64,000 nt of DNA, taken from assembly GCF_003384035.1 (NCBI RefSeq), contig NZ_QQAK01000011.1, positions 406,578 through 470,577 of the forward strand. Direction: 5' to 3'. This DNA comes from Sporosarcina sp. BI001-red. GTDB taxonomy: Bacteria; Bacillota; Bacilli; Bacillales_A; Planococcaceae. The notes below the pieces were generated by a model, which saw only the letters and a list, made by a program, of their open reading frames with translations, searched no databases and had not been told where the DNA came from. Both the position numbers and the translations under genes were made by a program. Shown here piece after piece: positions 1-64,000 of this stretch (positions are counted from its first letter, which is position 1; each line of letters starts with the position of its first letter).

Positions 1-1
1 T

Positions 2-448
2 GCCATTATCGCAGCATTTGGAGCCAATACAGTCAATCTAATTATTGCACTAAGCGTTGGGGCAATTCCAACCTATGCCCGTACGATGCGAGCGAATGTC
101 CTTATGGTGTCAAATTACGATTTCGTCGATTCTGCAAAAGCACTTGGCGCATCAGACTTTTCAATACTGTTTAAACAAGTTGTACCTAATTCACTTGCCC
201 CTATGATTGTAAAATCTACTTTAACAATTGGTGGTGCCGTCATCGCGACAAGTAGTCTAAGTTACTTAGGCCTTGGAGTCGAGCCTCATATTCCAGAGTG
301 GGGAAATATTTTGAAAGTGGGGAGTACGTATCTGGAATCGAATTCGTATCTCGCAATTTTCCCCGGACTTGCAATTATATTGCTCGTTCTCTCATTCAAC
401 TTCTTGGGTGATGGATTGCGCGATGCGCTAGATCCTAAGCTAGACTAA
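2..448 (+). CDS. ABC transporter permease, DppC/OppC type (5' end missing)
   Basis: C-terminal part of an inner-membrane permease of a peptide/nickel-type ABC importer. The frame is open from base 2, so the gene starts before the window. The conserved cytoplasmic EAA loop that contacts the ATPase is visible (SAKALGAS, about 20 residues after the first ATG, then VVPNS), followed by three hydrophobic membrane segments and the usual C-terminus GLRDALDP. A lipoprotein gene starts 28 bases downstream with its own Shine-Dalgarno, so the two are probably one operon. The transported substrate cannot be told from the sequence; peptides are the commonest for this family. Confidence 0.9.
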   Translation, partial: AIIAAFGANTVNLIIALSVGAIPTYARTMRANVLMVSNYDFVDSAKALGASDFSILFKQVVPNSLAPMIVKSTLTIGGAVIATSSLSYLGLGVEPHIPEWGNILKVGSTYLESNSYLAIFPGLAIILLVLSFNFLGDGLRDALDPKLD

Positions 449-475
449 CTACTAAAAACTTGGAGGGATTCATCT

Positions 476-2287
476 ATGAAAAAGAAATTATTAACACTAG
501 CCTTACTGCTCGTCCTCGTACTTTCAGGCTGTGTCAAAACTAAATCAGAGGTTGAAACTGAGGGTAAAGGCGACGATGGTAAGGGCGGATTGAATGAGAA
601 AGTGCAAATCGAAGTCCTTGGAATGGGTTCAGGCGAAGAAGACTTAAATATTGTACGTGACCAACTCATCAAGAATGGGTTTGACGTCAAATTGAACATC
701 CAACCGGATTATGGAACCTTTTCGTCACAAAAAGATGCTGGAAACTTCGACCTTGCACTTTCGAGCTGGACGACAGTTACCGGTAACCCTGACTATGCCG
801 TACGTGCGTTATTCAAATCTGACGGCGCGAATAGCCTTTTTAAGGACTCTATAGTAGATGAATTGATCGACCAAGCAAGTAGGGAAACAGCGGATGAATA
901 CACAAAAACATACAAGCAACTTGAACAGCAACTCGTTACAGAAAAAGCCTTCATCGCCCCCCTCTATAACTCTTATAAAGCACAAGGAGTAAACAAAAAA
1001 GTGTTAAATCCAGATTCAGTAAGACTCGCAAAATCTCGTGCAATTCCATGGGAAACCATTGACTTTAAAGATGCAGCACAACGCACAACTGAACCCCTGG
1101 TGACGCAACAAGCAATAGGAGATTTGACTTCGCTGGATCCCATTAAAGGGAATGATGGTTCTATTAATACACTCAACACAAATATGTACGTACGTCTTGT
1201 CAACTTGACGGATGAAGACGAAGTCGTATCAGATGGTTCACTTTCTTATAACTATGCGATGGCTGAAGGAAATTCAGATTACTACTTCCTTCTTCGAGAC
1301 GACATTAACTTTGCATCCGTATCAAACGAAAAAGCAACTGACACTGGAGAACGTGTCGGAGCAGAAGATGTTGTATTCTCTCTGGAACGTGCAAAAGATA
1401 AGGATTCCGTACCTGATCACAGAACGTATAGCTTACACGAACGTATTAAAAGCGCTGAAATTGTTACCGATTTGTCAGAGTTGAAGAATGCAAAACAATC
1501 CGGTAGTGAAGAAACCATTCTAGAGTCACTGGAAAATGGAATTGATACAAAGCTATCCAAAATCGTTGATAGTAAAACAGAAGCTGACAATAGTAAAGGA
1601 AACTACCAAGTAGTTAAAGTGACAACAACAGAACCCTTCCCTCAAGTTCTGAACTATTTGGCTCACCAATCTGCAGGAATCGTATCAGAGAAACAAGTGA
1701 AAAGTATTAACACATATGACGTCGCATCCTTTAACATCGACAAAGATATTCCATACGGAGATCAGCGCACAGTAACTGAAGGTGCAACTTATAACAACCA
1801 TCTGTATGCAAGTGGACCTTATATACTTGTGAAGAAAAACGATTACCAAGCAGACTTCGTTAAAAATCCAGGATATCGTACGGGAAGTGATTTTGAACCT
1901 AAGATTTCAAACATAACTGTACGTTTCATCGATGACTCTGATAGTGCTCTGTCGGCCTTACGTAACGGTGAAATTCATCTCTTTAACGGAGTTCCGGAAA
2001 CGAAGTACGACCTCGTTGAAAAAGACGATAACTTGCTACTTCAAAAGAGCGACAGCAACGCCGTTACTTATTTGCAATTCAACACAGCCGGACGAAAAGT
2101 TTCAGAGAGTGAAAACTTACGTAAAGCTGTACTATTCTCCATCAATCAAGATGAATTTTTGAACTATTACCAAGGCAACAAGAAAAAAGCTTACTCAACA
2201 GTCAGCCCCCTCGTAGATACAGGAAACGAGCTCGTAGCTGATTCTGACAAGGTAAAAGAGTTTATGGATGCCTATCACAAAGAATAA
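476..2287 (+). CDS. Family-5 extracellular solute-binding lipoprotein, apparently circularly permuted
   Basis: Substrate-binding component for the upstream permease. A signal peptide ends in lipobox LSGC (Cys19), so the protein is lipid-anchored outside the membrane. The order of the family-5 (OppA/DppA) fold is reversed. Residues about 44-200 look like the usual C-terminal part (GNFDLALSSW, then DELIDQASRE and APLYNS). Residues about 212-603 look like the usual N-terminal part (DLTSLDPIKG, GAEDVVFSLERA, ASGPYILVKK) and stop just after LRKAVLFSINQDE and DSDKVKEFMD, where a normal protein would run on into its C-terminal lobe. At 603 residues it is somewhat longer than typical (about 530-560). 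The frame is intact, a Shine-Dalgarno (GGAGGG) precedes the ATG, and a strong terminator follows. Family call is secure; the permutation is read by eye. Confidence 0.85.
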   Translation: MKKKLLTLALLLVLVLSGCVKTKSEVETEGKGDDGKGGLNEKVQIEVLGMGSGEEDLNIVRDQLIKNGFDVKLNIQPDYGTFSSQKDAGNFDLALSSWTTVTGNPDYAVRALFKSDGANSLFKDSIVDELIDQASRETADEYTKTYKQLEQQLVTEKAFIAPLYNSYKAQGVNKKVLNPDSVRLAKSRAIPWETIDFKDAAQRTTEPLVTQQAIGDLTSLDPIKGNDGSINTLNTNMYVRLVNLTDEDEVVSDGSLSYNYAMAEGNSDYYFLLRDDINFASVSNEKATDTGERVGAEDVVFSLERAKDKDSVPDHRTYSLHERIKSAEIVTDLSELKNAKQSGSEETILESLENGIDTKLSKIVDSKTEADNSKGNYQVVKVTTTEPFPQVLNYLAHQSAGIVSEKQVKSINTYDVASFNIDKDIPYGDQRTVTEGATYNNHLYASGPYILVKKNDYQADFVKNPGYRTGSDFEPKISNITVRFIDDSDSALSALRNGEIHLFNGVPETKYDLVEKDDNLLLQKSDSNAVTYLQFNTAGRKVSESENLRKAVLFSINQDEFLNYYQGNKKKAYSTVSPLVDTGNELVADSDKVKEFMDAYHKE

Positions 2288-2290
2288 TTG

Positions 2291-2335
2291 AAAACCGCAC
2301 TCCAACTTGAGTTTTCAGGTTGGAGTGCGGTTTTT
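2291..2335 (+). terminator. Rho-independent terminator of the ABC transporter operon
   Basis: Near-perfect hairpin: arm AAAACCGCACTCCAACTTGA and its complement around a short T-rich loop, followed by TTTTT. The A-run on the other side lets it also stop leftward transcription from the catabolic operon. Confidence 0.9.
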
Positions 2336-2409
2336 ACATTCTTAAGTTTGATACTGTTTGAGGATTCTCTGTCGTGTTGACTTTCACTAAATAGATGAGT
2401 TCCATTCGA

Positions 2410-2562
2410 TCACTGAGCTGTATACCCGCCATCTAAAACAATCGCTTGTTGACTAAGATCTGAAAGAACCACTTTTGCTCCGGCTTCTGAAAAGGCTTTT
2501 GCAATATCAAAGCCGATCCCTCGAGCCGCTCCTGTAATGAACAAAACGTTGCCTTCTACCAT
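2410..2562 (-). pseudogene. Short-chain dehydrogenase with internal deletion
   Basis: Fifty codons are left of a gene normally about 250 codons long. The N-terminal Rossmann start (VLFITGAARGIG, then EAGAKVVLSDLS) runs directly into a typical SDR C-terminus (VLDGGYTAQ), so about 190-200 codons holding the NNAG motif and the Ser-Tyr-Lys catalytic residues are gone while the frame is kept. It is the last gene of the leftward catabolic operon, 17 bases after the intact SDR. The start is the ATG at 2562; an in-frame ORF extends further upstream but overlaps the neighbour. A 50-residue remnant cannot fold as an SDR, so I treat it as decayed. Confidence 0.8.
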
Positions 2563-2579
2563 TACTTCATCCCCATAAG

Positions 2580-3344
2580 TTAAATTGCTGTCCATCCGCC
2601 ATCTACTTTAATGGTTTCACCTGTTACAAAACCAGCCATGTCGGAAGCTAGATAGAGTACCGCTCCTGATATATCCTTCGGCTTTGCCAATCCATTTAAC
2701 AAGATCCGCTTTTCTACATCTTGTTTAAAGGCTTCGTCTGTAAACATGTTTGCCGTCAACTCAGTTTCAATGAAAGTAGGCGCAACCGCATTTACCGTAA
2801 TGCCGTGTTCCGCCCATTCAACTGCCAACGCCTTCGTCAATTGAATGAGCCCGCCTTTACTCGCACAATAAGCCGCACGCTTGTAATACCCAACAAACGC
2901 CATTTGTGAGGCAATGTTAATTATCTTACCACTTTTTTGAGCAAGCATATGACGAGCTACTTCCTGGCTGCTAAAGAAAACCGACTTCAAGTTTAGATCG
3001 AGTACCGTGTCCCAATCTGATTCTGTCACGTCCATCGCTGGCTTCGCAATGTTGACACCAGCATTGTTCACTAGCACATCAATCGTACCGAATTCAGAGA
3101 TTACCGTTTCAACAAGACGTTGAATCACCGATAGTTCACTCAAGTCGCCAGGGATTCCCATGCATTTAGGATTAAGTGCCTGAAGCTCACTTACGACTTC
3201 ATTCAGTACCAATTCATCTCGGCCTGTAATAATTACATTAGCATTTAACTCTGCAAATGTACGCGCAATCTCTTTTCCAATCCCCTTACTACCACCTGTA
3301 ACGACAACGGTTTTCCCTTCAAGTTCAGTGAAATATGAACTCAT
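2580..3344 (-). CDS. Short-chain dehydrogenase/reductase (classical SDR)
   Basis: NAD(P)-dependent oxidoreductase of 254 residues, the usual length. Visible motifs: TGGSKGIG at 16-23 (cofactor loop), NNAG at 93-96, catalytic Ser146, Tyr159 and Lys163 (YCASK), and VDGGWTAI at the C-terminus. It resembles gluconate 5-dehydrogenase and 3-oxoacyl-ACP reductase types. The start overlaps the stop of the upstream dehydrogenase by four bases (ATGA), so it is translationally coupled in the leftward operon with a HisD-like dehydrogenase and a GntP permease. It probably oxidises or reduces a sugar-acid or polyol intermediate; the exact substrate is not readable. Confidence 0.85.
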   Translation of the reverse strand: MSSYFTELEGKTVVVTGGSKGIGKEIARTFAELNANVIITGRDELVLNEVVSELQALNPKCMGIPGDLSELSVIQRLVETVISEFGTIDVLVNNAGVNIAKPAMDVTESDWDTVLDLNLKSVFFSSQEVARHMLAQKSGKIINIASQMAFVGYYKRAAYCASKGGLIQLTKALAVEWAEHGITVNAVAPTFIETELTANMFTDEAFKQDVEKRILLNGLAKPKDISGAVLYLASDMAGFVTGETIKVDGGWTAI

Positions 3345-4291
3345 TTCCTTTCCTCTTCCCGGTTATTCAGATCATTTTTCAAAAAATGGATGAGTGTGCG
3401 TTCACGCTCTTCATTGACCTCTTTAGATCTATCCTCGTCCCATTTATAAAAGCCTTGTCCGCTTTTATCACCTAACTGTTTCGCATTCACGAGATTAGCA
3501 AGTGTTTCACCAGATTGTTGAGCTGTACCTAGCTCGCTGAATAGATAATTTGAAATCGCCGAAAACACATCCAGTCCACCCATGTCTGCCGTCATCAATG
3601 GACCTGTGATCGGCAAACGGCGCCCTATGCTATATGTAACTGCAGCGTCTATATCTTCTTTCGTCGCAGCACCAATATCCAACAAATACTGGGCTTCCCG
3701 GAACAATGCGTATTGAAGACGATTGCCAATGAAACCAGCGATTTCTTTCTTTACTAAAACCGCTTTCTTATTCATCTGATCCAGAACTATCATCACTTGC
3801 TCAATAGTTCGCTCGTCTGTATGCTCACCCTTTACCACTTCTACTAGAGGGATTAAGTGAGCAGGGTTCCAAAAGTGGGTGACAATGAAGCGGTTCGGAT
3901 GCTTCATCTCCTTAGCAAGCTCACTCGGTTTAAATCCAGATGTATTACTAGCAATAATACATGTATCACTCACCAATCCTTCTATTCTTTCATACAATAC
4001 CCGTTTCAGTTCGATTTGTTCAGGAATAACTTCAAAAATGAAATCTGAACTAGAAACTATTTCTTCCAAAGACATCGATAGCTCAATGTTGCCAAAAATA
4101 CGAGATACTTCATCCGATTCGATTAGCTCATTTTCCATCATGACGGCCAACTTATTTTGCAACCCCTTATGTGCTGTCTCAAGATCTGCCTCATTCATCC
4201 CAACAAGTTTGACCGGGAATCCCGCCCACGCGGCCGCCAGTCCGATCGAATGCCCCATAGTTCCACAACCAATTATTGTTAGCTCTTTCAT
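3341..4291 (-). CDS. 3-hydroxyacyl-CoA dehydrogenase family; L-gulonate / L-carnitine 3-dehydrogenase-like
   Basis: NAD-dependent dehydrogenase of 316 residues with an N-terminal Rossmann domain (GCGTMG at 8-13), the sequence THFWNPAHLIPLVEV that holds the active-site His region, and a helical C-terminal domain. The HFWNP form rather than HFFNPP is typical of L-gulonate 3-dehydrogenase and L-carnitine dehydrogenase rather than of fatty-acid beta-oxidation enzymes, so a small hydroxy acid is the likelier substrate. No thiolase, enoyl-CoA hydratase or acyl-CoA gene is nearby, which fits. A Shine-Dalgarno GGGGTGG precedes the ATG. It lies between the GntP permease and the SDR in one operon. Confidence 0.8.
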   Translation of the reverse strand: MKELTIIGCGTMGHSIGLAAAWAGFPVKLVGMNEADLETAHKGLQNKLAVMMENELIESDEVSRIFGNIELSMSLEEIVSSSDFIFEVIPEQIELKRVLYERIEGLVSDTCIIASNTSGFKPSELAKEMKHPNRFIVTHFWNPAHLIPLVEVVKGEHTDERTIEQVMIVLDQMNKKAVLVKKEIAGFIGNRLQYALFREAQYLLDIGAATKEDIDAAVTYSIGRRLPITGPLMTADMGGLDVFSAISNYLFSELGTAQQSGETLANLVNAKQLGDKSGQGFYKWDEDRSKEVNEERERTLIHFLKNDLNNREEERK

Positions 4292-4327
4292 CTAATCCAC
4301 CCCTAACCTTTTCTATAAACGAGAAAT

Positions 4328-4358
4328 ACCCAACAAACCATTCACCAGTTTGTTGGGT
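4328..4358 (-). terminator. Intercistronic hairpin after the permease gene
   Basis: Perfect 11-bp inverted repeat, ACCCAACAAAC and its complement around a 9-base loop, just after the permease stop in the leftward direction. The following T-run is weak, so it may be a partial terminator or an mRNA-stabilising hairpin that sets the ratio of permease to enzymes. Confidence 0.6.
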
Positions 4359-4367
4359 AGTGTACTC

Positions 4368-5684
4368 TTACAAGCCTATCGAAAATAAGATTACCGCCAC
4401 TGCCGCACCAATGAGTGGTACAACAACAGACAAGGCTCCGAATGCGGGATACGCATCTTTATGCGTTTCACCTGCAATAGAACGGATTGTTGTCACAACA
4501 TATCCTCCTTGTGGCAGTGAATCCAATGACCCTGAAGATATAGCTACCGTACGGTGTAATGCAGATGGATCGACTCCTAAATCCATATAATGCGGTGCCA
4601 AAAGTGGCAAAGCAATTGCCTGTCCACCTGAGGAAGAACCGGTAAGTCCCGCGATAACAGCAACTGCAAGCGCCCCTCCAATTAGAGGGCTGCCTGGAAT
4701 ATCAGTCATCACACCAACCGCTGCTTCAAAAGCAGGCGTCGCTTTCACCACTCCGCCAAAACCGACGACCGCGGCTGTATTGGCAATTGCAATGACTGCA
4801 CCCATCGCACCTTCTCCAACGGCAAATCCAAAGTTTCGAAAATACTTTTTATTAATTAAATACGTAGCAAGAATACCACCGCTTAAAGAAATAATTAAAG
4901 CGGAAGTTCCGAGTGACTTGTGCAATAGTAATGTAATTCCAAGAACAACCACTAAAGGAATCATGCTAAGTAATGGATTCGGAAGTTCTGTTCGTTCATC
5001 CACCTCTTGGTCCGTGTCTCTAGCAACAAATGTCTCACCTTTTGCGACTGCTTTAGAAATCATTCGTTTCAACCACCAGTATCCAAACAAGAACATGAAG
5101 ATTGCTACGACAATGCTTACTTCCCAACCCGCATATGGAGTTGTACCTAGAAACTCGATTGGAATCCAGTTTTGTATTTCAGGTGATCCTGCAGCCGTCA
5201 TCGTAAACGTCGTGGATCCAAAAGCCAATGCAGCTGGTATGAATCGTCTTGGAAGATTAGCTTGTCTGAATAGACTCAACGCCATCGGATAGACGGAGAA
5301 TGCGACTACGAACAAACTGACGCCACCATATGTTAAAACCGCACAGGCGATAACAACTGCTAAAGCTGCCCGTTTCATACCGATTTTGCTTACAATCCAT
5401 TGCGAAATACTATCTGCAGCACCACTGTCTTCCATGACCTTACCGAAAATCGCACCCGTCAAGAACATTAAATACCACGACGCGATGAACCCTGTAAATC
5501 CGCCCATATAGTTCGTTAGGAAATTGACACCGCCCTCTTCTGTTAACTGTGGAAAGAGCGGAATTCCATTTAATATTGTAATGAACAACGCAGTAATCGG
5601 TGCTGCAATAAGGAGGTTCATCCCCTTCATAGTCAAAAAGATCAGTATTGCAAGTCCCCCAAAAAGACCGATAAACCCTAACAT
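4368..5684 (-). CDS. GntP-family permease (gluconate/hydroxy-acid:H+ symporter type)
   Basis: Integral membrane protein of 438 residues with about 12 hydrophobic segments and the GntP-type pattern: SWYLMFLTGAIFGKVMEDSG near residue 70, RAALAVVIACAVLTYGG, and SSSGGQAIALPL late in the protein. Members carry sugar acids (gluconate, glycerate) and small hydroxy carboxylates. It starts 33 bases after the HisD-like gene with a Shine-Dalgarno GGGGGGAG. Sitting among dehydrogenases under a LacI regulator, it most likely imports the substrate of this pathway. Confidence 0.88.
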   Translation of the reverse strand: MLGFIGLFGGLAILIFLTMKGMNLLIAAPITALFITILNGIPLFPQLTEEGGVNFLTNYMGGFTGFIASWYLMFLTGAIFGKVMEDSGAADSISQWIVSKIGMKRAALAVVIACAVLTYGGVSLFVVAFSVYPMALSLFRQANLPRRFIPAALAFGSTTFTMTAAGSPEIQNWIPIEFLGTTPYAGWEVSIVVAIFMFLFGYWWLKRMISKAVAKGETFVARDTDQEVDERTELPNPLLSMIPLVVVLGITLLLHKSLGTSALIISLSGGILATYLINKKYFRNFGFAVGEGAMGAVIAIANTAAVVGFGGVVKATPAFEAAVGVMTDIPGSPLIGGALAVAVIAGLTGSSSGGQAIALPLLAPHYMDLGVDPSALHRTVAISSGSLDSLPQGGYVVTTIRSIAGETHKDAYPAFGALSVVVPLIGAAVAVILFSIGL

Positions 5685-5717
5685 AGCGACTCCCCCCTAT
5701 CCCTTCAAATGTACGGT

Positions 5718-6995
5718 TTAGTTGTTACCGTACCGTTCTACTCTAAGGAGTGCTTGTTTCGCATGACCTTCAAAGTTTTCTAGCTGACAGAGCCGAGCAG
5801 CGTATTCGCCAATATATGCACTAGCTTCAGGTTTCACTTTTTGGTAAGTAACAGTTTTAATGAATTTACCAACCCACAGTCCACCTGTATAACGTGCTGC
5901 CCCTTTTGTTGGAAGTGTGTGGTTTGTACCAATCACTTTGTCCCCATAAGCAACGTTCGTTTCAGGTCCTAAGAACAAGCAACCATAGTTTGTCATGTTT
6001 TCTAGGAAGTAATCTGGATTCTCTGTAAGAATTTCTACGTGTTCAAACGCAAGACGATCTGCTTCAATACGAGCTTCTTCAATTGAATCGACGACTAACA
6101 CTTGTCCGTAATCTTCCCATGAAACACTTGCAACATCTGCAGTCGACAATGTCTCCAATTGACGCTTAATTTCTTCAATCGTTTCGTAAGCAAGCTTCTC
6201 AGAAGTGGTAATCAATGCACCTGGAGATGTCGGACCATGTTCTCCTTGACCAAGTAGATCCGTTGCAATCATTTCTGCGTCAGCCGTATGATCTGCGACA
6301 ACGAGTGTCTCAGTTGGACCTGCAAATAGATCAATTCCAACTCGTCCATATAATTGTCTTTTCGATTCCGCAACAAATGCATTACCCGGTCCGACAATCA
6401 TATCTACGGATTCAATTGTTTCCGTACCGATTGCCATCGCCGCCATCGCTTGAATACCACCGAGCAAGTAAATTTCATCCGCACCTGCTAAATACATCGC
6501 TGCGATTGTTGCCGTTGGAATTTCCCCATTGATCGGTGGTGTACATGCAATCACGCGTTTTACTCCAGCAACTTTTGCAGTCAATACGCTCATGTGCGCA
6601 GAAGCAACCATTGGATAGCGTCCTCCTGGAATGTAACAACCCACGCTGTTTACAGCAATGTTTTTATGCCCCAAAATAACTCCAGGGATATTTTCAACTT
6701 CTACATCATGCAATGAATCCAGTTGTGCTTGTGCAAATGCTTTAATATTTTTTTGAGCAAATTGAATATCCTCAATGACACTGGCAGGTACTTGGTCCAC
6801 AATTTCTTTAATTTGTGTTTCACTCAATCGGAATGACTCCGGATTCCACTTATCAAATTTCTCGGATAACTCACGGACTGCTTGATCCCCACGAGTCTCT
6901 ACGTCTTTCAATGCTCCAGCAACGATTTGTGATACTTTGGAATCGTTTGCAACAACTTCTTCTTGTGATTTACCAGCTTTAATTACTTTCATCAT
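5718..6995 (-). CDS. HisD-family dehydrogenase, sulfopropanediol/polyol-type rather than histidine biosynthesis
   Basis: NAD-dependent, probably zinc-dependent alcohol dehydrogenase of the histidinol dehydrogenase family, 425 residues. Family signatures are clear: [34 protein letters not shown] (Gln and His metal ligands), GTNHTLPT (catalytic His region) and NFEGHAKQA (C-terminal His ligand). [18 protein letters not shown] and the context (GntP permease, SDR, hydroxyacid dehydrogenase, LacI) differ from true HisD and recall HpsN, the 2,3-dihydroxypropane-1-sulfonate dehydrogenase. No other his genes are nearby. It is the first gene of the operon; AGGAGG precedes the tandem ATGATG start. A two-step oxidation of a primary alcohol to an acid is the family chemistry. 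Confidence 0.85.
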
Positions 6996-7087
6996 AATTA
7001 CGCCTCCTATTTTTTAACCGCTTACATTCTACTTAGACAGACTATCTTTGATTTAACTATTCCTGATTCAACAAGCTTTTTTATTCC

Positions 7088-7101
7088 TGCATACGTATGC
7101 A
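7088..7101. promoter_or_regulatory. Candidate LacI-family operator
   Basis: Perfect 14-bp palindrome TGCATACGTATGCA between the LacI-type regulator gene and the operon it faces, about 93 bases before the first operon gene. Its size, central CG and perfect symmetry are typical of LacI/GalR operators. Confidence 0.65.
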
Positions 7102-7152
7102 ACAAACTCTACGTGAAAAGACTATTCCTATTATTCCTTGAAGTCAACTACT

Positions 7153-8139
7153 TTATGTTGTATTTCTTTCAATGAATTTCCCCTCAATTTCAATATTGCG
7201 TGAAAATCCTGTATAGGAGGTGACTTCATCCATTAAATAATTTACTGTCTCTTCAACCATTTCTTTAATTGGCTGTTCCCACGTGGTTAGTTCATATGCT
7301 GGCCAAGAAGCCATATCGATATTATCAAATCCAACTACTTTAGTATCTTGTGGAATCCGAACATTATTTTTACGAAGCGCATCGATGACACCTAACGCCA
7401 TAATGTCATTCGCTACAAAAAATGCAGATGGCACTCGCATTTCTTCCAATATAGTCATTGCTGTCCGGTATCCGCCTTCATATGTGTAATTTGAATTATA
7501 TTTTCGATAGTCATTTTTATGTTGATCGAGAACTTCACAAAAACCTTTTTCACGCTCTATGCTCGTAGAAGTGTGTTCGTTACCGGTAATTAGTACCATG
7601 TCAGTGGCGCCTTTTGAAAGTAAATACTGCGCAATCGATCGGCTGGCATTTAAATTGTTGCAGCATACTGAATGGAATTCACCCATTCCTAGCTTTCTAT
7701 TAAAGAATACAAGTGGAATGTGGTTCTTCACAAACTCTTCCCCAACGGCTAAAGACATCGTTGCATCCGTGACAACCACGCCCGCAACATTATAGTTCAA
7801 TAATGTGTCGACATCCTCTTTTTGGATTTCATCATTGTTCGTATACACAAACAAAATACTGTATCCATGTTGCTTGAATATCGAACTGAACCGTTTCAAA
7901 ACTTCTGCATAAAAAGGGTTTTGAACACCTTTCATGACGAGACCAATAATATTCGATTGATTTGTTATGAGACTTCTCGCGTATACGTTAGGACGATAAC
8001 CTAGTTCTTCTGCAGCATCAAGAACCCGTTTCTTAGTTTTCTCAGAAACAGATGCACCTTCAAAATATACTCTTGAAACAGAGGATTGTGATACCCCTGC
8101 TAGTTTTGCAACGTCCTTTGCAGTCACCGTTTCTCTCAT
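7153..8139 (-). CDS. LacI/GalR-family transcriptional regulator
   Basis: DNA-binding repressor of 328 residues. N-terminal lambda-type HTH with hinge helix (TAKDVAKLAGVSQSSVSRV, then ELGYRPNVYARSL) and a periplasmic-binding-protein-like effector domain (NIIGLVMKGVQNPFYAEVL; FFVANDIMALGVIDAL; VVGFDNIDMASW). An upstream ATG at 8148 abuts the AAAGGA, so I take the ATG at 8139, which has a 9-base spacing. It is transcribed in the same direction as, and just ahead of, the HisD-like operon and presumably represses it until the imported substrate or an intermediate binds. Confidence 0.9.
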   Translation of the reverse strand: MRETVTAKDVAKLAGVSQSSVSRVYFEGASVSEKTKKRVLDAAEELGYRPNVYARSLITNQSNIIGLVMKGVQNPFYAEVLKRFSSIFKQHGYSILFVYTNNDEIQKEDVDTLLNYNVAGVVVTDATMSLAVGEEFVKNHIPLVFFNRKLGMGEFHSVCCNNLNASRSIAQYLLSKGATDMVLITGNEHTSTSIEREKGFCEVLDQHKNDYRKYNSNYTYEGGYRTAMTILEEMRVPSAFFVANDIMALGVIDALRKNNVRIPQDTKVVGFDNIDMASWPAYELTTWEQPIKEMVEETVNYLMDEVTSYTGFSRNIEIEGKFIERNTT

Positions 8140-8228
8140 TACGCTCATTCCTTTGAATTCATTTTCAAATCTCTACCAATACCTTTACTCTATAGTACTA
8201 TTTTTACAACTTCAATAGGTTATAAACC

Positions 8229-8260
8229 AAAAAAAGCTAATTACATTCAAGTAATCAGCC
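8229..8260 (-). terminator. Terminator after the DUF4317 gene
   Basis: In the leftward direction, a 9-bp hairpin with one mismatch (GCTGATTAC / GTAATTAGC) is followed by seven T's. It lies between the DUF4317 stop and the LacI gene. Confidence 0.75.
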
Positions 8261-8323
8261 AATTATGGTATTTCGTCTTTTGGTTTCTTTAAATCGGATT
8301 ACGCCAGTAACGTGTTTACACAC

Positions 8324-9517
8324 TTACGATTCAAACAATTCTTCCTCCATCAACGTAAACCCTTCAATCATCGTATCTTCTTCTACCTCTATCAAGATGC
8401 AGCGTTTGCCATTGTAATTGACTTGTTTCACATATTTCAAGTCTTGTGGGCTAATTGCGATATTTGCAACTTTTGTGCTGATTTTAATTGATTTTGAGGT
8501 ATAACTTGGCACGACGTGACTCGCTTTTAATTCATAGGAGTCGTCTTCTACAACGGATTGGAATGCTTGTTGCACTTTCTCCGTGTCCACATTTTCCGCG
8601 CCGCTCATCCTTAGCACACGTTCCAGTTCTTTCGTATCCAACGTTGGGACGTATTCCTCATCTTCTCCCTCGTCTTCTACAGTGGTCATACGATTGATTT
8701 CATCATAGACGTTTGTCAGCATCTGAGTGTTCACTTCATCACCAATGACATGCTTGACGATTTCTTCGAATACTGCTTTGTCGTCTTCCGCCGTCATAAT
8801 TTCTTCTCCATCCAGCACCTTTTCGATAAATTGATAATCCGGCTTATTCGCCTTGCCCGCTGCATACAAAATGTGATTGACGTCTGCTGCGTTATCAGTG
8901 AAGCACGGGAACAGAAATCCACCAATTGGTGATGCAAGTTTTACAACAGGATCTGCCATCTCACTCGACTTGAATTCACGTTCGATAAAATCAAAGATGA
9001 GAGAGGGCTTCGGAAGCTCTGTATGGTTCATGCTGCACAAGATGAATGGCGTTGTATATGCCTCATCCCCTTCAGCCATCTCCAGCTCCTCTAGGTTCTT
9101 TTTCGTAGGCTTATAATACTTTCCACGAATGAACGTAATGACTAAATCTTTTTCATACTGAGCGTCTTGCACCATTTTTTGTGCAATGCCTTGCATGTTT
9201 TCTTTCCAATCATCGACTTCTCTAGTGTTAAGTCCTGCGTACAACAACCGTTGAGTATTATCTGTCTGTTCTTCTTTCGGTTCTGCAAACCGTACCTCGA
9301 ACAACTTCATATCTAATTTCCCGCCAAGTACTTTTTTGAAATTCGCTAAAAATAGTTCCTGTTGTTCCCGCTCCATTAATCCGAAAGCCTGGCTTTCTTC
9401 GTGATAGATTTCATTACTCTCTTGACGAACGTATACGTTGTAAATATCCGTGATCATCAGTAAGTCCGTATCCACTTTAAATTGTTTGCGAATCGCAGCA
9501 ATATCTTTTTTATTCAT
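8324..9517 (-). CDS. DUF4317 family protein
   Basis: Soluble acidic protein of 397 residues matching the DUF4317 family by its opening (MNKKDIAAIRKQFK, then ITDIYNVYVRQES) and overall length; the family is widespread in Firmicutes and has no established function. No membrane segment or signal peptide is seen. Shine-Dalgarno AGGGA before the ATG. It stands alone: regulator gene on one side, divergent ohr gene on the other. The C-terminal 60 residues (SKSIKISTKVANIAISP) look like a separate small beta domain. Confidence 0.8.
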   Translation of the reverse strand: MNKKDIAAIRKQFKVDTDLLMITDIYNVYVRQESNEIYHEESQAFGLMEREQQELFLANFKKVLGGKLDMKLFEVRFAEPKEEQTDNTQRLLYAGLNTREVDDWKENMQGIAQKMVQDAQYEKDLVITFIRGKYYKPTKKNLEELEMAEGDEAYTTPFILCSMNHTELPKPSLIFDFIEREFKSSEMADPVVKLASPIGGFLFPCFTDNAADVNHILYAAGKANKPDYQFIEKVLDGEEIMTAEDDKAVFEEIVKHVIGDEVNTQMLTNVYDEINRMTTVEDEGEDEEYVPTLDTKELERVLRMSGAENVDTEKVQQAFQSVVEDDSYELKASHVVPSYTSKSIKISTKVANIAISPQDLKYVKQVNYNGKRCILIEVEEDTMIEGFTLMEEELFES

Positions 9518-9642
9518 TCTAAGTCCCTGCTTTCTCTCTTAGGAATACACCGTTTCATATCAACTAGCGTTCTTTTCTTTTGTAATACTACTCATTATAA
9601 CAATGTTCACACTGAAATAAAAACGTACGTTCCGTTCAATGA

Positions 9643-9667
9643 GATTAAAAAAATTTAGACTGGGTAA
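9643..9667 (+). promoter_or_regulatory. Sigma-B-type promoter ahead of ohr
   Basis: GATTAA, 13 bases, GGGTAA: close to the sigma-B consensus GTTTAA-N12-14-GGGTAT, 45 bases before the ohr start. A TATAAT-like element lies a few bases further on (9676-9681), so a second sigma-A start is possible. Confidence 0.55.
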
Positions 9668-9711
9668 ACATATCTTATAATCGAAAAACGAACTTAAGGA
9701 GAAGTGATATT

Positions 9712-10134
9712 ATGTCAGAAACACTATTCACAGCTACTGCAACTGCAAAAGGTGGACGCGAAGGACATGTTCAATCATCAGATAGCGTTGTCAGTTTCGA
9801 TACAGCCATGCCAGGAACTCCAAGGGCTAAAAAGCTTGAGAGTTCAACAAATCCTGAACAATTATTTGCTGCCGGACACGCAGCATGTTTTGACGGAGCA
9901 CTGCAATTGGTTGCAGGCAAAGAGAAAGTGAAATTCGATTCTGAAGTGACTGCAAATGTGAGCCTTCAGAAAGACGAAGCAGACCAAGGCTTCAAGTTAG
10001 CGGTGAAGCTGCAAGTAAAAGGTACGGGTATTGAAAAGGATCAGTTGCAAGCATTAGTCGAAAAAGCGCATCAGGTCTGCCCATACTCAAAAGCGACGCG
10101 AGACAACATAGAAGTTACATTGGAAACTCTCTAA
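9712..10134 (+). CDS. ohrB: Organic hydroperoxide resistance protein (Ohr/OsmC family)
   Basis: Thiol peroxidase of 140 residues that reduces organic and lipid hydroperoxides in the cytoplasm. Both active-site cysteines are present: Cys59 in GHAACFDGAL and Cys123 in VCPYSKATR, with the N-terminal TATATAKGGREG and STNPEQLFAAG motifs of Ohr rather than OsmC. A strong Shine-Dalgarno (AAGGAG) precedes the ATG. No ohrR repressor gene is adjacent; the sigma-B-like promoter suggests the stress-induced OhrB form of Bacillus rather than the peroxide-induced OhrA. Confidence 0.9.
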   Translation: MSETLFTATATAKGGREGHVQSSDSVVSFDTAMPGTPRAKKLESSTNPEQLFAAGHAACFDGALQLVAGKEKVKFDSEVTANVSLQKDEADQGFKLAVKLQVKGTGIEKDQLQALVEKAHQVCPYSKATRDNIEVTLETL

Positions 10135-10156
10135 TCCAAACAAAATTTTAACTACT

Positions 10157-10188
10157 AAAACCCCAACGTTTACAGGCGTTGGGGTTTT
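10157..10188 (+). terminator. Terminator of ohr
   Basis: AAAACCCCAACG and its perfect complement around an 8-base loop; the T-run is part of the second arm, so it works in both directions. Confidence 0.9.
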
Positions 10189-10231
10189 GGTGGTCTTCAT
10201 GTGTTACTTGATAAGATGTCTTTTCACTGTC

Positions 10232-10258
10232 ACCATGTAGCGAGAACGACATAGGCTA
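10232..10258 (+). promoter_or_regulatory. Candidate sigma-K (late mother-cell) promoter
   Basis: AC, 16 bases, CATAGGCTA: matches the sigma-K consensus AC-N16/17-CATAnnnTA, placed 43 bases before the ATG of the 163-residue gene. Short consensus, so chance is not excluded. Confidence 0.4.
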
Positions 10259-10301
10259 TATAGAACAGGAGATACTGCTTAACAAACAGGAGGAATCGAA
10301 A

Positions 10302-10793
10302 ATGGTGACCTATCAACCCTTTGCGGGTATCGTGACTGCCATCAATGACTTTTCAATCGGACAGTACAACGAAGTGGGTTGTTACAAGCTCATGTCTGTC
10401 GATAATGGGTATGGAAACGTAGTGAATTTTGTGGTAGCACCTACTACTTACTTTGTTGATCAAGAAGTAGTATCCGTTGGGGATCAGGTAACTGGATTTT
10501 ATGATGCGAATGCTCCAGCTCCGCTCATCTTCCCACCGCAATTCAATGCGCTGATCATGTATAAAAATACATCCGGACAATTTGTAAAGGTCGATCATTT
10601 TGATGATCAGTTAGTGAGCAGTGATCACACGTTACAGTTGAATATGAATCCCGCCACTAAAGTTATCCTGCAAAACGGGCAGCCCTTCACTGGAAACCTA
10701 AGAAATCGAAATCTACTTGTTGTGTATGGGGCAACCACTCGAAGTATCCCTGCGCAGACAACGCCATACCAAATCGTTGTGTTATGTTCTTGA
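10302..10793 (+). CDS. Conserved hypothetical protein, possibly sporulation-related
   Basis: I do not recognise a named domain. The 163-residue product has no signal peptide or membrane segment and looks all-beta (short alternating strands: FAGIVTAIND, NVVNFVVAPTTYFVD, GDQVTGFYDANAPAPLIFPP), consistent with a small OB- or barrel-like fold. The proline-rich FPPQFNALIM stretch and the C-terminal QIVVLCS with a lone cysteine are distinctive. A strong Shine-Dalgarno AGGAGG precedes the ATG and its own terminator follows, so it is monocistronic. A sigma-K-like promoter upstream suggests expression in the mother cell, where coat proteins are made; that is inference. Confidence 0.75.
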   Translation: MVTYQPFAGIVTAINDFSIGQYNEVGCYKLMSVDNGYGNVVNFVVAPTTYFVDQEVVSVGDQVTGFYDANAPAPLIFPPQFNALIMYKNTSGQFVKVDHFDDQLVSSDHTLQLNMNPATKVILQNGQPFTGNLRNRNLLVVYGATTRSIPAQTTPYQIVVLCS

Positions 10794-10804
10794 TGGAATA
10801 TTTC

Positions 10805-10841
10805 CCTGCATGTGCATGAACCTTGTGCATGCAGGATTTTT
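10805..10841 (+). terminator. Terminator of the 163-residue gene
   Basis: CCTGCATGTGCA pairs with TGTGCATGCAGG (two G-U pairs as RNA), followed by ATTTTTT. Confidence 0.85.
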
Positions 10842-10866
10842 CACCTTCAGGTCAGGAAGGTTATCC

Positions 10867-11616
10867 TCAATCCCGTAGTTCTCCCAAAAAATCCACTACG
10901 TATTTAACGGTATCTTGAATCTGCTGATCTCCTGGTAGTGAGGAGTCTCCATCGCCTTTTTGATGACCATACTCTCCGAATCCACCGTGATTCCCACCTT
11001 CTATTTCGATGAATTCTGCATCACTTGGCATCATCGACTTTGCGTCTTTCACCTTATCCAAATCAGCAACTAAGTCATGGCTTCCCCATATCGACAACAC
11101 CTTCAGAGAGGAACCACTCAAATCAGTTTTACTTTGCGGATAGGATGCGAGTAACACGAGCCCTTCTATATTGTCATGATCTAGCGCGTAATCTGCCGCC
11201 ATCACACCACCTAATGAGTGCCCGCCAATAACCCATCTTTTTACAGACGGATGGTCGCTAATAATTTGACCTGCTCGATTTGGAGAAAGAATTGCTAAGT
11301 TAAATGGGAGATCTGCAATAATGACGGGATATCCTTTTGCTGCAATTTCTTTTGCCATCGGTGCATAGGCAGGTGCTTCTACTTTGGCTCCAGGATAGAA
11401 AATAAATCCGATTTCCTTAGCTTCTGAACCTGGTTCAAACAGAATGTCCCCATCGCGCTTTACAGTCACCTGGTCATCAGATTGTAAGCTTTTCTTTGCA
11501 GATGAGATTGCCTCATAAGACGTACTGACGAAAATGAAAAAACCTACTATCGCAATCAGCAGGAACACCGCAATTCCTACAAGAGTCTTTACCTTCCATG
11601 ACTTCTTTTGTTTCAT
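10867..11616 (-). CDS. Membrane-anchored alpha/beta hydrolase
   Basis: Hydrolase of 249 residues with one N-terminal membrane segment (about 11-31) and an alpha/beta-hydrolase domain outside the membrane. Catalytic triad candidates: Ser134 in GGHSLGG, Asp181 in GSHDLV, and His210 in GGNHGGFG. FIFYPGAKVE near 72 is the oxyanion strand typical of the small dienelactone-hydrolase-like group. The substrate is unknown; esterase activity is the default. It is followed 29 bases upstream by the Nudix gene in the same direction, so the two may share a transcript. Confidence 0.82.
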   Translation of the reverse strand: MKQKKSWKVKTLVGIAVFLLIAIVGFFIFVSTSYEAISSAKKSLQSDDQVTVKRDGDILFEPGSEAKEIGFIFYPGAKVEAPAYAPMAKEIAAKGYPVIIADLPFNLAILSPNRAGQIISDHPSVKRWVIGGHSLGGVMAADYALDHDNIEGLVLLASYPQSKTDLSGSSLKVLSIWGSHDLVADLDKVKDAKSMMPSDAEFIEIEGGNHGGFGEYGHQKGDGDSSLPGDQQIQDTVKYVVDFLGELRD

Positions 11617-11645
11617 CTACATGACTCCTTTACGTGAGATAACAC

Positions 11646-12263
11646 TTATTTGATCAGATCGATAAAGTGTTTTAATATCCGAGCAGTCAGTCCCCAAACA
11701 ATATATTCTTCATACTCATAAAACCACTCTTCCTGTGAACGCTTTCCCCATTGGTACTGTTCACCATTGTAGATTTTATCGAACGGAAAGTTCGGCAAGG
11801 GGGAAGGTTGAACGGGGACTCTGTGTAGAACAGGTTCGTGTTCAAGTAACCACTTCAAAGGAATCGCAAAGACTTCCTCGACTTCGTCCTTATTAAAAGA
11901 ATGGATAATTTCATGATAGTCGCACACCGCTACAAATGGATAGACGACAAACGAAGGGGATGCAATATATGGACTCAACTTTCCAATGACGTTGACGGTG
12001 TCTGGATCTATCCCTAATTCTTCCTGCGTTTCTCGCAATGCAGCATCCATCGGCGAAGCATCCGCTATGTCAATTCGACCTCCAGGAAAACTACTATCCC
12101 CTGGTTGTTTACGCATTGTTAGGGATCGTCTTTCAAAAATCACTTGCCACTCTCCTGATTCTTGCACAAGTGGTACCAAGACTGCGGCGCGAAATGCAGT
12201 ATCTTCTCCAATGAATAATGACGCATTGTCATCTAGATGTTTCTTCAGATCCTCCAAGAACAT
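11646..12263 (-). CDS. Nudix hydrolase, CoA-pyrophosphatase (NudL/YeaB) type
   Basis: Nucleoside-diphosphate-linked hydrolase of 205 residues. The Nudix box is complete: a GGRID start, then ALRETQEELGI near residues 76-86, preceded by the RSLTMRKQPGDSSFPGG sequence that marks the CoA-diphosphatase subfamily. It probably cleaves CoA or oxidised CoA to 3',5'-ADP and phosphopantetheine. Cytoplasmic; no partner needed. The TatD gene upstream has its own terminator, so this pair (Nudix, hydrolase) is likely separately transcribed. Confidence 0.85.
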   Translation of the reverse strand: MFLEDLKKHLDDNASLFIGEDTAFRAAVLVPLVQESGEWQVIFERRSLTMRKQPGDSSFPGGRIDIADASPMDAALRETQEELGIDPDTVNVIGKLSPYIASPSFVVYPFVAVCDYHEIIHSFNKDEVEEVFAIPLKWLLEHEPVLHRVPVQPSPLPNFPFDKIYNGEQYQWGKRSQEEWFYEYEEYIVWGLTARILKHFIDLIK

Positions 12264-12407
12264 AAAGTTTCTGCACCTCCCTGCTTTCTTATAACGTTAT
12301 CGTATCATTGGCAGATGAATAATTAAAGAATCTCAAAAGGAGTCATTTCAACCCGTTGCTTTAAAATTTTTCCCAGTATGAATGTTAGGTGGTCCCCTGG
12401 TTCCCTC

Positions 12408-12447
12408 AAAAAAACACGAGATTAACACTATTTAATGGTCTCGTGTT
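12408..12447 (-). terminator. Terminator after tatD and a broken small gene
   Basis: Leftward: AACACGAGA paired with TCTCGTGTT across a 17-base loop, then seven T's. It lies 20 bases after the stop of the small frameshifted frame, supporting that frame as part of the tatD transcript. Confidence 0.8.
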
Positions 12448-12467
12448 CCTGATGATTATAGTTTAAA

Positions 12468-12616
12468 TTAATAGTCCAATTCGTTCAGTTCCTCTAATAG
12501 TTGAGCAAACTCAGCTGGACTACAGACCACTTTTTCCGACACTATAGCAATTTGTTCATCTCTATTGTTCGTCTTTTAAGTACAACCAGCACACCATATA
12601 ATCTCGATGTTCCCAT
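12468..12616 (-). pseudogene. Small ORF broken by one-base frameshift, downstream of tatD
   Basis: The 330-base gap after tatD is not empty. From an ATG at 12616 one frame reads MGTSRLYGVLVVLK; the next frame then reads DEQIAIVSEKVV and PAEFAQLLEELNELDY to a stop at 12468. The two join smoothly if a single A is restored to the run of A's near 12577, giving a peptide of about 49 residues. The helical acidic C-terminus looks like real protein. I do not recognise the family. Either the gene is decayed or this is a homopolymer sequencing error; no clear Shine-Dalgarno is visible, so it may be coupled to tatD. Confidence 0.5.
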
Positions 12617-12626
12617 ATCCACAACG

Positions 12627-13403
12627 TTACAACCGATAAAACTTCCGAGTTGTCTCATAGATTTGACGATAAGTTTCTTCTATACCCAATCCCTTTATAT
12701 GTGCAACGGTGTGTATACTATGGTGCATCATAGCTGGATGAGTCATCTTCTCTGCAAAATAGCCCTTAAAGGGCCAAGGCCCATCTGTTTCCACCATTAA
12801 TTGTGATAATGGGGTTTGTTTGACTATATGTTGAATCTCTTGTTCGTACGTGACATCCGGCGTAACCGATAGAACATACCCATTCCGAAGAACACGCTCT
12901 AGAACTGCGTCATCTCCTTTAAACCAATGGAAATGTGCGTTTGTGATGTGATAGCTTTCCAGTATGTCACATACAATCTCCGCGTCTTGGTAAACCGCGT
13001 GTAACACAATAGGTAAATCATAGTCTGCAGCCTTTTGCACAAAACGCTCAAGTACAGTTACATATGGGGCTACATCTACCTCTGGCTCATCCTTACTTAA
13101 ATAATACGGGAGACCGACTTCACCAATTGCGATGAGACGTTCATGATTATCATGAATGAGCTCCATAATTCCTTCAAGCTCCCTTTCACTCGGCAGCGGT
13201 TGTTCTGGATGATATCCGATAGCAGGTTTAACCCGACTGTCCATTTGAGCAAATTCCAGTTGTCGAAGTGAGGAGGCCATGTTGTTTGAAACAGCAATTA
13301 GTGATTTAACAGACGTTTCTTCTAACTCTTTTAGAATTTGGACACGTTCATCGTCCGTATACATATCTAAGTGGATGTGTGCGTCGATTACGTTTTGGTA
13401 CAT
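12627..13403 (-). CDS. TatD-family metal-dependent hydrolase
   Basis: Amidohydrolase-fold nuclease/hydrolase of 258 residues. Metal-binding motifs in order: DAHIHLD (His9, His11), IGEVGLPYY (Glu), VLHAVYQD (His), HFHWFKG (His) and VETDGPWP (Asp). It is a diverged TatD paralogue, shorter in the middle and with HAVYQD in place of the usual HSR motif; the main TatD/YabD gene normally sits with metG, not here. TatD proteins act as 3'-5' DNA exonucleases and in DNA-fragment processing. The role of this copy is unknown. Probably cotranscribed with the small broken frame downstream. Confidence 0.82.
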   Translation of the reverse strand: MYQNVIDAHIHLDMYTDDERVQILKELEETSVKSLIAVSNNMASSLRQLEFAQMDSRVKPAIGYHPEQPLPSERELEGIMELIHDNHERLIAIGEVGLPYYLSKDEPEVDVAPYVTVLERFVQKAADYDLPIVLHAVYQDAEIVCDILESYHITNAHFHWFKGDDAVLERVLRNGYVLSVTPDVTYEQEIQHIVKQTPLSQLMVETDGPWPFKGYFAEKMTHPAMMHHSIHTVAHIKGLGIEETYRQIYETTRKFYRL

Positions 13404-13454
13404 GAATTGTCACCTACTTTTGTAGTTTTTCATTTAAAAATAAATGGAAAGTAA

Positions 13455-14030
13455 TCAAGTACCCTTGGGATTACCTGATTGTATATTTACGATTTGGACG
13501 AGTTGGCGGTTTAAATATTCCACGCTATAGCTGAAATCCTTATGGTACCAATCGATGATGATTCCAATGATAGCATTCGCCTGATAAGAGCAATGTAGCT
13601 CGTGGTCAATTTCTTCATGCACTATCGCTTCTTGATCCTTAAGCAATAATTGTTTGATTTCTTCAAACAATAGATAGTAGTAGAGTAGAGGAACTTTCTT
13701 TGAAAATACAATACGGTAGAAGTGCTTATACTTTTCAATGTGATGGAAAATACGTATTGTATCAGGATTTAGTTCTTTTGTTTTCAATACAGTCACGTGG
13801 CGATATGGTTCTTGATAGGATCTCGCCAAATCGGCAGTAATTTCTTTAAAGTACTCTTCAAATAGATCCTCAACTTGAGCATAGTGCAAATAGAAAGTAC
13901 CTCGGTTCACTTTTGCCCTTCTGCAAATCTCTGAGATAGAAATGGTATCCAAGCTCTTTTCATCTAATACCTCCAGCAAAGCGTTATGCAATGCCTCTTT
14001 TGTTTTTATCACACGCAAATCTGTCCGCAT
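13455..14030 (-). CDS. TetR/AcrR-family transcriptional regulator
   Basis: Repressor of 191 residues: N-terminal HTH (ISISEICRRAKVNRGTFYLHYAQVEDLFEEY, residues about 24-54) followed by a helical ligand-binding domain. The C-terminal half resembles the TetR_C type common in Bacilli. It is divergent from the SDR gene that starts 146 bases away and probably controls it. Shine-Dalgarno AGAGGTG. The intergenic region contains the loose inverted repeat AACAG-N12-CTGTT at 14050-14071, a weak operator candidate. A degraded copy of the C-terminus of a related TetR lies at 15113-15172. Confidence 0.88.
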   Translation of the reverse strand: MRTDLRVIKTKEALHNALLEVLDEKSLDTISISEICRRAKVNRGTFYLHYAQVEDLFEEYFKEITADLARSYQEPYRHVTVLKTKELNPDTIRIFHHIEKYKHFYRIVFSKKVPLLYYYLLFEEIKQLLLKDQEAIVHEEIDHELHCSYQANAIIGIIIDWYHKDFSYSVEYLNRQLVQIVNIQSGNPKGT

Positions 14031-14175
14031 CCCTTTTCACCTCTTACTGAACAGTTTTTGATAAATCTGTTACATAATGAACAACTATCAACTATTTGAT
14101 TATTGTAAGAACTCCCACTCAATACTATAATTTTATTGAACAGGTGTACAGTAAAATCAGAGGAGGCGGGGTAGA

Positions 14176-14934
14176 ATGAGATTAAAAGAAAAAGTAGCTA
14201 TCGTCACTGGTGCAGCATCCGGCATGGGAAAAGCAATTGCTGTAGGGTACGCAAAAGAAGGAGCGAAAGTTGTAGTGTCCGACATTAACATGGAGGGTGC
14301 TCAAGCCGTTGTAGGTGAAATTAAAGCTCTAGGTGCAGATGCAATTGCAGTTCAAACAAATGTGGTATCAGAAGAGGATGTGCAACGGCTATTCAATGAA
14401 ACAAAAGAAGCATTTGGTAAATTGGACATCCTTGTAAACAATGCCGGCATCATGGATGGGATGGAGCCTGTCGGGGAAGTTACCGAAGAACAATGGGAAC
14501 GAGTTTTCTCTGTGAATACAACGGCTGTCATGAGATCTATGCGCATTGCAGTGAACCTATTCATGGAACAAGGACATGGTGCCATCGTCAATAACATTTC
14601 TGCAGGAGGGCTTTACGGTGGTCGCGCGGGAGCTGCGTACACAGCATCAAAGCACGCAGTCGTCGGTTTAACAAAAAATACGGCGTTCATGTACGCAGAC
14701 AAAAACATACGCTGCAACGGGATTGCTCCAGGAGCCGTAGCAACGAATATCAGTGCTTCCATGAAAAATATAAGCGAATTTGGGGCACGTCGCCAATCAC
14801 TTGGTATGTCCCTGAACCCGCGCGTCGGACAACCTGAAGAAGTTGCAGAAATGGCCATCCTCTTAGGATCGGATGCTGCAAGTTTTGTGAATGGACAGGT
14901 AATTGGTGTAGACGGAGGCTGGACCTCTTATTGA
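14176..14934 (+). CDS. Short-chain dehydrogenase/reductase (glucose-1-dehydrogenase-like)
   Basis: Classical SDR of 252 residues. Motifs: TGAASGMG at 12-19, NNAG near 90, catalytic Ser (NNISAGG), YTASK (Tyr and Lys) and VDGGWTSY at the end. The cofactor strand VVVSDIN with an Asp suggests NAD rather than NADP. Shine-Dalgarno GGAGG before the ATG. The divergent TetR gene is the likely regulator, a common arrangement for enzymes that detoxify carbonyl or quinone compounds, but the substrate cannot be read. Confidence 0.87.
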   Translation: MRLKEKVAIVTGAASGMGKAIAVGYAKEGAKVVVSDINMEGAQAVVGEIKALGADAIAVQTNVVSEEDVQRLFNETKEAFGKLDILVNNAGIMDGMEPVGEVTEEQWERVFSVNTTAVMRSMRIAVNLFMEQGHGAIVNNISAGGLYGGRAGAAYTASKHAVVGLTKNTAFMYADKNIRCNGIAPGAVATNISASMKNISEFGARRQSLGMSLNPRVGQPEEVAEMAILLGSDAASFVNGQVIGVDGGWTSY

Positions 14935-15016
14935 TGAATTGAATTTGTATCGGTGTGCATTTAGTTCTTGAGGGTAGTTTTGAATACAATTAGTTTTACC
15001 TGACACTTTTAATGCC

Positions 15017-15047
15017 CAAAAGACCGGTACTTCAAGGTCTTTTGGTT
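15017..15047 (+). terminator. Probable terminator of the SDR gene
   Basis: CAAAAGACC and its perfect complement around a 10-base loop; the following T-run is short (GTTTACT), so strength is uncertain. Confidence 0.6.
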
Positions 15048-15112
15048 TACTATTGATACGCTTCCTTTTATGGATTGTAAGTTCAAATTAATAAACTATA
15101 CATATTTGTGTT

Positions 15113-15172
15113 TTACACGATATGGCGTTTTAAATAATTCACGTTCCAGCTGAACTACTTATACTACTCCTA
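15113..15172 (-). pseudogene. Remnant of a TetR regulator C-terminus
   Basis: In the leftward frame the bases read FSWNVNYLKRHIV with stop codons upstream and a stop right after. This matches FSYSVEYLNRQLV at the C-terminus of the TetR gene at 13455-14030, and the DNA is about 70 percent identical over 50 bases. No more of the gene is seen. It lies just after the stop of the AraC gene, so a former neighbouring TetR gene was probably lost. Confidence 0.6.
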
Positions 15173-15185
15173 CTAACTGCTTCTT

Positions 15186-16295
15186 CTAAACATGGTCATT
15201 ACTATTCATCAACCTTACTTTATTTATCAGCTCTATATACTGTGTATCTCCATACCCGATCATCGGAAAAACCTCAAATAACTGTTTGAGCAGTTCAGAT
15301 TGAGATAACTGTTTATTTCTTGCAATGTAGTTAGTTACGGGATTATTTTCTGTCAGCATTTCTAAATATAACTTGATGGCCTGATACATTACAGGAAGCA
15401 GTACGTGAGTTGGCTTTTTATGATTCACCAACACCTCTTCATAGACAGACTGATAATTCCCTAAGGTCAGCTCTGTTTGGATGACTTTAAACTCATCCTC
15501 CCTAAAACTATTTAGATAGACTGTACCTCTATAATTCGACTGCTCCAAATAGGCAAGAACGGTCAGAAGATTCATTTGACAAAACAAATCTTCACCAAAC
15601 CACAAGACTATATAGTTATAGTTTTTCTGATTGAGCTTCGTTAATGGCTGTATCACTTTATCGCTGTAACTTTCAATAGAGTCTTCGTGTCCTAAAGCAC
15701 GTGTTTGAATGAACGTGGAATCAAAAATTGGAAGTGTCGTTTCATGGACACACATCGCTTCATTAAATGGGGCATAATCGGAATTCCCCATCAGTTTTTT
15801 ACTTTTGAACTCCTCATACATGACTTGTCCATTTAAGATATTCAACACATCCTGGTCAAATAATTGGCTCTTTTCACTTTGCAAATGTGCAACTTCTGTT
15901 TCTCTTCGAATATTTATATAATTTGCTCCCTCTTCTGAATAAGTCATAAGTCTTGCAATGGATTGAACCGGCATTTGATGACGTTGGAAATCACTTGGAC
16001 TTATACCAAAAACTTCTTTAAATGCCCTACTGTAGGCTTCTTGTGATGAGTAGTTATAGTCGACAGCGACAGTCATTATCTTGCGGTTCATTCCTAAATC
16101 CCCTGTAGACAAATATAGTCTCCGAAGCAACATGTAGCGTCTTATACTGAGACCGGTAACCTGATGAAACTTAAAAGAGCAGTAGTATGGAGAATACCCC
16201 ATATGACTTGCTAACCCATCTAAAGAGAACTCCCCTTGTAATTTGTCCTCTATCCAATCAATCATTTGCTGTATGGACTCTTTCAATTTTATCAC
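15186..16295 (-). CDS. AraC-family regulator with a large C-terminal domain
   Basis: Regulator of 369 residues with the two-helix-turn-helix AraC domain at the N-terminus (about 8-107: FSLDGLASHMGYSPYYCSFKFHQVTG; then AYSRAFKEVFGISPSDFQRH). The remaining 260 residues are unusual. IVLWFGEDLFCQMNLLTVLAYLEQ followed by a paired beta-strand TVYLNS resembles the central part of DUF1835/DUF3658 proteins, a tentative match. It is divergent from the YhgE-like permease gene. The effector is unknown. Confidence 0.78.
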   Translation of the reverse strand: MIKLKESIQQMIDWIEDKLQGEFSLDGLASHMGYSPYYCSFKFHQVTGLSIRRYMLLRRLYLSTGDLGMNRKIMTVAVDYNYSSQEAYSRAFKEVFGISPSDFQRHQMPVQSIARLMTYSEEGANYINIRRETEVAHLQSEKSQLFDQDVLNILNGQVMYEEFKSKKLMGNSDYAPFNEAMCVHETTLPIFDSTFIQTRALGHEDSIESYSDKVIQPLTKLNQKNYNYIVLWFGEDLFCQMNLLTVLAYLEQSNYRGTVYLNSFREDEFKVIQTELTLGNYQSVYEEVLVNHKKPTHVLLPVMYQAIKLYLEMLTENNPVTNYIARNKQLSQSELLKQLFEVFPMIGYGDTQYIELINKVRLMNSNDHV

Positions 16296-16413
16296 TCCTA
16301 AAAAACAGTATACGCTGTAGTTGTTTCACTCATTTGATAGTTGTTGTGCTAAGTTAAGACTTTCACTTCCCCCCTACTTTAACCCCCATCTATCCCTACT
16401 CTAATCAAATTAG

Positions 16414-16441
16414 TTGACTTCCTAGGGAAAAAGAATAAAAT
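16414..16441 (+). promoter_or_regulatory. Sigma-A promoter for the permease-padR unit
   Basis: TTGACT, 16 bases, TAAAAT. An alternative ATG at 16440 lies inside the -10 box, which argues for the later start at 16521. Confidence 0.65.
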
Positions 16442-16520
16442 GATGAGATACTTTAAACAAAGTACTTTTCTTAAAGTTCGCGAGTTGAAGTGTATATTGA
16501 ATTGGAGAGAGGAAAAATAT

Positions 16521-17705
16521 ATGAAATTCACACAGTTTCTAAAAACGAGAGGTTCTATAGCCGCCATCATTATGGGGGTATTCTATGCGATTGCCATGCT
16601 GGGGATCTTCTTACCAGGTTACACGGCAATTCCAGGAAATATTGATAAGTTACCAATCGCAATCGTCAATGATGATGCAGGTGAATATGGTGCAAAGATT
16701 GCAGGTCAACTACAAGAAAATTTACCTTTTAAAGAAATAAAAACAGACGTAAAAAATAAGCAAGCGTTAAAAGAGTTGAAGAAAAATGACTTAGCCTTAG
16801 TCGTTCATATCCCTGAATCATTCTCTTCGGATATGCAAAAAGGTGAAACCTCGTCTAGTATCGATTTTACAATCAATGACGCAGGAGCAACAGTCGTTTC
16901 TTCTTCTATGAAGTCAGTTGTTGCAGAAATCAATAACCAGCTAAGTCAGCAATTCTCTCAACAAACTGCTCAAAGCGTACTAATGAACTTTAATGTACCT
17001 GAAAAGCAAGCTTCTGAATTAGCCGAAAAAATTGAAACAGCTTATGTTGGTAATGTAGTGACCGTCAACAAAATTCCAGATGGTATGCATAATAATATGC
17101 TTCCTATGTTCTTAACAATGGCTAGTTACATTGGGGCTATGATCGGATCCATGCAATTAGTGGAAGCCTTTAAAGATAGCCGTGGCAAAGCTAGCAAAAC
17201 ACGTTTATTCATCTACTTACAATTGACGGCTCTCTTGATTGCTGTGTTATCCTCATTAGCCGCTATAGGGATCACCTACTTAGTGAATCAACCTGATGGA
17301 AGCTTGTTCTTGAGTATGATAGGTCATCAAGTCCTTATCTATATGGTAAGTTTCAATTTTACAGCGATCCTTATTTTCTTACTTGGATCTGCTGGTATGA
17401 TTCTCAATATCCCACTAATCTTCGTACAGACTTTAGCGAATGGGGCAGTTATCTCACGTGATATGATGTACAAGCCATATGAATGGGCAAGTCATATTAC
17501 ACCTATGTATTATTCCGTACAGGGCTACTTAGCAGATTTATATGGAAGCATTAGTCCAAGTCCATTCCTGTGGTCTCTAGCCGCTGTTGGATTAGTTGCA
17601 ATGATCATCAATATCATAATCGTTGCGACCATTCACAGATCCAAACCATCTCACAAGTCCTTAACAAAGACTGAAATAGAAGAAATTACTAAAGTGTTGT
17701 CTTAA
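16521..17705 (+). CDS. YhgE/Pip-type ABC-2 membrane protein
   Basis: Membrane protein of 394 residues: one N-terminal membrane segment (GVFYAIAMLGIFLPGY), a long extracytoplasmic region beginning IAIVNDDAGEYG, then about five membrane segments and a basic tail. This is the shortened YhgE/phage-infection-protein (ABC-2 permease) layout; related genes are often paired with a TetR or PadR regulator and linked to drug efflux or secretion. No ATPase gene is adjacent. The ATG at 16521 has a good Shine-Dalgarno (GAGAGG). The padR gene follows 46 bases later. Confidence 0.8.
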   Translation: MKFTQFLKTRGSIAAIIMGVFYAIAMLGIFLPGYTAIPGNIDKLPIAIVNDDAGEYGAKIAGQLQENLPFKEIKTDVKNKQALKELKKNDLALVVHIPESFSSDMQKGETSSSIDFTINDAGATVVSSSMKSVVAEINNQLSQQFSQQTAQSVLMNFNVPEKQASELAEKIETAYVGNVVTVNKIPDGMHNNMLPMFLTMASYIGAMIGSMQLVEAFKDSRGKASKTRLFIYLQLTALLIAVLSSLAAIGITYLVNQPDGSLFLSMIGHQVLIYMVSFNFTAILIFLLGSAGMILNIPLIFVQTLANGAVISRDMMYKPYEWASHITPMYYSVQGYLADLYGSISPSPFLWSLAAVGLVAMIINIIIVATIHRSKPSHKSLTKTEIEEITKVLS

Positions 17706-17714
17706 TCATGTTAT

Positions 17715-17736
17715 AATAAGAATAATTATTCTTATT
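17715..17736. promoter_or_regulatory. Perfect 22-bp palindrome, probable PadR operator
   Basis: AATAAGAATA followed by ATTATTCTTATT: a perfect 22-bp dyad, 15 bases before the padR start and directly after the permease stop. It is too AT-rich to be a terminator stem and has no T-run, so an autoregulatory operator is the better reading. Confidence 0.6.
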
Positions 17737-17751
17737 AAAGGGGCATTGCGA

Positions 17752-18291
17752 ATGAGCATTCAAGTGTTTATATTAAGCAAACTAATGATAGGAAAAACCT
17801 ATCCTTATGAGCTAAAAAAACAAATGTCTGAACCCATTCCATTGGACGAATTAGGTGGAATTACAGAAAGTAAACTGTACTATCACTTCGACGCATTGGC
17901 GAAACACGGCTTAGTTGAACCCGTTGAAATTATAAAAGAAGAACATCGACCGGATAAACAAGTATTTGGGATTACCGCTAAGGGACGTGAAGAGCTCCCT
18001 AAAAAGATTTATAAGTTGTTTGAATCAGCTAACAACATTAATGACATTGTCATTGGCATGGCTAACATTAAATACGTGGATCCTGAAAAGGTAGTCGTTC
18101 TCTTAAAAGGGAGATTGGATGATTATAAAGCCCATTGGGATCGTCTCATGAAATTTGAAAACCATACACATAAAGACAAAAAAAGTGAAAATCTCAATGA
18201 ATTGCTAATTGGATATTTTACAACTAAATCTGATCACACCATTTATTGGCTTGAAGAGGCCATTAAACAAATTGAACTGGGCAATCTATAA
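17752..18291 (+). CDS. PadR-family transcriptional regulator
   Basis: Winged-helix regulator of 179 residues: PadR DNA-binding domain at the N-terminus (SIQVFILSKLMIGKTYPYELKKQM; then YYHFDALAKHGLVEP and VFGITAKGREEL) and a helical dimerisation tail. A TTG six bases upstream sits too close to the AAAGGGG, so the ATG at 17752 is chosen. It follows the YhgE-like permease; PadR proteins usually repress a neighbouring efflux or membrane gene until a toxic ligand binds. Confidence 0.88.
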   Translation: MSIQVFILSKLMIGKTYPYELKKQMSEPIPLDELGGITESKLYYHFDALAKHGLVEPVEIIKEEHRPDKQVFGITAKGREELPKKIYKLFESANNINDIVIGMANIKYVDPEKVVVLLKGRLDDYKAHWDRLMKFENHTHKDKKSENLNELLIGYFTTKSDHTIYWLEEAIKQIELGNL

Positions 18292-18292
18292 A

Positions 18293-18346
18293 AGGGACTC
18301 TCCAGAAAGTCAGTGAGAACTGATTTCTGCGAAAGTCCCTCTTTTT
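18293..18346 (+). terminator. Terminator of padR
   Basis: Long two-part hairpin (AGGGACT with AGTCCCT outside, CAGAAAGTCAGT with ACTGATTTCTG inside) followed by CTTTTT. Confidence 0.9.
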
Positions 18347-18371
18347 GTGTAAGATGTTTATTCACAAATAT

Positions 18372-18413
18372 AAAAAAAGCAAAGCTATGATGTAAATGAA
18401 TCATAGCCTTGCT
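18372..18413 (-). terminator. Terminator of the DJ-1 family gene
   Basis: Leftward: AGCAAGGCTATGAT pairs with ATCATAGCTTTGCT (one mismatch), then seven T's. Confidence 0.85.
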
Positions 18414-18439
18414 CCTACTTCTAGCAGGTACGTTTTTTG

Positions 18440-19129
18440 TTAGTTAGTTGTATTAAAAATAGATACCACTTCGGTTGCCACTGCACCGCCAGAAGCCGGA
18501 TTTTGTCCAGTAACGACGCGATGATCTGCGACAGCAAACGCAGTCCAATCATCACCTTTCACATAGTTTGCCCCTTGGCTGACGAGAGCATCCTCTGTTA
18601 AAAATGGTACAGTATTTTCTAATCCTAATGCTGCTTCTTCTGTATTGGTGAAGCCTGTTACCTTTTTGTTCGCAATTAGCGGCTCACCCGCTGCGTCTTT
18701 AATATTCATTAAACCTGCAGAACCGTGACACACTGCTGAGACGATTCCACCATTTTGATAAATCGTGCTCGCGATGTTCTGTAAGTTTTCATCATCTGGA
18801 TAATCCCACATAACCCCGTGGCCGCCAGTGTAATAGATCGCATCATACTCAGCTGCATTCACTTCACTTGCAGCTAACGTCGTGCCTAGCTTATTCATGA
18901 AAGTACGGTCTTCGTAATACTTCCAGTCGAGTTCAGACATCTGATCTGCTTGTAAACTATGCGGGTCAATTGCCGTGTAGCCACCTTTAGGGCTTACATA
19001 ATCTATTTTGTGTCCTTCTTTTTGCAAGACGTCTACAAAGTGTACTGCTTCACCCAGCCATAACCCAGTTGCGCGTTCCAGATTTGGATATTTGGAAACA
19101 TTTGTGACCACGACTAAAATCTTTTTCAT
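18440..19129 (-). CDS. DJ-1/PfpI family protein (Hsp31/YhbO-like glutamine-amidotransferase fold)
   Basis: Protein of 229 residues with the class-I amidotransferase-like fold. The nucleophile elbow AVCHGSAG holds Cys134, and an acidic partner sits in GLWLGE (Glu27); YYTGGHGVMWDYPDD is the Hsp31-type oxyanion loop. Relatives act as glyoxalase III, chaperones or thiol-dependent stress enzymes. A GTG nine bases upstream overlaps the Shine-Dalgarno GAGGAG, so the ATG at 19129 is preferred. It is divergent from a MerR regulator gene with a long-spacer promoter between them, so it is probably induced by an electrophile or related stress. Confidence 0.87.
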   Translation of the reverse strand: MKKILVVVTNVSKYPNLERATGLWLGEAVHFVDVLQKEGHKIDYVSPKGGYTAIDPHSLQADQMSELDWKYYEDRTFMNKLGTTLAASEVNAAEYDAIYYTGGHGVMWDYPDDENLQNIASTIYQNGGIVSAVCHGSAGLMNIKDAAGEPLIANKKVTGFTNTEEAALGLENTVPFLTEDALVSQGANYVKGDDWTAFAVADHRVVTGQNPASGGAVATEVVSIFNTTN

Positions 19130-19159
19130 TTCACTCACTCCTCGTATTTGATATGATTA

Positions 19160-19190
19160 ACCATAAAGGTTAAACCTAACTTTAAGTCAA
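19160..19190 (-). promoter_or_regulatory. MerR-type promoter with 19-bp spacer and operator dyad
   Basis: Leftward toward the DJ-1 gene: TTGACT, 19 bases, TATGGT. The spacer contains the dyad AGGTTTAACCT (19167-19177). A 19-bp spacer carrying a dyad is the hallmark of promoters activated by MerR-family proteins through DNA distortion. Confidence 0.65.
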
Positions 19191-19202
19191 GGAGGATGCT
19201 CC

Positions 19203-19538
19203 ATGTATCCCATTCAACAAGCAAGCACCTTAGCCCAAGTTCCCTCCAGCACAATAAGGTATTATGAAAAGATTCAACTCATTCCTCCGATTTCAAGAAA
19301 CACGCAAGGAAACCGTACGTTTGACGATAAAGATATTGAAGTCCTGAATCTAATTAGGTGCTTCCGTCATCTCGGGATGTCCATTGAAGATATTAGAGAG
19401 AACTTGTCAGATATCAATGGGTCATATGAAAATATGAATACGAAAGTGATTCTGTTCCAGCATAAAGAAAAGTTGGAAGAGCAGATTGTCATTCTGAACT
19501 CATTCATCCGTGAAATTGATGACAAGATAATGGCTTGA
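19203..19538 (+). CDS. MerR-family transcriptional regulator
   Basis: Regulator of 111 residues: N-terminal winged helix (IQQASTLAQVPSSTIRYYEKIQLIPP, then RTFDDKDIEVLNLIRCFRHLGMSIEDI) and a dimerisation coiled coil (about 75-110). There is no cysteine in a metal- or redox-sensing position near the C-terminus, so it belongs to the short group whose signal is unclear. Shine-Dalgarno AAGGAGG. It faces away from the DJ-1 gene and very likely controls it. Confidence 0.88.
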   Translation: MYPIQQASTLAQVPSSTIRYYEKIQLIPPISRNTQGNRTFDDKDIEVLNLIRCFRHLGMSIEDIRENLSDINGSYENMNTKVILFQHKEKLEEQIVILNSFIREIDDKIMA

Positions 19539-19549
19539 CTGAAGCATAG

Positions 19550-19594
19550 AAAAAGACTTTAAGAGACAGAATTGACTGCTCTTAAAGTCTTTTT
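19550..19594. terminator. Bidirectional terminator between merR and metQ
   Basis: Perfect 16-bp stem AAAAAGACTTTAAGAG with its complement around a 13-base loop; both ends are A/T runs, serving the convergent genes. Confidence 0.92.
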
Positions 19595-19600
19595 CTTTTA

Positions 19601-20431
19601 TCAGAATGCTGGAATTGCCGTTTCATCGTAGTTATCTTCCAAAAACTTACGTACCTCATCGGATGTCATTGCTTTCGATAACTTTTGAATTGGCTCCCAG
19701 TCGGCATTGTCTTCTCGGGCAATTAGCGTGATGGCAAAATCATTTTCAACACCTTCAGTTAGAAGTGCATCACTTTTCGGCGTCAAGTTCAGTGGTGCTG
19801 CATAAGCAGGTGTCATGATGACTGCATCTGCGTCATCATACATTCTCGCGAGCATCAGTAAATCCACCTCTTTGAACTCATAGTTCTTCGGATTCTCTAA
19901 AATATCTCCAGTTGTATAGTAAGGTCCATTTTTTTCTTTTAGCGAAATGACGTTTTGCTGTGCTAGTAATGCTAATGACCGGTCAATATTTGATACGTCA
20001 TTGGCGATTGCGATGCTCGCACCTTTTGGCAATTTGTCCATGGAGTCATAGTCTTTTGAATAGACGCCGTAATTGGCAAAATAGATAGGCGTAATCGGAA
20101 CTAAGTTTGCGTCATTATTGCGATTGAACTCTTCCATGTACGGAACGTGTTGGAAAAAGTTTGCGTCTACTTCCTTCGCAGCAAGTGCACTGTTCGGTTG
20201 AACATTATCGCCCAATACGACGATTTTAAGGTCCACCCCTTCTTCTGCAAGAGTTGGTTTCACTAGTTCAAGGATTTCCGTCATCGGCGGGATAAGTGAA
20301 GCGACTTTCAATGTAACGACATCGTGTTCTTTTGTCTGAGCCTTTTCGGGTTCATTAGTTGAATCTGATTTGTTACATCCTGCCAAGACTAAAATAATAC
20401 TCATCGTTAAAAGTAATAGAATTTTTTTCAT
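19601..20431 (-). CDS. metQ: Methionine ABC transporter substrate-binding lipoprotein
   Basis: NlpA-family binding protein of 276 residues. Signal peptide with lipobox LAGC (Cys19), then the family sequence LKVASLIPPMTEILE, NSALAAKEVDANFFQHVPYMEEFN and GDILENPKNYEFKEVD. It captures methionine (L or D, or related sulfur compounds) at the outer face. An upstream in-frame ATG would overlap metI; the ATG at 20431 has AGGAG six bases before it. Last gene of metNIQ. Confidence 0.9.
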   Translation of the reverse strand: MKKILLLLTMSIILVLAGCNKSDSTNEPEKAQTKEHDVVTLKVASLIPPMTEILELVKPTLAEEGVDLKIVVLGDNVQPNSALAAKEVDANFFQHVPYMEEFNRNNDANLVPITPIYFANYGVYSKDYDSMDKLPKGASIAIANDVSNIDRSLALLAQQNVISLKEKNGPYYTTGDILENPKNYEFKEVDLLMLARMYDDADAVIMTPAYAAPLNLTPKSDALLTEGVENDFAITLIAREDNADWEPIQKLSKAMTSDEVRKFLEDNYDETAIPAF

Positions 20432-20447
20432 TGTTTTCTCCTGTTCT

Positions 20448-21110
20448 TTATCGTTTGTCAATCCATCTAGATACAGACGTCCCCGTAAATTGAATGAGCT
20501 GTACTAAAATGATCATAATCACAATCATATAAACCATTAAATCCGTCTTGAACTGTTGATAGCCATAACGAATCGCAAAATCTCCGATTCCCCCTCCCCC
20601 TACTACTCCCATAATGGTCGAATAAGAGATGAAGCTAATGATGGAGGTCGTTAATCCGAGGACAAGTCCGGAACGAGCTTCCACGTAAAGAAATTTAATA
20701 ATGACCTCTTTCATAGAAGCACCCATAGAAATTGCCGCTTCCATCACGCCTTTCGGGACGTCCAATAACGCTTGCTCCACTAATCGTGAATAATGGGCAA
20801 TGGCGATAATTGAAAGTGGCACAGTTGCAGCTGCGGTGCCAATTGCTGTTCCAATTAGAAGCCTCGTAAAAGGAATTAAAAAGACGACTAACAATAGAAA
20901 CGGAAAGGAACGGATCACATTTACAAATAAATTGACGACTGAAAAGACAGTTTGATTTTCAAAAGCCTGTCCCCTCCGGCAAATAAATAGTACTGTTCCT
21001 ACAGGCAACCCTATTAGAATGGCTGCTAGGATGGAAACTCCCACCATAATGAACGTTTCTCCAATCGCCTGCCAAATTTCAGCTTGGTATTGAATGAGTA
21101 CTTCAGGCAT
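20448..21110 (-). CDS. metI: Methionine ABC transporter permease
   Basis: Inner-membrane permease of 220 residues with about five membrane segments; SMGASMKEVIIKFLY is the EAA loop and VGGGGIGDFAIRYGYQ the typical MetI signature. The frame runs further upstream, but the usual length and GGTGAT spacing favour the ATG at 21110, which overlaps the metN stop by eight bases (translational coupling). Confidence 0.9.
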   Translation of the reverse strand: MPEVLIQYQAEIWQAIGETFIMVGVSILAAILIGLPVGTVLFICRRGQAFENQTVFSVVNLFVNVIRSFPFLLLVVFLIPFTRLLIGTAIGTAAATVPLSIIAIAHYSRLVEQALLDVPKGVMEAAISMGASMKEVIIKFLYVEARSGLVLGLTTSIISFISYSTIMGVVGGGGIGDFAIRYGYQQFKTDLMVYMIVIMIILVQLIQFTGTSVSRWIDKR

Positions 21111-21849
21111 CGCGATCACCGTCATCCATGAGCTGTTCCACGAGGTGCCCCGCTGAGCTTTCCGTCTCCTGAATGCCTTTAGGTGTAATGGAAAACGTAT
21201 CATGAACAGTTCCTTCTGTCATCACAGTTACGCGATTGCAGATGCTTTTAATGACCTTCATCTCATGACTCACAAGGACAATGGTGACCCCAAGCCTTTG
21301 ATTAATATCTGTTAAAACCGTGAGAATTTCAGCAGTCGTATGAGGATCCAGAGATGACGTGGGTTCATCACATAACAGCACGTTTGGATGGTTCGCAAGT
21401 GCTCTTGCAATCGCAACCCGCTGCTTTTGACCCCCACTTAGCTGCGCTGGATACTTTGTCTGGAAATGTTCTAGTCCAACAAATCGAAGACATTCCAGTG
21501 CTCGTTTTCGACGTTCACCTTTAGGGTACTTTGCGAGTTCAAGCGCGACCAGTACATTTTCGTAGACAGTTTTATTGGCGACTAAGTTGAAGTGTTGAAA
21601 GATCATCCCGATGGATTTACGAGTCTGCCGAAGTTGTTTGTTGGTAAGAGCAGTCAGCTTATGACCGCTCACTTCCACTGTTCCTGAGTCTGGTGTTTCC
21701 AACAAGTTTATCAATCGCAACAACGTGGATTTTCCAGCACCGCTCGCACCAATGATGCCATGAATATCACCTTGAGCAATCGAGAGTGAAATGGATTGTA
21801 TGACGGGAACACCGCTAAAACTTTTACTGACATTATGTAACGAAATCAA
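21103..21849 (-). CDS. metN: Methionine ABC transporter ATP-binding protein, short form
   Basis: ABC ATPase of 248 residues: Walker A GASGAGKST, Q-loop (MIFQHFNLV), signature LSGGQKQRVAIARAL, Walker B VLLCDEPTSSLD, H-loop VLVSHEM. Typical MetN has about 340 residues with a C-terminal ACT-like NIL domain that binds methionine and switches transport off; this one stops about 35 residues after the H-loop region and lacks that domain. The start is not ATG: TTG at 21849 follows GAGAGGGA, while a TTG at 21885 has no good site. First gene of metNIQ. Confidence 0.88.
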   Translation of the reverse strand: MISLHNVSKSFSGVPVIQSISLSIAQGDIHGIIGASGAGKSTLLRLINLLETPDSGTVEVSGHKLTALTNKQLRQTRKSIGMIFQHFNLVANKTVYENVLVALELAKYPKGERRKRALECLRFVGLEHFQTKYPAQLSGGQKQRVAIARALANHPNVLLCDEPTSSLDPHTTAEILTVLTDINQRLGVTIVLVSHEMKVIKSICNRVTVMTEGTVHDTFSITPKGIQETESSAGHLVEQLMDDGDRDA

Positions 21850-21893
21850 AGATAATCCCTCTCTCTTGTTGAAAGGTGGCTGCAACCTTCATG

Positions 21894-21922
21894 ATTATAG
21901 CTTATCATGTATACGCTGTCAT
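21894..21922 (-). promoter_or_regulatory. Sigma-A promoter of metNIQ
   Basis: ATGACA, 17 bases, TATAAT, leftward. Transcription would begin within about 40 bases of the metN start, leaving no room for a SAM riboswitch or T-box. Confidence 0.65.
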
Positions 21923-21940
21923 TTTATCTGCAAAGCAACT

Positions 21941-21981
21941 AAAAAAGGTATGCTCCGATAACGATTCGGACCCTACCTTTT
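21941..21981 (-). terminator. Terminator of the DUF1456 gene
   Basis: Leftward: AAAAGGTAGGGTCCGA pairs with TCGGAGCATACCTTTT (a mismatch and a G-U pair), then T's. Confidence 0.82.
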
Positions 21982-21995
21982 GATTTCCAGTTAGT

Positions 21996-22505
21996 TCATG
22001 CTCGATATATGTTTGCCAACCCTTTTAAGAAGTTTCTAGCGTATCGATCGCCACACTCTTTATAATTACGGTGTCCTTCTTTTCTTAGAACAGCGCTCAA
22101 TTCACTTTTTGACACAGTGACACCTACGTCACTTAAGATATCAATCATCTCTTCACTAGTAAGGGAAAGTGCAATTTTCATCTTCTTAAGCAAGATATTA
22201 TTCACGTTTCTATTGTCAGCGGTCATTAAGAACTGATTTTTGATAGTTTCAGGAGTTTCCTCTTGAGACCCTCTTTTTAATGTAACACACCCGTTTAAGA
22301 AAGACTCTAGCGTGGTGTTGTCGATCATTTTAATATACTCTTCGTCTGGTGCCTCGCCATCCGAACTGTTTTTCGTCTTCGACAACATGTCCTGCACTTC
22401 AGCCTTTGTTGTTTCGATTCCGCCCAATGCGAAAATCTCCACCATTTCAATGTCTTTTATGTCCAATGCATATCTCAATCGAGTTAATATATCGTTATTA
22501 TTCAA
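21996..22505 (-). CDS. DUF1456 family protein (YehS-like)
   Basis: Protein of 169 residues made of two repeats of the DUF1456 domain (NNNDILTRLRYALDIKDIEMVEIFAL, then VNNILLKKMKIALSLTSEEMIDILSDVG). The family is widespread, soluble and of unknown function. The first candidate start is GTG, but the TTG at 22505 has a perfect AAAGGTGA five bases before it and gives the usual family N-terminus. Its terminator separates it from metN. Confidence 0.85.
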   Translation of the reverse strand: MNNNDILTRLRYALDIKDIEMVEIFALGGIETTKAEVQDMLSKTKNSSDGEAPDEEYIKMIDNTTLESFLNGCVTLKRGSQEETPETIKNQFLMTADNRNVNNILLKKMKIALSLTSEEMIDILSDVGVTVSKSELSAVLRKEGHRNYKECGDRYARNFLKGLANIYRA

Positions 22506-22895
22506 CGGTATCACCTTTACCTTCCCACTTGTTCTGTAGTTATCAGTATAAACCTTTTTCTTGTTGAATGTCTGAATACCTAATTTCTACTTGAATTTAA
22601 CTGTATGAGCGTAAGTTAAAAATGTGACTCATTAAATGATTTTGCTACTTTAAGAATGTCTTTTACTTATGGTATGGTTTATCGCATTTATCCCTTTTTT
22701 AAAAGGGAATAGTGAACACGGTTGTACTCATATCCATACTCACCCTCCCTTCAATTTTATTCTTACTCTCTAAAATATATCTAGCAGGCCTAGCCAATTA
22801 CGTAGGTTACGATTGTTTCATATAGAAAAGGATTAAAATTTGTACAACCATATTTAGCTATTGTCCATATATTAATTAAGAAAGGAGATGAGATA
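22506..22895. other. Gene-poor interval holding the outer island repeat
   Basis: No gene is seen. It contains an 18-bp copy of the rlmH 3' end at 22662-22679 and a perfect 8-bp hairpin TCCCTTTT/AAAAGGGA at 22691-22708 just inside it. The DNA is more AT-rich than its surroundings. Confidence 0.6.
22662..22679 (-). repeat. Direct repeat (att-like), outer copy
   Basis: TTTACTTATGGTATGGTT, identical to 23715-23732 and in the same orientation; two of the next three bases also match. In the rlmH sense it reads CCATACCATAAGTAA, the end of rlmH. Confidence 0.85.
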
Positions 22896-23570
22896 ATGAG
22901 TAAAGATAAGTCTTGGTATGAAGATACGTCTTATTTAAGCAATACTAACAAACAGCAGTCCGAATGCGAACACTTAAGTAAGGAAGACACCGTATCATCA
23001 GTACACCAAAAATGTATTGACCGTGCTTTTCGCCTCCCCGTATTTTTAAGTACGACAAATACATTGAATTCAAAACAGCAAAAGTTCCTAAACCGTCTAA
23101 TTTTAGAAATGGAAACTGCCTTGCTTTTCCCCAGGACGGGTCCTATTACTGAAAACTATCCAGAAAGTATTTTAACCAATGTCCGTCGATTGGTTTCATC
23201 CAGCTATGGAATGCTGGCAGTAAATTTTCGCCGTTATTTGATTGAAACAGTTAACACCAATGTAGGGCCACCTTTATCAACCACACCGTTCTGGCAAGGT
23301 TCAAGTTTTGCACAGATTGAACCAGCTATGGCTTTTCAACGGGGACTCCCTATATTATTAGTCAGGGAGAGTGATACTGACTTAACAAATGGATTATGGT
23401 TAGGAGGAATTCCTCCACTCAATACATTAATAGTTTGGGATTCCGATCATCAATCTGTCGATGAATTTTTTAATAGCATTACATGGAGAGAAGCTTTTGC
23501 ATTCTGGGTAGCTGAAGTGAGAACAGCTTACTATATTCAAACAGAACCAGACTTCAAGTACGGGTGTTAG
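22896..23570 (+). CDS. Unknown protein resembling the nucleoside deoxyribosyltransferase / TIR fold
   Basis: A 224-residue protein. After about 45 polar residues it shows a Rossmann-like pattern: first strand LPVFLSTTN (48-56), LLFPRTGPITENYPESILTNVRRLVSSSYGMLAVNFR style segment (76-112), then QIEPAMAFQRGLPILLVRE (140-158), where Glu142 followed by a helix and a strand matches the catalytic Glu region of nucleoside 2-deoxyribosyltransferases and TIR NADases. No membrane segment. Good Shine-Dalgarno (AAAGGAG). It is alone inside the rlmH-end island, with its own terminator. An NAD- or nucleotide-cleaving effector in host defence is possible; that is inference from fold pattern and location. 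Confidence 0.7.
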   Translation: MSKDKSWYEDTSYLSNTNKQQSECEHLSKEDTVSSVHQKCIDRAFRLPVFLSTTNTLNSKQQKFLNRLILEMETALLFPRTGPITENYPESILTNVRRLVSSSYGMLAVNFRRYLIETVNTNVGPPLSTTPFWQGSSFAQIEPAMAFQRGLPILLVRESDTDLTNGLWLGGIPPLNTLIVWDSDHQSVDEFFNSITWREAFAFWVAEVRTAYYIQTEPDFKYGC

Positions 23571-23660
23571 CAGTAGACCCATTCATTATTATCTAATTGA
23601 CTATAATTAATGGTCAGATGTAGGAGATTCTCATTCACTCTAAAGTACAGTTGATTAAAT

Positions 23661-23706
23661 AAAAATGAGCGATCCAGTAGATAAATTACTGGATCGCTCA
23701 TTTTTT
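23661..23706. terminator. Terminator after the island gene
   Basis: Near-perfect hairpin AAAATGAGCGATCCAGTA with its complement, 7-base loop, ending TTTTTT; A's on the other side also allow it to stop rlmH transcripts. Confidence 0.92.
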
Positions 23707-23714
23707 AAACCTCA

Positions 23715-23732
23715 TTTACTTATGGTATGGTT
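23715..23732 (-). repeat. Direct repeat (att-like), inner copy at the rlmH end
   Basis: Last 17 bases of rlmH including its stop codon, plus one base; identical to 22662-22679. Confidence 0.85.
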
Positions 23733-24195
23733 CATTCCTCATAATCCTAAACCCACGATACACTTGCTCCAGCAAAATCAGCTTCATCAACTGATGTGGA
23801 AACGTCATCTTCGAAAACGATAGCAACTCGTCCGCTCGGTTATAGACATCTGCATGCAATCCAAGGGATCCTCCAATGACAAAAGTGATTTTACTTTTTC
23901 CATAGGTCATGAGTGATTGCAGGTTTTCTGCTAGTTGCTCAGATGTTTTCTGTTTCCCTTCAATTGCGAGAGCAATGACATGGGCGTCTGGAGAAACTTT
24001 CGTGAGAATGCGGTCCGCTTCCTTTTTCTTCACGATTTCCATGTCTGCATCGCTGAGTTGTTCGGGTGCTTTTTCATCCGCTACCTCGATTAACTCGATT
24101 TTTGCATAGGCACCGAGCCGCTTTGTATATTCGTCAATGCCCATTTTTAAATACTTCTCTTTCAGTTTCCCTACAGTCACAATTGTAATATTCAC
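23716..24195 (-). CDS. rlmH: 23S rRNA pseudouridine-1915 N3-methyltransferase
   Basis: SPOUT-fold methyltransferase of 159 residues that methylates pseudouridine 1915 of 23S rRNA in the 70S ribosome, using SAM. Family sequence is clear: [22 protein letters not shown] (SAM knot), [25 protein letters not shown] and the C-terminal NEPYHK. The frame continues upstream, but the normal length and AAGGTGG fix the GTG start at 24195. Its 3' end carries the repeat that bounds the small island. In staphylococci the same gene (orfX) is the SCCmec attachment gene. Confidence 0.93.
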
Positions 24196-24274
24196 AGCGT
24201 TGTCCACCTTTTTTGAAATGTTATGCACAGAAGTTATGCACATATCCACAAGTCCATCTAGATATAGTGCCCGA

Positions 24275-24439
24275 TTATGTGTTCGTCACAAGATAGACAG
24301 CAAGTGTATCACAGTAATCACACGTTGTGGATAACTTCTCTTCGTTTGTTATCGGTTCCATGCTCGGAAATGTCTCCTCTTTTGCAACAAATTCGTCAAG
24401 CGCCCGGTTTATATGGGTTTCACAGCTATTAATTTTCAA
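24275..24439 (-). CDS. CxxH/CxxC zinc-finger-like small protein (YyzF type)
   Basis: Small protein of 54 residues: [14 protein letters not shown] supplies CxxH and [14 protein letters not shown] supplies CxxC, the pattern of a conserved Bacillales family next to rlmH. Probably binds one zinc; function unknown. The frame extends upstream, but AAGGGGTGA five bases before a TTG at 24439 fixes the start and gives family length. Cotranscribed with rlmH. Confidence 0.8.
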
Positions 24440-24523
24440 ATTATTCACCCCTTTTCCATTTTTAATTCCCCACAAAGTTATGCACAAATTTTCAGTTTTA
24501 TCCACAAACATAGAATTGTTGAT

Positions 24524-24567
24524 AAAAAAAGCAGGCACAATAGCGGATTTCCTGCTATCGTGCCTGC
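24524..24567 (-). terminator. Terminator of htrC
   Basis: Leftward: GCAGGCACGATAGC pairs with GCTATTGTGCCTGC around a 9-base loop, then seven T's. A DnaA box overlaps its upstream edge. Confidence 0.88.
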
Positions 24568-24604
24568 TGTGGATAACTAAGTGGTTATTTTATGCACATG
24601 TGCA

Positions 24605-25909
24605 TTAGAATGAGTTGCCATCTTTCAGAACCATGTCAATTGTGACAGGTTTCCCTTCACGATAGACTTTCATCGTCATACTATCTCCGACTTTCTTTTC
24701 GTTGTACAAGTGCTTGCGCAACGTCACCATGTCTTCAATCGGTTCTCCGTCCATCTCTATAATTGTATCATATTTTTGGACTCCTGCGGTTTGCGCTGGT
24801 GTATTACGGAATACTTCTGTAACCACTACACCATTTTTGACGTCTTCCGGTAACTTCAGTATACTCTGCTGCTGAACAGGAATACTTCGCAAGTCGAGTA
24901 GGGATACACCCATTGTTGGACGATTCACTTCACCTGTCTGTTCAAGTTGCTCAATTACTGGGAAGGCTAAATTGATAGGTATCGCGAGCCCAATTCCTTC
25001 TACCGTCTCCTCTGTAATCTTCATGGAGTTAATGCCAATCAGTTGCCCTGCCATATTGATGAGCGCTCCCCCTGAGTTTCCTGGATTGATTGCTGCATCA
25101 GTTTGTAGGACATCCGCTTGCCAGTCGATGGTCCCATCTTTGTTAATGTCAATAGGAATTGAACGGTCTTTTCCTGATACTACACCTACTGTGACCGAAC
25201 CAGAAAAACCAAGACCTAACGGGTTTCCAATTGCAATTACCGTTTCGCCACGCTTTAACGCATCAGAATCTCCAAATTCCATAGTAGACGTTATGTCTTT
25301 ACCGTCAATTTCAACAACGGCAAGATCTGTCCAAACATCGCTCCCAATTAACTTACCAGCTATCTTTGTTCCATCATCCAGAGTTACTTCAAGTTCTTCT
25401 GCATCTTCGACAACATGATGATTGGTAACGATATACGCTTTCCCATTTTCTTTCTTATAGAGGACACCCGATCCAACTCCAATCGCTTGTGGTGTGTCAG
25501 ATTGTGACCAGAAATCTTGACCACGTTGCAGGTTTGTAATTCCAACAACCGCGTCAGTCGACTTTTCAACGACTCCTGTTAAATCACTATCAATGTCAAC
25601 GCTGACTTGTTTGGAGCTTCCTGAATTCTTTACTGTACCCGTTGTCTTATTGTCATTATCACCCGTTCCTCCCACGGTAAACATGAGCAACCAGACGAGA
25701 AGACCTCCTATGATGGCTCCAAATAATGCAGGGAAAAATCCACCTCTTCGTTTTGTTGGTTCTGGGGGCGGTGGAGGTGTTGTAGTTGTTCGTGTTCTGT
25801 ATGGTGGTTCACTCGGTGGTACCTCGTTATTTTCCACTGGCCCCGGCTCCTGTAGTGGATCAGTTGGCCGCTGTTGTTCCTCTTCTCGATCCCGGTTGTA
25901 GTCGTCCAT
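24605..25909 (-). CDS. htrC: HtrA-like membrane serine protease (S1C) with PDZ domain
   Basis: Protease of 434 residues for misfolded envelope proteins. Order: a proline-rich cytoplasmic tail (1-55), one membrane segment (about 58-80), a trypsin-like domain with catalytic His165 (TNHHVV), Asp195 (WTDLAV) and Ser279 (NPGNSGG), and one PDZ domain (about 335-430, GVVVTEVFRNTPAQTAGVQ). Position between the walRK operon and rlmH matches yyxA/htrC of Bacillus. It ends the leftward wal region and has its own terminator. Confidence 0.92.
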   Translation of the reverse strand: MDDYNRDREEEQQRPTDPLQEPGPVENNEVPPSEPPYRTRTTTTPPPPPEPTKRRGGFFPALFGAIIGGLLVWLLMFTVGGTGDNDNKTTGTVKNSGSSKQVSVDIDSDLTGVVEKSTDAVVGITNLQRGQDFWSQSDTPQAIGVGSGVLYKKENGKAYIVTNHHVVEDAEELEVTLDDGTKIAGKLIGSDVWTDLAVVEIDGKDITSTMEFGDSDALKRGETVIAIGNPLGLGFSGSVTVGVVSGKDRSIPIDINKDGTIDWQADVLQTDAAINPGNSGGALINMAGQLIGINSMKITEETVEGIGLAIPINLAFPVIEQLEQTGEVNRPTMGVSLLDLRSIPVQQQSILKLPEDVKNGVVVTEVFRNTPAQTAGVQKYDTIIEMDGEPIEDMVTLRKHLYNEKKVGDSMTMKVYREGKPVTIDMVLKDGNSF

Positions 25910-26081
25910 GGCTCTCGTCCTTTCGATTCAATACTCTCCTTACACTTTACCCCATTTTGATCAATTTAAAAGAAATATGGAGACTTCCATAAAAAGGACG
26001 ATATTATGTAATAACTCGTTCCCATTTAGGACGCTATAAATAATGAACAGCTTGAGATTTTTAACTTTTAATTTGGGATGG

Positions 26082-26273
26082 GTAACACGTGGAAACGGGC
26101 GGGTTCTTCCTCGGAACGAGCGTGTAACACGTAGAAACGGGCGGGTTCTTCCTCGGAACGAGCGGGTAATGCGTGGAAACGGGCGGGTTCTTCCTCGGAA
26201 CGAGCGGGTAATGCGTGGAAACGGGCGGGTTCTTCCTCGGAACGAGCGGGTAACACGTGGAAACGAGCGGGTT
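26082..26273. repeat. 42-bp GC-rich tandem repeat, 4.6 copies
   Basis: Four full units at 26082, 26124, 26166 and 26208 and a partial one to 26273. A unit reads GTAACACGTGGAAACGGGCG, then GGTTCTTCCTCGGAACGAGC, then GG. Units differ at only a few bases (AACAC/AATGC). It is about 60 percent GC in AT-richer surroundings, and its length is a multiple of three, so three frames stay open. Each unit can form a small hairpin (GTTC-N7-GAAC). It lies between htrC and walJ. Confidence 0.9.
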
Positions 26274-26317
26274 CATGATTCATTCAAGCGGTCTTCCAGA
26301 CTAATCGTTCTAACCGC

Positions 26318-26350
26318 AAAAAACCGCATCGCCTCAAGCGATACGGTTTT
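26318..26350 (-). terminator. Terminator at the end of the wal operon
   Basis: AAAACCGTATCGC pairs with GCGATGCGGTTTTTT around CTTGA, directly after the walJ stop in the leftward direction. Confidence 0.88.
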
Positions 26351-26353
26351 ACC

Positions 26354-27142
26354 TTAAACTGTGATCAATTCAGTCGGTTCTTCTGCATCCGTGTCATGCA
26401 AATGCACGAACTCTCCTGCGGTAATACCACATGTTTGTAACGTCTGCTCGACGCTCATACGGGCAAGGTCTTTCATGTTATTGTCACGGCTTAAGTGAGA
26501 TAAATAGATCTGGGTCTCTTTTTGCTCGATAACATCACTCATTGCAATCGCTGCATCTTCGTTTGATACGTGACCAACATCACTCAATATACGACGCTTG
26601 ATACTCCATGGATAACGACCCATTTGAAGCATACCAACATCATGGTTCGATTCAAACACGAAGGAATCTGCACTCTTAATGATCCCTTTCATGCGATCAC
26701 TCACGTATCCAGTATCTGTAATGATCGCGAGTTTACGATTTTCCTCATGAAACACGTAGAACATCGGATCCACGGAGTCATGGGAAACGGCAAACGATTC
26801 AATGGAAATTGAACCGAAGGATTGGACGGTTTCCATGTCGAACTGAAATCGTTGCTCCAGCGCAATGTCACCAACTAGGCCATCCATAGCTTGCCACGTC
26901 TTCTGATTAGCGTAGATTGGTACGCCATGCTTTCTAGCTAAGACACCTACGCCTTTAATGTGATCGCTGTGCTCATGTGTAACAAAAATAGCTTTTACAT
27001 TTTTCATCGAACGACCAATTTTCGCAAGCTGTGCTTCTATTCGTTTTGCTGTTAACCCTGCGTCTACTAGGTAGGCTTCTGATTCATTTTCTATATAAAT
27101 TGAATTCCCAGTACTGCCACTGGCAAGTATGCTGAATCGCAT
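26354..27142 (-). CDS. walJ: WalJ/YycJ metallo-beta-lactamase-fold exonuclease
   Basis: MBL-fold hydrolase of 262 residues; the metal site THEHSDH is at about 56-62, with further ligands in HDSVDPMFY and in ITDTGY. YycJ proteins act as 5' exonucleases in mismatch repair and are linked to cell-wall and replication coordination. Last gene of walR-walK-walH-walI-walJ, 13 bases after walI. Confidence 0.92.
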
Positions 27143-27154
27143 CGTAAAAACTCC

Positions 27155-27973
27155 TTATTCGGATTGCTCTTCGTCTTCTTCCGTATCCTTATCAAGTTCG
27201 AACTCAATCACTTTACCTTCGTTGGCACTGAGGAAGTGGTGCTCTTTTTCCCCGTTCTTTAATTTTACTTGAACATCCCACGTAGGGGCAAATACTTGAG
27301 TCTCCGTTAAACGCACAAGCGTGGAATAGCCCATTTTGACACTCGTCACTTCAGAGTCTTGCTTTAATAGTCCTCGTGAAGCGAGCGACCCAATGATCTC
27401 TAATGGTGACAACAAATTTTTCTTATTAAAATTCGCAAAGTCTTGCAACATGCGCTGCTCGTACGATTGAATCTTTTCATCCTCGTTCCACGATACCACA
27501 AGCATGGCACTTGGGCTGTGATAGATCGGACGTCCATCAAATTGTTGAAAGAAGAATGCTTTCTTTTGTTCTTCATCCATATTCCACAGGACATATTCTG
27601 TTCCGTTCAAAACATATTGGGAGAGAAACGATTTAAAATCATCTTTCTTTACTTCTTCAAGTGTTATTTTATCGGTGAGTGTTGACCTTAATAGGTTATC
27701 ACTCATGATGTATGTTTTTTGACCCTTCAAATCTTTTAGTGATTCTTTGTTAAAGTCGACGACATCTGCAGAAACAAATGATGCTTCTTTATCTACGAAT
27801 GGAGGCAGCTTGTATGTGATGTTTTCTTGCTTCAAGATATCTTCCATAGATGTTTTCGCCATCACTTCGAGGTTTTCAATATTATCATTCCGATTCAAAT
27901 ACAGTGAATACAGCAGTACATTCAATATCGAAAACACGATGATGAAGATCGTTTTGGTTTTACTCCAATCCAA
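27155..27973 (-). CDS. walI: WalI/YycI, membrane regulator of WalK
   Basis: One-span membrane protein of 272 residues: short cytoplasmic start MDWSKTKTI, one membrane helix (about 7-25), and an extracytoplasmic YycI domain; acidic C-terminus. With WalH it forms a membrane complex that restrains or tunes the WalK kinase. Its start overlaps the walH stop by 14 bases. Confidence 0.9.
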   Translation of the reverse strand: MDWSKTKTIFIIVFSILNVLLYSLYLNRNDNIENLEVMAKTSMEDILKQENITYKLPPFVDKEASFVSADVVDFNKESLKDLKGQKTYIMSDNLLRSTLTDKITLEEVKKDDFKSFLSQYVLNGTEYVLWNMDEEQKKAFFFQQFDGRPIYHSPSAMLVVSWNEDEKIQSYEQRMLQDFANFNKKNLLSPLEIIGSLASRGLLKQDSEVTSVKMGYSTLVRLTETQVFAPTWDVQVKLKNGEKEHHFLSANEGKVIEFELDKDTEEDEEQSE

Positions 27974-29294
27974 GAAGGCCGCCTCCCTTCCGATTTAACT
28001 CTTCATGAAACACTTCCCAATTTCCTTTGATGTAATAGAACCAATGGGGTTCAAATTTCAAGACACCAACATCCGTATCATGAATAAGTAAATAACCCGG
28101 CTTTATTTCTTCTATTGCAGTGAAATCGAGATCTTCTGATGCTTCCAGCTGACGTGCAACTTCCGTTGCTGGAGGGAGTGTTACTTCATAACTTCTGATA
28201 GGCGAGTTTAGTGTAATATATGGACGTATATAACGGGCTACTCGATTGTCTCCGAGTATTTCCGTAATTTCTGCACCGTTCGGCACGTCACTATAGACTG
28301 GAAGACCATTGTCATGGAGCTGAAACCTAATGACACCAGAAACTGGGTTCATGTAGGAGTAGCGGTAATCATCAGTCCAACCGCTGTGATCATTAACAAA
28401 ATCAATAGTCGTTGTCATCAGTTCAGACGGAATCGCTATTTCCTTACTTTCAGGAGGGTACGCGAAGTTCAGGACTTTCGTTTTCGTGTTTACATTCATT
28501 AACGCATGATCGTCCCCATACTCTTCTGTATTGGTCCCGACTAAATTTCTTCGGACAACAATTGGATCATTAAACAACGCGTCTTTAAACAAGGAAGGGT
28601 TTATCTCCTCTTCAATGTATGTAGAGTGGATTGCAGTAATGGGTTCATTTGATATGGCTAACGTTTTGGTCTCATTCACTTTAACTTCCTTATATTGCGA
28701 CAACCTTTTACCCTTATCAATAATCGTCTTTTGGAAGCGCTGAGTATCTTCCATTTTAACTTTGGCTTTGTAATGCGTCATGCTGACGGTACTGACAAAG
28801 TGGACTTCAGGTAAACTGTCTTCAGGGTTCCAATTGACTATGAGTCGATTGAACAGAATTTCAGGAACGTTTTTGTCTTCGATTTCTAGCACATCCTCAT
28901 AAACAGAAACCGGTACTTCACCTTCAAAATAGAGGACATACTGATTTCCTTTTGTGAGCAAGCTATGCAGTTCTTCTGGCGTTAGATTCTGATTCACTGC
29001 CGTAAGACCAAACACTTTCCAGCGCATCATTTCCTCAAGGACCGGTTTAATGACTAGAGAATCTGTCGTTCCAAATAACTCATCATCTGTAAATTTAAAA
29101 ACCCACTTGTAAGGACGTACGAGTTCAGAAATCGGTTTCTTATGTTGTATGCCTGTAATCGATACATCTACGGACTGATTCTGATCAATTGGATCTAACT
29201 TTGTTGAATATGACCAAATTGAAAACGTGAACGTAATGCTGAGTAGGACGAGTAATAGCAGGATGACGGATTTGATTGTCTCAATATGTCTCAT
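27960..29294 (-). CDS. walH: WalH/YycH, membrane regulator of WalK
   Basis: One-span membrane protein of 444 residues: helix at about 6-25, then a large extracytoplasmic YycH domain. A GTG upstream is possible, but ATG at 29294 overlaps the walK stop as ATGA and has GGGGAG eight bases before it. Works with WalI and WalK at the division septum. Confidence 0.92.
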   Translation of the reverse strand: MRHIETIKSVILLLLVLLSITFTFSIWSYSTKLDPIDQNQSVDVSITGIQHKKPISELVRPYKWVFKFTDDELFGTTDSLVIKPVLEEMMRWKVFGLTAVNQNLTPEELHSLLTKGNQYVLYFEGEVPVSVYEDVLEIEDKNVPEILFNRLIVNWNPEDSLPEVHFVSTVSMTHYKAKVKMEDTQRFQKTIIDKGKRLSQYKEVKVNETKTLAISNEPITAIHSTYIEEEINPSLFKDALFNDPIVVRRNLVGTNTEEYGDDHALMNVNTKTKVLNFAYPPESKEIAIPSELMTTTIDFVNDHSGWTDDYRYSYMNPVSGVIRFQLHDNGLPVYSDVPNGAEITEILGDNRVARYIRPYITLNSPIRSYEVTLPPATEVARQLEASEDLDFTAIEEIKPGYLLIHDTDVGVLKFEPHWFYYIKGNWEVFHEELNRKGGGLLGLE

Positions 29295-31123
29295 ACATCC
29301 CACTCCCCATCGTCATGTTGTTCATAAGGTAATGTGAAGAAGATAGATGTCCCTTCTCCTTCTACACTATGCGCCCAAATCTTGCCGCCATGTGCACTAA
29401 TCATTTCTTTCGCAATTGCGAGCCCCAGGCCAGTTCCGCCCATTGCACGGGAACGGGCTTTGTCTGAACGGAAGAAACGATCAAAGATCCGATTCACATT
29501 AGCAGCTGGGATACCTAAACCTTCGTCTGAAATACTTACTCTGATCGAGTCCTCTAATACAGCTACATTGAAACGAACAATTCCCCCATCAGGCGAATAC
29601 TTCAGCGCATTGGAAATGATGTTATCAATTACTTGCGTCAATTTGTCCGTATCAATTTCAACAAACAAGTCCACTGGCGGAACGATTCTACGGAAACTCA
29701 CTTCTTGTGACTTAGAAAACTCGAATCGATCTATGATCGAGTTGAAGAACGTATTGAAGTCTACCCACTCTGTGTCGAGCTCGTATTCGTTACTGTCCAT
29801 TCTTGAAAGTTTCAGCAAATCATTTACAAGACGTATCATTCGTTCCGTCTCAGTTTGCGTCACGTTCAAGAATGCAGGTGCGATATCTTCATTTCTCCAT
29901 GCCCCTTCAGCAAGGGCTTCCAAGTAACTGCGCATCGTTGTAAGTGGCGTTCTTAGTTCGTGTGAAACGTTAGATACGAATTCACGCCGTTCCATTTCTA
30001 TTTTTTCCTGCTCCGTATTATCGTGCAGAACAATAATCAATCCATTTACAAAACCTGTTTCTCGCTGGGTTACAGAAAATGTTGCGCGTAAAATAGACGG
30101 TTCATCTTCCGTACTGAAGTCTAGTGGAATCGATTCGCGCATCTCTATCAAATCTTCAAAGGAGTATTCTTTCTCAATCCCCAAAATATTATTGATTGGT
30201 CTGTTCAATACGAGGTCACTAGTCATTCGAAGCATGCCAAGTGCCGAGTCGTTAATGAGACTCACACGGCCTTTTCGATCTGTTGAAATTACCCCATCTG
30301 TCATGTTTTCAAGGACAGATGCTAGTTTTCGCCTTTCAGCTTCAGTCGTGGATTGCGACTCTAGCAACTGATTGGTTAAATGGTTAAACGCAATCGCAAG
30401 CTGTCCCATTTCATCATTACCGTAGACTCGGACCTTCCTCGAATAATTGCCTTTTGCCATGGCTTGCGCTTGCCTGCGCATGTCCGAGATAGGTCGGGTG
30501 AACGTCTGGGCAATAAAGATTCCAATGATGATGGTAATTGTAAGTGAAACCGCAGCCCCTCCTGCAAGGATTCGATTGATTTGATCGATCTGCTGAAATA
30601 CTTTCTCAATATTGGACTCCACATAGAGTGCTCCGATAACTTCATTGCCATTCATGATGGGGTGCGTGCTTTTCTGTACCCTTTCACGTTTTTCTTTATT
30701 GTATAATATGACGGGTAATGGAGACGTCTCAGATACAACGGCTCGCTTGACCATGTCATCCGTGGACTTTTGTCCGATCATCGTTTTCTGATGATCGAAT
30801 AAAGAGGTTGCCAAAATACGATATTTTGAATCGATTACTCGGATTTCAATGATGTCATCTGAACTGAAACCTGAAAGGACGGTCCGCAAACTCGTTTCGA
30901 GTGACGGATCGTCCGAGGGGCGTTCTTTTAGCATTTCTTCACGCACGCTAAATTCAACGAGGCTGATACGATCTTTAATCGAGTTTGTGAAGTTGTTTTT
31001 CAAGGTTGTTTCTAACCCTCGTGAAAAGTACAGACCGATAATCTGCAAGGCGAGCAGAATAAGCAAAACGTAAATTAGTACAAACTTAACATGAATGGAA
31101 TTAAAGATCCCCACTTTTCTCAT
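29291..31123 (-). CDS. walK: Essential sensor histidine kinase WalK
   Basis: Sensor kinase of 610 residues controlling cell-wall metabolism. Order: membrane helix 1 (about 12-33), extracellular sensor domain (34-183), helix 2 (184-205), HAMP (206-258), PAS (262-370), HisKA with His388 in SNVSHELRTP, and the ATPase domain (DNIISNALKYSPDGG; DEGLGIP; GGTGLGLAI). Start at the ATG at 31123 (RKVGIFNSIH) preceded by AGGA; a longer frame overlaps walR. Located one base-step after walR in one operon. Confidence 0.95.
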   Translation of the reverse strand: MRKVGIFNSIHVKFVLIYVLLILLALQIIGLYFSRGLETTLKNNFTNSIKDRISLVEFSVREEMLKERPSDDPSLETSLRTVLSGFSSDDIIEIRVIDSKYRILATSLFDHQKTMIGQKSTDDMVKRAVVSETSPLPVILYNKEKRERVQKSTHPIMNGNEVIGALYVESNIEKVFQQIDQINRILAGGAAVSLTITIIIGIFIAQTFTRPISDMRRQAQAMAKGNYSRKVRVYGNDEMGQLAIAFNHLTNQLLESQSTTEAERRKLASVLENMTDGVISTDRKGRVSLINDSALGMLRMTSDLVLNRPINNILGIEKEYSFEDLIEMRESIPLDFSTEDEPSILRATFSVTQRETGFVNGLIIVLHDNTEQEKIEMERREFVSNVSHELRTPLTTMRSYLEALAEGAWRNEDIAPAFLNVTQTETERMIRLVNDLLKLSRMDSNEYELDTEWVDFNTFFNSIIDRFEFSKSQEVSFRRIVPPVDLFVEIDTDKLTQVIDNIISNALKYSPDGGIVRFNVAVLEDSIRVSISDEGLGIPAANVNRIFDRFFRSDKARSRAMGGTGLGLAIAKEMISAHGGKIWAHSVEGEGTSIFFTLPYEQHDDGEWDV

Positions 31124-31127
31124 TCCG

Positions 31128-31838
31128 TTAATCCTGTTCCGGGTCTCGCAAGTAGTAACCAACGCCACGACGTGTCACAATCCATGTTGGATGGCTTGGC
31201 GTATCTTCAATCTTCTCACGAAGTCTACGGATAGTAACATCCACTGTTCGAACGTCACCGAAGTAATCATAACCCCAAACTGTTTGTAACAAGTGCTCTC
31301 GTGTCATCACTTGTCCAATATGATTCGCTAAATAATGTAGTAGTTCAAACTCACGATGGGTAAGCTCAATCGTTTCCCCGCGCTTTTGCGCCAGGTAAGC
31401 ATCCGGCTGAATGATGAGACTGCCGACCGCAATATCATTAGTAGCTTCTTCCGCATCCTCAGCTGTAGCTTTTTGGTGCCTACGCAAGTTCGCTTTGACA
31501 CGAGCAATCAGCTCCCGTGTTCCAAACGGTTTCGTTACGTAATCATCTGCACCGAGCTCCAATCCAAGAACTTTATCGATTTCAGAGTCTTTAGCTGTTA
31601 GCATGATAATCGGAAAGTCGTATTTTTTACGAACTTCTCGGCACACTTCCATACCGTCTTGTTTTGGCAACATGATGTCGAGTAGCATGATATCTGGTTG
31701 GACCTCTTCCACTTTCGCCAGCGCATCGTCTCCATCATATGCCGTATAGACAGTGAAGCCTTCTTTTTTCAAGTTGAATTCTAATATATCCGCAATGGGT
31801 TTCTCGTCATCTACAACGAGTATTGTTTTGTTTTGCAT
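31128..31838 (-). CDS. walR: Essential response regulator WalR
   Basis: OmpR-type regulator of 236 residues: receiver domain with Asp10/Asp11, phosphorylated Asp54 (LLDIMLP) and Lys in MLTAKDSE, then a winged helix ([31 protein letters not shown]). The ATG at 31838 is preferred over a longer frame because it gives the standard start [12 protein letters not shown] and has AAAGGG ahead of it. First gene of the wal operon. Confidence 0.95.
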
Positions 31839-31972
31839 GAATTCTACCCTTTCCGGCCGAGTCGGCGCATTTACTTGGTATCCTTTTACTCTACCATTCT
31901 TCATGCATTTTCGCACGTTCCAATCGTTACCTAAACCGCTTAGAGAGAGCATTCATTTCCCGTTCGTCTATT

Positions 31973-31986
31973 ATTTCCCGGGGAAT
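31973..31986. promoter_or_regulatory. Noc-binding-site-like sequence
   Basis: ATTTCCCGGGGAAT differs by one base from the Noc consensus ATTTCCCGGGAAAT. It lies upstream of walR, between it and the purA terminator. Confidence 0.5.
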
Positions 31987-32019
31987 ATCTCCCGACTTTT
32001 GTCGAAATTCCCCGAAATT

Positions 32020-32065
32020 AAAAACGCTTCCTCAGTATGCCCTTAGGCAGAAGCTGAGGAAGCGT
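32020..32065 (-). terminator. Terminator of purA
   Basis: Leftward: ACGCTTCCTCAG pairs with CTGAGGAAGCGT over a 19-base loop, then TTTTTAATTT. Confidence 0.9.
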
Positions 32066-32079
32066 CTTAAAGTTATGAA

Positions 32080-33369
32080 TTATGCACGCCAAACGCTTTT
32101 CACAACGTTTGTTTGTGTGCGATCTGGACCTACAGAGAAGATTGAAATAGTTACGTCTGTAAGCTGGGAAACACGTTCTAAATAGTGACGTGCGTTCTCA
32201 GGTAGCTCATCAAGTGATTTACAGTTTGTTACGTCTTCAGTCCAACCTGGTAGTTCTTCATAGATCGGTGTACATTCAGCAAGCATACGCAAGTTTGCAG
32301 GATACTCTGTAATTGTTTCACCTTTGTACTCATAAGCTGTACAGATTTTAACTGTATCCAATCCTGTCAATACATCAATTGAGTTCACGGATAAATCCGT
32401 CAATCCACTAACACGACGTGCGTGACGAATGACGACACTATCGAACCAACCGATACGGCGTGGACGACCTGTTGTTGTTCCGAATTCTTTACCGACTGTA
32501 CGGATCTGATCACCAATTTCATCAAATAGTTCCGTTGGGAAAGGACCATCACCAACACGAGACGTATAGGCTTTACATACGCCTACGACATGATCGATCT
32601 TTGTCGGACCAACACCAGAACCAATTGTTACCCCACCTGCAACTGGGTTGGATGATGTAACAAATGGATACGTACCTTGGTCAATATCGAGCATAACGCC
32701 TTGAGCGCCTTCAAAAAGGACACGACGTGCTTGGTCAAGTGCATCGTTCAACACTTTAGATGTATCAGTTACATACTTCGCAAGTTCTTGACCATATCCG
32801 TAGTACTCCTCTAAAATGTCTTCGATATTGAATCCTTCTGTATCGTACATTTTTTCAAACAGACGGTTCTTTTCTTTCAAGTTCATACGCAGTTTCATTT
32901 CGAAGACTTCATGGTCAAGCAAGTCTGCCATACGAATTCCGATTCGTGCAGCCTTGTCCATGTAAGCAGGTCCGATTCCTTTACCAGTAGTTCCAATCTT
33001 GTTTTCCCCACGGCTTTCTTCTTCCACTTGATCTTGTTTCAAGTGATATGGCAAAATGACGTGTGCTCGATTAGAAATACGTAAATTATCCGTATGGACG
33101 CCCCGGTCTTGAAGGCCTTTCAATTCGCCAACGAGTGCTTTCGGATCGACAACCATGCCGTTCCCGATAACAGACGTCTTATCTTTATAAAAAATGCCAG
33201 ATGGCACGAGGTGAAGTTTATAAGTTTCCCCGCCGAAAATAATCGTATGACCCGCATTGTTCCCGCCTTGGTAACGTGCGATTACTTCTGCATTTTCTGA
33301 AAGGAAATCTGTAATCTTCCCTTTCCCTTCGTCTCCCCACTGTGTTCCAACAACTACTACTGATGGCAT
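32080..33369 (-). CDS. purA: Adenylosuccinate synthetase
   Basis: Joins IMP and aspartate with GTP to make adenylosuccinate, the first committed step to AMP. It has 429 residues, the usual length; [11 protein letters not shown] holds the GTP loop and catalytic Asp near the start, and [24 protein letters not shown] is the family signature. The ATG at 33369 ([11 protein letters not shown]) follows GGAGGTG; the longer frame is not needed. No G-box riboswitch or PurR-box is obvious upstream. Confidence 0.96.
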
Positions 33370-33447
33370 TATCAGCACCTCCGCTGGATGCATAAGCATC
33401 CTCATTCAAACAGCTATTATTGTACCAAGCTTTGTGGTCTGCGTCAA

Positions 33448-33495
33448 GAAAAAACACGAACGTTGGAGAACTACTATTCTCCTACATTCGTGTTT
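33448..33495 (-). terminator. Terminator of dnaC
   Basis: Leftward: AACACGAATGTAGGAGAA pairs with TTCTCCAACGTTCGTGTT (two mismatches), then T's; it overlaps the dnaC stop. Confidence 0.88.
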
Positions 33496-34846
33496 AAGCA
33501 CCAAAGGACTCGTGTTGTGACCAATCAATGTTCAAGAACTTATTGTATTCCTTAGCAAAGGCTAACGTCACCGTTCCAGTAGGACCGTTACGTTGCTTTG
33601 CAATGATAATCTCAATCATATTTTGGTTTTCAGTTTCTTTGTCATAGTAGTCTTCACGATACAAGAACGAAACGATATCCGCATCTTGCTCAATACTTCC
33701 AGACTCTCGTAAGTCAGACATCATTGGTCGTTTGTCTTGACGCTGCTCAACTCCACGGGACAACTGTGACAAGGCGATTACAGGAATCTTCAGTTCACGA
33801 GCGAGTGCTTTTAATGAACGGGAAATTTCCGATACTTCTTGCTGTCGGTTCTCACCCGATCTGCCACTTCCCATAATAAGTTGCAAGTAATCGATCATAA
33901 TCATGCCCAAACCATGCTCTTGTTGCAAACGCCGGCATTTCGACCTGATTTCATTAATACGGATACCTGGAGAATCATCGATGAAGATTCCGGCATTGGA
34001 AAGACTTCCCATTGCCATCGTCAATTTACGCCAATCCTCTGCCTCTAGATTACCTGTTCGCAATACAGATGCATCAATATTACCTTCTGCACATAACATA
34101 CGCATGACGAGCTGTTCAGCACCCATCTCAAGACTAAAGATAGCAACATTTTCATCTGTCTTAGTTGCAACGTTCTGGGCAACGTTCAAGGCAAATGCTG
34201 TCTTACCTACTGAAGGTCGTGCCGCCACAATGATTAAGTCATTGGGTTGGAAACCGGCAGTTATCTTGTCAAGATCGGTGAAACCTGTTGGAACTCCTGT
34301 AACGTCTCCCCTGCGTGTATGCAAAATTTCAATGTTATCATACGTATCCACAAGTACATCTTTAATGTGACGGAAGTCTCCGGAATTTTTACGATTCGCA
34401 ACTTCCATCATCTTCTTTTCAGCTTCTGACAGAAGTGCTTCCACTTCGTCTTCTCGTGTATAACCGTCTTCCATAATTGTAGAAGCAACCGAAATTAGAC
34501 GTCTTAGCAACGACTTCTCTTCCACGATGCGGGCATAGTGTTCAATATTCGCAGCAGTTGGTACGGAGTTTGCTATCTCCGTTAAATAAGAGATTCCGCC
34601 AACGTCTTCCAATTCCTTTTTCGCAGACAGTTCTTCCGTGACCGTGACCACATCGATCGCCTGCCCCTTATCACTCAGGCCGATCATCGTTAAGAAAATC
34701 TTATGATGTGCAGTACGGTAGAAATCCTCAGGGATCAAAACCTCAGCCGCCGTTATGAGCGCTTGAGGATCCAAGAAAATTGCGCCGATGACAGACTGCT
34801 CGGCTTCGTTATTATGAGGGGGGATACGATCTATCATTTGATCCAT
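33494..34846 (-). CDS. dnaC: Replicative DNA helicase
   Basis: Hexameric 5'-3' helicase (E. coli DnaB equivalent) of 450 residues that unwinds the fork. N-terminal helical domain (PHNNEAEQSVIGAIF), linker, and RecA-like domain with Walker A ARPSVGKT, Walker B MIMIDYLQL and RQQEVSEISRSLKALA; no intein. Last gene of a leftward yybS-gdpP-rplI-dnaC group. Confidence 0.96.
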   Translation of the reverse strand: MDQMIDRIPPHNNEAEQSVIGAIFLDPQALITAAEVLIPEDFYRTAHHKIFLTMIGLSDKGQAIDVVTVTEELSAKKELEDVGGISYLTEIANSVPTAANIEHYARIVEEKSLLRRLISVASTIMEDGYTREDEVEALLSEAEKKMMEVANRKNSGDFRHIKDVLVDTYDNIEILHTRRGDVTGVPTGFTDLDKITAGFQPNDLIIVAARPSVGKTAFALNVAQNVATKTDENVAIFSLEMGAEQLVMRMLCAEGNIDASVLRTGNLEAEDWRKLTMAMGSLSNAGIFIDDSPGIRINEIRSKCRRLQQEHGLGMIMIDYLQLIMGSGRSGENRQQEVSEISRSLKALARELKIPVIALSQLSRGVEQRQDKRPMMSDLRESGSIEQDADIVSFLYREDYYDKETENQNMIEIIIAKQRNGPTGTVTLAFAKEYNKFLNIDWSQHESFGA

Positions 34847-34861
34847 CAGACTATCTCCTTA

Positions 34862-35308
34862 TCATTCTTCAGTTACGTGGACTTTCAATACCGCATTGAC
34901 ATCATGATGTAACTTCACAGAGACATTCGTATATCCAAGTGCACGTATTGCATCAGGCAGATCCATCTTACGCTTATCCACCTTAATACCGTGTTGTTTT
35001 TCTAGTGCTGCTGCAATTTGTTTTGAAGTGATTGATCCAAATAATCGGCCGTCTTCACCGGACTTCGCTGTCAATTCAACTGTGAGCTCTTCGATGTGTG
35101 CTTTTAGCTTTTTCGCATCATCCAATTCTCCCGCAGCATCTTTTGCCTGGCGATTCTTTTGTCCTTCTAACTTGCTGAGAGCTGCTGGTGTCGCTTCAAC
35201 AGCCACATTGTTCTTTAGTAAGAAGTTTTGAGCATACCCTACGGAAACCTCTTTCACATCACCTTTTTTACCTTTACCTTTTACATCTTGTAGAAAAATA
35301 ACTTTCAT
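34862..35308 (-). CDS. rplI: 50S ribosomal protein L9
   Basis: Protein of 148 residues with N-terminal [29 protein letters not shown] signature, long connecting helix and C-terminal domain. The ATG at 35308 with AGGGGAG seven bases before it is preferred to a GTG two codons upstream. Starts two bases after the gdpP stop. Confidence 0.96.
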
Positions 35309-35310
35309 GT

Positions 35311-37281
35311 TCACTCTCCCCTTTCCTGATCATCCAAAATTACTTGTTTTAATTGCTCTTCAGCTTCTTCTACGCTATCTAACATAAGTTGTGTTGCAGC
35401 GTTTGTTAAATGACCCCCACCGCCAAGCTGTTCCATCACTCGTTGGACATTCAGTTCACCGAGTGAACGGGCACTTATACCGATTTTACCATCTGAACGG
35501 GGTGCGATCACAAAGGACGCAGAAATACCTTGCATGGTTAGCAAAATATCAGCGGTTTGCGCGATCAGTACAGAGTTGTAAGGTTCACCGTTGTCACCTT
35601 TTGCAATGGCAATTCCACCATCCATAATTTCTACCGTTTCTATTAGCCTTGAACGTTCTACATACGTTTCGATATTTTCTTTCAACAAGCGCTGTACAAG
35701 AACTGTATCCGCGCCATTCGTTCGTAAATATGAAGCTGCTTCAAACGTACGGGAACCAGTGCGTAATGTAAAGCTCTTCGTATCGACCACAATCCCCGCA
35801 AGCATCGCTGTTGACTCGAGCATCGTAAGTTTCTCGTTTTTGGGTTGATACTCAATTAGCTCAGTGACAAGTTCTGCCGTCGATGACGCATACGGCTCCA
35901 TGTAAACGAGCATTGTATTTTGGACAAACTCTTCTCCACGACGATGGTGGTCGATGACTACAAGTTTTTCTGCCTTATCTATCACTCGCTCATCAATGAC
36001 CATGCTTGGCTTGTGCGTATCTACAATAACCACAAGTGATCTGTCTGTCATTTTCGCTAAAACCTCGTCCGGATGAATGAAATGCTCATACAAATCAGAG
36101 TCCTGTTCAATCTCATCAATCAGTCGATTTACGCTTGCATCCAATTCATCGAAATTGACGACGACGTATCCTGGTACATTATTCATCCTAGCCATTTTCC
36201 TTACACCGATGGCTGCACCAATGGCATCCATATCCGGCATCTTATGACCCATGACAAAAATTTGATCACTACCTTGTATTAAGTCACGCAGTGCATGAGA
36301 AATGACTCGTGCTCGTACTCTCGTCCGCTTTTCCACTGGATTTGTTTTCCCACCGAAAAACTTCAACTTTCCATCCGATCGTTTAATGGCAACCTGGTCG
36401 CCACCACGACCGAGCACAAGATCCAAACTAGATTGTGCCAGCTCACCCAATTCAATTAAAGAAGGAGACCCAGCACCTACACCGATACTCAAAGTGAGGC
36501 CATTACTTTGTTTCGCGGTTTTTTCGCGAACATCATCTAATATCGCAAACTTACTCTTTTCCAATTCATTTAACATGGATTCATTGAAAACTGCGAGGAA
36601 GCGATCTGAAGCGACTCGTTTCACAAAGATTCCATTGTCCGCACCCCAGCTATTTATAAGCGAGGTTACAAGAGAGTTTAGCTGACTTCGCGTTTGGTCG
36701 TCCATCGTCTGTGCGAGTTCGTCATAGTTGTCGACAAGTAATATACCGATCACTGTTCGGTCTGCATAATACAGGGATTCAATTTCTCGCTTTTTGGTTA
36801 CATCAAACAAATAAAATAGGCGATCCTCTGGCTTGTAGGCAATTCTGAAGGAACGTTCTTTCACCGTCAACGTCAAATCATCAGGTACATCGTCTTTCAA
36901 GAAAGAACGAAATTGTTCAGACAGCTCAAAGAGCTCTTCACCAATTAACGAATCCTCTTCAAAGATTTGTGCAGCGTAAGGGTTGGCCCACTCAATGATT
37001 TGTTTTTCATTGAGCAGAATAATTCCAATCGGTAATTGAAGCAATGCTTCTTCTCCGACCTTTTTCATACGATATGACATGGTCTCAATATGCTTTTCAG
37101 TATCCACATAAGTTTGTTCTTCAATTTTCCATGATGAGCCGATAATTGCAAAGAAAATCACCGTATAAATCAGCCCTATCCAAAAGTTAAAAAGAAACAA
37201 AAATACTGCCGCCAAGACGCCGAGGAGTGAGACGGCAGCTAGCGGATAACGAATCGCTCTCTTTCTAAAAAAAGATGTCAT
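35311..37281 (-). CDS. gdpP: Cyclic-di-AMP phosphodiesterase GdpP
   Basis: Membrane phosphodiesterase of 656 residues that breaks c-di-AMP to pApA. Order: two membrane helices (about 10-47), a degenerate PAS domain (about 80-165), a degenerate GGDEF domain (about 170-310) and DHH/DHHA1 (340-650). Metal-site motifs are intact: [30 protein letters not shown] and [10 protein letters not shown]. It sets osmolyte and wall homeostasis; loss raises beta-lactam tolerance in relatives. Confidence 0.95.
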
Positions 37282-37293
37282 TGTCTCATCCTC

Positions 37294-38232
37294 CTAGTTC
37301 ACCTTGTCTTTTCCTATCCATGCCCGAATGTTAATGGCTGTATCCAGTGTCCCAAGCATTATGGTGATCGGATTCAGCATAATCGCAAAGACTGTAGTAA
37401 TTATAGTGATGAAGCGAGGCAGCTTTCGTTCGTTTAAAAAGTAATAGATAAGCGAAAGCCCTTGCAGTAAAAATGCAAATCTCAAAATAACCACAGCATT
37501 AATATAGAACAAGTAATACGTAGACGTTGTATCATTTCCCATTAGGAGTGAAGAAAGAATGATCACCGCGTAAACGACAATCGTCATAAATGGAAGCTTC
37601 ATTTCCCGAAACGGCGGGAACTTCTGAATTTTTGCACCTACCCGACCTGCTGTATAAAAGCTCGCAGCAACAAACAAATACCCCGCAAATACTGAACCTA
37701 GTATTACCATTGAAGGAATTGTGGAACGGTAGTACAAAAAAGCATCAGAAGTAATTTTTTCATAATCCTTTGGAAGGGCCCCAAGGCCTGATAAAAAATC
37801 CTTCAACCTTTGTTGCGCCTCTTGGAAAGTATCCATCATGGTGTCGATCGCATTGAATTCAAAGAACAACACGCCACCTACATACGTAACGACCATTGAA
37901 ATAAGGACAGTCAAGCTAACAGCCATAACCGTATAAAATTTAGATTTCCCTGTCTGAATGGTCTCACCCATGACAAACCCAATTAATACAAGTGAAATTG
38001 CAACGGGGATGTACAGTAAACCGCCTAGTAATGAAGAGACTAAAATAGCCGCAACAGCGACCAGTAAACTTGCTCTTCGATCATAGCGAAGCCTGTAAAG
38101 TAGAATGGGGAGCGGTATAAAGAACATAGAGACACTGCCAAATAGAGGTATATAAAGACTTACCGCTAACAAGACTGCAAACAGTGCAATCATCATGGCT
38201 CCATATGTTAGTTTTCGAGCATTGTCTTGCAT
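37294..38232 (-). CDS. yybS: YybS, DUF2232 membrane protein
   Basis: Membrane protein of 312 residues with about eight hydrophobic segments. It matches DUF2232 by opening (KLTYGAMMIALFAVLLAVSLYIPLFG) and by its place just ahead of gdpP. Resembles small S-component-like or lipid-related permeases; function unsettled. The longer frame is not used because GGAGGAA precedes the ATG at 38232. Confidence 0.85.
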   Translation of the reverse strand: MQDNARKLTYGAMMIALFAVLLAVSLYIPLFGSVSMFFIPLPILLYRLRYDRRASLLVAVAAILVSSLLGGLLYIPVAISLVLIGFVMGETIQTGKSKFYTVMAVSLTVLISMVVTYVGGVLFFEFNAIDTMMDTFQEAQQRLKDFLSGLGALPKDYEKITSDAFLYYRSTIPSMVILGSVFAGYLFVAASFYTAGRVGAKIQKFPPFREMKLPFMTIVVYAVIILSSLLMGNDTTSTYYLFYINAVVILRFAFLLQGLSLIYYFLNERKLPRFITIITTVFAIMLNPITIMLGTLDTAINIRAWIGKDKVN

Positions 38233-38374
38233 AATTGGGATTCCTCCGGTTCGTAGTACATCATCCGTGTGAAAAATTCTGTAGATTTCATCCAGATGTC
38301 CTCCTCTGATTGTATCACGATTAGAGTGCAGACACCAAAACCATAAAGCTGTTCCCAGGATTTCTCCTAGAAAC

Positions 38375-38427
38375 AAAAAAGCCACCCTGCACCCTAGGAA
38401 ATCCCAGGCTGACAAGGTGGTTTTTTT
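38375..38427 (-). terminator. Terminator of the rpsF operon
   Basis: Leftward: AAAAAAACCACCTTG pairs with CAGGGTGGC with a second internal CCTGGG/CCTAGG stem, then TTTTTTG. Confidence 0.82.
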
Positions 38428-38430
38428 AAA

Positions 38431-38667
38431 TTATCTTTCTTCTGCTACGAATGGTAGAAGTGCCATGATACGTGCGCGCTTGATAGCGGAAGTCAGCTTA
38501 CGCTGATACTTCGCGCTTGTACCTGTAACGCGACGTGGCAAAATTTTCCCACGCTCAGAAACAAATTTCTTGAGCAAGTCTGAATCTTTATAGTCGATAT
38601 GTGTAATGTTATTAGATGTGAAATAACATACCTTACGACGTCTTTTTCCTCCACGACGTGGTGCCAT
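38431..38667 (-). CDS. rpsR: 30S ribosomal protein S18
   Basis: Protein of 78 residues with [16 protein letters not shown] and the conserved [20 protein letters not shown] stretch. Pairs with S6 on the platform of the 30S subunit. Third gene of rpsF-ssb-rpsR. Confidence 0.97.
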
Positions 38668-38709
38668 AATCGTTTCTCCTCCTTTTTAACCGTATGGGTG
38701 AAATCCGGA

Positions 38710-39237
38710 TCAGAACGGCAAATCATCGTCCGATACTTCAATCGGACCGCCGCCTGATTGGAACGGATCTTCATCAGTACGTGTATAGTTTTGCTGGTTA
38801 GGCTGATAAGTTGGCTGATTCTGTTGCTGACTCTGATTCTGATTATACGAACGGTCTGACTGTTGGTTTCCATATGCAGGTGCGCCGCTTTGTGCGCTAG
38901 ATCGTTCAGAGTTCGCATTACGAGGTTCTAAGAATTGTACGCTATCTGCCACAACTTCCGTCATGAACACACGCTTACCATCTTGTCCTTCAAAATTACT
39001 CGTCTGAATACGTCCATCTACACCAGCTAAACTGCCCTTACTTAGGAAATTAGCAGTGTTTTCCGCCTGTTTTCTCCAAGCTACACAATTGATAAAGTCC
39101 GCTTCACGATCGCCTGACTGGTTCGAGAACGGTCTGTTCACAGCCAATGTAAAACGTGTAACCGCAATTCCACTTTGTGTATATTTGAGTTCAGGATCTT
39201 TTGTCAATCGGCCGACCAATACGACACGGTTAATCAT
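38710..39237 (-). CDS. ssb: Single-stranded DNA-binding protein
   Basis: SSB of 175 residues: OB fold ([35 protein letters not shown], residues 1-110), a Gln/Asn-rich linker (about 115-155) and an acidic tip DDDLPF that recruits partner proteins. Essential form, between rpsF and rpsR. Confidence 0.96.
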
Positions 39238-39281
39238 CAGAATTCAACCTCCCTCATCGTTTTTTACGTTACTTTTATGGA

Positions 39282-39569
39282 TTATGCGTCAAGACGAACA
39301 GCCATATGACGAAGGATTCCTTCGTTGATGTTCGCAAGACGTGTAAATTCGTTGATTGCTTCTGTTTCTGCGTTAAGAGTTACCAATTGGTAGAAACCTT
39401 CACGCAAATCATCGATTTCGTATGCAAGACGGCGCTTGCCCCACTCTTTCGACTCGATGATCTCTGCACCGTTCGAAGTCAAGACTCCGTCGAAACGTTC
39501 GATCAAGGCTTTCTTCGCATCGTCATCTAGACTTGGGCGAATGATGTACATAATTTCATATTTTCTCAT
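39282..39569 (-). CDS. rpsF: 30S ribosomal protein S6
   Basis: Protein of 95 residues with [37 protein letters not shown] and IRHM-type C-terminus ([12 protein letters not shown]). First gene of the operon; AGGAGG precedes the ATG. Confidence 0.97.
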
Positions 39570-39590
39570 CTGTAGTCACCTCCTTATGGA

Positions 39591-39643
39591 CTTGGGCCCT
39601 GCTGCATGCAGCGGGCAAGGAGTAAGTAAACTTGTTTACTCAC
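39591..39643 (-). promoter_or_regulatory. rpsF leader hairpins (candidate S6:S18 autoregulatory site)
   Basis: Two hairpins in the 5' leader. The one next to rpsF has CTTG/CAAG and CCC/GGG pairs around an inner CTGC-AT-GCAG helix with an asymmetric bulge containing CCG, consistent with the S6:S18-binding motif described in many rpsF leaders. The outer one is GTGAGTAAAC/GTTTACTTAC. Structure is by eye. Confidence 0.45.
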
Positions 39644-39651
39644 ATCAATAT

Positions 39652-39680
39652 ATACTATCATATGTTCAATCGTAATTCAA
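39652..39680 (-). promoter_or_regulatory. Sigma-A promoter of rpsF-ssb-rpsR
   Basis: TTGAAT, 17 bases, TAGTAT, placed about 80 bases before rpsF so that the hairpins lie in the leader. Confidence 0.6.
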
Positions 39681-39749
39681 GCGTTTCTCCTGTATAGTAA
39701 AGAAAAAGATAGCAAGTGAATTCTTCAGTATGTAGAAAGAGGTGTTTGA

Positions 39750-40322
39750 ATGATTGCTTCCAGTGAACCTGCATACATTGTTGACTTGGATTTACAACGA
39801 GTGGCAAAAACAGGATTATGGGTAACTCTATGGACAACTATTGGATTATTCACACTCGATATCCTAATTCAATTAGCTATCCATCGTGAGCTTGCAATTT
39901 CGTTCTCTTTTTGGAAAGTCCTTATTGTAGTCATTGGATATATTATACTGATAGTGGTACATGAATTGTTTCATTTATTGGGATTTCGAGTTTTTGCGGG
40001 AGTACCCTGGCGAAAGATGGTTGTCGGGGTAAATTTAAAGCTTGGGATTGCTTATGCCACTACAGATGAGTGGATGACCAATGCTGCTATTCGTAAGGCG
40101 TTGCTTTTACCCTTTTGGACTACAGGTGTTATTCCAGCAATCGTCGGCTTGTACCTGTCTGATGGCGTATGGTTATTGCTCGGGGGTCTACTCATTGGAG
40201 GAGCCGTTGGGGATTTTGTGATGTACAAAGAACTTAAGCAATTTCCAAATGAATGGCTTGTAAAAGATGATCCCGACCGTCCACGTCTCTATTTGCATGA
40301 ACCGGGTGATTGGATGGAATAG
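39750..40322 (+). CDS. DUF3267 membrane protein, putative zinc-metalloprotease-like
   Basis: Membrane protein of 190 residues with about four hydrophobic segments. The HELFH motif (VVHELFHLLGF, near 73-83) is the only catalytic-like motif and is shared with DUF3267 proteins, which resemble site-2-protease-type metalloenzymes; activity is unproven. It stands alone on the + strand, inserted between rpsF and ychF compared with Bacillus. Confidence 0.8.
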   Translation: MIASSEPAYIVDLDLQRVAKTGLWVTLWTTIGLFTLDILIQLAIHRELAISFSFWKVLIVVIGYIILIVVHELFHLLGFRVFAGVPWRKMVVGVNLKLGIAYATTDEWMTNAAIRKALLLPFWTTGVIPAIVGLYLSDGVWLLLGGLLIGGAVGDFVMYKELKQFPNEWLVKDDPDRPRLYLHEPGDWME

Positions 40323-40401
40323 AAAACGTATTTGGAAACGAAGCATTAAACACACAAAATTTTCTTAGATTGGCACGAGGTGTTCTATTCACTTTAGTCA
40401 T

Positions 40402-40453
40402 AAAAAAAGGCAAGGCATGAAGGATTCTGCGTCCTCCCATGCCTTGCTTTTTC
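40402..40453. terminator. Bidirectional terminator between the DUF3267 gene and ychF
   Basis: AAAAAGGCAAGGCATG pairs with CATGCCTTGCTTTTT across a 19-base loop; serves the two convergent genes. Confidence 0.9.
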
Positions 40454-40465
40454 TGATCAATCCAC

Positions 40466-41566
40466 TTATACGTTAAAACGGAATAGCATAACATCGCCAT
40501 CTTTAACGATGTATTCTTTTCCTTCAAGACGTACTTTGCCAGCTTCTTTTGCAGCTGCCATCGAACCTGCTGCCATAAGATCGTCATATGCAACCGTTTC
40601 AGCACGGATGAACCCACGCTCAAAGTCCGTGTGGATGACGCCCGCACATTGAGGTGCCTTCATCCCTTTACGGAATGTCCATGCACGTACTTCCTGCACA
40701 CCAGCCGTAAAGTACGTTGCCAATCCAAGCAATTGGTACGCAGCTCGGATTAGCTGATCAAGACCAGATTCTTCAATGCCAAGCTCGTCAAGGAACATTT
40801 GTTTCTCGTCTTCCTCAAGCTCTGCCATCTCTTCTTCAATCTTTGCACAGACAACGATGACCTCTGCATTGTCTTTTTCCGCGAAGTCACGAACAACTTT
40901 AACATACTCGTTGGTTGCAGCATCAGCGATTTCATCTTCAGAAACGTTTGCTACGTAGAGCATCGGTTTGATGGTCAACAAATGCATGCCTTTAACAACT
41001 GCTGTTTCTTCAGGAGTAAGCTCAACCGAACGAGCAGACTCCCCTGCTTCAAACGCATCTACCAGTTTCAGCAATACCGGCTCTTCAATCATTGCTTCTT
41101 TGTCTTTCTGCTTTGCCATTTTTGTAACACGTTGAAGACGCTTGTCCACACTCTCCATATCCGCGAGAATCAATTCCAGATTAATCACTTCAATGTCAGA
41201 CAAAGGATCCACTTTACCGCTTACGTGTGTAATATTGTCATCTGCGAAACAGCGAACGACTTGACAAATTGCATCTGTTTCTCGGATGTGAGACAAAAAC
41301 TTGTTTCCAAGTCCTTCTCCTTTACTTGCTCCTTCAACAATTCCAGCAATATCTGTAAACTCAAAAGCAGTAGGTATTGTCTTTTTCGGCGTTACAAGTT
41401 CCGTTAGCTTTTGAAGACGCTCATCGGGTACTTCTACGATTCCAACGTTCGGATCGATTGTACAGAACGGATAGTTTGCAGCTTCCGCACCAGCTTTTGT
41501 AATTGCGTTGAACAACGTGGACTTTCCAACGTTCGGAAGTCCAACGATACCAGCTGTCAATGCCAT
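40466..41566 (-). CDS. ychF: Redox-regulated ATPase/GTPase YchF
   Basis: Obg-like P-loop protein of 366 residues: Walker A GLPNVGKST (8-16), FTDIAGIVEGASKGEGLGNKFLSHIRE (switch and G3), a coiled-coil arm and a TGS domain (TFRKGMKAPQCAGVIHTDFERGFIRAE). Binds ATP more than GTP and associates with ribosomes. The DUF951 gene lies 90 bases upstream. Confidence 0.95.
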   Translation of the reverse strand: MALTAGIVGLPNVGKSTLFNAITKAGAEAANYPFCTIDPNVGIVEVPDERLQKLTELVTPKKTIPTAFEFTDIAGIVEGASKGEGLGNKFLSHIRETDAICQVVRCFADDNITHVSGKVDPLSDIEVINLELILADMESVDKRLQRVTKMAKQKDKEAMIEEPVLLKLVDAFEAGESARSVELTPEETAVVKGMHLLTIKPMLYVANVSEDEIADAATNEYVKVVRDFAEKDNAEVIVVCAKIEEEMAELEEDEKQMFLDELGIEESGLDQLIRAAYQLLGLATYFTAGVQEVRAWTFRKGMKAPQCAGVIHTDFERGFIRAETVAYDDLMAAGSMAAAKEAGKVRLEGKEYIVKDGDVMLFRFNV

Positions 41567-41658
41567 AACTTTCCCAACCTTTCATCTATACCAATTTATT
41601 ATGTTCGATTATTCAATGCAGCTCTTCCATTATAAGGAGAGAACGTCTTTCTGTCCAT

Positions 41659-41862
41659 TCAGCTTTCCGTTTCCCCTTGCTGAATAACACGCTTCATTTT
41701 TTTTGTGAATTCGTTACGTGGAATCATTATACTATGACCGCAACCTAAGCATTTGATCCGAATGTCTGCGCCCATCCGAATGACTTTCCAAGAATTCGTT
41801 CCACACGGATGCTGTTTTTTCATCTCCACGACGTCGTTAATACCAAATTGCTTTGCTTCCAA
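41659..41862 (-). CDS. DUF951 small protein
   Basis: Basic protein of 67 residues matching DUF951 (VVEMKKQHPCGTNSWKVIRMGADIRIKCLGCG), with CxnC-type cysteines and HPCG. Family is common beside ychF; it resembles a zinc ribbon with an RNA-binding-like fold. Start TTG at 41862, five bases after GGAGTGA. Confidence 0.85.
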   Translation of the reverse strand: MEAKQFGINDVVEMKKQHPCGTNSWKVIRMGADIRIKCLGCGHSIMIPRNEFTKKMKRVIQQGETES

Positions 41863-41916
41863 TCTATTCACTCCGATCATTCATTCTTATAATATCGCAT
41901 TATATTAGTTATGTAC

Positions 41917-41945
41917 GTATAATCTGGCTTTGTTTCGAGTATACT
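41917..41945 (+). promoter_or_regulatory. Possible forespore (sigma-F/G) promoter of yyaC
   Basis: GTATA, 15 bases, GAGTATACT, loosely matching the sigma-F pattern GywTA-N15/16-GGnrAnAnT. It lies 49 bases before the yyaC ATG; yyaC is sigma-F controlled in Bacillus subtilis. Confidence 0.35.
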
Positions 41946-41993
41946 GCAGGACACCACACATTCCTACTACTATTCCTAGACAGGAGCCTGATT

Positions 41994-42635
41994 ATGCAAA
42001 AACTTGAACAAGCTGAATTGAACTCTCGTATTCATTACAAAGAAACTGGAGCCGTTTGGAAATTAAGCACGTTATTTCTAGAGAATATACCTTTTACAAC
42101 ACGTGAAATCCTATTCCTTTGTATCGGAACAGATCGTTCAACTGGAGACGCACTTGGCCCGCTCGTTGGGTCACTACTTACAGAAACTCGATCATTTCCT
42201 TACCGTATCATCGGCACTCTAGAAAATCCGCTACATGCACTAAACCTTGAACAGATTGTTACTGAGCTTGCCGCAACTCATCCCGATGCATACCTAGTTG
42301 CAGTCGATGCCTGCCTTGGCAAGAGTGATTCAGTGGGTCATCTTCTTGTACAAGACGGTCCCTTACAACCAGGAAAGGCAGTAGGCAAAGAGCTCCCTTC
42401 CGTTGGGGAAATTGCTATTAAGGGTGTCGTTAATATCGGTGGCTTTATGGAACATTCTGTCCTTCAAAGCACAAGACTACACCTAACTTATGAAATGGGA
42501 CGAACTATCTCACGAGCACTACAACTTGCGCATGGACGACTACAGTCAAAACGCGTATATGATACTTACAATCAGAGCCACTACCGGAATAGCGGGAATG
42601 AAATTGGCTACTCGGATCTTAGTCAAGCCGATTAA
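41994..42635 (+). CDS. yyaC: YyaC, spore-protease-related protein (GPR fold)
   Basis: Protein of 213 residues resembling the germination protease GPR (DUF1256): ILFLCIGTDRSTGDALGPLVGSLL, ENPLHALNLEQ, LVAVDACLGKSDSVG and GEIAIKGVVNIGGFMEHSVLQSTRL. Forespore protein of unknown role in spore-formers. ATG at 41994 follows CAGGAG. Its last about 30 codons overlap the end of the convergent DUF554 gene by 90 bases, giving a C-terminal tail (NQSHYRNSGNEIGYSDLSQAD) unlike the family; see findings. Confidence 0.88.
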   Translation: MQKLEQAELNSRIHYKETGAVWKLSTLFLENIPFTTREILFLCIGTDRSTGDALGPLVGSLLTETRSFPYRIIGTLENPLHALNLEQIVTELAATHPDAYLVAVDACLGKSDSVGHLLVQDGPLQPGKAVGKELPSVGEIAIKGVVNIGGFMEHSVLQSTRLHLTYEMGRTISRALQLAHGRLQSKRVYDTYNQSHYRNSGNEIGYSDLSQAD

Positions 42636-43250
42636 GTTAAGTCCAATTGCCAAGATCATAAGACCCCCTGTCGCTGTCATCTCTGATATGAAAAGCTCCA
42701 GGAGCTCATCCGGAACGAAACGGCTGATTTGTGTAGAAAACAATGTAATCAGTCCTTGGTATAGTAATACAGGTACTGCTGCAAAAATGACTCCAATTCC
42801 AAGTGTGGAACTAAGGATAATTGATGTAAATCCATCAATTACCCCTTTCATCATTAACACATCGTGATCGTTTCGTAACCCACTATCAATTGCCCCGATT
42901 ATCGACATAGACCCAATGACAAAAATCATTGTTGCGGTGATGAATCCTTGAGAAATGCCTTGTCCACTTTTCTGGGCAGGCATTTTTGATTCCAACCACT
43001 TTCCTGCCTGTTCCATCATTTTATCGACGTTTATCCATTCCCCAATTACCGAGCCAATCACAATGCTAATAATTACTATGAGCAACTGTGTACTCTCAAA
43101 TGTCATCTGGATCCCAATTGCCATGACGGCTAGTGCAATTCCATACATAACTGTCTGTTTCATACGGTCAGGAATATTTTTAAAAACTCTACCTATTAAA
43201 GAACCTGCAACAATTAGTGCTACGTTTACTAATGTACCGTAAAACACCAT
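42546..43250 (-). CDS. DUF554 membrane protein (YdfK/YqgA type)
   Basis: Membrane protein of 234 residues with about six hydrophobic segments and the DUF554 pattern GTLVNVALIVAGSLIGRVF, GIALAVMAIGI and MKGVIDGFTSIILSSTLGIGV. Function unknown. ATG at 43250 with GGGAAG before it. Its 3' end overlaps yyaC by 90 bases tail-to-tail. Confidence 0.85.
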   Translation of the reverse strand: MVFYGTLVNVALIVAGSLIGRVFKNIPDRMKQTVMYGIALAVMAIGIQMTFESTQLLIVIISIVIGSVIGEWINVDKMMEQAGKWLESKMPAQKSGQGISQGFITATMIFVIGSMSIIGAIDSGLRNDHDVLMMKGVIDGFTSIILSSTLGIGVIFAAVPVLLYQGLITLFSTQISRFVPDELLELFISEMTATGGLMILAIGLNLIGLTKIRVANFIPAIPVVALIVSIIYAF

Positions 43251-43271
43251 GTAAACCACTTCCCGACCCTT

Positions 43272-43309
43272 AAAAAATAGTACCTATTCCGCTAGTGCGA
43301 AATAGGTAC
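43272..43309 (-). terminator. Terminator of soj-spo0J
   Basis: Leftward: GTACCTATTTCGC with GCGGAATAGGTAC, 4-base loop, then TTTTTT. It follows the spo0J stop by four bases. Confidence 0.9.
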
Positions 43310-43313
43310 ACGT

Positions 43314-44156
43314 TCAATCATTCAGTAAATCAAGTATCCGTTCAAAGTCTTCTTCGGAGAAAAATTCAATTTCAATTTTCCCTTTATTTTTCGTCTTTTT
43401 AATAGATACATTTGTGCCAAAGTGTTCACGTAACGTTGTCTCCTGTTCAGCGAGAAACAAATCTTTCTTTTCTTTCTTCTTATTTGTTTCACGTGAAACA
43501 TGTTCATTTAATTTTTGTACTAGCGCTTCCAATTGACGAACATTCAAGCCTTCTTTCATCGTCTTTTCAGCAATAATACTAATTTGTTCCTTTTTACGCA
43601 AACCAAGTAGCGTACGCCCATGGCCCATCGACAACTTCCCTTCCGTAATATCTTTACGGACCTTTTCAGGGAGTGCCAATAAACGAATGTGATTGGCTAT
43701 ATGAGGACGGCTCTTTCCTAAGCGAAATGCAAGTTGTTCTTGTGTAAGCGCCAAACTATCCATTAAGTTTTGGTAGGCTTCCGCCTCTTCAATCGGTGAT
43801 AAGTCTTCACGCTGAAGATTTTCTAGGATTGCGAGTTCCATTGACTCGGTATCTGTAAGCTGGCGAACGACTGCGGGAATTTCACTCAATCCGGCAAGCC
43901 TTGCCGCTCTGAATCGACGCTCTCCTACTACAATTTCATGTGCAGATCCGACTTTACGTAAAATGATGGGTTGCAAAACGCCATGCTCTTTAATGGAAGC
44001 ACTGAGTTCTTGAATCGCCGCCTCATCAAAGCGTTTCCTCGGCTGAAATGGATTTACAGTAATACTTTTAAGATTAATTTGCTCTATTGATTCTGCTTTT
44101 ACTAGCGACTCCCCTGGAAACAATGCATTAATTCCCTTACCAAGACCTTTAGCCAT
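43314..44156 (-). CDS. spo0J: Chromosome partitioning protein ParB (Spo0J)
   Basis: CTP-dependent DNA clamp of 280 residues that loads at parS. N-terminal ParB/Srx domain with GERRFRAAR (CTP pocket) and ILENLQREDLSPIEEA, HTH (LTQEQLAFRLGKSRPHIANHIRLL), and C-terminal dimer domain. A perfect parS lies inside the gene at 43485-43500. Overlaps soj by eight bases. Confidence 0.96.
   Translation of the reverse strand: MAKGLGKGINALFPGESLVKAESIEQINLKSITVNPFQPRKRFDEAAIQELSASIKEHGVLQPIILRKVGSAHEIVVGERRFRAARLAGLSEIPAVVRQLTDTESMELAILENLQREDLSPIEEAEAYQNLMDSLALTQEQLAFRLGKSRPHIANHIRLLALPEKVRKDITEGKLSMGHGRTLLGLRKKEQISIIAEKTMKEGLNVRQLEALVQKLNEHVSRETNKKKEKKDLFLAEQETTLREHFGTNVSIKKTKNKGKIEIEFFSEEDFERILDLLND
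43485..43500. promoter_or_regulatory. parS site 1 (perfect)
   Basis: TGTTTCACGTGAAACA, the exact consensus palindrome, within spo0J as in Bacillus subtilis. Centromere where Spo0J loads and recruits SMC. Confidence 0.95.
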
Positions 44157-44910
44157 TGTGAACCACTTCCTTTGCCAGCTCTAAGTAAACTTCCGCCCCA
44201 CGTGAACGTGCATCATATAAAATAATTGGTTCACCATGACTCGGTGCTTCACTCAACCTTACATTTCGTGGAATAATCGATTTGTATACTTTGTCTTGGA
44301 AGTATTTCTTTACTTCATCAATAACTTGAATTCCTAAATTCGTACGCGCATCAAACATCGTGAGTAACACACCATCAATCACAAGGTTTTCGTTCAAGTG
44401 CTTTTGTACAAGACGAATCGTACTGAGTAACTGGCTTAATCCTTCTAGCGCATAATACTCACATTGTACTGGAATGATAATGGAGTCTGACGCAGTCAGT
44501 GCATTAATCGTTAACAACCCTAACGAAGGCGGACAGTCAATAATAATGTAATCGTATTTAGCCTTCACTTCTTGGATGGCATGTTTCATGCGAACTTCCC
44601 TTGAAATAGTTGATACTAATTCAATTTCAGCTCCTGCCAATGAAATCGTTGCGGGTATGCAATCCAATAGTGGTACTTTAGTCGGCAAAATCACGTCTTT
44701 CATTGGAACGTCATCGATTAGGATGTCATAAATACAATTTTGGACGTCTCCTTTGTTTATACCTACCCCACTTGTTGCATTTCCCTGTGGATCTGTATCA
44801 ATTAACAATACCTTTTTTCCAATATGTGCAAGACAGGCGCTGAGGTTTACCGAGGTAGTTGTCTTTCCAACGCCGCCTTTTTGATTGGCTATTGCGATAA
44901 TTCTTCCCAA
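44149..44910 (-). CDS. soj: Chromosome partitioning ATPase ParA (Soj)
   Basis: Deviant-Walker ATPase of 253 residues: KGGVGKTTTSVNL (10-22), DTDPQGNAT, YDYIIIDCPPSLG. Works with Spo0J in segregation and as a switch on DnaA: monomer inhibits and dimer activates initiation. Confidence 0.96.
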   Translation of the reverse strand: MGRIIAIANQKGGVGKTTTSVNLSACLAHIGKKVLLIDTDPQGNATSGVGINKGDVQNCIYDILIDDVPMKDVILPTKVPLLDCIPATISLAGAEIELVSTISREVRMKHAIQEVKAKYDYIIIDCPPSLGLLTINALTASDSIIIPVQCEYYALEGLSQLLSTIRLVQKHLNENLVIDGVLLTMFDARTNLGIQVIDEVKKYFQDKVYKSIIPRNVRLSEAPSHGEPIILYDARSRGAEVYLELAKEVVHNG

Positions 44911-45012
44911 ACGAGCACCTGCTTTCTTCCATACATGCTGTTCGTTCCTTGCATACGTGTTCTATCTATCAGTTTACCAAAAAAGCTTTACAAATGGTAC
45001 GAATAACATAGC

Positions 45013-45041
45013 AAAAACTCTTGCCAACTGAAAGCAAGAGT
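45013..45041 (-). terminator. Terminator of noc
   Basis: Leftward: ACTCTTG with CAAGAGT around a short loop, then TTTTTGC; it lies 16 bases after the noc stop. Confidence 0.82.
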
Positions 45042-45056
45042 CATTTTACACGAGCT

Positions 45057-45920
45057 TCATTTAGATTTCGGAATTTTCACCGTAAATGTGTAATAGTCCT
45101 CAGAGTCTTCCTCTTCGGTTGTTAGGTCAATTCCACTCTTAGTTACCATCGTTAGCGATTGACGAATCGTATTGACTGCTATGCGGACGTCTTTACTCAC
45201 TGATTTCCTACGTGGAGCTTTCCTTTTTTCTTTTGGCTCAGGAGGTGTTAATATTTCTTTGATTCTTGCTTCTAATTGTTTGACGTTGAGCCCATCTTCT
45301 ATCGCTTCCTGAAATACTTGTTTCTGAAGTTCAGGATCTTTTAAGACAATAAGTGCACGAGCATGACGTTCAGATATCTCTTTCGACAATATTGCTTGTT
45401 TAATTTCCTCGGGTAATTTCAGTAACCTCATTTTGTTCGCAATAGTTGATTGGCCTTTTCCTAAGCGTTGAGCTAATGCTTCTTGCGTCAGTGCATGAAG
45501 CTCCAACAACATTTCATACGCATATGCTTCTTCAATTGCAGTAAGTTCTTCTCGTTGTAAGTTTTCAATCAGGGCTATAGAAGCTGTTTCTTTGTCATCC
45601 AAGTTACGGACAATTGCAGGAACTTCTTCCCATCCAAGCTTTTTCATTGCTCGGTAACGTCGCTCCCCAGCAATAATTTCATAAGAATCTTCTTCAGTCT
45701 GTCGTATTACGATTGGCTGGATGATCCCGTGCGTATGAATCGTACGAGCCAGCTCCTCGATTTTCTCTTCAGAGAAGATGGTGCGCGGTTGAAAACGATT
45801 CGGCTTAATACGATCGATTTGAATTTGTTCTATGGACTCGTTCATCATAGGCTCCGCATCTTCTATTGGGGGGAGTTCTTTTTCTCCATTCCCAAAAAAA
45901 CGTGAGAACGTATTTTTCAT
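45057..45920 (-). CDS. noc: Nucleoid occlusion protein
   Basis: ParB paralogue of 287 residues that binds Nbs sites and stops FtsZ assembling over DNA. N-terminal membrane-targeting amphipathic stretch [12 protein letters not shown] pocket [10 protein letters not shown] and [18 protein letters not shown] ([24 protein letters not shown]). The ATG at 45920 gives this amphipathic start; a longer frame adds 14 residues. Confidence 0.94.
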
Positions 45921-46119
45921 TCCAGACACCACCTTTTTAAGACTATCCTCTGTTGTGAACACGCTCAGTAGCTGCAGAGAGGATGATTTCCTTCCATCAT
46001 TCGTTCCATTTATTTATCAATTGAAACGTTTTGACGGCAGTTCACTTCGTTTGAAATGGACTGAAAACCTATGTAAGAAAGAGAGCAATACTTTCACTCT
46101 CCTTCTTTCTGACCTACAA

Positions 46120-46135
46120 TGTTCCACGTGAAACA
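46120..46135. promoter_or_regulatory. parS site 2 (one mismatch)
   Basis: TGTTCCACGTGAAACA, one base from the perfect site at a position known to vary. It lies just after the rsmG stop, between rsmG and noc. Confidence 0.88.
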
Positions 46136-46137
46136 GT

Positions 46138-46854
46138 TCAACAGATTGGCGTCTTATTTGGCATGCCCGGTTTTCGTGGATACTTTTTAGGCGTTTTTTT
46201 AACCTTCGAAAAAACAAATACTGTTCGTTCACTCTCTTCGAGTGGAAGAAAGAATGTATGTTTATCTTCTAACACAACGCCAAGAGTTTCAAGTGCTTTT
46301 TTTGCATCAGACATTTCGTCAGCTGCAGCAGCACCTTTCATAGCGATAAAGCGTCCCTCTACTTTCAGTGCTGGAACACATAACTCCGCTAAGACACTAA
46401 GCCTTGCAACTGCCCGTGCTGTTACGATATCAAATTGTTCTCGATATAATGGGTTTTGTCCAAAGTCCTCAGCACGTGCATGGACGAACCGAACATTTTT
46501 CAATTCCAACTTTTCTGATAGTTCATTCAGAAAATTAATACGTTTATTTAATGAATCCACAATTGTTACATGCAGGTTCGGGAAGCAAATCTTCAACGGT
46601 ATACTTGGGAAACCTGCACCAGCTCCTACATCACAAAGTGTAAGCTCCTGTGTCAAATCCGTGAAAAAAGCTGCGGAAATTGAATCATAAAAATGTTTAA
46701 GATAAACAGACGGTGCATCGGTAATCGCCGTCAAGTTCATCTTTTCATTCCATTCTACTAGCAGTTTGAAATACAGATTAAACTGAGCAACTTGCTGCTC
46801 ATTAAGGGATATTCCCTTTTCCTGCAGAGCTTCTATAAATTGTTCTTCGTTCAA
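46138..46854 (-). CDS. rsmG: 16S rRNA (guanine-527 N7) methyltransferase
   Basis: SAM-dependent methyltransferase of 238 residues: SAM site [27 protein letters not shown] and [12 protein letters not shown]. Methylates G527 of 16S rRNA; loss gives low-level streptomycin resistance in relatives. Confidence 0.95.
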
Positions 46855-46869
46855 TGAAATCCACCTTTC

Positions 46870-46905
46870 AAAAAAGCTAATACGGACTTGATATCCGTAT
46901 TAGCT
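46870..46905 (-). terminator. Terminator between mnmG and rsmG
   Basis: AGCTAATACGGAT with its complement, 5-base loop, then TTTTTT; 5 bases after the mnmG stop. rsmG must get read-through or its own promoter. Confidence 0.88.
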
Positions 46906-46909
46906 GGGG

Positions 46910-48799
46910 TTAGCCGGATATTTTAGCGATTTTACCTTGTTCAATGTAAACAAGAAGAATAGAAATGTCTGCTGGATTCACTCCTGAAATTCTAGAAGCT
47001 TGTGCAATGGACAATGGACGTACATCACTTAGATTCGCTCTTGCTTCTTTAGCAAGTCCAGTAATTGCGTGATAGTCAATGCCTTCTGGAATTTTCTTGT
47101 TCTCCATCTTCTTCATGCGATTCACTTGTTGCATCGCTTTTTCAATGTAACCTTCGTACTTGATTGAAATTTCAACTTGTTCTGCTACTTCCGGTGTACA
47201 AGGTGTTTCTTGAGGAATGACTTTACTGATTTCCTCATATTTCATCTCCGGACGTTTCAGCAAATCGGCTGCTTTCATTGGCTCGCGTAGAGGTGTTCCC
47301 CCTGCGGCCTCAATGATTGCTTGGACTGCTTCTTCCGGCTTCACGGATACCTTCCGTAACCGTTCAATTTCTTCTTCAATTTGTTGTTTTTTCACTAAGA
47401 ATTTCGCATAACGATCTTCAGAAATCATTCCAAGTGTATGGCCAATTTCAGTGAGACGTAAATCCGCATTGTCATGGCGTAGCAATAGGCGGTATTCTGC
47501 GCGTGATGTGAGTAGACGATACGGCTCGCTCGTTCCTTTTGTTACGAGGTCATCGATTAGGACACCGATGTAAGCATCCGCACGTCCAAGAACCACTTCT
47601 TCTTTTCCTAGTACATGACTTGCAGCACTAATGCCCGCCATGATTCCTTGCGCAGCAGCTTCTTCATATCCGGATGTTCCATTTAATTGACCTGCTGTAT
47701 ACAAATTCTTGATTTTTTTCGTCTCTAGTGTTGGCCATAACTGTGTAGGTACGATTGCATCATACTCGATCGCATAACCTGCACGTAGCATTTGAGCTTT
47801 TTCTAGCCCTGGGACACTCTCAATCATTTTACGTTGGACATGCTCAGGTAAACTTGTAGATAATCCTTGGACGTACATCTCGCGTGTATTCCGTCCTTCT
47901 GGCTCAAGGAAAATTTGATGCCTAGACTTATCTGCAAAGCGGACAATTTTATCCTCAATTGATGGACAGTAGCTTGGCCCTTTACCTTTGATGACACCTG
48001 AATACATTGGCGATAAATGAAGATTTTCATTAATAAGTTGATGGGTTAACGGTGATGTATATGTTAACCAACACGGTAGCTGATCTGTTATGAATTCAGT
48101 AGTTTCGAAACTGAATGCACGCGGTGTATCATCGCCAGGTTGAATTTCAGTCTTGCTATAATCAACCGTATTGCTATTCACACGCGGAGGGGTTCCAGTC
48201 TTAAATCGGACCGTATCGAAGCCAAGTTCTCGAAGACTATCCGCCAATTTGATAGAAGGCATCTGGTTATTTGGACCACTAGAGTATTTCAAGTCCCCGA
48301 TAATGACTTCTCCCCGTAAAAACGTCCCTGTTGTAACAATAACTGTTTTTGCACGGTAGATGGCTCCAATTTGGGTAAGCACACCCTTTACTTCTCCGTC
48401 TTCCACAATCAATTCTTCTACCACACCTTGGTGAAGAGACAAATTCTCCTCGTCTTCTAGCATACGTTTCATCTCTTGCTGATAAAGGACTTTGTCTGCT
48501 TGAGCTCGAAGTGCGCGCACTGCAGGACCTTTCCCTGTATTTAACATCCTCATCTGAATGTGTGTTTTGTCGATTACTTTACCCATCGCTCCGCCAAGTG
48601 CATCAATCTCCCGGACAACAATCCCTTTAGCAGGACCTCCGAGTGATGGATTACAAGGCATGAAGGCAATCATATCCAAGTTCATGGTAAGTACGAGCGT
48701 ACTCGCCCCCATTTTTGCTGATGCATATGCTGCTTCTACGCCTGCATGACCGGCGCCGATTACGATAACATCGAACGTGCCTGCTTCAAATTGTGGCAT
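46910..48799 (-). CDS. mnmG: tRNA uridine-34 carboxymethylaminomethyl-modifying enzyme, FAD subunit
   Basis: FAD protein of 629 residues (GidA) acting with MnmE on U34 of tRNAs. FAD site [12 protein letters not shown] (11-22), [24 protein letters not shown], and the MnmG C-terminal helical domain. Full length. Confidence 0.96.
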
Positions 48800-48855
48800 G
48801 CTCGTTCATCCTTCCTATATGTGAATCACATGGCTGTAACCATGCGTTCAATTGA

Positions 48856-50241
48856 TTATTTCCCGAGGCAAAACTGAGAGAATAGCTGGGTAATGAGACT
48901 ATCTTGAACGGTATCTCCAACAATTTCACCGAGTAGTTCCCACGTACGTGTAATATCGATTTGAATCATATCAATTGGAACACGTGCTTCTGCTGCTTGA
49001 ATAGCATCTTCAATAGACGTTTTCGCTTGATGCAGCAAAGCAATATGGCGCTCATTTGAAACATAAGTCGGATCTTCCGCTTCGATGCCCCCACCGAAAA
49101 ATAGACCGGCGATTGTTTCTTCCAGCTCATCTACCCCTTCGTCTTGAAGGATAGATGTAGTTATGACGTGCTTTTGACCCGCCAGTTGGTTGACGGACTC
49201 TATATTAATTCGCTGAGGAAGATCGGTCTTGTTAACGACAATAATTGCATCCATTGGACGAATTGTTTCAAGTAACCGTTCGTCTTCAGGTGACAAGGCT
49301 TCTGCACCATTTAACAGCAAAATCACGAGATCCGCTTCTTTTAGTACTTGTCGAGAACGTTCAACACCAATTCGTTCCACTAAATCTTCCGTTTCCCGAA
49401 TTCCCGCTGTATCGACCAATTTTAACGGTACGCCTTTTACGTTCACGTACTCTTCAATAATATCACGAGTTGTCCCCGCTATGTCAGTTACAATCGCTTT
49501 ATTTTCCTGGACAAGGCTGTTAAGTAAGGAAGATTTCCCTACGTTTGGCCGTCCAATAATAACTGTCGAAAGCCCTTCACGTAAAATTCTACCTTGAGAA
49601 GAGGTTGCAAGGAGACGAATAATCTCACTCCGCACCCACTCTCCCTTCTCAATCATTAGCGGAATGGTCATTTCTTCAACATCGTCATATTCTGGGTAAT
49701 CTATATTCACTTCGACTTGTGCAAGTGTTTCAAGAAGTGCCTGACGCAAATCGCCAATTAAACGAGATAATTTTCCGTCCATCTGATTCAGCGCAACATT
49801 CATAGCCCGATCGGTTTTCGCTCGTATTAAATCCATTACAGCTTCAGACTGAGACAAGTCAATCCGACCGTTTAAAAAGGCACGTTTCGTAAATTCACCG
49901 GGTTCAGCTAATCTTGCCCCGTACTGAAGTACAAGACGAAGCACTCGATTTACCGATACTAGTCCACCGTGACAATTTAGTTCAATTACATCTTCACGTG
50001 TAAACGTTTTTGGTGCCTTCATTAGAGAAACCATGATTTCCTCAACAGTTTCATCAGTTGATGGATCCACTAAGTGACCATAATGAATCGTATGGGAAGA
50101 TGAATCTACTAAACGTTTCCCTGACGGTGATCGGAACAGTCTGTCCGCAATTTCAACAGCTTCCTCTCCACTGATTCGGACTATCGCAATTGCTCCTTCT
50201 CCCATCGGCGTTGAAATTGCCGCTATTGTATCAAATTGCAC
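48856..50241 (-). CDS. mnmE: tRNA modification GTPase
   Basis: GTPase of 461 residues (TrmE): folate-binding domain ([23 protein letters not shown]), helical domain, G domain with [17 protein letters not shown] and NKTD, and the C-terminal catalytic CLGK. Partner of MnmG; 57 bases upstream of it, so one operon. Confidence 0.96.
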
Positions 50242-50639
50242 GCTGACTCACCTTCCTATTTCTCGTTGTCCACATGTGTACAACTGTTTTTCCGGCGTAA
50301 CTATCTAACAGTAAATTTTATCACAAATCGGTCTGTTGTCCTAGCATGTGGAACGAAAAAATGTGGATAACTTGAAAACTTTGTGGCTGGCTCTTCTTTA
50401 ATGTCGAAACAACAGCATTTCTGTAAAGTAAATTTAAATAAAAGTTCATTATTTCTATTTGAAAGGGTTCAAGAAACTGGAAGTTTTACATGACTAATCG
50501 GGTTACAACTAATCGTGTTAAGGTGGTTTTACACGGGACAATTCCATAAAAGAGAATGCAGGAACTTAGGTTTTCAAAGTCATTTCAGAGATTTCTAGCT
50601 AAAAAACGCATAAAAAAAAGAGCTTTTCAGCCCTTTTTT
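50242..50639. other. Intergenic region between jag and mnmE
   Basis: About 400 bases without a gene. It contains one perfect reverse DnaA box (TGTGGATAA, 50362-50370), a 13-bp direct repeat with one mismatch (ACTAATCGGGTTA at 50493-50505 and ACTAATCGTGTTA at 50508-50520), and the jag terminator. Nothing coding is seen. Confidence 0.6.
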
Positions 50640-50640
50640 T
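50612..50640 (-). terminator. Terminator of the yidC-jag unit
   Basis: AAAAAAAGGGCT with AGCTCTTTTTTTT (one mismatch), 4-base loop, directly after the jag stop. Confidence 0.75.
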
Positions 50641-51446
50641 TAAACAATCGGTTCAATTACTAAGTAACGACGTGGATCTTTACCTTCGGAGTATGTTTCA
50701 ATGTCAAGCCGATCTGCTAATGCATGATGCAAGACCTTTCGTTCGTTTGAAGGCATAGGTTCCAACTGAACCTTTCTTCCACTCCGAATAGCTTTATCGG
50801 CCATTCGCTCTGCAAGTTGCTCAAGTGCCAGTTCACGACGAACTCTGTAATCTCCAACATCGACCCGAACTACTTTATAAGTTCCCGTGCCTTTGTTGGC
50901 AACTAATTGTGCTAATTGCTGCAATGCATTGAGTGTACTTCCTCTTTTACCAATTAAATATGCCGCTTTTTCACTTTCTAATTGAAAGCGGATGACCTTA
51001 CCATCAGTTTCGTAGCTAATTTGTAGGTCTTCCACGCCCATATCTCTTGCAATCTGAACGATATATTCACTGGTTTCTGCAATGATTTCATCGTCTGTCA
51101 AAGTGGATTCGGATAGATTTTTTGACTCTGCTTCTTCTATAGTATCTGGCTTTTCGACTTTTTCTACGATAAGTTCATTATCGGAAACTTGAACGGATGC
51201 CCGTTCTTTCGCAAGTTCCTCAACGACCTCTTCCTTAAAATCTAAGATCGATGAAGTACTTTGAACTGGCTCTTCGGGAATAGGTCGAACTACCACCTCG
51301 GCAAGTACTGCCCCGAAGCCAAGAAAACCTTTTTTCCCTTTGGTGATCACTTGGACATCGACTTGGTCCCGCAAAGTATTCAATTTCTCTAGCGCAGAGG
51401 CGATTGCGTCTTCAACGGTCTTACCAGTCTGTCTGATCTCACTCAT
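50640..51446 (-). CDS. jag: Jag/KhpB RNA-binding protein
   Basis: RNA-binding protein of 268 residues: N-terminal Jag_N domain (about 1-52, KGFLGFGA), long acidic linker (55-125), KH domain with AYLIGKRGSTLNALQQL, and R3H domain (NERKVLHHALADR). Follows yidC with a four-base overlap. KhpB-type proteins bind RNA with KhpA and affect division and wall synthesis. Confidence 0.93.
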   Translation of the reverse strand: MSEIRQTGKTVEDAIASALEKLNTLRDQVDVQVITKGKKGFLGFGAVLAEVVVRPIPEEPVQSTSSILDFKEEVVEELAKERASVQVSDNELIVEKVEKPDTIEEAESKNLSESTLTDDEIIAETSEYIVQIARDMGVEDLQISYETDGKVIRFQLESEKAAYLIGKRGSTLNALQQLAQLVANKGTGTYKVVRVDVGDYRVRRELALEQLAERMADKAIRSGRKVQLEPMPSNERKVLHHALADRLDIETYSEGKDPRRYLVIEPIV

Positions 51447-52225
51447 TTCCGCTTAGTTCCCCCTTTACCTTTAGGTTGCTCAACAACAACTTCTTTTTTC
51501 TTAAATGGTTTATAGATGAAGAAGTTCTGCACGATTGAGAATGTATTTCCGACAACCCAATACAACGCGAGTGCGGCAGGTAAAAATGATCCAAATATCA
51601 TAATGAAAAATGGCATAATATACATCATAATCTTCATCTGAGGATTATCCATTGCTGGTCCCGTACGTAATACGAAGAATTGCATAATCCCCGCAAAAAC
51701 AGCCAACGCAATACTTGGCGCAGCTAAATCGAACACGAGAAATTTACCTAGTGGAATTTCTGGTGTTGCATTCATACGGCTTATTGCATGATAGAAACCA
51801 ATCAATATCGGCATTTGAACAATTACAGGAAGACACCCAGCAACTGGATTTACTTTGTTTTCCGACATGACAGCTTGCATTTCTTCACGGTATTTCTCTT
51901 GTGTCACTGCATCTTTTGACTTGTATTTCTCTTTTAAAGCTTTCAGTTTTGGTTGAATTGCTTGCATTTGCTTTGAACTTTGAGTTTGCTTCAATGTTAG
52001 CGGCAATAAGATGAGACGAATGATAATCGTTACTGCGATAATTCCAAGTCCATATGTGCCAAGTAATTCTTTAAACGTTTCAATTAAGGAAACGAGTGGC
52101 CAAACAATATATTTGCTCCAAACACCTTCACTGGAAGCAGATATTGGATCTTTAAAATCTGAACAGCCCGCTAAAAAAACGGACACTGCTGTTAGCATGA
52201 ACAGCAACCCTGCCTTTTTCTTCAA
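51443..52225 (-). CDS. yidC: Membrane protein insertase YidC (SpoIIIJ type)
   Basis: Insertase of 260 residues: lipoprotein signal (LAGC, Cys21), five membrane segments including VTIIIRLILLPLTLKQTQSS with the conserved Arg in the groove, and VIVQMPILIGFYHAI. Position next to jag, rnpA and rpmH identifies SpoIIIJ, needed for forespore development in Bacillus. Confidence 0.95.
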   Translation of the reverse strand: MKKKAGLLFMLTAVSVFLAGCSDFKDPISASSEGVWSKYIVWPLVSLIETFKELLGTYGLGIIAVTIIIRLILLPLTLKQTQSSKQMQAIQPKLKALKEKYKSKDAVTQEKYREEMQAVMSENKVNPVAGCLPVIVQMPILIGFYHAISRMNATPEIPLGKFLVFDLAAPSIALAVFAGIMQFFVLRTGPAMDNPQMKIMMYIMPFFIMIFGSFLPAALALYWVVGNTFSIVQNFFIYKPFKKKEVVVEQPKGKGGTKRK

Positions 52226-52299
52226 TATAGTTCCCCCAAACCTTCATTCTTTTTCTAGTTATTCGTAGTGTCAGTGTATCACGAACGGTGATTTGAGTT

Positions 52300-52644
52300 C
52301 TACTTCTTCTTTAACACGCGTGCGATTCTTAACACATGCTGTAAACTCTTTTTTGTTTCATGGAAATCTAAATTGGCCGCCGGATGTCTGGCGATAATGA
52401 CATAATCTTGGTCTTGCCGAAGATCTTCTTTTATTTCTAAAAAGGCTTGCCGGATGCATCGCTTAATGCGATTACGCATGACAGCATTACCGATCTTTTT
52501 ACCGACTGAAAGTCCGATTCTAAAGCTTTGCTGGTTTTCAGCTTTACAAACGTATACAACAAATTGTCGGTTAGCGAATGACTTTCCTTGTTTAAAAACT
52601 CGCTGAAACTCTTCGTTCTTTTTAATGCGTTGTCTCTTTTTCAT
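52300..52644 (-). CDS. rnpA: Ribonuclease P protein component
   Basis: Basic protein of 114 residues with [21 protein letters not shown] and [12 protein letters not shown], the RNA-binding signature. Pairs with the rnpB RNA for tRNA 5' processing. Confidence 0.96.
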
Positions 52645-52694
52645 TTGGCACCTGCTCCATCACGTGGGTTGTAGTAATAATGTGACTTTGACAT

Positions 52695-52723
52695 AAAAAA
52701 AAACCACTGAATATGTCAGTGGC
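52695..52723 (-). terminator. Terminator or attenuator between rpmH and rnpA
   Basis: CCACTGA with TCAGTGG, 5-base loop, followed by nine T's in the leftward direction. It lies directly after the rpmH stop, so rnpA is expressed only by read-through or from its own promoter. Confidence 0.85.
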
Positions 52724-52858
52724 TTACGCTGAAAGAACTTTTCTTCCTTTTCTGCGACGGGCTGCAAGGACTCTGCGTCCGTTTTTCGAGCTCATACGTG
52801 CACGGAAGCCGTGGACTTTTGCGCGTTTACGTGTATTTGGTTGGAATGTACGTTTCAT
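52724..52858 (-). CDS. rpmH: 50S ribosomal protein L34
   Basis: Protein of 44 residues: [19 protein letters not shown], then [19 protein letters not shown], the invariant L34 pattern. AGGAGG lies just upstream. First gene on the left side of oriC. Confidence 0.97.
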
Positions 52859-53018
52859 ATTAGAAGACACCTCCTGCTTTACTGACTCAATTACATGTTA
52901 CATATAACAGTCTTGACAAGTATAGCTGTCTGAAAGAACAATGTCAAACGGTTTTTCTATCAACAACTGCGTTCTACCTAATGATTTGGTTTTACTTTGC
53001 AATCGTCATCGATATTAG

Positions 53019-53335
53019 TTATCCACAACTTCTTCCCCAAACGAATTTTTGTTCTGTGGATCTTTCCCTTTCTGATTTTTTCAAATATCAACATTTGTCG
53101 ACAGCTTTTTCACATATCCCTCCTTGTGGATAACAATCCTGTCCACATTTGCCGGCAATGTGCATAACTCATGCAATCCCTTGCGATGAAAGAGAATTGC
53201 TGATACAATGAGAAAGATTTTGCTGTGTATATAATTTCATACGTTTACTCTTATCCACAATTGTTAATAAGTTGTGGATAATTTTTTCAACAACTTTGAA
53301 TAATAGTTACCCACAAGCATGGAAACTGTGTATAA
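53019..53335. other. oriC, upstream DnaA-box region
   Basis: Between rpmH and dnaA. Perfect boxes: TTATCCACA at 53019-53027 and 53251-53259 and TGTGGATAA at 53125-53133 and 53273-53281. One-mismatch boxes: TGTGCATAA at 53159-53167, TTACCCACA at 53307-53315 and TGTGTATAA at 53327-53335. The last two overlap the dnaA promoter region, as expected for autorepression. Together with the region after dnaA this is a bipartite origin. Confidence 0.92.
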
Positions 53336-53370
53336 TACATACTTCCGGGTTTAGTTCGGCAAAAAGGAGG
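53331..53370 (+). promoter_or_regulatory. dnaA -10 region and Shine-Dalgarno
   Basis: TATAAT at 53331-53336 overlaps a DnaA box; its -35 is weak. AAGGAGG at 53364-53370 lies seven bases before the GTG start of dnaA. Confidence 0.6.
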
Positions 53371-53377
53371 TTCACTT

Positions 53378-54727
53378 GTGGAGCATTTAGAAAACCTTTG
53401 GCAGGAAGTTCTGTCGAAAGTAGAACAAAAAATCTCCCGGCCCAGTTTTGAAACGTGGCTGAAATCGACAAAACTTTTATCGTACGGATCTGAAAATGTG
53501 ACAATTGCTGTTCCAAATTCATTTTCAAAAGAATGGCTGGAGAGTCATTACGTACATTTAATAACTGGAATTCTTTCTGAGTTGACTGGTGAAGACCGGT
53601 TGATTCAATTTGTAGTTCCTGAAGACATGGCTGAGAAAGACTTTGCTGTGCCAAAACCAGTCGTTAAAAAGGCTGAGAAATCAGCTGTTGCTACGACCGC
53701 TGCGATGCTGAATCCTAAATATACATTTGATACGTTTGTTATTGGATCAGGAAATCGCTTTGCACATGCTGCATCGCTTGCAGTAGCAGAAGCGCCTGCA
53801 AAGTCATACAACCCTCTATTCATCTATGGTGGCGTCGGGCTAGGAAAAACCCACCTTATGCATGCAATCGGACATTATGTATTGGAGCAAAACCCTGCGC
53901 TTAAAGTCGTCTATCTATCGAGTGAAAAGTTCACCAATGAATTCATTAACTCGATTCGAGACAACAAAGCAGGGGAATTTCGTGACCAATACCGAAGCGT
54001 AGATGTGCTGCTAATTGATGATATTCAATTCCTTGCTGGAAAAGAACAAACGCAAGAAGAATTCTTCCATACCTTTAATACGTTGCATGAAGAATCCAAG
54101 CAAATTGTCATCTCCAGTGATCGACCTCCGAAAGAGATCCCTACATTGGAAGATCGGCTTAGATCTAGGTTTGAGTGGGGATTAATCACCGATATTGCAC
54201 CGCCAGACTTAGAAACACGGATTGCCATTCTACGTAAAAAAGCTAAAGCAGACGGTCTTATTGATATCCCAAATGAAGTGATGCTATACATCGCTAACCA
54301 AATTTACACGAATATCCGTGAGCTTGAAGGCGCACTGATTCGTGTAGTTGCTTATTCTTCACTCGTCAATATGGATATCACACCGGACCTTGCTGCAGAA
54401 GCATTGAAGGATATTATTCCGAATGCACGTCCAAGAATGGTAACCATTATTGATATTCAAAAAACAGTGGGGGAACACTTTAGTGTGCGCTTAGAGGATT
54501 TCTCGGCTAAAAAACGGACTCGCGCCATTGCATTTCCGCGTCAAGTTGCGATGTACCTTTCTCGTGAACTGACGGATGCCTCTTTACCTAAGATTGGTTC
54601 GGAGTTTGGGGGGCGTGATCACTCAACGGTCATCCATGCGCATGAGAAGATTTCCAAGATGCTTAAAGAGGATAAATTACTCCAACAAGACGTACAAGAC
54701 ATTAAAGCAGCACTAGGAAGAAGTTAA
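53378..54727 (+). CDS. dnaA: Chromosomal replication initiator DnaA
   Basis: Initiator ATPase of 449 residues: N-terminal domain ([24 protein letters not shown]), linker, AAA+ core with [10 protein letters not shown] (Walker A), LLIDDIQF (Walker B) and [22 protein letters not shown], and DNA-binding domain with [11 protein letters not shown]. Start GTG at 53378 fits the AAGGAGG spacing. Confidence 0.97.
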
Positions 54728-54733
54728 CGCAAC

Positions 54734-54900
54734 TGTGGATAACCCGGAATAACTAGTGCATGTGCATACACAGGTTATGCACATGTGGAAAACCTTATCT
54801 GGTATTCTCTCAAAAGGCTTTTCCACATATCCACAGGCCCTACTACTATTACTACTATTCTTTTAAGTAATTTAATTCATTATATAAGCGAGGGATTTAT
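54734..54900. other. oriC core: DnaA boxes, DnaA-trios and unwinding region
   Basis: Boxes: TGTGGATAA (54734-54742, perfect), TTATGCACA (54775-54783), TGTGGAAAA (54784-54792), TTTTCCACA (54819-54827) and ATATCCACA (54827-54835). The last is followed by GGCCC, then TACTACTATTACTACTATT (54841-54859), the repeating 3-base DnaA-trio pattern, and an AT-rich stretch to dnaN. This is the arrangement shown to load DnaA on single-stranded DNA in Bacillus subtilis. Confidence 0.9.
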
Positions 54901-56037
54901 ATGAAATTTGAAATCATGCGGGATAAGTTGCTCGAAGGGTTGAGCGATGTAATGAAAGCGATTAGTCAAAAAGTAACGATTCCAATTCTTACGGGTATCA
55001 AAATCGAAGTAAATGAAAAAGGATTGACGATGACAGGTAGTGATTCAGATATTACAATCTGTACGTCCATACCTGTAGAACAAGATGGTGAACAAATTAT
55101 TCAAGTCATGGAAAATGGTATGATTGTTCTTCAAGCAAAGTTTTTTAGTGAAATCGTACGTAAGTTACCGACTAATGAAGTAGAGATTGAAGTAACGGAA
55201 GGCATGCACACACATATCCGTTCTGGAAAGTCAGAATTCCATCTCATTGGTTCCGATCCATACGAATATCCTGTCCTACCTGAAGTCTCTGATGACCACA
55301 GGATGTCTTTGCCATCAGATCTTATCAAGTCTGTTATTCGTGAAACCGTATTTGCAGTCTCTCAACATGAGACACGTCCTATACTTACTGGAGTACATTG
55401 GGAGTTGAAAAATGGTGAACTTGTTTGTGTAGCCACTGACAGTCATCGTTTAGCCAGTCGGAAAACAACCCCTGAACAAGTACCAGACCTACCATTCAGC
55501 ATTGTAATTCCAGGAAAGAGTTTGCAAGAGCTAAACAAAATCCTTCCAGATACACTAGAGCCAGTGGAAATTATCTTTGCGGATCAGCAAGTATTATTTA
55601 AAACTAGGAACGTCCTATTCTATTCAAGGCTGTTAGAAGGGAATTATCCGGATACATCACGTCTAATTCCTTCCGAATACAAAACATCAGTGACGGTTAA
55701 CGGAAAGCAGCTGCTTCAAGCTATTGACCGTGCATCGTTACTCGCCCGTGAAGACCGCAACAATATCGTTCGTTTTTCAGCGGAAGGTGGCAATACACTC
55801 GAAGTATCTTCGAACTCACCGGAAGTCGGAAAAGTTGAGGAATTGATTGAGGCACAAGAAGTAACTGGCGAAGAGTTGAAAATATCATTTAGTGCCAAAT
55901 ATATGATGGATGCTTTGAAAGCAATTGATGGACAAAATATTGAAGTCCATTTCACTGGAACGATGCGACCATTCATCCTAAAAGCAACGGACAATGACTC
56001 GATTCTCCAGCTCATTTTACCTGTACGCACATATTGA
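54901..56037 (+). CDS. dnaN: DNA polymerase III sliding clamp
   Basis: Beta clamp of 378 residues, three similar domains; KFEIMRDKLLEGLSDVMKAIS start and C-terminal ILPVRTY. Processivity factor for replication and hub for repair proteins. Confidence 0.96.
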   Translation: MKFEIMRDKLLEGLSDVMKAISQKVTIPILTGIKIEVNEKGLTMTGSDSDITICTSIPVEQDGEQIIQVMENGMIVLQAKFFSEIVRKLPTNEVEIEVTEGMHTHIRSGKSEFHLIGSDPYEYPVLPEVSDDHRMSLPSDLIKSVIRETVFAVSQHETRPILTGVHWELKNGELVCVATDSHRLASRKTTPEQVPDLPFSIVIPGKSLQELNKILPDTLEPVEIIFADQQVLFKTRNVLFYSRLLEGNYPDTSRLIPSEYKTSVTVNGKQLLQAIDRASLLAREDRNNIVRFSAEGGNTLEVSSNSPEVGKVEELIEAQEVTGEELKISFSAKYMMDALKAIDGQNIEVHFTGTMRPFILKATDNDSILQLILPVRTY

Positions 56038-56039
56038 AC

Positions 56040-56073
56040 AAAAAAGGATGGCCGTAAAGCGGCTATCCTTTTT
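56040..56073 (+). terminator. Terminator of dnaA-dnaN
   Basis: AAAAAAGGATGGCCG with CGGCTATCCTTTTT, 5-base loop with one mismatch; strong T-run. Confidence 0.88.
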
Positions 56074-56130
56074 ACTTATAGTCAAAAGTCCGGTAAAATA
56101 GAATTACAAACTAACTTTGTGAGGGAATGA

Positions 56131-56365
56131 ATGCAGATGGAAGAAATACACTTCAATACGGAATATATAACATTAGGACAACTTTTGAAAATGGCTAATG
56201 TCATTAGTTCAGGAGGAATGGCAAAATGGTTCCTTAGTGAAAATGTTATTTATGTGAATGGTGAAGTAGATCAACGTCGAGGTCGTAAACTATATGATGG
56301 AGATCTCGTTATGGTACCGAATGTTGGTAAATACAAACTGATCGCTGACCCATATGGAACTCGGG

Positions 56366-56376
<11 letters not shown>
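56131..56376 (+). CDS. yaaA: S4-domain protein YaaA
   Basis: Small RNA-binding protein of 81 residues: [23 protein letters not shown] then [17 protein letters not shown], the S4 fold. Linked to large-subunit ribosome assembly (RlbA). The ATG at 56131 lies five bases after GAGGG. Overlaps recF by 11 bases. Confidence 0.9.
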
Positions 56377-59493
<3,117 letters not shown>

Positions 59494-59573
59494 TTAACAA
59501 ATGTTTTCATTGTTATGGAGAGCCACCTCTGTTTATCCATAAATAGGGGTCAGGCTGAAAGGAGTATGACAAC

Positions 59574-62126
59574 ATGGCAGATTTGCCAAAGCGCGGTGTG
59601 CAGGAAATCAATATTAGCAAAGAGATGGAGACATCCTTCCTTGACTATGCAATGAGTGTTATCGTTTCACGGGCACTACCTGACGTGCGCGACGGACTGA
59701 AGCCAGTTCACCGTCGTATCCTGTATGCAATGCAGGATCTTGGAAATACGGCAGATAAGGCACATAAAAAGTCCGCTCGTATTGTTGGAGACGTAATTGG
59801 TAAGTACCACCCACACGGTGATACTGCTGTTTACGACACAATGGTACGTATGGCGCAAGACTTCAACTATCGCTATATGCTGGTAGATGGTCACGGAAAC
59901 TTCGGTTCTGTGGACGGTGACTCAGCGGCAGCAATGCGTTATACAGAATCACGTATGTCTAGAATTGCGATGGAACTATTGCGAGACATCAACAAAGACA
60001 CAATTGACTACAAAGACAATTACGACGGTCAAGAAAGAGAACCGATTGTATTGCCAAGTCGTTTCCCGAACTTGCTCGTCAACGGTACATCAGGGATTGC
60101 GGTAGGAATGGCAACCAATATTCCTCCCCATCACTTAGGTGAAACAATTGACGGCGTCCTTGCGCTTGCAGAGAACCCAGCAATTACAACGGAAGAGTTA
60201 ATGGAGATTATTCCAGGTCCAGACTTCCCGACAGGCGGTATTATTTTAGGTCGTAGTGGAATCCGAAGAGCCTATGAAACAGGTCGAGGATCTTTGCTAG
60301 TTCGAGGTAGAATTGAAATTGAACAGGCCGCGAGTGGGAAAGAAACAATTATCGTCCATGAGTTACCATATCAAGTGAATAAGGCCCGGTTGATAGAAAA
60401 GATAGCCGATCTCGTACGTGAAAAGAAAATAGAGGGTATTACACACCTTGCAGATGAATCTGACCGCACGGGGATGCGTATTGTTATTGAAGTTCGTAGA
60501 GATGCGAACGTGCACGTATTACTAAATAACTTGTATAAGCAAACTGCTCTTCAATCCAGCTTTGGTATCAATATGCTTGCACTTGTTGATGGTCAACCAA
60601 AAGTTCTCGCATTGAAAGAAATCTTGTATCATTATTTAGAGCATCAAAAAGTAGTAATTCGTCGCCGTACCCAGTACGAATTGAAGAAAGCTGAAGATCG
60701 CGCACATATTCTTGAAGGGTTACGGATTGCGCTCGATCATATCGACGAAATCATCGCACTCATTCGTGGTTCTAAAACTGCAGATGAGGCTAAAACTGGT
60801 CTAATCGAGCGGTACAGTCTATCAGATCGCCAAGCACAAGCTATATTAGACATGCGCTTGCAACGACTTACTGGTCTGGAACGCGACAAGATTGAAGATG
60901 AGTATCAACAATTGGTAGTGTTAATCAACGAATTACGTGCCATTCTAGCAGATGAGAATAAAGTAATTGAGATTATTAAAGAAGAATTACTTGAAGTTAA
61001 ACAACGTTTTGCTGATAAACGTCGTACCGAAATCACGCTTGGCGGTACGGATATGCTTGAAGACGAGGATTTAATCCCTGTTGAGAACTCCGTCTTAACG
61101 TTGACGCATCATGGCTATGTGAAACGCTTACCTGCGAGCACGTACCGCAGTCAGCGTCGCGGAGGACGAGGAATTCAAGGTATGGGTACTAACAATGATG
61201 ACTTCGTGGAACATTTGTTAAACACATCTACTCATGACACGATCTTGTTCTTTACGAGCAAAGGTCGAGTATTCCGGAAAAAAGGTTACGAAGTTCCAGA
61301 GTTTAGCAGAACAGCTAAAGGGTTGCCGTTAGTGAATCTGTTGGATGTTGAGAAAGATGAGAAAGTAACAACGATGATCCCAATTGAAAAGTTTGAAGAA
61401 GACCAATACTTGTTCTTCACAACTCGTGATGGTCTCGTTAAACGGACATCTGTGATGGCATTTGCAAATATCCGTTCTAATGGCTTGATCGCGCTTCGTC
61501 TTCGTGAAGAAGATGAGCTCATTAACGTGAAGTTGACAGATGGTAGCGAGACGATTGCCATCGGAACAAAAGATGGTATGCTCATTCAGTTCACTGAAGA
61601 GTCGATCCGTCCATTGAGTCGTACAGCAAGCGGAGTAATTGGAATTCGTTTACGTGAAGGCGATCATGTTATTGGCATGGATATTGTCAAAGAAAATGAT
61701 GAGATCCTTGTGGTAACGGAAAATGGATTCGGCAAACGGACTCCTATCGCCGAGTATCGTTTGCAGTCACGTGGCGGATTCGGGTTAAAGACGCTAAATA
61801 TTACGGAACGTAACGGTAAGATGGTTTCGATGAAGTCTGTTGATGGTACTGAAGATCTCATGCTAATTACCCTTCACGGTATTTTAATACGTATGGACAT
61901 TCACGACATTTCTATAATCGGTCGAAGTACACAAGGTGTTCGATTAATCCGTTTAGGTGAAGAAGAATTTGTAGCAACTGTTGCGAAGGTAGAAAAAGAA
62001 TCATTAGAAGATATAGATGAAAACGAAGAAGACGTGGTGGGCGATGGTCAGTCCCTTGACTCTGAAATTGAAGAGCGAACGGATGCAGCCGATGATAACT
62101 CATCAGAAACTGAGTCTGACGAATAA
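59574..62126 (+). CDS. gyrA: DNA gyrase subunit A
   Basis: Cleavage-reunion subunit of 850 residues. Catalytic Tyr123 in MRYTESRM; quinolone-region [11 protein letters not shown] with Thr84 where many species have Ser. The six-bladed C-terminal DNA-wrapping domain carries the GyrA-box-like [11 protein letters not shown], and a long acidic tail (about 805-850) follows. Confidence 0.96.
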
Positions 62127-62135
62127 TTCTTTTAG

Positions 62136-62172
62136 TACCGGTTTGGATAAACTTCCAAACCGGTATTTTTTT
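62136..62172 (+). terminator. Terminator of gyrB-gyrA
   Basis: TACCGGTTTGG with CCAAACCGGTA, 8-base loop, then seven T's. Confidence 0.93.
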
Positions 62173-62237
62173 GATGCTTGGAATAGAGTATGATTAGGAG
62201 AGAACCAACATCTGAAAAAGGAATGCGGTGACTAGGA

Positions 62238-63350
62238 ATGGAAAACTACAGAAACTTAAGTGAACTTCGACCAGGTACAACTATTGTTGAAGACATTTAC
62301 GCGAATACAGCATTTCCCATCATTCGAAAAGGAACAACACTTGAAATTGAGCATCTTGAAGTGCTTGATCTGTTCAATATTAAAAGAGTGAAAGTAGAAG
62401 AACGAATCGTCAATCGAGTTCAGTCTGAACAACACGAAATTGGAAAGACAGATACAATTTCAAGTGACTTAGATGAGTTGCTTGAAAACAAAATTAGTCG
62501 GTCTTCAGATTTGCATACTATGTATAAAAAAGCAGTGAACGATTATAAAAGAGAATTCACATCATGGAGATCAGGTGTGAAGCTAGATATTGCGAAAGTA
62601 CGTTTACTTATTATGCCCTTGCTTGAAACGTATATGGAACAAAAGAAGATGCTTGTCATGCTGAATGAGTACTCGAATCGTAAAGAATATCTCTATCATC
62701 ACGCTGTATCGGTCGGTATCTTGACTGCAGCACTCGCAAGTGAGCTTGATTACCCAAAAGGAACAACGCTTCAATTAGGACTTGCAGGCACACTTACAGA
62801 CTGTGGGATGGCCAAGGTTAATCCGGCTCTGTTAGAAAAGGCTGCATTTTTAACAAAGGATGAATTTGCTGAAGTAAAAAAGCATCCTGTATACAGCTAC
62901 CAGATGATGCAAGACTCTCCTTTGTTGCGCCAAGAAATGAAACTTGCCGTATTACAGCATCATGAGAGATTGGATGGAAGCGGATATCCTCGTGGGGATC
63001 AAGGGGAAAAGATTTCACAGCTTTCTCAAATACTCGCGGTTGCAGACGTTTTCCATGCAATGACGTGCGAACGAGTGTATCGCGCAAAAGAATCCCCTTA
63101 TAGAGTTGCTGAAATGATGAAAGAAGAGGACTTCGGAAAATTTGATTCGGCTATACTGGATGCATTGTATGCAGTAATAGGAATGCCGGACATTGGTGAC
63201 AAAGTACTTCTTACAAATGGTGATGTAGGTGAAGTAGTCTCAATAAACTATAGTAAGCCGTTGCGGCCAAACATTAAGCTGCAAGGCAGGGATGAGAGTA
63301 TAGATTTATGCTCAAATCGTTCAGTTGCGATTGAGAAGGTAGTAAACTAA
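62238..63350 (+). CDS. HD-GYP domain protein with degenerate HD motif
   Basis: Protein of 370 residues: N-terminal DUF3391-like part (about 1-110), HD-GYP domain (about 145-315) and a small beta C-terminal domain. HD-GYP enzymes degrade c-di-GMP. Present are the first ligand His (YHHAVSVG, 154-155), His216, HH at 241-242 and GSGYP at 247-251, plus Asp in VADVFHAMT. The defining HDxGK is replaced by TDCGM (187-191): the His is lost while the Asp remains. Activity is therefore doubtful; a binding or signalling role is possible. Monocistronic, between gyrA and the rRNA operon. Confidence 0.85.
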   Translation: MENYRNLSELRPGTTIVEDIYANTAFPIIRKGTTLEIEHLEVLDLFNIKRVKVEERIVNRVQSEQHEIGKTDTISSDLDELLENKISRSSDLHTMYKKAVNDYKREFTSWRSGVKLDIAKVRLLIMPLLETYMEQKKMLVMLNEYSNRKEYLYHHAVSVGILTAALASELDYPKGTTLQLGLAGTLTDCGMAKVNPALLEKAAFLTKDEFAEVKKHPVYSYQMMQDSPLLRQEMKLAVLQHHERLDGSGYPRGDQGEKISQLSQILAVADVFHAMTCERVYRAKESPYRVAEMMKEEDFGKFDSAILDALYAVIGMPDIGDKVLLTNGDVGEVVSINYSKPLRPNIKLQGRDESIDLCSNRSVAIEKVVN

Positions 63351-63376
63351 TTAAATAGAAGAACATAATTCCAAGT

Positions 63377-63416
63377 GGTCTGTCATTCGACGATAAACAG
63401 TGAGATGGCAGACCTT
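63377..63416 (+). terminator. Probable terminator of the HD-GYP gene
   Basis: GGTCTGTCAT with ATGGCAGACC (one G-U pair), large loop; followed by TTTGCTT, a weak T-run. Confidence 0.5.
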
Positions 63417-63436
63417 TGCTTGTGTTAAGAGCTATA

Positions 63437-63489
63437 ATTTAAACAAAGTTTAAATAAGGGTTGCACTATTAAACTAGGCATGGTATTAT
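63437..63489 (+). promoter_or_regulatory. rRNA operon promoter with upstream AT-rich dyad
   Basis: TTGCAC (63461-63466), 17 bases, TATTAT (63484-63489). A perfect inverted repeat ATTTAAAC-AAA-GTTTAAAT (63437-63455) sits in the place of an UP element. Confidence 0.75.
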
Positions 63490-63676
63490 ATAAAAGTTGC
63501 CAAAACAACTTGGACACACAAACGAAACACTATGAACCTTGAAAACTGAACAGCAAAATGTCAACGAAATATCGTTTGGGAAACCGGTTCTGCCGGTAGA
63601 ACAAACACAAACAGATCTTAACTGATCTGATAGACATCTTAAATGATGCCAGTACGAATTGAGCAATCAATTCTCT
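63490..63676 (+). promoter_or_regulatory. rRNA leader with boxA-like antitermination site and 16S processing stem
   Basis: CTTGAAAACTGAACA near 63537-63551 is the boxA-like element common before Bacillales rRNA genes. AACCGG-N5-CCGGT near 63581 and GAATTG-AGCAAT-CAATTC at 63656-63673 form short stems just before 16S, consistent with RNase III / maturation structures. Confidence 0.6.
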
Positions 63677-64000
63677 TTTATGGAGAGTTTGATCCTGGCT
63701 CAGGACGAACGCTGGCGGCATGCCTAATACATGCAAGTCGAGCGAATCATTAGGAGCTTGCTCCTAATGATTAGCGGCGGACGGGTGAGTAACACGTGGG
63801 CAACCTGCCCTGCAGATGGGGATAACTCCGGGAAACCGGGGCTAATACCGAATAATCAGTTCCTTCGCATGAGGGAACTCTGAAAGACGGTTTCGGCTGT
63901 CACTGCAGGATGGGCCCGCGGCGCATTAGCTAGTTGGTGGGGTAATGGCCTACCAAGGCAACGATGCGTAGCCGACCTGAGAGGGTGATCGGCCACACTG
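63677..64000 (+). rRNA. 16S ribosomal RNA (5' part, cut by window end)
   Basis: Begins TTTATGGAGAGTTTGATCCT and continues with GACGAACGCTGGCGGCATGC, CATGCAAGTCGAGCGAATCA and GGGTGAGTAACACGTGGGCA, the conserved 16S 5' domain. The rRNA operon runs out of the window. Confidence 0.98.

What the first reader, a model, noticed from the sequence alone, without database searches (positions are those of the whole stretch)
22662..23732. Tiny SCC-like island at the rlmH 3' end carrying one NDT/TIR-like gene
An exact 18-bp direct repeat of the rlmH end (PYHK-stop) occurs at 22662-22679 and 23715-23732, 1,053 bases apart and in the same orientation. In staphylococci, SCC elements integrate at precisely this codon stretch of rlmH and create such a second copy. 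The only gene between is a 224-residue protein with a nucleoside-deoxyribosyltransferase/TIR-like pattern, a fold used for NAD or nucleotide cleavage in defence. No recombinase is inside. Seen: repeat and gene. Known: rlmH as SCC target. Inferred: mobile origin and defence role.
Basis: partly seen in the sequence, partly recalled or inferred. Interest (0 to 1): 0.88.

Follow-up and report, generated by a model that had tools for sequence, protein, structure and literature searches.

The report
One-gene SCC-like cassette at rlmH

Summary
In detail: an exact 18-bp copy of the rlmH 3' end flanks a 1,053-bp segment with one 224-aa gene, and no third exact copy exists in the genome. It is not an isolated oddity. 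Downstream of rlmH, 35 of 68 Sporosarcina genomes hold 52 extra rlmH-end sites (this one included), all on the rlmH strand (opposite strand 0, shuffles 0.1 per run). They bound small segments, often with inverted ends as in SCC. One 783-bp cassette is 95% identical between two species whose rlmH is 75% identical, lies at different places in them, and the match stops at the repeats. No intact recombinase was found in the arrays read; relics of a Ccr-like large serine recombinase lie beside rlmH in two Sporosarcina, and intact Ccr-like genes lie at rlmH arrays of other Bacilli. Best reading: a recombinase-less SCC-type cassette, likely moved in trans; its distal end is degenerate, so it may now be fixed. 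The cargo has a predicted NDT/TIR-like fold and sits beside such a site in three other genomes. A defence role is unsupported. Recombinase-bearing islands downstream of rlmH are published for several Bacillota; I found no report of genus-wide arrays of tiny recombinase-less cassettes.

The parts
23715..23732 (-). Proximal attachment-like site: last codons and stop of rlmH, plus one base
   Evidence: Exact 18-bp repeat; score 28.8 with the matrix built from 67 Sporosarcina rlmH ends
22662..22679 (-). Distal attachment-like site, same orientation
   Evidence: Exact 18-bp repeat; score 22.7; the stretch before it lacks the AAAACCGCAC...ACGG inverted end seen in many other cassettes
23716..24249 (-). 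rlmH, 23S rRNA methyltransferase, integration target
   Evidence: Pfam PF02590, 1.3e-58; present in 68 of 68 Sporosarcina genomes
23701..23715 (-). Cassette inner end next to rlmH (after the stop: ATGAGGTTTAAAAAA), close to the genus majority ATG.GGTTTTT
   Evidence: Majority line of 66 rlmH ends
23661..23705 (.). Perfect inverted repeat with T-run, likely two-way terminator between convergent rlmH and cargo
   Evidence: 19-bp arms, 100% complementary; -32.7 kcal/mol for 23640-23725, z -7.8
22896..23570 (+). Cargo gene, 224 aa, predicted NDT/TIR-like fold (residues about 43-214); candidate catalytic Glu142
22680..23714 (.). Body of the cassette; GC 36.5% against 41.3% and 43.1% in the flanks
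21996..22514 (-). DUF1456 (YehS-like) gene, conserved flank beyond the distal site, followed by metN, metI, metQ
   Evidence: Pfam PF07308, 1.3e-47; DUF1456 and metNIQ in the same order after rlmH islands of other sizes in G064 and G010, DUF1456, metN and metI in G083

Best explanation
The 1,053-bp segment lies between two direct copies of the end of rlmH and carries one gene, and it is likely a recombinase-less SCC-type gene cassette that would have been inserted at rlmH by a Ccr-like large serine recombinase supplied in trans. Shown: extra rlmH-end sites, at the stricter threshold always on the rlmH strand, lie downstream of rlmH in half of the Sporosarcina genomes and bound small segments; some of these recur in other species at other places, in two pairs with homology ending at the sites on both sides. 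Inferred: a circular cassette carrying a copy of the site recombines with the rlmH end, keeps the rlmH reading frame intact, and leaves one site on each side, so that further cassettes can stack in tandem. Inferred: the recombinase is Ccr-like and comes from larger elements that use the same site and come and go. For the window itself the distal end is degenerate, so present mobility is doubtful. The cargo is predicted, not shown, to be a nucleotide or NAD glycosidase of the NDT/TIR fold.
For: Repeat and gene. Sites at score >=19 in up to about 16 kb downstream of rlmH: 52 same strand (the window's included), 0 opposite, 0 in 138,243 bases upstream, 0.1 per 2-mer shuffle (20 runs, largest 1); 35 of 68 genomes. 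Mobility: 783-bp cassette 95.1% identical between G025 (at rlmH) and G068 (another contig), rlmH 75.1% identical, homology ending at both sites; G010/G031 86.1% over 1,021 bp, both ends at sites, rlmH 73.0%. Ends: own left/right ends of 61 site-bounded segments match better than permuted pairs (1 of 2000 permutations as good). Recombinase: relics beside rlmH in G073 (CcrB 107 bits, PHROG integrase 148 bits) and G036 (CcrB 36.7 bits, N-terminal piece); Ccr-like genes of about 300-420 bits at rlmH arrays of other Bacilli, for example G288, where the match ends 56 bp from the rlmH-end site. Cargo: a same-orientation site within 0.3 kb of the cargo 3' end in 3 of 30 other cargo loci (Jeotgalibacillus sp. 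S-D1 at rlmH; G617 and G619 with no rlmH in the stretch held). GC 36.5% vs 41-43%.
Against: The window's distal end lacks the inverted end. No CcrB over the cut-off (900 bits) in 68 Sporosarcina genomes; the best serine recombinase scores 179 bits, and apart from the two relics none of the listed matches lies in the stretch read downstream of rlmH (lowest rows not listed, and several contigs end soon after rlmH). No clean empty site for this strain was found. In the other three cargo-site loci no distal site (score >=9) was found within 3 kb. 33 of 68 genomes show no extra site at the threshold, though G083 is counted there only because its contig ends; its next contig has one. In G008 the only extra site lies beyond metNIQ. 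Some shared segments are no more alike than rlmH itself (G024/G030 92.7 vs 94.8; G010/G007 94.4-95.3 vs 93.7), so part of the sharing is vertical.
Confidence: 0.72

Rival explanations
1. Remnant of a larger SCC-like island or integrative element that once carried its own recombinase and shrank by deletion to one gene, rather than a cassette that travelled alone.
For: Degenerate distal end; truncated Ccr-like genes beside rlmH in G073 and G036; larger rlmH islands with Ccr-like genes in other Bacilli.
Against: 13 of 61 site-bounded segments are no longer than this one, itself included, and 49 of 61 hold one or two ORFs of at least 100 aa; a cassette of the same 783 bp lies at different places in G025 and G068, so small cassettes travel as such.
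Confidence: 0.25
2. The segment came by homologous recombination (for example natural transformation) with rlmH-linked DNA of another bacterium, and the repeat was carried along or duplicated without site-specific recombination.
For: Jeotgalibacillus sp. S-D1 has the cargo homologue (81%) beside its rlmH in the same orientation.
Against: In the pair aligned base by base, homology stops at both sites and the flanks differ; sites and cassettes also lie away from rlmH; at score >=19 no site is on the opposite strand.
Confidence: 0.05
3. The cargo is an anti-phage NAD- or nucleotide-depleting effector and the cassette is a defence island.
For: Predicted NDT/TIR fold with TIR of STING and SARM1 among the best matches; single cassettes in other Sporosarcina carry DolB of Dodola (G035) or type I restriction-like genes (G073, my reading of ORFs).
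Against: No PADLOC, PHROG or NCBIfam hit and no Pfam hit above cut-off for the cargo; no partner gene; most of the 20 cassette proteins sent to Pfam are metabolic, sensory, regulatory or cell-wall proteins; named cargo relatives are in Bacillus, Paenibacillus, Clostridium and allies, which would fit a housekeeping role as well.
Confidence: 0.2
4. Chance repeat or ancestral arrangement.
For: None found for chance. For a wider rlmH-region link: in G079 a cargo homologue lies about 18 kb downstream of rlmH.
Against: Two exact copies only in 3.5 Mb, 1 kb apart; a cargo homologue directly at rlmH in 1 of 68 Sporosarcina and elsewhere in 4.
Confidence: 0.02

Closest known systems
Staphylococcal cassette chromosome (SCC, SCCmec)
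   Same: Target is the rlmH 3' end; direct repeats of the rlmH end in the same orientation; degenerate terminal inverted repeats (as described in PMC10061031; here met at genus level); variable cargo; tandem elements
   Different: No ccr genes in the segment; segments of 0.6-12 kb, most with one or two genes; core TACCATAA here; distal inverted end missing in the window
SCC-like DNA without ccr in staphylococci (PMC3637587, abstract seen), and pseudo-SCC (term met in PMC10061031)
   Same: SCC-type ends at rlmH (orfX), no recombinase
   Different: The described case is a 40-kb composite region with a resistance gene; here tiny cassettes form arrays across a genus and also occupy sites away from rlmH
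Enterococcus cassette chromosome (ECC, PMC6222049, passages)
   Same: rlmH 3' end, about 50-bp direct repeats with inverted repeats, TATCATAA core
   Different: ECC carries ccrAB and is 32 kb in the example
Large-serine-recombinase islands downstream of rlmH in Bacillota (PMC10061031, passages)
   Same: Same target, second end recognised by a match to the last ~12 bp of rlmH, composites of tandem islands (Paenibacillus pinistramenti)
   Different: Those carry polymerase-SSB, helicase and recombinase genes; the window cassette carries none
Integron gene-cassette arrays (recalled)
   Same: Tandem small cassettes, one repeat per cassette, exchange between species, recombinase acting in trans (inferred here)
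   Different: Sites are SCC-type; an integron integrase was not specifically sought
MilB/DNPH1 nucleotide N-glycosidases and TIR domains
   Same: Predicted fold of the cargo
   Different: No sequence-profile match to any PDB chain; activity unknown

Membership tests
SCC element | Integration at the 3' end of rlmH | tested here: met
SCC element | Direct repeat of the rlmH end at both boundaries, same orientation | tested here: met
   18/18 identical
SCC element | Core motif TATCATAA as reported for SCCmec and ECC | tested here: not met
   Window reads TACCATAA at both copies; at that position 45 of 67 rlmH ends of the genus have T and 22 have C
SCC element | Terminal inverted repeats | tested here: not met
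   rlmH-side end fits the genus majority, distal end does not; many other cassettes of the genus have them
SCC element | ccr recombinase genes in the element | tested here: not met
   One gene-like ORF only; no CcrB over the cut-off in 68 genomes
SCC-like cassette without ccr (pseudo-SCC type) | SCC-type direct repeats at rlmH, no ccr between them | tested here: met
SCC-like cassette without ccr (pseudo-SCC type) | Excision or transfer when Ccr is supplied | not testable with these tools
   needs an experiment
Integron cassette array | Tyrosine integrase IntI beside attI | not tested
   PF00589 hits occur in all 68 genomes; the list was cut and not mapped to the arrays
Integron cassette array | attC-type sites | not tested
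   The sites seen are rlmH-end/SCC-type; no attC model was run
NDT/TIR-fold protein | Three-layer alpha/beta fold of NDT/TIR | tested here: met
NDT/TIR-fold protein | Sequence profile match (Pfam, NCBIfam, PDB chains) | tested here: not met
NDT/TIR-fold protein | Nucleoside, nucleotide or NAD glycosidase activity | not testable with these tools
   needs an assay
Known anti-phage defence system | Match to a PADLOC model | tested here: not met
   E-value limit 10

The most novel reading that the evidence does not exclude
SCC-type recombination is an integron-like cassette system of the Bacilli: the end of rlmH acts as a platform on which tiny one- or two-gene cassettes stack in tandem, swap between species and spill to secondary sites, served in trans by Ccr-like serine recombinases of passing elements. 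The staphylococcal SCC elements would then be the large, recombinase-bearing members of this older system.
Probability: 0.5. Interest if true: 0.8.

Novelty: new variant of a known kind. Interest (0 to 1): 0.6.

Why it matters
SCC elements made MRSA, yet where they came from and how they pick up cargo is still argued over. A largely environmental genus (recalled) full of minimal cassettes with the same kind of target and ends would give a clean system for testing what a cassette needs to move, whether one recombinase serves many cassettes in trans, and how single genes become cassettes. It also points to a catalogue of accessory genes that travel this way, including a widespread uncharacterised family with a predicted NDT/TIR fold.

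Tried and rejected
Rejected: chance repeat; ancestral arrangement (a cargo homologue directly at rlmH in 1 of 68 Sporosarcina, elsewhere in 4). The tandem serine recombinases at G083:C2 lie among what I read from the ORFs as a prophage; those of G071 and G081 have no rlmH-end site in the 15-18 kb read. The own genome's 582-aa serine recombinase (C9) scores 76 bits to CcrB and has no site within the 16 kb read.

Failed or weak: my regular-expression scans for serine recombinases were too strict; they missed the 536-aa open frame in L199 that the HMM search found, so their negatives are not used and one search is. One search sampled 37 Sporosarcina and found the cargo in 2; (261 family genomes, which should include all 68) found it in 5 at E <= 1e-20, the number used. 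Two of those 5 are not far from such sites: G079's copy is on the rlmH contig about 18 kb downstream, and G061's is about 14 kb from a secondary site, with no site in the stretch held around either. One search (tyrosine recombinases) gave too long a list to map. A PDB sequence search with the cargo profile found nothing. A clean empty site for the window's clade was not found: G064, G010 and G083 are filled; G008 has metN 301 bp after rlmH and no DUF1456 in the stretch read. One search looked at 20 regions of 19 genomes chosen because they had two or more sites, so it says nothing about frequency. Cassette contents are a sample picked by eye from 95 representative island ORFs: 20 proteins to Pfam and 10 to PADLOC, 4 of them in both. 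One of the 61 segments (G010, 8,628 bp) spans the DUF1456-met core genes, so not each segment is a cassette. The printed output was cut; pairs quoted are from the visible part.

Papers: PMC6222049 and PMC10061031, passages; PMC3637587, abstract and outline; all others only as search listings. That rlmH cassettes of this kind in Sporosarcina are not in print rests on these nine searches of an open-access library only. Recalled, from no call: SCCmec end sequences, integron architecture, the catalytic Glu of NDT enzymes.

Full report
WHAT IS THERE. The window lies in a 3.52-Mb genome in 17 contigs of the genus Sporosarcina (names of the nearest DUF1456 homologues). rlmH runs on the minus strand, 23716-24249. 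Its last codons and stop are repeated exactly, 18 bp of 18, at 22662-22679 in the same orientation; no other exact copy exists in the genome. Between the copies lies one gene-like ORF, 22896-23570 on the plus strand, 224 aa, convergent with rlmH. A perfect 19-bp inverted repeat with a T-run, 23661-23705, lies between the two genes. GC of the segment is 36.5%, flanks 41.3% and 43.1%. Beyond the distal copy come DUF1456 and metNIQ, which also follow rlmH, after islands of other sizes, in G064 and G010, and as far as metI in G083, where the contig ends.

THE GENUS. rlmH is present in all 68 Sporosarcina genomes. I took the region downstream of rlmH in all 68 (about 16 kb where the contig allowed; several end sooner) and scanned it with a matrix built from 67 rlmH ends. 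At score >=14 there are 64 further copies on the rlmH strand and 3 on the opposite strand in 983,316 bases. At score >=19 there are 52 (the window's included) against 0, in 35 of 68 genomes; 0 in 138,243 bases upstream; 0.1 per run in 20 shuffles of 2-mers. 33 genomes show none at that threshold; one of them, G083, only because its contig ends at rlmH, as its next contig has a site. In G008 the only extra site lies beyond metNIQ. A looser exact pattern over whole genomes also finds sites away from rlmH, including three in a row in G085 and one on contig C15 of the own genome; the same pattern read backwards gives 2 hits in the 68 genomes.

CASSETTES. Consecutive sites bound 61 segments of 627-11,854 bp, median 2,141: 50 at rlmH, in 34 genomes, and 11 at other sites; 49 of the 61 hold one or two ORFs of at least 100 aa (G008 and segments outside 300-12,000 bp were left out, and the 8,628-bp one of G010 spans core genes). 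By eye, and in the majority lines, the ends read TAA(a/g)TG(a/c)GGTTTT at the rlmH side and AAAACC(g/t)CA(c/t)TTAGA......ACGG before the distal site: an inverted repeat. A segment's own two ends fit each other better than ends of other segments: mean score 6.42 against 5.80 (sd 0.19), reached by 1 of 2000 permutations; 21% of segments score >=8 against 0.9% of random genomic pairs. A second type with ends TGGTAAAAC/GTTTTACCA is visible in G074. The window cassette fits at the rlmH side but not at the distal side.

MOBILITY. Megablast among these loci finds matches at different places. The clearest: 783 bp with a Staygreen-like gene (its homologue L060_0 matches Pfam Staygreen), 95.1% identical between G025 at rlmH and G068 on another contig; the two rlmH genes are 75.1% identical over 477 nt, and homology stops at both sites. 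G010/G031 also match from site to site (86.1% over 1,021 bp; rlmH 73.0). Other shared stretches end at a site on one side or on neither (stretch vs rlmH identity): G007/G031 88.6 vs 74.2; G065/G035 93.8 vs 79.5; G004/G065 91.7 vs 83.9; G007/G066 89.1 vs 77.2; G023/G080 93.9 vs 83.6; G033/G066 96.5 vs 91.6. Against: G024/G030 92.7 vs 94.8 (but at rlmH in one and elsewhere in the other), G010/G007 94.4-95.3 vs 93.7, G072/G027 97.1 vs 93.5, which fit descent. rlmH is a single yardstick gene; a core-genome comparison was not made.

CONTENT. Of 95 representative island ORFs I sent 20, picked by eye, to Pfam: metal-binding YbjQ, chemoreceptor, SLH amidase, Staygreen, MFS transporter, sigma factor and its DUF4179 neighbour, F420 ligase, RlaP, M24 peptidase, two histidine kinases, LysM-3D, hydrolase, DUF4317, Schlafen AlbA, methyltransferase, an AAA protein, and two with no hit. 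Of 10 sent to PADLOC, one is DolB of the Dodola system (G035), two have weaker hits, seven none. So the sample looks like general accessory genes, not defence islands.

RECOMBINASE. No recombinase lies in the window cassette. In 68 Sporosarcina genomes no protein reaches the CcrB cut-off, and ten serine recombinases chosen from the genus score far below the Ccr cut-offs. But beside rlmH in G073 an open frame of 342 aa matches CcrB residues 248-531 (107 bits; PHROG integrase 148 bits), and in G036 a short piece matches CcrB 6-53 (36.7 bits): relics. In a sample of 398 Bacilli genomes 75 have a CcrB-family match at E <= 1e-60 and 9 pass the cut-off. Several of about 300-420 bits lie at rlmH arrays outside Sporosarcina: G288 (match ends 56 bp from the rlmH-end site, convergent), G389 (N-terminal part missing), G427, G351, G127, and a fragment in G360. 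In the 20 regions that I fetched because their genomes had two or more sites, 16 hold rlmH, and 15 of these hold at least one further site, all on the rlmH strand. So the kind of enzyme that would be needed exists at this site in relatives, and Sporosarcina keeps traces of it. That it moves the cassettes in trans is inference.

PRIOR WORK. SCC at rlmH is classic. ECC of Enterococcus has the same target and motif (PMC6222049, passages). PMC10061031 (passages) reports large-serine-recombinase islands downstream of rlmH in Bacillota, with composites of tandem islands. SCC-like DNA without ccr is known in Staphylococcus (PMC3637587, abstract). The searches that I made listed no report of rlmH cassettes in Sporosarcina or, by title and abstract, of arrays of one-gene recombinase-less cassettes. 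Hence a new variant of a known kind.

Noticed in passing
window 26080-26274: Minisatellite-like array, period 42, 4.6 copies, 94% matches
   Followed up: no
G000:C15:137775-137792 (L173): A further rlmH-end-like site in the own genome, far from rlmH, after a gene that I read as an ABC-transporter ATPase
   Followed up: partly
L174 (G085), L184 (G061); similar DNA in L186 (G086) and L178 (G067): A recurrent secondary site at the 3' end of a ~970-aa gene beside a gene that I read as Nudix, with three exact sites in a row in G085
   Followed up: partly
L212 (G221), 0-72 bp after rlmH: Two sites only 72 bp apart with inverted ends: what looks like an empty mini-cassette
   Followed up: no
L068 (G080:C33) 16021-16170 and L161 (Jeotgalibacillus sp. 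S-D1) 1662-1736: Fragments of the rlmH 3' part away from the intact gene; the S-D1 fragment lies about 7 kb downstream of rlmH
   Followed up: partly
G083:C96 end and G083:C51 start: The assembly breaks just after rlmH and the two contigs overlap by about 127 bp there, as if the site had more than one continuation
   Followed up: no
L070-L075, L077-L080 (G073, G062, G072, G075, G015, G027, G014, G009, G002, G013): A similar 635-666-aa serine recombinase in ten Sporosarcina genomes, not in the stretches read at rlmH; the one scanned scores 157 bits to CcrB
   Followed up: no
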